From: a virus
Length of the DNA stretch: 26,386 nucleotides
Virus record (IMG/VR): IMGVR_UViG_3300046003_005393
Location: 1-26,386 of that record
Direction: 5' to 3' (one strand)
In this document: positions 1 to 26,386 of the stretch, in pieces
How the letters are laid out: the number at the start of each line of letters is the position of its first letter
Numbering within the stretch: the first letter of the stretch is position 1
The notes under the pieces: generated by a model
Database searches by the model: none
What the model was told of the DNA's origin: nothing
The model's input: only the letters and a program-made list of their open reading frames with translations
Translations under genes and position numbers: made by a program

Positions 1-707
1 TCACCATAAGATATACCTTGCCAATATGTCAATTCACCTTTACTTAAAGAAGCATATATAGATGATTCAGGGAATAGAGGATCTTCAGAATGATTTCTAA
101 TATATCTACCAATTGAAGAGTTTTTAGTCAAATCGAAAGTTTTAATAATCTTCGCTTTATCTATGAAATTATTGAAGAAATTTTCTGGAGATGTTACTAA
201 ATTATCTAAGGTTGGATCGCTATCAAGATTGGTTCCAGGGTTATTTCGAAGATATTCATTATAGTCTAAAGTCGAAGGACCGTCCATTTTGAAAATTAAA
301 AAATAGTCTGGTTCGTTTCCAGGCTCAATCCAAAGAGGAGAAAAGATAGAAAACTCTTCAGTATAAATTCGAGAGTTTTTTGGCTGCATACCCATCTCGT
401 ACAAAAAATCATATTGATCTTTGTATCTGTCTTTAATTTCTACAGATTCGTCTTTTTCAAAAACAAAGTATGCTATAGATTTCGGAAGGAGTTGAGAGCC
501 TTGAGAAAAGAAACGAGTCAAATCTCTAGAATATGAACCACCGGTTACTTCAAACCCTTTATAGATAGATTTTGTCAATAAAGGGTCAGCATCGATGGAT
601 TCTAGATATACATGATCTTTCGAATCCGCAACTATCTTTACGTTAGTAGTTAGTTTTGGGTTAGTTCTTAACAGCCCAAAAGATGTTCTTTTAAGTATTG
701 CTGACAT
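1..707 (-). CDS. Partial large virion protein, N-terminal 235 residues (C-terminus outside window)
   Basis: An open frame starts at ATG 707-705 and stays open to the window edge with no stop, so only the N-terminal 235 residues are present. The protein begins MSAILKRTSFGLLRTNPKLT and has mixed alpha/beta composition with many aromatic residues, no signal peptide and no membrane segment. It is the next gene after the Hint-containing tail protein, 49 bases downstream, in the same orientation. Its start is preceded by GAATAAATAATAA three bases from the ATG, the same 13 bases found before the gp25-like gene. I do not recognise a characterised family. From position in a baseplate/fibre cluster it is inferred to be a structural virion protein. 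The coding call is firm; the role is not. Confidence 0.8.
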   Translation of the reverse strand, partial: MSAILKRTSFGLLRTNPKLTTNVKIVADSKDHVYLESIDADPLLTKSIYKGFEVTGGSYSRDLTRFFSQGSQLLPKSIAYFVFEKDESVEIKDRYKDQYDFLYEMGMQPKNSRIYTEEFSIFSPLWIEPGNEPDYFLIFKMDGPSTLDYNEYLRNNPGTNLDSDPTLDNLVTSPENFFNNFIDKAKIIKTFDLTKNSSIGRYIRNHSEDPLFPESSIYASLSKGELTYWQGISYG

Positions 708-756
708 ATCTTATTATTTATTCAATTCTTTTTATCGATATTGAATATCGAAAGGT
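708..756 (-). promoter_or_regulatory. 49-base intergenic leader with perfect 17-base palindrome
   Basis: This spacer separates the stop of the Hint-containing gene (757-759) from the start at 707. It holds TCGATATTGAATATCGA at 735-751, two 8-base arms around a single central base. Downstream on the minus strand come an A-rich tract and the GAATAAATAATAA box (723-711), just before the ATG. Neither strand shows a T-run next to the palindrome, so it does not look like a standard Rho-independent terminator. It could be an operator-like site, a processing hairpin or chance in AT-rich DNA. Confidence 0.35.
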
Positions 757-3700
757 TTATTCGAAGCTTTGATTGATCGCTACCTTGTTGTGAGATATTA
801 GACCATTAGATATGTAAGTATGAGCGTCTTCAATTTCAAACTTAATAACTGTACCAGTTCCAATAGATTCGATATTAGATATCGTTCTATCTTCAATATA
901 ACCTTTAATAGATTCGCCTACAGTTAAAGCATATGAACGTTTCCATTCATCATTTGCCATTAAGAATTTATGTGAGTCAGATACTGTGATGTCTGTACCA
1001 TCAGTAAATGAGATTTTCAATTTCTCTTCGACTATAGGAGTTGCTTCCATGATTTTGAAGAAACCAAATTCTTTAGTAGTTTCATGCATTGTATATACAG
1101 TATCACCTACACTAAGTGAACCTGCAAGTACTGCTAATTCTTCAGTGATGTTAATTGGTGTCATTGGATCTGGACATCCACCTCCACCTCCACGTCTACC
1201 TCCATTTCTTACGATAGTGTCTCTAGAAGTTCTAGGAGTTACAACCTTAATTGTTTTAGATAGATCATCTAATGCGGCTTCGAAAGTTCTAACCGGAATG
1301 TCTTTAGTGATTAGAGATTTAGAGTAATATCTAGCAGTTACTTCGAGATCGAAAGAGAATCTTTCTTTATCGAGAGGGTTTACATATACGTCAATTCCTA
1401 TAGTTTTTGTGTATTCTAAATTAGTAGAACTATTTGAAGATTGTAAGCCAGCAATATTACCAAGACCTGCAGAACCAGTACCGAAATAATCTGTCATACG
1501 ATATTGGAATGTTATAGGGATAGTTAAAGCATTAGCATTTCCAAATTGTACATCTTTATATGAAATAGCATCTGAACCATTAACAATCAAATCTGTATGA
1601 GAATTTGGATTGACGAATAGGTAAGCACCTACGGATGCAGGACCTATCAAGAATTGATCGGACGAAGAGAAACCAATCTTTCCGTAAGAATCAGAAGTAG
1701 CGCCAGTGTTTCTGAAAAATAAACCGGTTTGTATATTTGATCCCGTAGAACCTTTCGAGATATTAGAAAGAATAGAATTTCTAACATATCCAGAAACAAC
1801 TGTAGATATAGTAGTTGTTGCACCAGCACCTTCAGTTATCCAAGAAGGGATATCCGGGTGATCAGTGTGTATGAATATCTGAGAATTGAATGTGTTAGTT
1901 ACGAATGTAGAACCTGCTGGAATCACATTAGTTGGAGATACACCACCTCTCCAGATAAAATCGGATGATGAAGAAGGTCCAGTGTAAGACGTTAATAAAT
2001 TCACTGTAGCTAGATATTCAATTTCAGAGAGTGTATTAGCAGTAGAACCAGTGAAAGTAGAACCAACTATGTATTGTCTAGAATTTTGAATTCCGTATGT
2101 TGCTCCTGCTGCAGTATTGCTATATAAGTTTCTAGTTCCATCTACCGAAGTGTATCTAGAATTAATAAATTGACCTGTAACTTGAGACGATTGCTGTGGT
2201 GTAGTTCTAATGAATCCATAAGTTGCAATATCATTTGAATCAGGGTTTGACAATCCTAAAGGTACAAAATCATATCTTCTTAACCTATTATAATCAGTAT
2301 CATTCAGATTATAATTGGTACCCGAAGCCCAAGAAGAATTTATTTTCGTATATTTTGAACCGTAGAATCTAGAGTATAACTCTAATACTGAGGCAGCATC
2401 ATTGCTAATTTTAATGAAGTAATTCTTAGTAATGATTACACCCTTCTTAATCGGAAGAGATGAGACTTGATCTCTATAATTACCTGCAAAAATACGTATA
2501 GTTGAGTTATTTTCAACTGTATATTCTTGACCTTGGTCATCGACAATTCGGATAGAAATACTTCCTTTTGCATTTGCAATAAGAGCTCTAATATTAGCTA
2601 ATTCAGAATCCATTGCAGTTAACTTATCGAAAAGATTGATAATGTTATTTTCTGGAGTTAAGAATCCAGAAGCAACATGTACAGCATCTGTGGTATAAAA
2701 ATCACCATTTTGAGATATCGTATAGTTAGATACCTTATCAAGACTCATAACTACTAATTCTGCTTGAAGTTCTACTTTTATTTGTTCTTTCTTAGCTTGT
2801 TCAACGATAGAATTAGCATCAGGGATAGATTCAAATTTAGCTGGAAAATCGACCTTAACAATTTCAGACCAAGTTGATTCAAGGGGAGTAACCGGCCAAC
2901 CTGCTTCAGAAAGAGATTTTATACGGAATTCAACACCTTCACCTTGTTGGATTGGGATATCAATTTGATTAATATTTACTACGTCTGCATTTTCAACATC
3001 ATCCACGGCCCAATTTGCAATACCTGTAGCAGGATCTATTTGACGAGCTCTAATTTCAGATTTATATTCAACCCAAGATGCGAATGTACCTCGTCTTTGT
3101 TGTCCGTCATTATCAACGAAGCCGATTTGTTGAGGTTGATTAGCTGAGCCATCTTTCTTAACATAACGATATTGAATAATGAATTGAACAACTTCTTGAG
3201 GTTTTGTTCTATCTGATGTTTTTGCATCTGGGATAGGAAAGAAACCTCTAAGTCTATATTTAGGTGTTAGATTTTCAACTGATTCCGAAGCAGCAATCTT
3301 ATTGATATCGTCTATAATAGAAGCATATAATGAAGATTGTCTTCCTCTTTCATCGATTAACTTAGACAATTGATTGTTATCTGTGTCTTGTAGCTTTTGT
3401 GATGAGTATCTAGTAGTTTGTATTTTTGTACGTATTTCGGAAATAGCTTTATCTGATGCAGATACTTGTGATTGTACACGAAGCTTATCTGCTTGCAATT
3501 TTTGTAGATTAGATAGAGAACCTGATGATGTTAAATGTTCATTAATTTGAAGAACTTCAAAGTTAGCTGGATTTAAAACTGGAGCATCTGGAACGATACC
3601 AAATATCGATGGTGGCGTTTTATCTTTTACTGATGAGTAAAGGAATGCACCGAAGTCAACTACTTCATTTTGATAGAACGTAGCAAGAGATGTCGTTGAT

Positions 3701-4794
3701 CCGTTACTAGGATCTACGATTTTTAAATTATTTGTATATAGACCTACACCAGGAGACCAATTTACTGATTGTATTCTAGAATCAGGATCGATAGGTTTTA
3801 CGAAAATTACACAATATTCATTGAAACCGATATTTACTTCTGCATTAACTTCAGCTTTTTCTTCACCGTAAAATGAAAGAACGTTTTTTCCGATTTTGAT
3901 TGCATCAAAACCTTCAACTAATTCAACTGATACCGTTCTAGTAGAAGCTTCAACATCAAGGATTCGATATCTTGTGTTTTGTCTTTGACTATTAACAACT
4001 AGAGAATCTCCAATTTTAAGTGAAGAAGTTCCTAAATATCTTGATTGATTATCGTTATATGATAGCTTATCTAATTGTACTCGAAGAACTCTTTTTTGAA
4101 CAGTAGCATTATTTACTGTAGAAGTGAGAGTATCATCGAAAACATTAGTAACTGTAAAGTCTCCGAAGTATCTTAAAGTTCTCGCAGGCATATCGATCAT
4201 TTCTCTATCTAAGAAATATGTTATACCGTTATCAAGAAGTACTTGTACGAAGTCTTGATAAACTATATCTGATTTACCTGAGAATCTATCATTGAAGATT
4301 CTTACCTTTTCTGCACTATCAAGATTTAGGATGTAACGAGCTACTTCAATTTTTTCAGTTTCATATTTGATCTGATTTGATAAATTGAAGGAAACATAGA
4401 GTAGAGGATTCATGAAAGATTCAAAGAACCAGTTTTCTCTTTTATTGAATGTCGTAGGAGCAGGCATTTGTTTAATGTCAGCTGCTTCTTTTTGTAAAGA
4501 CGATACTAGAATTTTTCTAAAAGTTCCATCTGAAAGTTGAATAGAAGATGTTGTATCTCCTACTCCAGATAAACTTTTAATATCTTGTTCCATTCTTACG
4601 AGCTGATTCTTTAGTGCTCCATATGAAGGGACGTATACTTTTTGAATTACTCCATTTCCGTCCATAACATCAACTTCAACAGTATCGGCATTGGATGAAA
4701 CTACGTCAGAGAGTTTCGTAATTATTTGATAACCATTGTTTTGTAGCTTCAACATATTGTTGAGCAAAGTAGTTAATGAGTATTTAGTTTGCAT
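757..4794 (-). CDS. Giant baseplate/tail structural protein with C-terminal Hint (intein-like) domain
   Basis: This 1345-residue protein is the last complete gene of the wedge/fibre block. Residues about 1-420 form a mixed N-terminal body. Residues 425-500 are rich in charged heptad-like sequence and probably coiled coil. Residues about 509-651 resemble a fibronectin type III domain (QFIIQYRY early, then VEFRIKSLSEAGWP and STWSEIVKV). Residues about 700-1195 are rich in Ser, Thr, Asn and Gly, as in fibre shafts. A glycine/arginine-rich linker then leads to a Hint domain from Cys1207 to Asn1336, followed by a 9-residue tail. The start ATG lies one base after the TAA of the upstream gene, consistent with coupled translation. 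Its role as a peripheral baseplate or fibre-attachment protein is inferred from position and composition. The Hint domain assignment is stronger than the structural role. Confidence 0.85.
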   Translation of the reverse strand: MQTKYSLTTLLNNMLKLQNNGYQIITKLSDVVSSNADTVEVDVMDGNGVIQKVYVPSYGALKNQLVRMEQDIKSLSGVGDTTSSIQLSDGTFRKILVSSLQKEAADIKQMPAPTTFNKRENWFFESFMNPLLYVSFNLSNQIKYETEKIEVARYILNLDSAEKVRIFNDRFSGKSDIVYQDFVQVLLDNGITYFLDREMIDMPARTLRYFGDFTVTNVFDDTLTSTVNNATVQKRVLRVQLDKLSYNDNQSRYLGTSSLKIGDSLVVNSQRQNTRYRILDVEASTRTVSVELVEGFDAIKIGKNVLSFYGEEKAEVNAEVNIGFNEYCVIFVKPIDPDSRIQSVNWSPGVGLYTNNLKIVDPSNGSTTSLATFYQNEVVDFGAFLYSSVKDKTPPSIFGIVPDAPVLNPANFEVLQINEHLTSSGSLSNLQKLQADKLRVQSQVSASDKAISEIRTKIQTTRYSSQKLQDTDNNQLSKLIDERGRQSSLYASIIDDINKIAASESVENLTPKYRLRGFFPIPDAKTSDRTKPQEVVQFIIQYRYVKKDGSANQPQQIGFVDNDGQQRRGTFASWVEYKSEIRARQIDPATGIANWAVDDVENADVVNINQIDIPIQQGEGVEFRIKSLSEAGWPVTPLESTWSEIVKVDFPAKFESIPDANSIVEQAKKEQIKVELQAELVVMSLDKVSNYTISQNGDFYTTDAVHVASGFLTPENNIINLFDKLTAMDSELANIRALIANAKGSISIRIVDDQGQEYTVENNSTIRIFAGNYRDQVSSLPIKKGVIITKNYFIKISNDAASVLELYSRFYGSKYTKINSSWASGTNYNLNDTDYNRLRRYDFVPLGLSNPDSNDIATYGFIRTTPQQSSQVTGQFINSRYTSVDGTRNLYSNTAAGATYGIQNSRQYIVGSTFTGSTANTLSEIEYLATVNLLTSYTGPSSSSDFIWRGGVSPTNVIPAGSTFVTNTFNSQIFIHTDHPDIPSWITEGAGATTTISTVVSGYVRNSILSNISKGSTGSNIQTGLFFRNTGATSDSYGKIGFSSSDQFLIGPASVGAYLFVNPNSHTDLIVNGSDAISYKDVQFGNANALTIPITFQYRMTDYFGTGSAGLGNIAGLQSSNSSTNLEYTKTIGIDVYVNPLDKERFSFDLEVTARYYSKSLITKDIPVRTFEAALDDLSKTIKVVTPRTSRDTIVRNGGRRGGGGGCPDPMTPINITEELAVLAGSLSVGDTVYTMHETTKEFGFFKIMEATPIVEEKLKISFTDGTDITVSDSHKFLMANDEWKRSYALTVGESIKGYIEDRTISNIESIGTGTVIKFEIEDAHTYISNGLISHNKVAINQSFE
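787..1176 (-). other. Hint domain (mini-intein / bacterial intein-like), residues 1207-1336 of the 1345-aa protein
   Basis: About 130 residues at the protein C-terminus fit the Hint fold. The nucleophile Cys1207 opens block A (CPDPMTPI, then LSVGDTVYTMHETT). His1275 lies in the block B position (VSDSHKF, with Ser where Thr is usual). Block F reads EIEDAHTYISNG and block G ends SHN at His1335-Asn1336. The domain follows a GGRRGGGGG linker. The residue after Asn is Lys, not Cys, Ser or Thr, so the canonical trans-esterification acceptor is missing and cleavage or atypical ligation is more likely than ordinary splicing. There is no room for a homing endonuclease. C-terminal Hint domains after glycine-rich linkers and ending HNK are a known layout on phage tail proteins; their purpose is not settled. 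Confidence 0.88.
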
Positions 4795-4795
4795 C

Positions 4796-6871
4796 TTATC
4801 TTATTATGTCTATGTTAAATGTGTAAATGTTCTCGTCTGTACAGATAATTTCTAATATTGGACGAGAAGACATTATCATACCTGGAGTTATTGAACCTAT
4901 TATCTTACCGAAAATTCCTTGTCCAAATTTGTTCGTAGAATCGGTTTTAATATATATCGTGTAGCCATTTAGGTCTATTTCATCTGCAAATACAAATCTA
5001 AATGTTTGTCCTTTTTTCCAAGCTACTGGATTGTCATCGATGTTAATTGTTAGATTATCATCAAATACTTCTACACCAGTTTGTGTATCAATATTAGTAT
5101 GACCTGTACTAACCTGTCTGAAGTAATTAGCATATTTTCCTAAAGTGATAACGTTATTATTGTTAGGGTCGTTAGGATTTATTCCATTTCCAGCTATACT
5201 TACCAAGGATCTTTGTGGGTTCGATAAAATTGCAGAATTTGAACAAACAGCAAAGTTATTGTAAACTTGATTTTTGTTTAGAACTGTAACTTGATTCGGT
5301 ACAGATCTATCTAACATAATTCCATCACCTTGTTGTAAGACGTTGGTATTGTAAGTCAAATTAACTGAAAGATTTCCAGATAGAATTTGATTAATATTGT
5401 CTGCATTAACGTTAATTAAGTCGATCAGTGTTGTACTAGAAGCGAATGCTAATTTAGCATTATTTAAACTCGTTTCTAAGTCAGATAACCTTTGAGCAAT
5501 ATCTGTTAATTGCTGTTGTGTGAATGTGAAGTTTTCTAGAGTTTGTATTCTCTGTTTTAGATCGATGATATCTAACTCAGTGTCCATGAACATTGCAGCT
5601 GCTTCTTGCATTCTAGTAGAAGCATCGATAAACAAGTCCATTGAGAATGTGTTATAATCATTGATGATTGTTTCGACTCCTGAATTTGCAACAGTTGAAT
5701 CGAATTTAATATCGATCTTTAAACTATAACCATTACCGTTAAGTTTAGTTACTTTATTCGGTTTAAATTTATCAAATCTCTTAAGATAAGAATTACCTGC
5801 AGGTGCATTAACATAATCGTCTAAAATTAATATCCCATACAGATTTGTAGCTTTTTCACCAGAATTTGAAGCTGAATAAGTATCGTAATAAACTAAGGCA
5901 GCATTAAATGTAAAGTCAGATGCAGCATCAGTAGCATTAAATTCAGTTAATGACGATATCGTACCATCATTAAGAATTGGTGCATAAGAGTTTTCATCAA
6001 AATCTAATATTGCTCCATCCATTCTAGAAATTAGAACTGGCTTAGATGCACTTGAACTTGGCAATTGAGCATTACCTAACCAATTAGTGATTGCACCAAA
6101 TATTGAATTTGATTGATAATCGTTATTTGTATCATAATCATAGTATGCTAATAAACTCATACCACTTGGATGTATAGATCCAGAATCTCTACCAGCAATA
6201 TAAGGGTTACCGTTAGTCCAAACTCTTCCAGGGCTATAATTTGGATCTTGAAAAGTTTTCCAAAGAACCAGAGGAGTATTTCCGTGCTGAGTAGGAATAT
6301 TGATATAAACTTCTGAGTATGCATGTCCACCTCTAGAAACATTATTTACTACATCAATGTCACCAATATATTGAACGACTCTTTTATAATATTGTGTAGG
6401 ATCTTCTTCTGTATAACGATTTCCTGGGTATGCTTCAGCAGCTGTTGCATTTCTAAAACGAATAGCATTTATTTGTGCCATCCATTTCCAAAATATACGT
6501 TCGGAAACTGTATGTAATTGAGTTGGATCGTAAGCTTGTGCAAGAGTATTCGTACCTTGAAGAATCTCTTCTTCAAAGTTTAGCACATAATTTTGAAATG
6601 ATTGAGCAAGATTTACATTATTGTCAGATAGTAAAGAAGGTACAGAAGATACTCCTCCACCTAATTCAGCACCTAATGCTTCCCATACGATATAGTTTTC
6701 TTTATTTCCAGTAGGAGTAGCAACATCAGGTATGTTAAGCAAAGCAAACTTAGAAAAAACAAATCTAGCATCATCATCGGTAAAAGTCTTTTGAATGTCT
6801 TTTACTGCAGATGAAAATGTATAGAAAGTCCCACCTTGTACTCTAAGAGGATTTATTAGCGGTGTTGCCAT
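4796..6871 (-). CDS. Putative baseplate/tail structural protein, 691 aa
   Basis: The 691-residue product starts MATPLINPLRVQGGTFYTFS. Residues about 120-230 include an aromatic-rich stretch (ERIFWKWMAQINAIRFR, later VQYIGDIDVVNN and AYSEVYINIP) that looks like a conserved virion core. Residues about 425-475 are predicted coiled coil with regular hydrophobic spacing (DLKQRIQTLENF, then LSDLETSLNNAK). The C-terminal 200 residues are Asn-rich and beta-prone, as in fibre or whisker proteins. It has no signal peptide, membrane segment or recognisable enzyme motif. It lies between a small fibre-like gene and the Hint-containing giant protein, 17 bases after the former and one base before the latter. 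I take it to be an oligomeric baseplate-rim or fibre-connector protein. I recall similar proteins among large-phage structural genes but cannot name a defined family. Confidence 0.8.
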   Translation of the reverse strand: MATPLINPLRVQGGTFYTFSSAVKDIQKTFTDDDARFVFSKFALLNIPDVATPTGNKENYIVWEALGAELGGGVSSVPSLLSDNNVNLAQSFQNYVLNFEEEILQGTNTLAQAYDPTQLHTVSERIFWKWMAQINAIRFRNATAAEAYPGNRYTEEDPTQYYKRVVQYIGDIDVVNNVSRGGHAYSEVYINIPTQHGNTPLVLWKTFQDPNYSPGRVWTNGNPYIAGRDSGSIHPSGMSLLAYYDYDTNNDYQSNSIFGAITNWLGNAQLPSSSASKPVLISRMDGAILDFDENSYAPILNDGTISSLTEFNATDAASDFTFNAALVYYDTYSASNSGEKATNLYGILILDDYVNAPAGNSYLKRFDKFKPNKVTKLNGNGYSLKIDIKFDSTVANSGVETIINDYNTFSMDLFIDASTRMQEAAAMFMDTELDIIDLKQRIQTLENFTFTQQQLTDIAQRLSDLETSLNNAKLAFASSTTLIDLINVNADNINQILSGNLSVNLTYNTNVLQQGDGIMLDRSVPNQVTVLNKNQVYNNFAVCSNSAILSNPQRSLVSIAGNGINPNDPNNNNVITLGKYANYFRQVSTGHTNIDTQTGVEVFDDNLTINIDDNPVAWKKGQTFRFVFADEIDLNGYTIYIKTDSTNKFGQGIFGKIIGSITPGMIMSSRPILEIICTDENIYTFNIDIIR

Positions 6872-6887
6872 TTAATGATTTTGTTTT

Positions 6888-6893
6888 ATTATA
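6888..6893 (-). promoter_or_regulatory. TATAAT box before the 691-aa gene
   Basis: On the minus strand TATAAT overlaps the stop codon of the upstream gene and lies 16 bases before the ATG at 6871. It could be a -10-like or late-promoter box, or part of the A/T-rich ribosome-binding leader (TCTATAATAAAAC). No convincing -35 element is seen. Confidence 0.22.
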
Positions 6894-7470
6894 GAGTTGT
6901 AGCTCCAGTTGCAGATATCTTATACCAAGTACCAGTAGTACCAATTCCACTTGATGTTCCTACGCAATAAGCTAGAACGTTTTGTGCAGTATCATATACA
7001 ATAGAACCGAGTTCAGGGTTTTGAATTGATTGAATACTAGATGTAGTAGCACGAGGTAAAGCTACATAACCAACAGAACCTGGAGCAGTTCCACCAGTTG
7101 CAGCAGAAGCACCAGCCAAATCTAGAACAAAAATGTTAGAAGAAGTACCAGTAGGCTTAGAGACTTTTTTAATCTTAACGTTAGTACCAGATCCAAATTC
7201 GATAGCACCACCTAAAATTAAATTCCCTAAAGGAATATTAATGCTTCCAGATGTTACTGTAATTCCTGAACTTCCTGTTACAGTTAAATTTTCAGTGTTA
7301 ATGTTGCTATTTGAACCATAGCCGGTATTGTCAAATAAACCAGTAGCAATATCGATTATCGATAACAATGAATTCATAGCTGCGCTAATCGTAGAGAAGT
7401 TATCGTTAATCGTGATTCTTGTGGCTGCAATTGAGTCAGTACCATTCAGTGTAGTTAATGTGATTGCCAT
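6889..7470 (-). CDS. Small fibre-like structural protein, 193 aa
   Basis: The 193-residue protein is rich in Gly, Ser, Thr and Ala and contains short beta-prone repeats (NLTVTGSSGITVTSGSI, NLILGGAIEFGSG). It lacks Trp except near the C-terminus (TWYKISATG) and has very few Lys. The N-terminal segment (DSIAATRITINDNFSTISAA) looks amphipathic and may be a trimerisation or attachment segment, of the kind seen at the start of phage fibre and whisker proteins. The start is three bases after the stop of the 1285-aa gene, giving TAA AAA ATG, so translation is probably coupled. The composition and position between a gp7/gpI-like wedge protein and further virion proteins suggest a short tail fibre, spike or decoration protein. 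No receptor-binding or enzymatic motif was identified. Confidence 0.78.
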   Translation of the reverse strand: MAITLTTLNGTDSIAATRITINDNFSTISAAMNSLLSIIDIATGLFDNTGYGSNSNINTENLTVTGSSGITVTSGSINIPLGNLILGGAIEFGSGTNVKIKKVSKPTGTSSNIFVLDLAGASAATGGTAPGSVGYVALPRATTSSIQSIQNPELGSIVYDTAQNVLAYCVGTSSGIGTTGTWYKISATGATTL

Positions 7471-7473
7471 TTT

Positions 7474-10400
7474 TTAGACGATTTTTATTATTTCGGATTT
7501 TTTAATTGTATTCTTGTTTCCGTTCGAATCAGTGATAGTTAAACTTAAAGAATAGCTACCTTTTTGATTAAACATATACGAGAAGTATTGATTATTATAG
7601 TATATATTCGAGAAGGCTGGGTCCCCTTCTTTCTCAAGAAACCATTCGGATTGAGTCTTTCCGACTATTTTAGAATTGTCATAAGTGAAATTCATTGTAG
7701 TCAGAAGAGGGAATTTATCAGCATATTTAGCGATTCTCAAATTATCCCATGTAGGATTTTTGATTAGAGATCTACCATAGCTAGTAATTTTCATTCCAGA
7801 TGAACAAGTTGCACCGATCGATTGTGGTTCAACGAATGCTTTTGCTACTCCTTGAACTTTAACGTCAGTCATAGAAGTAGGACCAGTTCCACCAGACCAA
7901 CCAGAAGAACCATAGACCATATTATAAATGAAGTCACCGATTACTGGCAATGCTTGAGCAGAAGGACCATTTAACTCATTACATAAACTATGTAAAGTTG
8001 TAGCACCTGTAGTATATGTATATGATGCGATGTTATTTGTAACGTTTCCTGTCAAATAAGATATTGTAAATGAATTTGAAGTTCCGCTGATGTATGGAAT
8101 TTCAAAATGTGTAGGAATATCCCCTAAATAACCAAAATAAACTGTTTCATATGACTTAAAGTCTCCTGTGAATTCATCGGAATATCCGATTCTATGTCTT
8201 CCTGTTTTATCTGGAACTTTAGACGCAGCTTTAATATAAGGCACTAGACTATAATTAGAATCATATTTTTCGTTATAGTAATAGATGAAGTCGGAGAATA
8301 TTGGATTGTCGACTTCATTAATCGTATTGAGTGCTTCGAAAGTAGCTAATGCTCGTAATTTTGTATCATTAGGTGCAGTCCCTAGAGGAAGATTGATTAC
8401 CAATGCGTCCATTTCATAATTTGTTAGAGCAAAATCAGTTCCATCGTGTATGAATACTTTTTGTAAAGATTTAACGAACATCAAATCTCCACCTGTAAAA
8501 CCTACACCAGTGGAAGTGGCACCGGTCCAGCCCGTAGGACCTAAAGTGTAGAATGGCGTGTAAGAAGTTAGAAGATGAGCGTTGTTTGCTCTAGCCATAA
8601 ATATGATTCCGTCTCCTGCAGTCGAACCATTAGGCTCATTGAAAGATTCTATAGACCATTCAGTTATTCTCGTTCCTGTGTTATCCCACCATAAATGATA
8701 AGCATCATCCCATGTTGCGATATCATCGATCAAATCGAAAGTGTATGCATATCTATCAACCAATGGGTTATCTATCGGATTTATCATTGTTTGATAGAAT
8801 TCAATAGAATCTAAAGAATTGCCTGTAATTTCAGCCATCTCTATTGCTTCATTAGGGTGAAGTGGTAATTCCCAAGTGGATGTATATTCATCCCAAGTCA
8901 TCAATTCTGGAGGAGTACCTAAAGGAGGATTTGGAACTAGATAGTTTCTTTGAACCTCATATTTAGGAGTGTTTATTGCATATTCTAGTTCTCTCTTCGT
9001 ATACCATCCAATAAAGTCACCTTCAGCCATTTTAACCTCAATTATATCTTCATCTATTAAGAAAGATTGAGTATTGTACAAGTCCCATAAACGGAGTTCT
9101 ACGTTATATTTTCCGACATAAGGAAGATACAATCCTAGTTCGTTAATTTCTGGAATCGGTCTTTGTCCTGTGTCATATCTATATGCAGGAGTTTCATCTG
9201 CATCTTTCCATACAATCCATTGCATTTCTACGTGATTATAGAAACCTAAATTTTCCCATGTGTATGTGAATTGATTTGGATAATTAGACGGAAATGAAGC
9301 AACTGGAACTTGAACAGGATTACTAAAAGTTGTCCAACCTGCTGATCCACCGGCAATCGTAAATGAATTCGCAAATTGAGAATAGAGGGTAGAAAAAGTT
9401 GTACCTACCGCATCTATTTGATTGTACGTTGCATTAGCGTTATCCCACGTGATGTCAAATGTCTTGTTTTTAAGTACTATTGGATAACCAATTGGGATGT
9501 CAGGAGCATCATTCAGATTACTCACTTCGACATTAAAGTTATTGAAATACCCAACGAATGCTTCTGTGAAGAAACTCAAAGGAGCACCATCTAACCAAAA
9601 TCCACCTGGATTTGGATCTATGTCGTAGATCGTTTGGTTGCTAGGATATATCAAAGTAGGAGCAAATGGAGCAGTTGAAGTGGAAGTAAAAACGAAATTT
9701 ATGTTATCTACTAACAGTCCAGAGCTTTTTTCTACAATCCTAACAGTATTATTATTTGATTCGACGTAAGCAGTGTATCGATCATAAACGTAAGTATATC
9801 CAGAATTTCCAGTTGCAGGATCGTACACATATGAACCAGAAGGATCGTTTATCATACTAACAATCTGATCACATATTTGTCTAATCGTCCAATCTGTTCT
9901 AGTTTCATCTAATTGCCAATCATACGTGATTGTAGCATGAGTTGTTGGTGGTAAAGGTGAGGATTGAACGAAACTTATATCCAATTGTACTTTCTGTCCT
10001 CTACCTACATAAATATCACTATCTATCAATCCTTGATAAACTCTATAAGCAGTAAAACTAGAAGGACCCATATCAGGTCCAATCTTAGCCCCAAATTGTA
10101 ATAGAGGGCGAAGATCTTTTAGATATCCAGATTTGCTAGGGTAAACTTCATACGAAGGTTTTATTCCTAATGAGATAGCATCTATACGATTTTGTGAAAC
10201 TACCGAATTAATTTTGTATGTTGCAAAGAAAACAGCTTCTCCTATAATATCAACAATTTTAGCATTAAGTGGAAGATAGTATTGAATTAATTTTCTCTTA
10301 AGAGCGAATAGTTTAATTAGAACTTCTTCAGGTGTAAATGTAAAAACTTCTTGTGTGATAGGTGTTCCACTCGTATCAAATTGATCAGTGACTACGTTTA

Positions 10401-11331
10401 TATCGTAGAATAAACCAAACATGTTCGTCTTCTTATAGATTTTACTCGGTATAAGTTTTGATATTTGAGGATCCGGTGTAGTAGAGAAGATGTCAATAAT
10501 ATCGGTTTGACGATATTTTCCAAAATTCGGTGAAGCTTGATCGACGTTCTTCCAATATTCTTTCATATACACATTCTGATATCCGTAGAATTTTAGAACA
10601 TTAATAAGTGCTTTGTAAGATCCCATATAAGGGAAAATATTAGAATACTCTAAAAGTAATTCTTTTCGTTTTCTATTGATAAGTGTCCAATCTGGATTTT
10701 CTTCTTTAACATCAGATGCATCAAAAATTATAGAATCCGAAGGCAAAATATCATTACCCATTGACATTAATAGAGCTCTTAGTCTTTCGTCTTCCGTTTC
10801 ACCTTCACCGTAGAATGTTATTTCTGCTATAATTTGTGAATCTTCGTTTTCTATATATAGAATTGATTTATATGAGTCTTCTCCGGTAGGACCGAACGAA
10901 ACATTAATCTGTAATGATGAATGATTAATTACGGAACTTTCCTTGATATTCGGAAAAGTGAATGTAGGACCAGCTACTGTTTGTGTTAAGTCAACATCAA
11001 TATTAAATTCCTGTTCATAGAAAATAGTAAGATCCGTTGATGATACATCGAATAGTGCTATCTGAGGAATAGGATTTACAATATCAAAATAAGCTTTAAA
11101 TTTAGGAGAAGTTAAAGATAGATTATTTGAATGTGGATATGCAAAAGTTTTTTGCTGTTGAGTCGTATCGAATATCTCTTCTAATATGTAGATTTGCTCA
11201 GTTTCAAATAGTCCTTCAGAGACAGTTTGCATGTCAATACGACCAATCCACTTGTCGTTAGATTCGTCGTAATTGAAATTACAGTATTCTCCTCGTTTAT
11301 TGAAGAATCTTAAGTATTGATAGTTATTCAT
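7474..11331 (-). CDS. Baseplate wedge protein, gp7/gpI-like core with Ig/PKD-like extensions, 1285 aa
   Basis: This 1285-residue protein has an N-terminal core of about 380 residues. At 219-262 is a gpI-like segment (NRKRKELLLEYSNIFPY, then GSYKALINVLKFYGY and KEYW), matching the GT-x-x-AL-x-x-x-L-x-x-x-G pattern of P2 tail protein I and of wedge proteins that bridge gp6-type dimers. A second helical segment at 331-371 (FTPEEVLIKLFALKRKLIQY) supports this. Long beta-rich regions follow, including a PKD/Ig-like stretch around residues 680-780 (GKYNVELRLWD) and another in the last 75 residues (KGSYSLSLTITDSNGN). It follows gp25- and gp6-like genes and a small gene with a TAATG overlap, the order expected for gp7. 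The size is near T4 gp7 (about 1030 aa) plus extensions. The gp7/gpI call is inferred from local motif and gene order. Confidence 0.72.
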   Translation of the reverse strand: MNNYQYLRFFNKRGEYCNFNYDESNDKWIGRIDMQTVSEGLFETEQIYILEEIFDTTQQQKTFAYPHSNNLSLTSPKFKAYFDIVNPIPQIALFDVSSTDLTIFYEQEFNIDVDLTQTVAGPTFTFPNIKESSVINHSSLQINVSFGPTGEDSYKSILYIENEDSQIIAEITFYGEGETEDERLRALLMSMGNDILPSDSIIFDASDVKEENPDWTLINRKRKELLLEYSNIFPYMGSYKALINVLKFYGYQNVYMKEYWKNVDQASPNFGKYRQTDIIDIFSTTPDPQISKLIPSKIYKKTNMFGLFYDINVVTDQFDTSGTPITQEVFTFTPEEVLIKLFALKRKLIQYYLPLNAKIVDIIGEAVFFATYKINSVVSQNRIDAISLGIKPSYEVYPSKSGYLKDLRPLLQFGAKIGPDMGPSSFTAYRVYQGLIDSDIYVGRGQKVQLDISFVQSSPLPPTTHATITYDWQLDETRTDWTIRQICDQIVSMINDPSGSYVYDPATGNSGYTYVYDRYTAYVESNNNTVRIVEKSSGLLVDNINFVFTSTSTAPFAPTLIYPSNQTIYDIDPNPGGFWLDGAPLSFFTEAFVGYFNNFNVEVSNLNDAPDIPIGYPIVLKNKTFDITWDNANATYNQIDAVGTTFSTLYSQFANSFTIAGGSAGWTTFSNPVQVPVASFPSNYPNQFTYTWENLGFYNHVEMQWIVWKDADETPAYRYDTGQRPIPEINELGLYLPYVGKYNVELRLWDLYNTQSFLIDEDIIEVKMAEGDFIGWYTKRELEYAINTPKYEVQRNYLVPNPPLGTPPELMTWDEYTSTWELPLHPNEAIEMAEITGNSLDSIEFYQTMINPIDNPLVDRYAYTFDLIDDIATWDDAYHLWWDNTGTRITEWSIESFNEPNGSTAGDGIIFMARANNAHLLTSYTPFYTLGPTGWTGATSTGVGFTGGDLMFVKSLQKVFIHDGTDFALTNYEMDALVINLPLGTAPNDTKLRALATFEALNTINEVDNPIFSDFIYYYNEKYDSNYSLVPYIKAASKVPDKTGRHRIGYSDEFTGDFKSYETVYFGYLGDIPTHFEIPYISGTSNSFTISYLTGNVTNNIASYTYTTGATTLHSLCNELNGPSAQALPVIGDFIYNMVYGSSGWSGGTGPTSMTDVKVQGVAKAFVEPQSIGATCSSGMKITSYGRSLIKNPTWDNLRIAKYADKFPLLTTMNFTYDNSKIVGKTQSEWFLEKEGDPAFSNIYYNNQYFSYMFNQKGSYSLSLTITDSNGNKNTIKKSEIIKIV

Positions 11332-11579
11332 TATTGATTATATCTTCTATCGTTTTTATCGATCGTGTAATTGTAGAAAAATTGAATTTTCTTAACTGTA
11401 TCCAGAAGTTCAATGAACATCGGATCAATCATTTTTAGGAATGTAGACAATCTAGGGTTACCGTACATTGATGGAGATAACCATTTGTCTATAAGACCGT
11501 TAGTAGCATAATCAAAACCCATCGAGATTCTCTTTTCCGAGCTTTGAAGCATTTTGTTATATATCGAGTCTTTATACAT
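11331..11579 (-). CDS. Small protein between gp6-like and gp7/gpI-like genes, 82 aa
   Basis: This short gene of 82 codons is joined to both neighbours by TAATG overlaps, one at its start (with the gp6-like gene) and one at its stop (with the 1285-aa gene). That tight coupling is the best evidence that it is real. The product is mostly helical and fairly basic at the start (MYKDSIYNKMLQSSEKR), with a central hydrophobic helix (FLKMIDPMFIELLDTVKKI) and a polar, Tyr-containing end. It is too short for known wedge proteins. It may be a small wedge component, or the split-off N-terminal piece of the adjacent protein. No family is recognised. Confidence 0.75.
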   Translation of the reverse strand: MYKDSIYNKMLQSSEKRISMGFDYATNGLIDKWLSPSMYGNPRLSTFLKMIDPMFIELLDTVKKIQFFYNYTIDKNDRRYNQ

Positions 11580-13342
11580 TACTTAAGGGATTCTTTATTT
11601 GAGTTCATTATCTTAACCGAAAGAGTTTCACGGATAACATCTTTAATGACTAGATTAACAGAACAGTATTGATTCAAGTTAATTCCGTCTTCGTAATAAT
11701 TTCCAAATCTATCATAGAATCCACCACGGATAACAGGCATTTCATTCAATCCAATTTGAATATCTCCAAAATCGTCAAGACCTAAATTTGGATCGTCACC
11801 TGGAGTTAGATTAATTTGATTCTGTGTAACCACAGTTATTCCTCTAACTCTATCGATAGTGTTAACGTTTTGTATGTAGAATCCATCGATGATAGCTCTT
11901 TCATTTTTCTCAGAAACGAAAGATATGTTAACCGAGTCAACTCCTTTAATACCTTCGATCATTGCAATGATATCAGATTTTGGAATTTTATCTCTTCTAT
12001 TAACTTTCAATAAATATTCTGAAACCTTATTGATGATTTCGTTTTTCAATGTAGGTTGATCGATAGTATCATAAATTCTCAAATAGATGTTAAGAGCATA
12101 TTTAGTTAATATTGGATCGATAACTTGTAATTCTGTAGATATGATTTGTTTTCCACTCATATCAATAAAGTCGATTAAAGCATTTTTCTCTTCTTCATCC
12201 AAATAGAAATTAGTCAGTGGTGTTGTGTAATAATCTGTGTTCTGAGACAATCTTCTAGAAATATCTGGAATCAAGAACAGATAAACGACATTATCATCTG
12301 CAATATAATCATCATCACGTGTAGTATAAGCATTAACATATGAGTAATTGAATCTAGATAAGAAATTGATATAATTGTCAGGGTTTGCTAGTACATATGA
12401 TCTACTAGTTTTAGGTGCAATAAGTTTAGTCAATTCAGGTGATTCACCGTCAGCTCCAAGAAGAACAGATTTTTCGATATATATGTCGAAAACGTTATTT
12501 AAGTCAACCTCTTCACCAGTATTTGCGAATCCGGATTCAAGGAATTTGAATTCGATTGAAGATGATTTCGAGAATATATTTCCTTGGAATCCGTCAGACT
12601 TAACGTATGTTACCGATATTGCAGCTCCTAGTGGAGGAATAACTCCATAATCTTCGTTTCCAAAGTATAAGTCGATTCCACCAGAAATTCCAGTCTTAAC
12701 CATACAAAGCTTTTGTCCTTTAGGCATATCATAAAGTGAATCAACTACTTCATAATTTTCTCCATTAACAGTAACATAAACCATTTCATTTTCGATAGAT
12801 CCTTTAGACATCAAAGTGAATGATTGTAGCTCTTTTCCTGTACCAGTAACAACTTGAGTTTCTAACTCTCCTTGTACGATTTTAATCGGAAAAACGTCTT
12901 TACTTTTTAAGTCAATTCTTAAACTTCCGTTATAGTTTCCTAATTGAACGAAATATTTTTTGTTATTGTTAGTACATGAGATTTTAGTTTGATCTAAAAG
13001 AAGTAAGTATGTAGCATTAATTGGAAGATCTGCTCCAGCTTTTATCTTTAAGTTCAATGTACCTTGTGCAGAAAGAGCTCTAGTAGGATTGTGACCTGTT
13101 AGTCTAGCCCATCCATAGATAGATCTTTGTTTTGTAGCCGTGTAGATGTTTAATTCTACTAATGAATCTTCAATATAGAAGAACATCATCTGAGCAAACT
13201 CTTGAATAACTGCAAGAATTTGTCCGTAAGGAGATGACTTCGCAAATACTGAATATGATTGCGAATATGTGTCAATCAACCAATCTCTAACCGCTACTTG
13301 GATTTGATTAAACGATATTTTACTTGGGTCTAGAAATTTCAT
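11579..13342 (-). CDS. Baseplate wedge protein gp6/gpJ-like
   Basis: The 587-residue product has the layout of the gp6/Mu gp47/P2 gpJ baseplate family, which forms the iris-like ring joining wedges around the hub. The helical N-terminus (residues 1-80) includes QVAVRDWLIDTY and a segment on assembling next to the inner ring. Residues 227-256 carry the family core FGNEDYGVIPPLGAAISVTY followed by GFQGNI. Residues 300-340 (SPELTKLIAPKTSRS, then DNYINFLSRF) match the conserved central helix pair. Residues 405-475 (DPILTKYALNIYLRI, QPTLKNEIINKVSEYL, IEGIKGVDSVNIS) form the typical C-terminal alpha/beta domain. It directly follows gp25, as in many contractile tails. The family call is strong. Confidence 0.9.
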   Translation of the reverse strand: MKFLDPSKISFNQIQVAVRDWLIDTYSQSYSVFAKSSPYGQILAVIQEFAQMMFFYIEDSLVELNIYTATKQRSIYGWARLTGHNPTRALSAQGTLNLKIKAGADLPINATYLLLLDQTKISCTNNNKKYFVQLGNYNGSLRIDLKSKDVFPIKIVQGELETQVVTGTGKELQSFTLMSKGSIENEMVYVTVNGENYEVVDSLYDMPKGQKLCMVKTGISGGIDLYFGNEDYGVIPPLGAAISVTYVKSDGFQGNIFSKSSSIEFKFLESGFANTGEEVDLNNVFDIYIEKSVLLGADGESPELTKLIAPKTSRSYVLANPDNYINFLSRFNYSYVNAYTTRDDDYIADDNVVYLFLIPDISRRLSQNTDYYTTPLTNFYLDEEEKNALIDFIDMSGKQIISTELQVIDPILTKYALNIYLRIYDTIDQPTLKNEIINKVSEYLLKVNRRDKIPKSDIIAMIEGIKGVDSVNISFVSEKNERAIIDGFYIQNVNTIDRVRGITVVTQNQINLTPGDDPNLGLDDFGDIQIGLNEMPVIRGGFYDRFGNYYEDGINLNQYCSVNLVIKDVIRETLSVKIMNSNKESLK

Positions 13343-13356
13343 TTTTAGATTTACTT

Positions 13357-13728
13357 TTATGGTGCTACTGCGTAACCAGCAACTTTTGTTCCGTCGATTA
13401 AGATATCAACGATTATCGTATCCCATACTTCACCTTTCAAGAAACTAACTTGAATATCGTAAGGAATACTTCCGAATTCGTCAAAGTTAACATACTTGAT
13501 TACTTGATTTATGATATCTTGCTTAATTACACCAGCACCTGTAGTGGTAGTCCATAGATAAGAATCTAAAGACACTCCGAAGTCAGGATCTCCAAGAAGA
13601 GAACCTTTAGGTGTTGTGAGAATCATTTCTAACTGTTGCAAGAAATTCTCCAAGGAATCAATTACCTCTATCTCCGTTGGATCGTAATAAGGATATGATT
13701 GTAACTTGAAATATATGTCGATTGCCAT
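13357..13728 (-). CDS. Baseplate wedge protein gp25-like (GPW/gp25 family)
   Basis: At 123 residues this has the usual length for gp25/gpW proteins, the small wedge component that contacts the first sheath ring and the gp6 iris. The signature is the helix NFLQQLEMILTTPKGSLLGD followed by DPDFGVSLDSYLW (residues 28-59), which corresponds to the family's I-L-t-x-x-G-E-R-x-x-x-P-x-F-G motif. Here GSLL replaces the usual GER, a divergence also seen in other distant members. A beta-rich C-terminus (SIPYDIQVSFLKGE) completes the fold. It lies immediately upstream of the gp6-like gene. The leader GAATAAATAATAA is five bases before the ATG, with no Shine-Dalgarno sequence. Confidence 0.9.
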   Translation of the reverse strand: MAIDIYFKLQSYPYYDPTEIEVIDSLENFLQQLEMILTTPKGSLLGDPDFGVSLDSYLWTTTTGAGVIKQDIINQVIKYVNFDEFGSIPYDIQVSFLKGEVWDTIIVDILIDGTKVAGYAVAP

Positions 13729-13750
13729 GGTCTTTATTATTTATTCGGAA

Positions 13751-14536
13751 TTAAGATCCTCCAGATGTAAAGAAGAAGTCCATTCCTTCGTCTGCTTTAA
13801 TCTCTTCTTCAATTTTTTGTACTTCGTCTTGACCTTCAGAACGAATCAAATCGTAATTGATTTGAATGTTTCCTGGCAAATTAAAATTGAATGTACCTAA
13901 AATACGAGAAAGCTGAATTTTACATTTAGCTACTACGTATCTGTAGAATACTTCATCGTTCATTAAATGTTCTAGTGGAACTTTAACATAACACATTGCA
14001 ACGCAATCTCTATCTGGAGTTTCACCTGCAATAAATAGTCTATGTGAGTTACGATTATAATTGAAACTTACGGTATGATTGATTACATGAGATGCAACAT
14101 CTAACCAATAAAGATTTAAAACGTAGTACATTAAGTTTTCTGTACCTTGACCAATAGAAACTGAGTCAGATAAGAATAAACGTTCAATACCAAAATCGGC
14201 AGTACCGTCAAATGACATTGATCTAGCAAAGTCTTCTTTAAGTTTCTTTAAACCCCAAATCGAAAATACACAGTCTGGCATAGTTACCGTTCTGTCTCTT
14301 TTAAATTGATCAGTTTTGAAAAAATTCGTAGAGATGAAATAATATCTTTCTTCTACTGCATCTTCATATTTCTTATAGAACCAATCCGCTGAATACTTGA
14401 TGATACGTTGAATCTCTGATACAGGAACTGTGAAAGGCAATGCACAAGCAACGCTCAATTCTTGTTGAATTGTAGCGATAAATTCGTCTTGTGTCATTCC
14501 TAATCCGCCTGGTGTGCAATTATCAATTGTTGGCAT
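13751..14536 (-). CDS. Virion structural protein (neck- or baseplate-type), 261 aa
   Basis: The 261-residue protein starts MPTIDNCTPGGLGMTQDEF and has an N-terminal helical region (residues 15-70, EIQRIIKYSADWFYKKYEDA, then EERYYFIS), a beta-rich middle, and a C-terminal pattern RYVVAKCKIQLSRILGTFNF followed by LPGNIQINYD and acidic QDEVQKIEEEIK. The last pattern resembles neck/connector-type proteins of myoviruses, in which a helix packs before a Gly/Pro-containing loop and an acidic helix. Its position next to gp25 and gp6 could equally indicate a baseplate role. The start overlaps the stop of the 453-aa gene as TAATG, indicating coupling. It contains six Cys, a fairly high number for a cytoplasmically assembled virion protein. 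The gene is certain, the function uncertain. Confidence 0.8.
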   Translation of the reverse strand: MPTIDNCTPGGLGMTQDEFIATIQQELSVACALPFTVPVSEIQRIIKYSADWFYKKYEDAVEERYYFISTNFFKTDQFKRDRTVTMPDCVFSIWGLKKLKEDFARSMSFDGTADFGIERLFLSDSVSIGQGTENLMYYVLNLYWLDVASHVINHTVSFNYNRNSHRLFIAGETPDRDCVAMCYVKVPLEHLMNDEVFYRYVVAKCKIQLSRILGTFNFNLPGNIQINYDLIRSEGQDEVQKIEEEIKADEGMDFFFTSGGS

Positions 14537-15897
14537 TATAGTTGATTAAATTTTTTTGTCGGTATGATGATCTGATCACCTGCAACAACATAACCAGTTT
14601 TAAGTGGCTGGTATTGTATAACCGTTGTTTCCGGGGAGATGTCAGCAAATAAACCAACCTTTCCTTTTTTGAAGATTCCACCTTCCATTTTACCGTTTAG
14701 AACTCCACCAATACCGTCAATTTCTGAATTGATTATTTCAGTTGTTCTATTAGCAAAAGAATCATAAAGATTACATCTTTTTGCTTGTGTATGTAAGAAT
14801 AAGTTGCATTGATTTAATATTGCATCTTGAATCTCACAATCAAAAAAGTCACATTTAGTAAATGTTCCGTAAAGGATTTTACATTTGATGAATTCGACAC
14901 CAGCTATATTTCTACATGAGACATCAGCTTCTTTGATTTGGAATACTGACAATGTTGTGTCATAATTCAATTCAAATCCACCTTTAATTGTCATATTCGA
15001 TACTATATCATAAATACGATCTCTTAAAATGCTATAATAAGATTCGAGAACTTTTGGTGCATTAACCAAATCTATCGTAAATTCTATCTTAGGGAAATTC
15101 TGTTTGAATACTGCATAGTCATAATAAGCATCTCGAATTTTCTTTCTAGTTAAGACAGCTTTTTCGAATGTGATTAAATTGTCTTTTGAGAATCCTCGAT
15201 TAATTGTACAATCCCAAGCAGTTACACAAAATTGATTAAGTATTGATAGGATGTCTTCTACTTTTTTATCATAACCAGCTCCACCGATATATTGCATTCT
15301 CAAATAACCTTCATTAAGAGTTTCAAAATTGATACCACTATTTTTTGTAGTTGGCATCGAATAAACTCTAGGGTCTACGGATTCATTCTCTTTAGGAATG
15401 AATTTCTGAGTAGGCTCAAACTGAAGGATTGTTTGTGAATTGAATGAATCTTTTCGAGTAGGGAATGCTTTGTAAACTTTCTGTTCGTCAAATTCTAGAA
15501 TGAATCTTAATTTGTCAATGTTGTCTATCTTAGTAGAAGTGTTAAAAAGTGTGCCTTTAAAAGGACCTTTCTGTTCATCTAAAAATTTCAAATCCAGGAA
15601 AAAATTATCATTTCTGCTAGTTGTTCCATTTCTCTCAATCCATTTACATAGATTGATAATGACTAATCTTGCGTCTCTATATAACATAAAAGGAGTCTCC
15701 AAATGGTAGATTCCGTCTTCTGTTCTTTTTAGCTGGAAATTATATGATGATGGCTCAGAAACTGAAACTTTAGTCTTCAATTCTTTGCTCAATTCGGAAA
15801 CTGCCGACCTTGGATTCTTATCTGATTCAAAATCGGCAGTTAAACGAATAAGTGATTTCTCGAATAAAGTTGATAGAGTGTGTGAGTTGAAATTCAT
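14536..15897 (-). CDS. Amidoligase-like protein with C-terminal pentapeptide-repeat solenoid
   Basis: Residues about 1-310 of this 453-aa protein have features I associate with phage proteins labelled putative amidoligase: a helix ending in WIERNGTTSRNDN (86-98), NIDKLRFILEFDEQKVYKAF (126-145), INFETLNEGYLRM (189-201) and QYIGGAGYDKK (202-212). The His residues usual in the Gly-x-His-x-His-type strand are absent here (NFFLDLKF instead), so any enzyme activity is doubtful. Residues about 324-370 form a clear pentapeptide-repeat solenoid, with a hydrophobic residue at 326, 331, 336, 341, 346, 351, 356, 361 and 366 and small Cys/Ala/Gly residues two positions before most of them. Glycine-rich turns follow to about 415. 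The amidoligase relation rests on memory without a search and is tentative; the repeat is seen directly. It sits between S1 and a structural gene, suggesting a virion or assembly role. Confidence 0.78.
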   Translation of the reverse strand: MNFNSHTLSTLFEKSLIRLTADFESDKNPRSAVSELSKELKTKVSVSEPSSYNFQLKRTEDGIYHLETPFMLYRDARLVIINLCKWIERNGTTSRNDNFFLDLKFLDEQKGPFKGTLFNTSTKIDNIDKLRFILEFDEQKVYKAFPTRKDSFNSQTILQFEPTQKFIPKENESVDPRVYSMPTTKNSGINFETLNEGYLRMQYIGGAGYDKKVEDILSILNQFCVTAWDCTINRGFSKDNLITFEKAVLTRKKIRDAYYDYAVFKQNFPKIEFTIDLVNAPKVLESYYSILRDRIYDIVSNMTIKGGFELNYDTTLSVFQIKEADVSCRNIAGVEFIKCKILYGTFTKCDFFDCEIQDAILNQCNLFLHTQAKRCNLYDSFANRTTEIINSEIDGIGGVLNGKMEGGIFKKGKVGLFADISPETTVIQYQPLKTGYVVAGDQIIIPTKKFNQL

Positions 15898-15933
15898 TTA
15901 TACCTTCTTCTTTACTTTATATATTCAAGAAGA
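15898..15933 (-). promoter_or_regulatory. 36-base leader with the window's best Shine-Dalgarno-like sequence and a possible occluding hairpin
   Basis: Upstream of the ATG at 15897 the minus strand reads AAGAAGG five bases before the start (purine-rich, 15909-15903), one mismatch from AGGAGG in its AGAAGG part. TCTTCTT at 15933-15927, directly after the S1 stop codon, is complementary to AAGAAGA at 15912-15906, giving a possible 7-bp stem with a 14-base loop. The stem would cover the ribosome-binding region. It contains only A-T and G-C pairs with few G-C, so stability is modest and chance is possible. Confidence 0.3.
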
Positions 15934-17103
15934 TTACATAGCAAAATCAACTTTTTTAGATTCTTTATCAATCTTTGTGATTCTTACGTCAATTTCTTGA
16001 CCTACTTCTAATTCATAATCTTCACTTAAATGTGATTTATGAAGGAGACCTACGATTTTTGGTTCAAGTTCGATGAATACACCGTATCTTACGATTTTCT
16101 TAACTTTACCTGTTACCGTAGAAGGAACTTTATATCGAGATTCGATATCATCCCAAGCTGAAGGTTCAATTGTGATAGGTTTTTGTGATAAAACGATTTT
16201 GTCGTTATCGATAACTTCTTTAACGAAGAATTTGATTGCGTCACCTGGACGAATCTTTTGATTGTCGAAGTTATCAAGATTCTCAGCGAGAATGTCATTT
16301 CTAGAGATAAGACCTGTTAAGCAGCTATTAAACTCGGCAAAGATACCATGACGACTACATCCAGTAACAAATCCTTCGTATTCAACTCCGGCTTGTAATT
16401 CTGAAATAGTTTGTGGTACAAGGGCTTTAAGATATTCTCTATGAGAAACAACGATGTAGTTTTTCTCTTTCGAGTAATTGATTGGCATAACGTAAAGTGA
16501 TTTTCCAATCAACTCTTCGAAGTTTACCAATTTGTTCATACCACCAAGTGATCCTGGCATGAAACATTCTACTCCTGCAACATCTACGAAATAACCACCA
16601 TGGATTAGTTCTTTTACTGTACCTAAGTAAGCAACCGGATTACCGATAGAAGAAAGTAATTCTTCTCTTTTCTTAGCTACGATGTTTTTAGAATATGAAG
16701 CAATAATGCTATATGAGTTAGAACCATGCGTAGTTCCAGTTTTTTCAATGAGTACCTCGATCGGGAATCCAGGTTGAATGTACTTGAGGAATTCAGGGTT
16801 CTCCTTTCTCAATTCTATCATTGCGTCTTCTCTCCAATTAACGTCGACCATCGCATAATCTTTGTTAATTGAAACTACTTTACCTTCAACTACGGAACCG
16901 GTTTTAGGTTCAACTAAGTGAGATAAAGATCCATTGTACAATTCGTAAAGTTCTTGAGCGTAAGGCTCTCTACAGAAAACTTTAGATGTATCACCTGGAT
17001 GTCTTTTTACTCTTGGGTTGTGTTTTTTGTGATTTGGAACAGATGCTTCAAATAAGTCCCAATCAAATTCGCCAGAGGCGTTGAAGTAATTTTCTTCAGT
17101 CAT
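15934..17103 (-). CDS. Phage-encoded ribosomal protein S1 homologue (four S1 domains)
   Basis: This 389-residue protein contains four S1 RNA-binding domains: about 69-139 (VVEGKVVSINKDYAMVDVNW), 155-227 (GTVKELIHGGYFVDVAG, then CFMPGS and YIVVSHREYLK), 238-308 (YEGFVTGCSRHGIFAEF, then GLISRND) and 326-389 (VTGKVKKIVRYGVFIELEP, then GLLHKSHLS). Domain 2 has the V-x-x-x-x-x-GG-x-x-V-x-x-x-G-x-x-x-F-x-P-x-S pattern of genuine ribosomal S1, rather than a generic S1-fold RNase. Bacterial S1 usually has six domains in Bacteroidota (about 600 aa), so this form is shorter. The N-terminus contains FDWDLFEA (13-20), close to Bacteroidota S1 proteins. S1 recruits structured or Shine-Dalgarno-poor mRNA to the 30S subunit. 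A role in favouring phage mRNAs is inferred. It is the only translation gene in a tail operon. Confidence 0.92.
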   Translation of the reverse strand: MTEENYFNASGEFDWDLFEASVPNHKKHNPRVKRHPGDTSKVFCREPYAQELYELYNGSLSHLVEPKTGSVVEGKVVSINKDYAMVDVNWREDAMIELRKENPEFLKYIQPGFPIEVLIEKTGTTHGSNSYSIIASYSKNIVAKKREELLSSIGNPVAYLGTVKELIHGGYFVDVAGVECFMPGSLGGMNKLVNFEELIGKSLYVMPINYSKEKNYIVVSHREYLKALVPQTISELQAGVEYEGFVTGCSRHGIFAEFNSCLTGLISRNDILAENLDNFDNQKIRPGDAIKFFVKEVIDNDKIVLSQKPITIEPSAWDDIESRYKVPSTVTGKVKKIVRYGVFIELEPKIVGLLHKSHLSEDYELEVGQEIDVRITKIDKESKKVDFAM

Positions 17104-17175
17104 TTTTTTGTTTGTTAGAGGTGAATAAAATAGTATTTGATTATTTGATTATATATCTCAATCAATGGTATGAAT
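17104..17175 (-). promoter_or_regulatory. Leader of the S1 gene: longest noncoding gap, TATAAT box and A-rich start region
   Basis: These 72 bases between the 210-aa gene and S1 are the longest noncoding stretch in the window. On the minus strand they contain TATAAT (17153-17148), tandem AATCAAAT copies just after it, a small inverted repeat TTGATT/AATCAA, and ACAAACAAAAAA directly before the ATG. No Shine-Dalgarno sequence is present. The layout suggests a separate promoter for S1 and an A-rich S1-binding leader, possibly used for autoregulation as known for E. coli S1. This is inference from an AT-rich sequence. Confidence 0.35.
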
Positions 17176-17808
17176 TTATGCTACAGCAATAAAAGGAAAC
17201 GGAGGCCCTGGTACGGGTGAAGGGGAAGCGGGTATGAGTCCAGTGAATGTGCCTGCGATTTTAAGAAGATGCTCAGTATAAGCTAAAATCAAAGCTGTGA
17301 CAAATACATTGAATGCTGTTGTTTGGTTGGTTTCGGTTTGAGCTATAAAGAAAGCTCTTGCTAGATCTTTTTTAAGAGCTGCTGGATCTCCTGGAACTGC
17401 TACTTTATATCCTACTGTCGGAGCTACATATCCAGGCGGAACTGTAGCTGGAGTGAAAATTTCTTTAGACCACTCAGAACATATCACTGCTGCAACTGGT
17501 GCAAAAATATCTTCAAGTTTCTTTCTCGAATTTTCAATGTTAGGATTTGGATTGTTACCTTTATAGTCAGGAGTTATTTCAATGTTTTCTTTTTGAAGCT
17601 TAGTGAATGCAGCTTCATACGCAGATTTTACTGATCCTTTAGAAATTCCAATCGTAGCTTTACTAGATGTCATTACTAATTTAGCAGTCTTTACTGCATT
17701 AACATATTCTGTTGCATGAATATCTGCTAATTCTGAAATAGACATTTGATTAGGTACACCCAATTTTGCTTTCAGATTAGAGCGAAAAGTAGACCAATTA
17801 GAAGCCAT
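17176..17808 (-). CDS. Uncharacterised 210-aa protein next to the spike gene, Pro-rich C-terminus
   Basis: The 210-residue protein is mostly helical. The N-terminal half is rich in Ala, Lys and Ser (NWSTFRSNLKAKLGV, LADIHATEYVNAVKTAK). The middle carries a Pro-containing segment (ATVPPGYVAPTVGY), then helix FFIAQTETNQTTAFNVF. The final 25 residues are Gly/Pro-rich (FTGLIPASPSPVPGPPFPF). It begins two bases after the spike gene stop, with the start preceded by ACTAAATAATT. Lying directly after a gp5/gpV-like spike suggests a role at the spike or hub, but there is no PAAR motif (no conserved His/Cys metal site). No family is recognised. It could also be a tail-assembly factor. Confidence 0.8.
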   Translation of the reverse strand: MASNWSTFRSNLKAKLGVPNQMSISELADIHATEYVNAVKTAKLVMTSSKATIGISKGSVKSAYEAAFTKLQKENIEITPDYKGNNPNPNIENSRKKLEDIFAPVAAVICSEWSKEIFTPATVPPGYVAPTVGYKVAVPGDPAALKKDLARAFFIAQTETNQTTAFNVFVTALILAYTEHLLKIAGTFTGLIPASPSPVPGPPFPFIAVA

Positions 17809-17810
17809 AA

Positions 17811-18608
17811 TTATTTAGTTGTAGAAACGTTACTTAATGAAGGTTTTGCAGATGTGGTAGGTTTTGAACTTGGACCTGCAGGTGTAGGATGGATATGATT
17901 ATCGAAGATATCAGCAAAAATATTACCTTTGATTACAGATTCAGTTGCACCTCTACCTAATTCAATCTTAGGAGAATCAACTATGGCTTTGGCAGAAGCA
18001 GTTATGTCTGCATTAACACATTTAGCTTTAATATCAGCCTTAGCAGTAATATTGATTGTAGCATCAGACTTGATATTGATATTACTAGCATGAGTGACAT
18101 TCAGAGTTCCATCATCTACTAATTCAATTTTAGATTTACCAGAAGCTGTATGAATATCAATAGATTTATCTGGTTTGATATTGATCTGAGTTTGTTTATA
18201 ATCGAGCATTAAACCTTTCTTTTCAGTAAAGAATATTTTTAGAAAGCCTTCTGTTACATTATCGTAAACAATCACATGTGCATTAGGATAAGATTCGCTA
18301 ATTTCTGCTTTAACCTCATCTGAAATTTTCTGCTGAAAGAAGTACTCAGGATGATAGATGTTTCCCATATCAAATTTCACAGAAACTATAGAACCTTTCT
18401 TCGGAACTGAGAAGAATCCGCCACCTGAAGCAGCACCTCCAGTATGATTATTTCCTGGATAAGCCCAAGGAATACTTTCAACTGGGATATCGTCAAATTT
18501 TCCGTATACTTTTACTTTAACACGTCCTACTTTTTGTGGATCTTCAATATCCACAACTTCACCGAGCCAAGTCGTTGCAAGTAGGTCGTCACTATATGAA
18601 TTTATCAT
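17811..18608 (-). CDS. Baseplate spike protein, gp5/gpV-like (OB fold plus beta-helix), no lysozyme domain
   Basis: The 265-residue product has an OB-fold domain at about 13-95 (WLGEVVDIEDPQKVGRVKVK, IPWAYPGNN, GSIVSVKFDMGN), the standard start of gp5, gpV and VgrG spikes. Residues about 140-215 contain short repeating strands (NINIKSDATINITAKADIKA) typical of the trimeric beta-helix needle. NHIHPTPAGPS at 237-247 carries an HxH pair (His238, His240); in P2 gpV and related spikes such pairs from three chains bind an iron ion at the tip. Unlike T4 gp5, no lysozyme domain lies between the OB fold and needle, so cell-wall digestion must be elsewhere if needed. The 18 Ser/Thr/Lys-rich residues after the tip are unusual. 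It is located beside the hub gene. Confidence 0.88.
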   Translation of the reverse strand: MINSYSDDLLATTWLGEVVDIEDPQKVGRVKVKVYGKFDDIPVESIPWAYPGNNHTGGAASGGGFFSVPKKGSIVSVKFDMGNIYHPEYFFQQKISDEVKAEISESYPNAHVIVYDNVTEGFLKIFFTEKKGLMLDYKQTQINIKPDKSIDIHTASGKSKIELVDDGTLNVTHASNINIKSDATINITAKADIKAKCVNADITASAKAIVDSPKIELGRGATESVIKGNIFADIFDNHIHPTPAGPSSKPTTSAKPSLSNVSTTK

Positions 18609-18616
18609 CGCTTACT

Positions 18617-18622
18617 ATTATA
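18617..18622 (-). promoter_or_regulatory. TATAAT box before the spike gene
   Basis: TATAAT lies eight bases before the spike ATG (18608) in the 19-base gap after the 485-aa gene. That spacing is too short for a normal promoter to make a leadered mRNA, so it may instead be part of the A/T-rich translation leader seen before many genes here. Confidence 0.2.
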
Positions 18623-18627
18623 TGAAT

Positions 18628-20085
18628 TTAATCGAAAATGTTTCCTAGACTTTCAACGTCTTTTGTATTATTTCTTAGGGATTTGCTACCAGAAATTGTA
18701 TTTATGATATCTTCTCCACCTCTAAGTACTGCAGTAGGATCTCCACTTAATATACCTTGTGCAGCACCTAAAACATTAGTAGCAGAGAATCCATAAACAT
18801 TACCCATAAGAAGTTTTCCAGCAAATGAACTCACAAGTCTTTCTAATTTATCTGCTGCTAAAGAAGCAAATGGCAATAATGCGTTATATTTTCCATTTAG
18901 AACAGAATCCAAACCATAAGACATTTTTGTAGGATCTGCACCGGATTTTAAATTACCATAAAGAGCAACATTTGATCCTTTTTCTTGTGCTCCTGTAAGA
19001 GATTTATTATCTAATGCTGATGAATCTAAAAGACGAAGTAAAGAATCTTGTACAAATCTATCTGACGAGTAGATGTTGTATAGATTAACTTCTTCTACGT
19101 CTCTATATGTGAAAACTAATTTTTGTGTAGTCATATTCCCTGCATCCACTGAAGCAGAAACTTTTTCTAATGCTGCTGAAGATTCGTCAGGTAACCATTC
19201 ACAATGATCGAACTTAAACAAAAATCTATTAATGTAAGGATTGATAGTATTGGAAGACTCATTACCCATTGCAGAAGGACTTATAGCATTTTTAATTCCT
19301 TTCAATCCACCGTCTTTAACTCCAGCTATAGTAGATGCAGCTTTATCTTTTAAGTTCTGAAGTGGGGATTTTCCACTATCATCTCCAAAAATATCTTTAC
19401 CGAGAAGATTCTCGTTTAGTAATTGTTGTCTTGCATTGATGTCAGGAATACCAGCCATTTTAGACAAATCTAACATTCCAGAAGGAGAAGGCATACCAGA
19501 ACGATTGATATTTCGAAGCTCATAAATGTAGATATAAACTGAGAAAGTTCTTAAATTCCAAGGCACTATTTCTCTACGAAATTTCCAATCGAAACATGCT
19601 TTACGGTAAAAGTCCATTAAAGCAGACATTCTCAAATCAATTGATTCTAAGCATCCAATAGTAATTTTTCTATCTTTAGGAAGCATAGACTTAAAGTCAT
19701 CATCTTGAAAACCTCTTTTCCAAGCATCACCAAGACCTTCGATCGTTTGGAAGAACCAAGGAGTAATTTGATTGATATTTCTTAGATGATCTACAAACTT
19801 TGACAAATAATCAGCTCTTGCTTCATCACCTATATTCTTAAGATATGTGTATGCAGTATTTGGAATCAAATCAGAAGTAGTTTGAGTTCCGTCTCCTGTA
19901 TCTTTTTTAGGACCGCTATAGAGCAATCTACTTTCAGGCTGATCAAAAAAGAATAGAAGCTTAAACCCTAGCCAAGTCGGATCTTGATACAACAGATATT
20001 TTTCTGATGTATAGTACAGATTGGTTTTCTTAAATTTATTAAGGCCTGGATCTTTATATAAATTGCTGGTTAATGATGCTGGCAT
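18628..20085 (-). CDS. Putative baseplate tube/adaptor protein, 485 aa
   Basis: This 485-residue protein has an aromatic N-terminus (DPTWLGFKLLFFFDQPESRL, residues 35-54), an extended helical middle (PWFFQTIEGLGDAWKRGF, ESIDLRMSALMDFYRKA, WKFRREIVPWNLRTFSVYIY at 109-190) and a later beta segment (NRFLFKFDHCEWLPDESS, then QKLVFTYRDVEEVNLYNI, 286-338). The pattern of a PxNLRxF strand followed by aromatic beta strands, next to a hub and spike, suggests a tube-initiator or baseplate adaptor like T4 gp48/gp54. The C-terminal 140 residues are Gly/Ala/Ser-rich and probably flexible. The start overlaps the hub gene stop as TAATG. The functional call is inference from position and fold-like pattern. 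Confidence 0.78.
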   Translation of the reverse strand: MPASLTSNLYKDPGLNKFKKTNLYYTSEKYLLYQDPTWLGFKLLFFFDQPESRLLYSGPKKDTGDGTQTTSDLIPNTAYTYLKNIGDEARADYLSKFVDHLRNINQITPWFFQTIEGLGDAWKRGFQDDDFKSMLPKDRKITIGCLESIDLRMSALMDFYRKACFDWKFRREIVPWNLRTFSVYIYIYELRNINRSGMPSPSGMLDLSKMAGIPDINARQQLLNENLLGKDIFGDDSGKSPLQNLKDKAASTIAGVKDGGLKGIKNAISPSAMGNESSNTINPYINRFLFKFDHCEWLPDESSAALEKVSASVDAGNMTTQKLVFTYRDVEEVNLYNIYSSDRFVQDSLLRLLDSSALDNKSLTGAQEKGSNVALYGNLKSGADPTKMSYGLDSVLNGKYNALLPFASLAADKLERLVSSFAGKLLMGNVYGFSATNVLGAAQGILSGDPTAVLRGGEDIINTISGSKSLRNNTKDVESLGNIFD

Positions 20086-21629
20086 TATTTGTTATTGTTT
20101 TTAGCAGGAATAGGCCATTCTCTACGAATTAAACTTATTTTCATTTTTATTGGACCTGGTTGTTGATACACATAATTAATGGAATTCACTACATAATAAC
20201 CTGAGAGTTGTTCGTTTTTAACTTGATCTCTAGGATCTCCACCGATAGTTTCCTTCGTAGGTTTAATTGTGTCAGGACGGATACCTTCTAATTCTTCGTC
20301 ATTGTTAGGTGGAGCATCGTATCCTGCATCTTCTCCAATTGAAGTGTCTCTATCTTTTAGCTTCTCAATTCTTTCAGGACCTTTATTAGCTCCTTCATAG
20401 ATTTCAACTGGAATTCTCATATATTTATAAATGTAGAAATTCATTCCAGCTAAATCGATATCTAGTTTAGTTTTGTTTAGCTCTTGTAAGTTTTGATTAT
20501 TCAGCAATCTAGAAAAGATGTAATTGTCATGTACATTTTCATTTGATTGTTTACCTAACCATTTATATTTCATTTGATCTTTATACGATTCATCACCTTT
20601 TCGACCTTTTGGAAGTATCAAATCATTTTCAACTCCTTTAGTAGTTAGTGGATCGACGAAAGTAGAAACATATTCTGTCTCATTATTATCACCGATATCG
20701 AAATATTGACTATGTTTCTTGTAGCCTTGTTTGATCCAAACTGATGCTGATTTATTATCTAAAGCCCAATTATCAATGTAGATATTTGTACCGACTCTAT
20801 CATTTCTATTTGTAAGAATCAAAGAACCTTTAATCGAATCTTTAGTTTTGTCTTCTAGATTCATACCACTTGGAGGTGTAACTTGACTGATATTAATATC
20901 CTCTGTTTTATCTTCTGTACTAAATTGTTTATTGACATTCACTAAACATAAATAGTAATAAGGATCGATATACCAAGTAAAGAAAGAATCGTCATCTTTG
21001 TAAGTATAATCTACCGTCTTTTCTATGAAATGGTGATATGTATCAAAAGCACATAATCTGTGCATTTGGTCATCTGTTGCAGTTTCATTAGAAGCAAATC
21101 CAATTTGTAGATCTTCGCAAACTTTTTGTATATGATCGAAAGAACTAGCTTTAGGGAAGTCTAAACATTTCTCAGCTAAAAGGCCAGGAATTTTCATAAT
21201 ACCGCTAATGTTATAGATACTACCTTCAGGACTACCGCTAATATCGGTGATATCGAAATCAATACGTATAGGTTTTTGATTATCCTCATCTGGAGCTCTT
21301 AGATATAGAGAAATAACATCTCCGTCAGTAGGTGCATCTAAAGCAAGCTTACCATTCGGATCAGAAAAACTAATACTTAGTTGAGGTATTTTACTCGTAG
21401 TGTCGAGTACCATATTCAAAATGTTATCTGCGTCAAATCTAGTCGTATTAATCACTACCAATGGCATAAATGCACCTAGACGAGAAGAGTTCTTAGTGCT
21501 AATACCTTCAGTCACTAGATCTCCTGCTGAATCTCTAGAATCTTTTGATTCTGTGTCTGATTGTTCAATTCGATCGACTTTTAATTTAGGATCTATGATA
21601 GAAACAATGCTTCTTTCAAATGTACTCAT
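20085..21629 (-). CDS. Baseplate hub protein, gp27/gpD-like
   Basis: The 514-residue protein has the layout of the gp27/gpD/VgrG-N hub. Residues about 55-150 form the first beta domain (MPLVVINTTRFDADNILNMV, then DGDVISLYLRAPDEDNQ and IRIDFDITDISGS). Residues 155-235 carry the central alpha/beta part (SSFDHIQKVCEDLQIGF, HRLCAFDTYHHFIEKTV, DDSFFTWYIDPYYYLC), matching the family's late-control-D order. The C-terminus (475-504, LSGYYVVNSINYVYQQPGP then IKMKISLIRREW) matches the last strands of the second barrel. The stretch 405-475 is long, acidic and likely disordered. It is followed by the tube-like protein and spike, as expected for a hub. The hub forms a trimeric platform that holds the spike and starts the tube. 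Confidence 0.78.
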   Translation of the reverse strand: MSTFERSIVSIIDPKLKVDRIEQSDTESKDSRDSAGDLVTEGISTKNSSRLGAFMPLVVINTTRFDADNILNMVLDTTSKIPQLSISFSDPNGKLALDAPTDGDVISLYLRAPDEDNQKPIRIDFDITDISGSPEGSIYNISGIMKIPGLLAEKCLDFPKASSFDHIQKVCEDLQIGFASNETATDDQMHRLCAFDTYHHFIEKTVDYTYKDDDSFFTWYIDPYYYLCLVNVNKQFSTEDKTEDINISQVTPPSGMNLEDKTKDSIKGSLILTNRNDRVGTNIYIDNWALDNKSASVWIKQGYKKHSQYFDIGDNNETEYVSTFVDPLTTKGVENDLILPKGRKGDESYKDQMKYKWLGKQSNENVHDNYIFSRLLNNQNLQELNKTKLDIDLAGMNFYIYKYMRIPVEIYEGANKGPERIEKLKDRDTSIGEDAGYDAPPNNDEELEGIRPDTIKPTKETIGGDPRDQVKNEQLSGYYVVNSINYVYQQPGPIKMKISLIRREWPIPAKNNNK

Positions 21630-21635
21630 ATTGGG

Positions 21636-22190
21636 TTAAATTGCTTGTGAGTTTTTAGTTCCGACTGATACGGATGGAGCATATACAACAACATTACCAT
21701 CAGTAGAGTATGGTACTTCTCCAGTTCTAAGAAGATTAGTTGGCTTAATTTCGGTTGCACCATTTTCTCTTCTTTTTGCAATCTTTTCTAATTGCTTTAA
21801 TCTTGCTAAATCTTTTTGACTAGCTTTAGACGGATCTAAGAATAAAGCCTTTGTATCATTAATCAATTTAGACGTTTTCATTCTATCTTGACGATAGAAT
21901 CTTAAACCTGCTTCTAATGTAGGAATAACAATAAAGTCATAAAGCTCCATTGAAAACGGATTCGATATTTGATTGAATTTTAGAATCATATCAACATAAT
22001 CAACTGAATTATATGATTCCCATGACATCAAATCAGGTCTACAAAGATGTCTTTCTTCGATAAGAAAAACTCTTGCTATTGCTAAGTTTGGATCTTGATA
22101 AGAGACTTTAAAGTTATTTTCTAAAAAGTCCATCATCTTAATTCCGTCCTTAGTCATTTCAGCTTTAAGATCTGTGAGATGTATATGCAT
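21636..22190 (-). CDS. Baseplate wedge protein gp53-like (LysM-like domain)
   Basis: The 184-residue protein contains, at residues 45-90, EERHLCRPDLMSWESY followed by NSVDYVDMILKFNQI and a closing MELYDFIVIP. This is the LysM-like pattern found in T4 gp53 and related small baseplate proteins, in which a D-Y-W-W-hydrophobic helix pair is followed by a beta strand with a terminal I-P. The N-terminus (MHIHLTDLKAEM) and the Lys/Arg-rich helix at 100-150 (QDRMKTSKLIND, ARLKQLEKIAKRREN) may bind neighbouring wedges. It has no signal peptide, so cell-wall binding is not expected. The gene is six bases before the hub gene, and gp53 is a wedge component that locks wedges together. The family link is moderate. 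Confidence 0.6.
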   Translation of the reverse strand: MHIHLTDLKAEMTKDGIKMMDFLENNFKVSYQDPNLAIARVFLIEERHLCRPDLMSWESYNSVDYVDMILKFNQISNPFSMELYDFIVIPTLEAGLRFYRQDRMKTSKLINDTKALFLDPSKASQKDLARLKQLEKIAKRRENGATEIKPTNLLRTGEVPYSTDGNVVVYAPSVSVGTKNSQAI

Positions 22191-22207
22191 TTTTTCTTAA
22201 TTAGTTT

Positions 22208-23860
22208 TTAGTATACTCCTTTTGCACTTTGCGTAGTAATAGCAGAAGGATGATTCGGGAATCTGTTTTTGATAACATCAATTGGAAGCGATTGGAAGTC
22301 AGCTTCTTTAAGGATATCATGTTTGGATTCACCTGAAGGCATTTTCTTGCTTTGATAACCACCTTTTGCTTTATTTCCTGTGTACTTCGTAGCTTCTGGT
22401 GGATTTGTTAGATATGTTCTACCGTTACGAGAAAACATACCCATAATTTCAGTTCTATCTCTAGGTCTTCCAGGTTTTAGAGAACATGTAACTTTAACTT
22501 TGGTAGGAAAGTCATCAAAACCTAAAGGTCCGTACAATTCAACTTCTGTTTTATTGAGTATCATATTTCCAACTGAAATAATCGGATTTGCTGGATTTCC
22601 TACAGTTACGTGCCATTCACCTGTAGGTTCACCGGAAAGTAGAGAGTTAATTGCTTGTACTCCAGGACGACCCATTTTATCAAGTGCACCACCTGCAATA
22701 TTAGACATCAAGTTACCAGCTAAACTTTTGGCCATGTTTATAGCTCCTTCTTTAGTAAAGCCTTTACCACCTGAGAGTCCATCTAGTTTACCAGAGATAC
22801 CCGAAATAAGAGAATCAAAGTAACCTTTATAGTCACCGCTTGCAAGCTTAGCAGGGTCACCGATTGGCTTCATTCTTCTAGGATTTCCTCCGTAGTAACG
22901 TATATCTCCACCCCAGAATGTACCACGATTCATAGTACAAATCATAACGTTGGAAAGCAAATCCATCATAGCAATTTTTGGATTGATTCCATCAACAGAA
23001 CGTAGCTGATATTCGAAAACTAGAGTTATTTCTTGCGAGAATTCTAAACCTCTTTGTCTTAAATTAGTTTTTGCAACAACGTCAATCGGACCGAATACAA
23101 CCGATGAATTTTCATAAGGATTGAATCCATTAGCATTTGGATTTGAAGATCTATGTGCATTAGATGATTGTGTATCAGAAACCTGAGCTAATGATTTAAT
23201 CATATTACCGCCAGGAAGTCCTTCAAATGCTCCAGCTTCATTACCATAACCTGGTTGACTTTCTTTCTGTTGAAGTTCAGCTTCAATTTCTTTAAAGTTA
23301 ACGTTATGTGACCATTTCAAACCTACAGTATCCCACTTATTTGTTTCTCCATCTACGAAAGTTATCATTCTTCCGATGTCAGGATTCACATTCTTAGCAA
23401 TATCAAATAAGTCATCTTCAGGTGGAATAGTGAATCTTCTTAAAGTAACCATATAATTGTTTGGTACAATTCCATAATTCGTACACCAAAGGAAGTCTTC
23501 CCATGCATATTCAACAGCATTCGTAGTTCCTTTTCTAGACCATTCAATCAGATTCTTTGCAGTAGGTTCATTTCTAACTCGCTGTAACTCAGCATCACCA
23601 ATACGACCAGGTGTATCGTAATACTCTTCATGTATAGGTGAACCACTCTGTTGGTTATTGAAGAAGAACAGTGAATATCTATTGAAGATAGAAGGCTTAG
23701 CCTTTCTGTCAATACCCTTAAATTGTTCTTTCGTTTTCTTGTCTTCTACGGCCTTAGGACCAGGAAAATCAAGATCATCTACATTATAAAATGCACCAAC
23801 TCTAGACGATATTACATCATCTTTTTGTAGTAAGTTAGGATCTGAATTGACATCTGCCAT
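22208..23860 (-). CDS. Putative baseplate/tail-tube-associated virion protein, 550 aa
   Basis: This 550-residue protein opens the baseplate block. After a polar N-terminus, residues about 70-190 contain aromatic segments (KPSIFNRYSLFFFNNQQ, AWEDFLWCTNYGIVPNNY, MVTLRRFTIPPEDDLFD) and later VGLKWSHNVNFKEIEAE. Residues 260-330 carry QEITLVFEYQLRSVDG and NPKIAMMDLLSNVMIC. Gly-rich segments with SLAGNLMSNIAGGALDK look flexible. Residues 444-480 (GPLGFDDFPTKVKVTCSLKP, then GRPRDRTEIM) are probably a conserved strand pair. The PxNxMxTLRRF pattern recalls the PxNLRTF segment of the 485-aa gene, so the two may share a tube/adaptor-like fold. Its role as a tail-tube or baseplate connecting protein is inferred. 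No enzyme motif is visible. Confidence 0.75.
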   Translation of the reverse strand: MADVNSDPNLLQKDDVISSRVGAFYNVDDLDFPGPKAVEDKKTKEQFKGIDRKAKPSIFNRYSLFFFNNQQSGSPIHEEYYDTPGRIGDAELQRVRNEPTAKNLIEWSRKGTTNAVEYAWEDFLWCTNYGIVPNNYMVTLRRFTIPPEDDLFDIAKNVNPDIGRMITFVDGETNKWDTVGLKWSHNVNFKEIEAELQQKESQPGYGNEAGAFEGLPGGNMIKSLAQVSDTQSSNAHRSSNPNANGFNPYENSSVVFGPIDVVAKTNLRQRGLEFSQEITLVFEYQLRSVDGINPKIAMMDLLSNVMICTMNRGTFWGGDIRYYGGNPRRMKPIGDPAKLASGDYKGYFDSLISGISGKLDGLSGGKGFTKEGAINMAKSLAGNLMSNIAGGALDKMGRPGVQAINSLLSGEPTGEWHVTVGNPANPIISVGNMILNKTEVELYGPLGFDDFPTKVKVTCSLKPGRPRDRTEIMGMFSRNGRTYLTNPPEATKYTGNKAKGGYQSKKMPSGESKHDILKEADFQSLPIDVIKNRFPNHPSAITTQSAKGVY

Positions 23861-23885
23861 CTTGTGGGTACTATTTTATTATATA
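23861..23885 (-). promoter_or_regulatory. Leader of the baseplate block with TATAAT box
   Basis: The 25-base gap between the small-gene cluster and the 550-aa gene reads, on the minus strand, TATATAATAAAATAGTACCC up to the ATG. TATAAT is at 23883-23878, 17 bases before the start. It is a candidate promoter for the baseplate block (bacterial -10 or phage late-type), but no clear -35 or Bacteroidota TTTG element is present. Confidence 0.3.
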
Positions 23886-24437
23886 TCATCCTATCGTTTC
23901 GATGAAAGAGTCTGTGTCTTTTTCGGTAGGAAATAGATCAGAAAATGCTCTTTTAATTCGATTATCAAAATCCGCATTTGAATTTAATTTGAGGTCACCT
24001 TCATAAGGAGTTCTCAGTACGATTTTCTTAATCGATCTCAATTTTTGTAGGATGAGATATTCTTGAATCTTATTGAAAAGATCCATCATCTCGATTTTAG
24101 TACGAACTACTAGATTTGACTCTACACAAAATCGATACCTGGATTTTTCTCCAAGCCAATTCTCCATTTCGACTATAGTCTTTATTTCTTTCGGTAGAGT
24201 AAGAGGCTTAGGTTTGCCTCGATAATTTGTAAGGAAAGGTTTGCCGATAAAGGCAGTTTTAAGAAAATGTATACCATCATAGAATTTGATGATACGAATA
24301 TGATAGACAGGAATATCTTCTTCAAAGAAGACATCTTCTATTATCCCTTTGACTGGGATGATTGTTTCTGGGTCGGAGTTAGATGTAAGTAAAGCATGGC
24401 ATATACTCTTCTTATCAAGAATTTGAGTTTTTATCAT
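23886..24437 (-). CDS. Uncharacterised 183-aa protein
   Basis: The 183-residue product has a beta-rich first half (IIPVKGIIEDVFFEED, PVYHIRIIKFYDGIHF) and a helical C-terminus (MMDLFNKIQEYLILQKLR, then DFDNRIKRAFSDLFP). It is rich in Lys and Ile, with no signal peptide or membrane segment. It ends in TGA and its start overlaps the upstream gene by 23 bases, typical of tightly packed small phage genes. It lies directly upstream of the baseplate block, where tail completion or tail-assembly factors often occur, but nothing in the sequence identifies one. No family is recognised. Confidence 0.75.
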   Translation of the reverse strand: MIKTQILDKKSICHALLTSNSDPETIIPVKGIIEDVFFEEDIPVYHIRIIKFYDGIHFLKTAFIGKPFLTNYRGKPKPLTLPKEIKTIVEMENWLGEKSRYRFCVESNLVVRTKIEMMDLFNKIQEYLILQKLRSIKKIVLRTPYEGDLKLNSNADFDNRIKRAFSDLFPTEKDTDSFIETIG

Positions 24438-24819
24438 GATCGAGTAGAGAAACTGTATTGAATTCTTTAATCAGTTTTTTATCTTTTACTTCTTTATCAA
24501 CTAATAGATGATAGAAAACAGGCACAAAACATTCTCCGAAAAAGTCTTTAAGACGGATGATAAAATTTTGATCTATCTTCTCTCTAAGAACAAATACGAA
24601 TTCGGTTTTTCTGCATTCTCTAAAACTATTTAATCTCTTGACTATTTGATAATTAACTATCTCATCACTCGGTGGAGTTTTTGATGAATCGTTATTCGTT
24701 AATTTTTGATGAATCTCATAGTGATTGATGATATCAGAATTCTTTTTACGTGTAAAACTATTTTCAAAAGTTTCTCGATCACATCTTACTATGAATACGT
24801 TCTTAGACATTATTGGCAT
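24415..24819 (-). CDS. Uncharacterised 134-aa protein
   Basis: The product starts at ATG 24819 (MPIMSKNVF); a second in-frame ATG at 24810 (MSKNVFIVRCDRETF) is an equally plausible start with a smaller overlap. The protein has an N-terminal strand NVFIVRCDR, a polar middle rich in Asn, Ser and Lys, then FVFVLREKIDQNFIIRL and FFGECFVPVFYHLLVD. The strand-helix pattern is suggestive of a small alpha/beta protein, but no Walker or other nucleotide-binding motif is present. It overlaps both neighbours and ends in TGA. No family is recognised. Confidence 0.7.
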   Translation of the reverse strand: MPIMSKNVFIVRCDRETFENSFTRKKNSDIINHYEIHQKLTNNDSSKTPPSDEIVNYQIVKRLNSFRECRKTEFVFVLREKIDQNFIIRLKDFFGECFVPVFYHLLVDKEVKDKKLIKEFNTVSLLDHDKNSNS

Positions 24820-25153
24820 TCTCTATTAACCCCTTCTTCACCTCTTTCAAATGTTTTATCTGTGCAGATAAACCTTTGATTCGGTCATCGACTTCTACTA
24901 AAGAAGGTACATATTTTTCTCCCCAATCAAGATACATCTTCAATTGTAGCGATTCGAAATCGGAACCCAAGTCCAATCCTAAATCTGAACTGACATCTTC
25001 TAATAATTCGATGATGCCAAGAAAAGAATCAGGTTTGTCCTCTGGTTCGATCTCGTATACTTTTAAGTTTTCGCTAGAATCTTGATTTGAATGAGTGTCG
25101 ATTACTTTTTTAATCACGCCATTGGAAGCATTACTCAATTCAATTTTAATCAT
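24803..25153 (-). CDS. Uncharacterised small acidic protein, 116 aa
   Basis: This 116-residue acidic protein starts with a TAATG overlap with the upstream basic 116-aa gene. The N-terminal third has beta character (MIKIELSNASNGVIKKVI). The middle is acidic (EIEPEDKPDSF, DVSSDLGLDLGSDFESL). The C-terminal 40 residues form a charged helix (EVDDRIKGLSAQIKHLKEV), probably coiled coil. Being next to a basic protein of the same size and translationally coupled to it, it may be a partner of it; that is speculation. No family is recognised. Confidence 0.72.
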   Translation of the reverse strand: MIKIELSNASNGVIKKVIDTHSNQDSSENLKVYEIEPEDKPDSFLGIIELLEDVSSDLGLDLGSDFESLQLKMYLDWGEKYVPSLVEVDDRIKGLSAQIKHLKEVKKGLIENANNV

Positions 25154-25503
25154 TACGATACTGAATTTTCTGCTAGGCGGTTTTCTCTTCTGATTTCTCT
25201 TAAACGTGCAGGACGCTCTTTAGAACCCCAAACTTTAATTGTTTGAACCCATTCAGCAATATGTGCATCAATTTCTTCTGATGATTTACCTTCAGCTTTC
25301 ATTGATTGAATCATAGCAGTTTGAATTTCTTCGTATTTGGCTTCTTCAGCTTTACGAACTGCATCTTCGTTTTGAGCGTGTAATTTAGCTCCTCTTTCTT
25401 GTACTCCAGCTTTCCATTCTTTGTAAGCAGTAGGATTGAATTTTTTGAGGAATCGCTCATATAAACGTCTTTGAGCTCTTGCTTGTGTTTGTGGTCTTTT
25501 CAT
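25153..25503 (-). CDS. Uncharacterised small basic helical protein, 116 aa
   Basis: The 116-residue protein is highly helical and rich in Lys, Arg, Glu and Ala. The N-terminus is strongly basic (MKRPQTQARAQRRLYERFLK, then KEWKAG), followed by a charged helix (DAVRKAEEAKYEEIQTAMI) and a basic end (SKERPARLREIRRENR). Such composition fits a nucleic-acid-binding or scaffold-type phage protein, but there is no specific motif. It is joined to both neighbours by TAATG overlaps (25503 and 25153). No family is recognised. Confidence 0.75.
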   Translation of the reverse strand: MKRPQTQARAQRRLYERFLKKFNPTAYKEWKAGVQERGAKLHAQNEDAVRKAEEAKYEEIQTAMIQSMKAEGKSSEEIDAHIAEWVQTIKVWGSKERPARLREIRRENRLAENSVS

Positions 25504-25721
25504 TATTTTTTCTTTTTAGAAGTTATTAATTTATCAGAGATTTTATATATCAGCGGTGGAATTTCTTCACCGTCTTCTTTACACATTGTAAAGTATTTTA
25601 ACATGGACTGTAGACTATTTTTTAAGTCTTCAATTTCACTTATAGATTCGAATTCGATTTGAAAATTTTTGTCAACGTATGGGTTGTCAACTAGTCTGCA
25701 TTTCATTTTTGATGTCATCAT
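25503..25721 (-). CDS. Uncharacterised small protein, about 72 aa
   Basis: The open frame runs from a GTG at 25730 but ATG at 25721 (MMTSKMKCRLVDN) or ATG at 25706 (MKCRLVDN) is the more likely start; I chose 25721. It overlaps the end of the 205-aa gene by 20-35 bases in the +1 frame. The product has a short beta start, then a helix (ESISEIEDLKNSLQSMLKYF) and a Lys-rich end (LITSKKKK). It ends in a TAATG junction with the next gene. No slippery sequence typical of programmed frameshifting is present at the overlap. No family is recognised. Confidence 0.6.
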   Translation of the reverse strand: MMTSKMKCRLVDNPYVDKNFQIEFESISEIEDLKNSLQSMLKYFTMCKEDGEEIPPLIYKISDKLITSKKKK

Positions 25722-26304
25722 TTTCTTCACCTACAAATAATGATTCTATCTTTTCTTTGATAGACTCTGTTAATTTGTCGGTTACTGCTGGAGTGTTTAT
25801 TTTTTCAGTAGCAGACTTAATGATTTCATTGATGACTTCTTCTCTATCAAACATAACGTCCAAAAGCTCAAGAACTTTACTCGTAGGAACTTCCAATTCG
25901 AAGTCGATGAGTAGTGTAAGTTTTTGAGTCTTCTTTTGTTTATCGAGAATAATTTTTATAGGATTCTGTTCTGCTACTATTTGAACCGGTGCTACAATCG
26001 TAGGTTGTTCTACCGGTCTTTCATTTAGTTGTTGTAAGAGAGCTGGATCATTTCCTAAAATAGCATTCCAATCCGTAGTTTGATCTAATATGTTAGGTGC
26101 TGTTTCATTTGATTGAAATTGAGACTTTTGATTATAGATAACTTCATCTATCTGTCTCAAATCCATATCAATTCTATCTTTAGGAACCATTTGTCCCGAT
26201 TCAAAATAGATTGTATTATCGTCTTCAGCTAAGTAAACTTCTACTCTCCCAGCTCGAGAGGTAGTGTTCCATTCGTAGTATTTTTTGATTTCTCCTGTTT
26301 CCAT
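25687..26304 (-). CDS. Uncharacterised 205-aa protein
   Basis: This 205-residue protein is the first complete gene of the cluster. The N-terminal 55 residues are beta-prone (YYEWNTTSRAGRVEVYLAED). The middle (70-115) is Gln/Pro/Asn-rich and probably a linker (NERPVEQPTIVAPVQIV). The C-terminal half has KLTLLIDFELEVPTSKVLEL followed by helices (MFDREEVINEIIKSATEK, SIKEKIESLF). The start has no Shine-Dalgarno sequence; the leader reads TCATAAAAAGAAT. It ends in TGA, overlapping the next gene. Its location upstream of tail genes could suggest an assembly chaperone, but there is no evidence beyond position. Confidence 0.75.
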   Translation of the reverse strand: METGEIKKYYEWNTTSRAGRVEVYLAEDDNTIYFESGQMVPKDRIDMDLRQIDEVIYNQKSQFQSNETAPNILDQTTDWNAILGNDPALLQQLNERPVEQPTIVAPVQIVAEQNPIKIILDKQKKTQKLTLLIDFELEVPTSKVLELLDVMFDREEVINEIIKSATEKINTPAVTDKLTESIKEKIESLFVGEENDDIKNEMQTS

Positions 26305-26337
26305 ATTCTTTTTATGAAGATCAATTCAATAAGTTTC

Positions 26338-26385
26338 TTAAAAATTCGGACAAGGGGTAGGTGTACTAGTAACAAAATCAAAAGG
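26338..26385 (-). CDS. Possible C-terminal end of an upstream gene (partial)
   Basis: At the right edge one minus-strand frame reads PFDFVTSTPTPCPNF and then TAA at 26340-26338, 33 bases before the next start. With gene packing this dense an upstream gene ending here is expected, but a second frame is also open across these bases, and 15 residues cannot identify a product. Confidence 0.35.
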   Translation of the reverse strand, partial: PFDFVTSTPTPCPNF

Positions 26386-26386
26386 G

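Follow-up and report, generated by a model that had tools for sequence, protein, structure and literature searches.

Type A BIL domains are Hint domains that by definition end in His-Asn (HN) without a nucleophile at the following (+1) position; their splicing is weak, with ligation proposed to proceed through a freed alpha-amine (PMC4031507), and in the accessible parts of their descriptions cleavage products predominate (PMC4031507; PMC7664689). For BIL2 of Tetrahymena, the accessible text of PMC8616854 describes splicing with an isopeptide bond at a lysine epsilon-amine, and conjugation of the ubiquitin-like domain to lysines on other proteins.

Here we analyze a Hint domain and its relatives, starting from a stretch of viral DNA of 26,386 nucleotides (positions 1-26,386 of IMG/VR record IMGVR_UViG_3300046003_005393), which as a whole is called the window below. 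Like type A BIL domains, as far as the available text of PMC4031507 and PMC7765530 describes them, the window Hint has a Hint fold, Cys1 and a C-terminal His-Asn with no Cys, Ser or Thr at +1, and like them it occupies a variable part of a non-conserved protein, in this case as an optional C-terminal module found in 0/88 orthologue loci. The phage family differs in adding a conserved lysine at +1 to +3, a rule absent from the accessible type A BIL descriptions, and in its location on tail proteins, often at the extreme C-terminus after a glycine run. By the features compared, namely the C-terminal His-Asn without a +1 nucleophile and the variable location, the window Hint would work like a type A BIL domain; 2lwy was the one bacterial BIL compared, by profile and fold.

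BIL2 of Tetrahymena BUBL1 (PDB 6Y75, 6TMM) is the best or tied-best PDB profile match, matches the model in fold at Z 19.6 and likewise has a glycine before Cys1 (RGG motif; partial text of PMC9200820). It lies between ubiquitin-like domains of a eukaryotic precursor, whereas the window Hint lies at the end of a phage tail protein, and its acceptor lysine is in the downstream ubiquitin-like domain rather than at +1, unlike in the phage family, where HN and the lysine are 1-3 residues apart. Class 1 phage mini-inteins (Corynebacterium phage terminase inteins, gp41-1) have the fold and blocks A, B, F and G in common with the window Hint, and the terminase inteins align over exactly residues 1207-1336 of the window protein; those examined, however, carry Thr, Ser or Cys at +1 and interrupt enzymes, while Hint-less relatives of the window protein have no C-extein. 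The toxin-type Hints encountered in myxobacteria mostly end in VHN with residues other than Lys next to it, and about 66-131 residues of C-terminal sequence come after them. Hedgehog/Hog proteins are not known to undergo HN-dependent C-terminal cleavage. They have a sterol-recognition region after the Hint, according to the accessible text of PMC7765530, and the window Hint, with nine residues after HN, falls outside their definition. We found no description of the lysine rule, or of a C-terminal phage tail Hint with such a lysine, in the literature searched, which was mostly without subscription papers and preprints.

A complete Hint domain at the end of a tail-region protein

The Hint-carrying gene of the window encodes a 1345-residue protein and belongs to a minus-strand cluster of tail/baseplate genes. 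Residues 2-809 match phrog_29329 (E 1.2e-148). Of 40 phage records with a tblastn match, 31 contain the protein body, including phages PAU, pT24, PTm1/PTm5, MA9V, MaF61 and Lak as well as megaphage records; the remaining 9 records were Corynebacterium terminase inteins, whose match was confined to residues 1207-1336 (E 3e-8 to 2e-7). For the AlphaFold model of the body (mean pLDDT 72.7, pTM 0.42), the best Foldseek matches were a phage baseplate chain, at E 1e-4 and a TM of only about 0.1, and other tail-tip chains, mixed with receptor fibronectin-like chains. Also within the cluster, the gene at 15934-17103 (-) encodes a 389-residue protein that resembles ribosomal protein S1 and has RNA-binding domains of the S1 type (PF00575, E 3.5e-28). 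The features are as follows.

757-4794, minus strand: Hint-carrying 1345-residue tail/baseplate-region protein (phrog_29329, function unknown)
1177-1191, minus strand: five-glycine run G1202-G1206 directly before the Hint; predicted thioester at Gly1206-Cys1207
787-1176, minus strand: Hint domain C1207-N1336, 130 residues, without homing endonuclease insert
1174-1176, minus strand: Cys1207 (C1), predicted N-S acyl shift nucleophile; 55/55 family members
970-972, minus strand: His1275, block-B histidine; 55/55 family members
787-792, minus strand: His1335-Asn1336, predicted Asn cyclization site; 55/55 family members
784-786, minus strand: Lys1337 (+1), proposed acceptor; Lys at +1 in 43/55, at +1 or +2 in 54/55 family members
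760-786, minus strand: nine-residue C-terminal tail KVAINQSFE, without counterpart in the aligned Hint-less relatives
Cluster, minus strand: baseplate wedge (phrog_219)
Cluster, minus strand: hub-like genes (phrog_37871, phrog_430)
Cluster, minus strand: gp25-like wedge subunit (phrog_43)
Cluster, minus strand: adaptor (phrog_211)

The C-terminal part of the protein reads ...RRGGGGG-C1207PDPMTPI...VSDSH1275KF...EDAHTYISNGLISH1335N1336-K1337VAINQSFE(stop). Translation of 757-4794 (-) placed C1207-N1336 exactly at 787-1176 with nine residues remaining, just as the original prediction had it, and its proposal of a Hint with Cys1207, His1275 and His1335-Asn1336 at the extreme C-terminus was borne out by tblastn, AlphaFold2 and VIA-align. 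The AlphaFold2 model of the Hint, built with 26 family sequences, had a mean pLDDT of 90.1, falling below 50 in model residues 140-145 (1340-1345, the end of the tail). Comparing this model with solved inteins, BIL domains and a Hedgehog Hint in VIA-align 2 gave Z values of 14.7-19.9 (SspDnaB mini-intein 6frh, 19.9; Tetrahymena BIL2, 19.6; gp41-1, 18.6-19.1; Clostridium BIL 2lwy, 18.6; Hedgehog 1at0, 17.2), near-tied values that tell of the fold only; together with the model confidence they put the Hint assignment far above chance. Searching the PDB with the family profile returned Tetrahymena BIL2 (E 7e-13) and the Spl DnaX mini-intein (8e-13) as tied best matches. The Pfam Intein_splicing match of the window Hint lay below cut-off, and Pretoxin HINT (PF07591) was matched by 19/26 family members. 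With its Hint fold, N-terminal nucleophile and block-B histidine, the window domain belongs to the HINT superfamily, and judged by sequence and model it is a complete Hint with intact predicted catalytic residues at the extreme C-terminus.

A T-x-H-E motif occupies Hint positions 29-32 (window 1081-1092; T1235, H1237, E1238), the three residues being present in 53, 51 and 51 of 55 family members, respectively. We know of no T-x-H-E motif in ordinary inteins. H1237 and E1238 were considered as a BIL2-like zinc site and rejected, as they could not be matched to the BIL2 zinc ligands in the alignment.

A lysine follows the terminal His-Asn across the viral family

Hint-based scans of viral contigs yielded a family of 55 distinct full Hints (E <=1e-16; one locus, L127, removed by hand). 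C1, the block-B histidine and both residues of HN were each present in 55/55, so that the loss of a key residue in relatives, which the original prediction had considered, did not occur at the family level. The residue at +1 was Lys in 43 of the 55 and Cys, Ser or Thr in none (0/55). Lysine stood at +1 or +2 in 54/55, and the remaining Hint (L148) has it at +3. When the first 40 residues of the tails were shuffled in 2000 trials, the number with Lys at +1 or +2 averaged 11.4 and never exceeded 21. The 55 Hints are related, so these counts are not independent events, and shared ancestry accounts for part of the conservation; grouped by identity, Lys at +1 or +2 held for 36/37 clusters at 80%, 29/30 at 60% and 11/12 at 45%. 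A profile ending at the Asn, with the tail excluded, also yielded 54/55. Among 12 weaker matches (E <=1e-3), 5 had Lys at +1 or +2 and 5 had Cys, Ser or Thr at +1. A slippery-codon origin of the AAT-AAA junction was set aside, since Lys at +2 follows varied +1 codons and both Lys codons occur. By these counts the lysine after HN is a conserved feature of the family and not an incidental one.

The original prediction held that the protein lacks an acceptor nucleophile and is processed otherwise than by ordinary (class 1) splicing. The latter agrees with the +1 survey; of the former, the lack of Cys, Ser or Thr at +1 stands, but a lysine conserved within two residues of HN in 54/55 relatives may itself be the acceptor rather than a missing one.

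The Hint is an optional module at the gene end

We read the C-termini of orthologues of the window protein at 88 loci (8 phage records and 80 viral contigs, the latter being 80 of 476 relatives kept), 3 of which end at a contig edge. A Hint-profile scan of all six frames found no Hint at any of the 88, and these orthologues end near the point where the window's Hint begins. The window protein was compared with its Hint-less relatives at the protein ends only. One more carrier, L089, came from the Hint-based search: its body is 90.2% identical to that of Hint-less L022 and 50.4% identical to the window protein, and its Hint and tail are 65.5% identical to those of the window. Aligned as DNA, L089 and L022 differ as one block that takes in the final codons of the body, Hint and tail plus some 60-70 nt downstream, and homology picks up again just before the next gene; L022 shows no C-extein in this alignment, and no Hint was found elsewhere in its 134-kb record. 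This joint block of difference points to gene-end replacement rather than clean intein insertion at this locus, the one case aligned, and the Hint thus lacks the class 1 feature of interrupting a continuous extein. From these comparisons the Hint appears as an optional 3'-end module of the gene, swapped in and out. Taken with Lys1337 and the 0/55 count of Cys, Ser or Thr at +1 in the family, the replacement rules out an ordinary intein, and by sequence the window Hint is not a class 1 intein.

Spread across host proteins and purifying selection

By body similarity the hosts of the viral Hints fall into 27 groups, a rough clustering in which some ORFs are partial. One annotated host is homologous to tail assembly protein I of lambda (phrog_32, E 7e-54) and another is a tail fibre protein (phrog_5616, E 1.6e-88); other annotations are to collagen-like fibres and to a fibre protein of the tail tip, and many hosts are without annotation. 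Insertion sites are Gly- or Pro-rich linkers. Among the 21 short-tailed members, defined by at most 20 residues after HN (one, L236, is cut by the contig end), 17 as scored have at least two glycines in the last four residues before C1, one C1 being misassigned. Some tails are tiny (FK; LKPRD; ATKL).

Hint pairs that are 85-92% identical sit in flanks of little or no similarity (for example L118/L110, dS 0.10); in five pairs of that subgroup, local scores were 300-337 for the Hint, 8-37 upstream and 8-9 downstream, and two pairs with a common host retain similar flanks. Pairwise matches start at the Cys codon and extend to about the Lys codon, which is AAA or AAG; the cassette spans C1 to about the Lys. 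Across 31 close Hint pairs dN/dS was 0.02-0.53, below 1 in all, so the Hint is under purifying selection.

Several loci carry further Hint-like segments. At L138 (G002) two adjacent tail genes (1064-3397 and 3718-6414) end in different Hint types, one a collagen-like fibre with the K-less tail VYATLQCEI and the other a 906-residue ORF with KLLFNR. Directly after the first Hint, L117 has a second Hint-like segment (GGGGGCVALESF...) and L095 a degraded-looking segment, GGGSVWVEAY.... L196 (Lak-A1, 393646-399086) has a 159-residue frame with a Hint ending HN-SGTNF and, in table 11, a stop five residues on. Lak phages recode TAG, so this frame may continue.

Tail fibres, myxobacterial prophages and control inteins

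When a collagen-like tail-fibre family was sampled by host body, 20/40 loci had a Hint, in 2 of these 20 (L267, L268) in another gene of the locus. There, an 881-residue ORF contains a distant Hint followed by KVAPEPPNNDRP, with Lys at +1. Among distinct Hint-bearing fibre C-termini, 10/11 had Lys at +1 or +2; the exception, L277, belongs to another clade and ends in a nine-residue tail, VYATLQCEI, without Lys. Four lysine-bearing rows (L261, L262, L271, L279) group with a helicase intein and Pedobacter Hints on a branch that has 97% support and is separate from the main family, and well-supported branches require at least 4 changes of the Lys label on a tree built by a quick method from few columns. 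The lysine has thus probably been gained or retained more than once on tail proteins. In another host family a Hint was present at 2/80 loci, both with the identical tail IKMQGFDMGNQQSF. The C-termini of host families 3 and 5 are variable, and the C-terminal part of one family 5 locus (L284) reads KVIHYFGNKFSLMVYKLIAYKKIRKKK, perhaps an out-of-frame Hint region.

In bacteria, 41/193 relatives of one myxobacterial genome matched the Hint. Of the 23 distinct tail-type Hints of myxobacterial prophages (E <=1e-19, from 44 loci), 21 had Lys at +1 or +2 and two had it at +3 (ATKL); one of the 23, L374, has Thr at +1 (TKNED). Of ten weaker matches, mostly toxin-type, only 1 of the 9 with HN had Lys at +1 or +2. 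Six myxobacterial genomes carry two Hint genes 4.6-4.9 kb apart; at L404 the pair lies on either side of a J-like central fibre gene (phrog_31), one of the two being I-like and the other a third gene.

Control phage inteins in terminase, helicase and other genes had T, S, S, C, C, S and C after HN in the 7 of 9 loci that served as controls, the other two being a Lys-bearing cassette (L200) and a C-terminal Hint with Thr (L201). Searching cultured phages by tblastn with several Hints matched mainly enzyme inteins, and one search gave no match; among named phage records, the uncultured MT835519.1 (L200) shows the cassette most clearly. Escherichia phages ES and AN_ECEAS (L366/L367) were rejected as carriers, as their annotation resembles an intein-split helicase. 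Upstream of a gene labelled helicase/SSB they have a short gene, annotated as minor tail protein or hypothetical, with an intein-like N-terminal part, which is probably a misannotated intein-split gene.

A proposed mechanism and its alternatives

The reading we favor, tentatively and at a little under even chances, is that the tail protein carries an active, self-processing, type-A-BIL-like cassette whose short C-terminal tail supplies a conserved lysine as acceptor. Cys1207 would attack the Gly1206 carbonyl to form a thioester; the Gly carboxyl would pass to the tail lysine instead of a Cys, Ser or Thr side chain, either straight onto its epsilon-amine or, once released, onto its alpha-amine; and Asn1336 would cyclize, freeing the Hint. 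The products would be a free Hint and a tail protein whose terminal glycine run is linked to the lysine tail by an isopeptide or peptide bond. Its parts differ in probability: that the Hint is competent for autoprocessing is very likely, the acceptor role of the lysine comes close to an even call, and an isopeptide form of the linkage is rather doubtful. An alpha-amine mechanism requires no lysine. A lysine that stays within three residues of HN, at a variable place and with variable residues after it, agrees with an amine acceptor that is long and flexible; the varying place (+1, +2, +3) is compatible with a long side chain but does not amount to precise active-site geometry. A lysine that speeds Asn cyclization or acts in the finished tail would fit too, and it could be a structural, electrostatic or product residue instead of a nucleophile. 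Also against an acceptor role speak the other-clade Hint L277, whose tail has no Lys, the acceptor lysine of BIL2, which lies in the downstream domain, and the Hint-less relatives, which manage without any such tail.

The main rival is double autocleavage without ligation, in which cuts at Cys1207 (with hydrolysis of the thioester) and after Asn1336 would leave a 1206-residue, glycine-ended form, the Hint and tail being discarded. Type A BIL domains yield mostly cleavage products in the accessible accounts (PMC4031507; PMC7664689), some tails are tiny, as listed above, and the Hint-less orthologues stop close to that point, which implies that a protein trimmed there would work. This scheme nevertheless leaves unexplained why a lysine lies within three residues of HN in 55/55 viral and 23/23 myxobacterial tail-type Hints, and we regard it as unlikely. 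Quite improbable, in our estimate, is intermolecular cross-linking, in which a lysine on an adjacent virion protein or subunit, perhaps in the lysine tail of another copy, would attack the Gly1206 thioester and fasten tail parts covalently. That the Hints occur on tail and fibre proteins, that paired Hint tail genes about 4.6-4.9 kb apart occur in six myxobacterial genomes, and that Tetrahymena BIL2 conjugates to lysines of other proteins (PMC8616854, as far as accessible) agree with it; however, a same-chain lysine beside HN is the obvious acceptor, attack in trans would not require an invariant HN for release, only one Hint each was seen in the phage fragment of the window and in a phage record of 373 kb, and the 0/88 orthologue loci with a Hint imply that cross-linking is not required.

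The Hint might also be a selfish or drifting mini-intein relic that brings the phage no benefit and is tolerated because of its place in a disordered end or linker. Sporadic presence (0/88, 20/40 and 2/80 loci fetched for three host proteins), the lack of a homing endonuclease, spread across 27 host groups and insertion in Gly- or Pro-rich linkers would suit such an element, but its catalytic residues and lysine are (nearly) invariant and dN/dS is below 1 in 31/31 close pairs, so the Hint is not decaying, and in the one case aligned (L089/L022) it does not interrupt a continuous protein as a precise insertion would. We give this reading little probability; since a selfish active element would still need the proposed chemistry, it overlaps with the lysine-acceptor explanation.

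Implications

A bolder version of lysine-acceptor processing, somewhat unlikely as it stands, is that phages possess a mobile, ATP-independent, ubiquitin-like conjugation unit, a Hint cassette in which a lysine 1-3 residues after HN is part of the active set and intercepts the Gly-Cys thioester through its epsilon-amine. If true, this would give an isopeptide-branched C-terminus of the tail protein in cis, or covalent locking to neighbours in trans, and would amount to lysine-mediated protein splicing, with origins on tail proteins in two or more lineages of Hints. If the processing is cleavage only, the family would still be an actively maintained phage tail module with a strict sequence rule to explain. 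If the lysine is the acceptor, the family would represent a natural variant of splicing or ligation that needs no Cys, Ser or Thr at +1, a direct test of BIL joining without a side-chain thiol or hydroxyl, and a small (about 130 residues), compact ligation tool; for the phages themselves, it would be a post-translational maturation step in their tails, widespread in environmental phages and myxobacterial prophages.

What the first reader, a model, noticed from the sequence alone, without database searches (positions are those of the whole stretch)
15934..17103. Ribosomal protein S1 homologue embedded in a phage baseplate operon
Seen in sequence: four S1 domains, the second with the GG and F-x-P-x-S pattern of true ribosomal S1, flanked on both sides by virion genes in the same orientation. 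Established: S1 and a few other ribosomal proteins have been reported in large phages and viral metagenomes, and S1 helps the 30S subunit use mRNAs without a strong Shine-Dalgarno sequence. Inference: expression with late structural genes may bias ribosomes to phage late mRNA, whose leaders here lack Shine-Dalgarno sequences. The placement among baseplate genes, rather than with replication or tRNA genes, is the unusual point.
Basis: partly seen in the sequence, partly recalled or inferred. Interest (0 to 1): 0.75.

Follow-up and report, generated by a model that had tools for sequence, protein, structure and literature searches.

The report
Huge-phage ribosomal S1 at tail locus
This gene encodes a shortened, virus-owned version of a ribosomal protein that helps ribosomes catch messenger RNA; it sits among the tail genes of a large group of giant bacteriophages that probably infect Bacteroidota, and it was always present there when the sequence reached far enough to tell.

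Summary
ORF 15934-17103 (minus strand, 389 aa) has four S1/OB domains that align colinearly with domains 1-4 of ribosomal bS1. It lies, co-oriented, inside a tail/baseplate gene block. The placement is fixed: of 80 loci picked by a neighbouring neck gene, all 71 whose sequence reaches far enough carry S1 there. The family is viral: at least 586 relatives in IMG/VR against 3 hits in 84,980 cellular genomes. It forms one group with the S1s of Lak phages and mahaphages. It keeps an N-terminal F-D-W-x-x-[YF] motif otherwise seen only in Bacteroidota cellular S1. Its RNA-binding aromatics are conserved, and it has its own promoter-like element. Best reading: a bS1 mimic that docks on the host 30S late in infection. 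Leaders do lack Shine-Dalgarno sequences, but so do those of related jumbo phages, most with Bacteroidota hosts, that have no S1. Missing Shine-Dalgarno sequences therefore track lineage or host, not S1. S1 in huge phages, and its link to missing Shine-Dalgarno sequences, was published in 2020 (PMC7162821). Late-locus placement of a phage ribosomal protein (bS21) was published in 2022 (PMC9723584). New here: one viral family, fixed locus, host-type N-terminus, and the Shine-Dalgarno confounder. Ribosome binding is untested.

The parts
15934..17103 (-). Phage bS1-like gene, 389 aa, four S1/OB domains
17050..17067 (-). N-terminal F-D-W-D-L-F motif (residues 13-18), shared with Bacteroidota cellular bS1
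   Evidence: F[DNMQE]W..[YFL] in 74 of 82 phage S1s; in 4 of 4 Bacteroidota-type S1s; in none of the other cellular S1s examined
16918..16959 (-). Predicted helix (residues 49-62, YAQELYELYNGSLS region), in the place of the E. coli uS2-docking helix
   Evidence: (helix 49-62), alignment; E. coli Phe5/Phe9 role from PMC10123108
16696..16905 (-). S1 domain 1 (residues 67-136, approximate)
16438..16635 (-). S1 domain 2 (residues 157-222) with GGY...FMPGS
   Evidence: Y171 and F181 (E. coli F120 and F130) present in 28 of 28 phage sequences
16177..16389 (-). S1 domain 3 (residues 239-309)
15937..16131 (-). S1 domain 4 (residues 325-389), canonical RNA-binding residues Y340, F343, H355
   Evidence: Y340 in 27 of 28, F343 in 27 of 28, H355 in 27 of 28
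17150..17157 (-). GATATATA promoter-like motif 54 nt before the ATG
   Evidence: in 34 of 40 distinct S1 leaders, 0.57 expected; in 18 of 26 leaders of the next gene (14536-15897 family); 158 on the coding strand, 4 on the other
17115..17122 (-). S1-specific leader element ACCTCTAA (family pattern ACY{2-6}AA)
   Evidence: 37 of 40 S1 leaders, rare before most other genes
17811..18608 (-). gp5-like baseplate OB protein, conserved upstream neighbour
   Evidence: Pfam Phage_base_V 4.1e-7, phrog_37871 1.2e-18
17176..17808 (-). Immediate upstream gene, function unknown, weakly conserved
   Evidence: (no match)
14536..15897 (-). Immediate downstream gene, function unknown, conserved in the cassette
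13751..14536 (-). Head-tail adaptor Ad2-like neck protein
   Evidence: phrog_211 4.8e-14
13357..13728 (-). gp25-like baseplate wedge protein
   Evidence: phrog_43 1.1e-6; Pfam GPW_gp25 0.0035, below its cut-off
11579..13342 (-). gp6-like baseplate wedge protein
   Evidence: phrog_219 5.6e-22

Best explanation
A virus-owned, four-domain mimic of ribosomal bS1. Shown: its sequence and fold match bS1 domains 1-4; the non-RNA-binding D1-D2 half and the RNA-binding D3-D4 half keep the bS1 residue pattern; its N-terminus keeps a motif otherwise seen only in Bacteroidota bS1; the gene is a fixed member of the tail block with its own promoter-like element. Inferred: made late, it takes the bS1 place on the host 30S through its N-terminal segment and D1-D2, on uS2 near the mRNA exit, and uses D3-D4 to hold SD-less, A-rich leaders. 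Domain 4 of E. coli bS1 is placed near mRNA nt -12 to -15 (PMC6847099). Leaders in this clade are richest in A at -13/-14. It would thus keep up or raise initiation on late phage mRNA when late demand peaks or host bS1 runs short. Selectivity for phage over host mRNA is not shown and cannot come from SD absence.
For: bS1 is the best match in four searches. D2 GG and F-x-P-x-S, and D4 Y/F/H, almost invariant. F-D-W motif in 74 of 82 phage S1s and in all four Bacteroidota-type S1s, not in E. coli, alphaproteobacterial, actinobacterial, Bacillota, chlamydial or Sulfurovum S1. Strong purifying selection: L003/L004 dN 0.026, dS 0.50; L049/L066 dN 0.067, dS 0.90. Present in all 71 cassette loci long enough to tell. 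One S1 protein of this kind per huge-phage genome. Leaders A 0.64-0.69 at -14/-13 in 452 relatives. Hosts probably Bacteroidota: baseplate and fibre homologues mostly in Prevotella, Tenacibaculum, Flavobacterium and Chryseobacterium phages. Purified F. johnsoniae bS1 doubled initiation on an SD-less mRNA in vitro (PMC9976891).
Against: No ribosome binding, expression or infection data. Scores lie far below every curated cellular rpsA cut-off (175 against 524 bits). Domains 5-6 are missing. E. coli Phe5/Phe9 of the uS2-docking helix are not clearly matched (Y53 and Y56; aromatic in 15 of 28 at the second). In the window D3 lacks two canonical residues (H252 and S267 for Y and H), although other members keep them. 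Related jumbo phages with the same SD-less leaders do without S1.
Confidence: 0.6

Rival explanations
1. Host shut-off or dominant-negative S1. The truncated protein takes the bS1 site on 30S but, lacking domains 5-6, supports host mRNAs poorly and so frees ribosomes for phage mRNA.
For: Four domains against six in the Bacteroidota S1s seen here; host-type N-terminal motif; D1-D2 kept.
Against: RNA-binding residues of D4, and of D3 in most members, are strongly kept, which a pure blocker would not need; location and promoter suggest late rather than early expression.
Confidence: 0.18
2. Tail or virion protein: an S1 protein recruited as a baseplate or tail assembly factor, or packaged into the virion.
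For: Fixed position between baseplate and neck genes; promoter-like motif shared with the next gene.
Against: Related jumbo phages with homologous baseplate genes have no S1; Lak and mahaphages keep S1 far from their gp6 homologue and Lak keeps it beside replication and tRNA genes; RNA-binding residues are conserved; no PHROG tail match.
Confidence: 0.1
3. RNA chaperone, antitermination or mRNA-stability factor acting on phage transcripts away from the ribosome.
For: bS1 has extraribosomal roles with phages (RegB activation in T4, Q-beta replicase, lambda beta; cited in PMC13157829); D3-D4 resemble RNA-binding S1 domains.
Against: The D1-D2 half and the Bacteroidota-type N-terminus are conserved, and the D1-D2 half of bS1 serves ribosome docking.
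Confidence: 0.12

Closest known systems
rpS1 of huge phages (Al-Shayeb et al. 2020, PMC7162821)
   Same: Same kind of protein; relatives lie in that study's genomes (LR756500 to LR756504) and in Lak phages; the absence of SD sequences was reported there.
   Different: That paper says true rpS1 is hard to confirm and reads the SD correlation as a role in initiation. Here: bS1-specific features, one viral family, a fixed tail-cassette position, and relatives without S1 that also lack SD sequences.
Phage-encoded bS21 at a late structural locus (Chen et al. 2022, PMC9723584)
   Same: A ribosomal protein gene fixed among structural genes, Bacteroidota hosts, proposed late ribosome takeover.
   Different: Different protein and neighbours (terminase, capsid). 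The long contigs of the window clade have no bS21 match, while mahaphages have both. No expression data here.
Cellular Bacteroidota bS1 (e.g. PDB 9zcd, Bacteroides/Parabacteroides/Prevotella rpsA)
   Same: N-terminal F-[DN]-W-x-x-F motif, domains 1-4.
   Different: Six domains in the cell, four in the phage; about 26% identity; long separating branch.
PhiMa05 bS1 (PMC13157829)
   Same: An S1 in a record described as a jumbo phage.
   Different: Groups with cellular S1s, not with the huge-phage family; next to isoprenoid and L21/L27 genes.

Membership tests
Ribosomal protein bS1 | Four to six tandem S1/OB domains, no other catalytic domain | tested here: met
   Four OB domains over 67-389
Ribosomal protein bS1 | Colinear match to bS1 domains 1-4, better than to other S1-fold proteins | tested here: met
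   Top NCBIfam, PDB and Foldseek hits are all bS1
Ribosomal protein bS1 | Curated NCBIfam rpsA equivalog cut-off | tested here: not met
   175.5 bits against a cut-off of 524 (NF004952). The cut-offs were set on cellular proteins, so the protein is called bS1-like rather than bS1
Ribosomal protein bS1 | D2 signature GG and F-x-P-x-S | tested here: met
   G170, F181, P183, S185 in 28 of 28 and G169 in 27 of 28
Ribosomal protein bS1 | RNA-binding aromatics and His in D3 and D4 | tested here: met
   D4 Y340/F343/H355 in 27 of 28 each; D3 F255 in 28 of 28, but H252 and S267 differ in the window
Ribosomal protein bS1 | N-terminal helix with aromatics that stack on uS2 | tested here: inconclusive
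   A helix is predicted at 49-62 with Y53 and Y56; not a clean match to E. coli Phe5/Phe9
Ribosomal protein bS1 | Association with the 30S subunit | not testable with these tools
   Needs biochemistry
Huge-phage rpS1 family | Groups with Lak and mahaphage S1 apart from cellular S1 | tested here: met
   One group, support 100/100, on a stem of 1.63 changes per column
Huge-phage rpS1 family | Leaders without Shine-Dalgarno sequences | tested here: met
   but also true of relatives without S1, so not diagnostic
Late-locus phage ribosomal proteins (bS21 type) | Gene fixed among structural genes | tested here: met
   71 of 71 loci long enough to tell
Late-locus phage ribosomal proteins (bS21 type) | Late expression | not tested
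   Only a promoter-like motif; no transcript data
Baseplate/tail structural protein | Tail family match, or needed in related baseplates | tested here: not met
   No PHROG match; homologous baseplate genes without S1 in five related phages

The most novel reading that the evidence does not exclude
A viral bS1 lineage, derived once from a Bacteroidota-type bS1 and then fixed in a late tail cassette, replaces host bS1 during late infection to build phage-specific ribosomes, and controls its own synthesis through a conserved S1-only leader element. Selection of phage mRNA would rest on leader features other than the missing Shine-Dalgarno sequence.
Probability: 0.3. Interest if true: 0.78.

Novelty: new member of a known kind. 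Interest (0 to 1): 0.5.

Why it matters
If the protein replaces host bS1, these phages would be a natural experiment in how S1 directs initiation where Shine-Dalgarno pairing is not used, an open question in Bacteroidota. The SD control also corrects a published inference: the link between phage rpS1 and absent SD sequences can be explained by lineage or host. The fixed locus and the near-absence from cellular genomes make this a family that could be defined and tested, and it may serve as a marker gene for a large clade of huge phages.

Tried and rejected
Host-derived contamination: rejected, since the gene is embedded in phage genes in over 80 contigs and the family is nearly absent from cellular genomes. 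RNase, PNPase or NusA: rejected, because those matches are weaker and cover only the C-terminal S1 domain. Same-cassette homologues around S1 in Lak and mahaphages: none within 15 kb by profile search. Possible counter-example L209 (no S1 upstream of the cassette): the contig ends inside an insertion before S1 would start, so it does not count. A sister relation to Bacteroidota S1 in the tree: neither supported nor rejected (AU p 0.125); long branches. Asking for more Bacteroidota genomes with a plasmid locus as centre failed, so cellular Bacteroidota S1 rests on four sequences. PhiMa05, L018 and several 'phage' records carry cellular-type rpsA and were used as cellular outgroups.

Full report
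WHAT IS THERE. The ORF 15934-17103 on the minus strand starts with ATG and encodes 389 aa. Pfam finds S1 domains (3.5e-28). The eleven best NCBIfam models are all 30S ribosomal protein S1; the best (NF004952, 1.4e-51) covers residues 64-388 against model positions 43-372, that is domains 1-4. No curated rpsA cut-off is reached (175 against 524 bits), so I call it bS1-like. In the PDB the best sequence hits are bS1. An AlphaFold2 model from 35 aligned window, IMG/VR and genome-contig sequences has mean pLDDT 83.5, pTM 0.54 and four OB barrels joined flexibly. Foldseek's best hit is bS1 in a 30S mRNA delivery complex (9gut_B, 1e-25).

THE SURROUNDINGS. All large ORFs of the window lie on the same strand. 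Neighbours with family matches are a gp5-like baseplate OB protein (17811-18608), an Ad2-like neck protein (13751-14536), a gp25-like protein (13357-13728) and a gp6-like protein (11579-13342). The genes directly beside S1 (17176-17808 and 14536-15897) match no family.

HOW WIDESPREAD AND HOW FIXED. The same search in 84,980 bacterial and archaeal genomes gave three hits: one beside phage gp25/gp6 homologues (L092), one Lak-like by sequence and tree (L093), and one covering only a single C-terminal domain (L094). In the S1-selected IMG/VR loci, and in LR756500 (462 kb), the order gp5-like - S1 - 14536-family - neck - gp25 - gp6 is kept in one orientation down to about 40% S1 identity. Since those loci were chosen by S1, I repeated the search with the neck protein as query. 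Of 80 loci, 71 carry S1 in the same place; in the other nine the contig ends first. The one doubtful case, L209, ends inside an insertion. So S1 is a core gene of this clade.

ONE VIRAL FAMILY. In a tree of 47 S1 proteins over domains 1-4, all phage sequences (this clade, mahaphages and Lak phages) form one group apart from 14 cellular-type S1s, with support 100/100 and a stem of 1.63 changes per column. Long branches call for caution. A clade of phage plus Bacteroidota S1 is not rejected (AU p 0.125). The S1 of PhiMa05 groups with cellular S1s. The window clade is under strong purifying selection.

HOST-TYPE N-TERMINUS AND RNA-BINDING RESIDUES. 74 of 82 phage S1s carry F-[DNMQE]-W-x-x-[YFL] near the N-terminus; most of the eight exceptions keep a close variant. 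The same motif begins the four Bacteroidota-type cellular S1s at hand (NFDWDAF, DFNWDAF, DFNWEEF, NFNWHNF). PDB 9zcd is assigned to Bacteroidota here by its similarity and tree position; the tool does not name its organism. The motif is absent from the E. coli, alphaproteobacterial, actinobacterial, Bacillota, chlamydial and Sulfurovum S1s examined. A second predicted helix (49-62) lies where the E. coli uS2-docking helix lies, with tyrosines instead of Phe5/Phe9 (PMC10123108). Positions equal to E. coli F120 and F130, which contact mRNA in that structure, are Y and F in 28 of 28. Domain 4 keeps Y, F and H in 27 of 28. The C-terminus falls at the end of domain 4.

EXPRESSION SIGNALS. GATATATA occurs 15-100 nt before the S1 start in 34 of 40 distinct loci, against 0.57 expected, and in 18 of 26 loci before the next gene; other genes hardly have it. 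Over all loci it is on the coding strand 158 times and on the other strand 4 times; part of that bias may come from coding sequence. A second element, ACY{2-6}AA at about -24 to -12, is in 37 of 40 S1 leaders and is rare before most other genes. So S1 probably has its own promoter inside the block and may regulate itself. Both are inferences from sequence.

THE SHINE-DALGARNO QUESTION. Leaders lack SD sequences: 1 of 22 in the window, 4% of 452 in relatives, equal to shuffles; T4 late genes 76%. Adenine peaks at -13/-14 (0.69 and 0.64). In Flavobacterium johnsoniae adenines at -12/-13 promote initiation, and bS1 has been proposed to read them because domain 4 lies near -12 to -15 (PMC6847099). 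But five jumbo phages of the same baseplate lineage have no S1 domain at all and also lack SD sequences (0-10%, shuffled 3-4%). Four of them infect Bacteroidota; the fifth, PAU, is listed on Sphingomonas. SD absence therefore follows lineage or host, and the published correlation between rpS1 and missing SD sequences in huge phages (PMC7162821) is confounded.

HOST. Baseplate and fibre homologues occur in Prevotella (Lak), Tenacibaculum, Flavobacterium and Chryseobacterium phages, with Sphingomonas phage PAU, some Rhizobium phages (baseplate gene) and Corynebacterium phages (fibre gene) as exceptions. With the F-D-W motif and the leader type, a Bacteroidota host is likely but not shown.

MOST LIKELY WORKING. 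The phage makes a four-domain bS1 late. It docks on host 30S through its N-terminal segment and D1-D2, and presents D3-D4 to A-rich leaders. This supplements or replaces host bS1 when tail and capsid synthesis peaks. Shown: architecture, residue conservation, gene position, signals. Inferred: ribosome binding, timing, effect. Rivals are dominant-negative shut-off, an off-ribosome RNA role, and a tail protein; the last is weakened by relatives that have the baseplate genes without S1 and by Lak phages, where S1 sits beside DnaB helicase, tRNA-His guanylyltransferase and RNA ligase.

NOVELTY. S1 in huge phages is known (PMC7162821), and a late-locus phage ribosomal protein is known for bS21 (PMC9723584). 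New here, as far as the searched papers show, are the single viral family, the invariant tail-cassette position, the Bacteroidota-type N-terminus, the S1-specific leader element and the SD confounder. I rate it a new member of a known kind, of middle interest.

Noticed in passing
window 757-4794 (-), aa about 1203-1337; L003 3394-3798, L004 3434-3838, L005, L011: A Hint/intein-like domain ends the tail-fibre-like protein (Pfam Intein_splicing 0.0012, below its cut-off). A related stretch lies directly upstream of, and apparently inside, the homologue of window 22208-23860 in L003-L005 and L011, suggesting an intein that moved between two virion proteins.
   Followed up: partly
S1 leaders in about 40 loci; window 17115-17122: S1-only leader element ACY{2-6}AA, a candidate autoregulatory site or promoter downstream element.
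   Followed up: partly
whole cassette; window 17150-17157: GATATATA looks like a phage late-promoter motif, with 158 coding-strand against 4 opposite-strand copies in 1.39 Mb; also before the 14536-15897 and 22208-23860 gene families.
   Followed up: partly
MW495066 (L017): The record described as jumbo phage PhiMa05 with six ribosomal proteins carries ispG, ispH, mqnC, thiL, trpS and cheB around rpsA, and its S1 groups with cellular S1s; the gene content looks cellular, although PMC13157829 argues for prophages.
   Followed up: no
INPHARED records OR847547, OR846962, OR845856, PQ520047, CAKLQH020000011, MT835643 and others: Several records labelled as phages contain cellular-type rpsA and look like host contamination.
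   Followed up: no
L092 (Erysipelotrichaceae MAG contig) and L093 (Clostridium MAG contig): Huge-phage and Lak-like S1 genes binned in Bacillota MAGs; probably phage contigs in the wrong bins, or hosts outside Bacteroidota. In L092 S1 diverges from gp25/gp6 instead of being co-oriented.
   Followed up: partly
LR756501, LR756502, LR756504: Mahaphages encode both S1 and bS21, while the long contigs of the window clade have S1 without a bS21 match.
   Followed up: partly
L037-L091 (mainly the lower-identity half): A subgroup has a 30-45 aa basic, variable N-terminal extension (MxxKKRxRI...) before the F-D-W motif.
   Followed up: no
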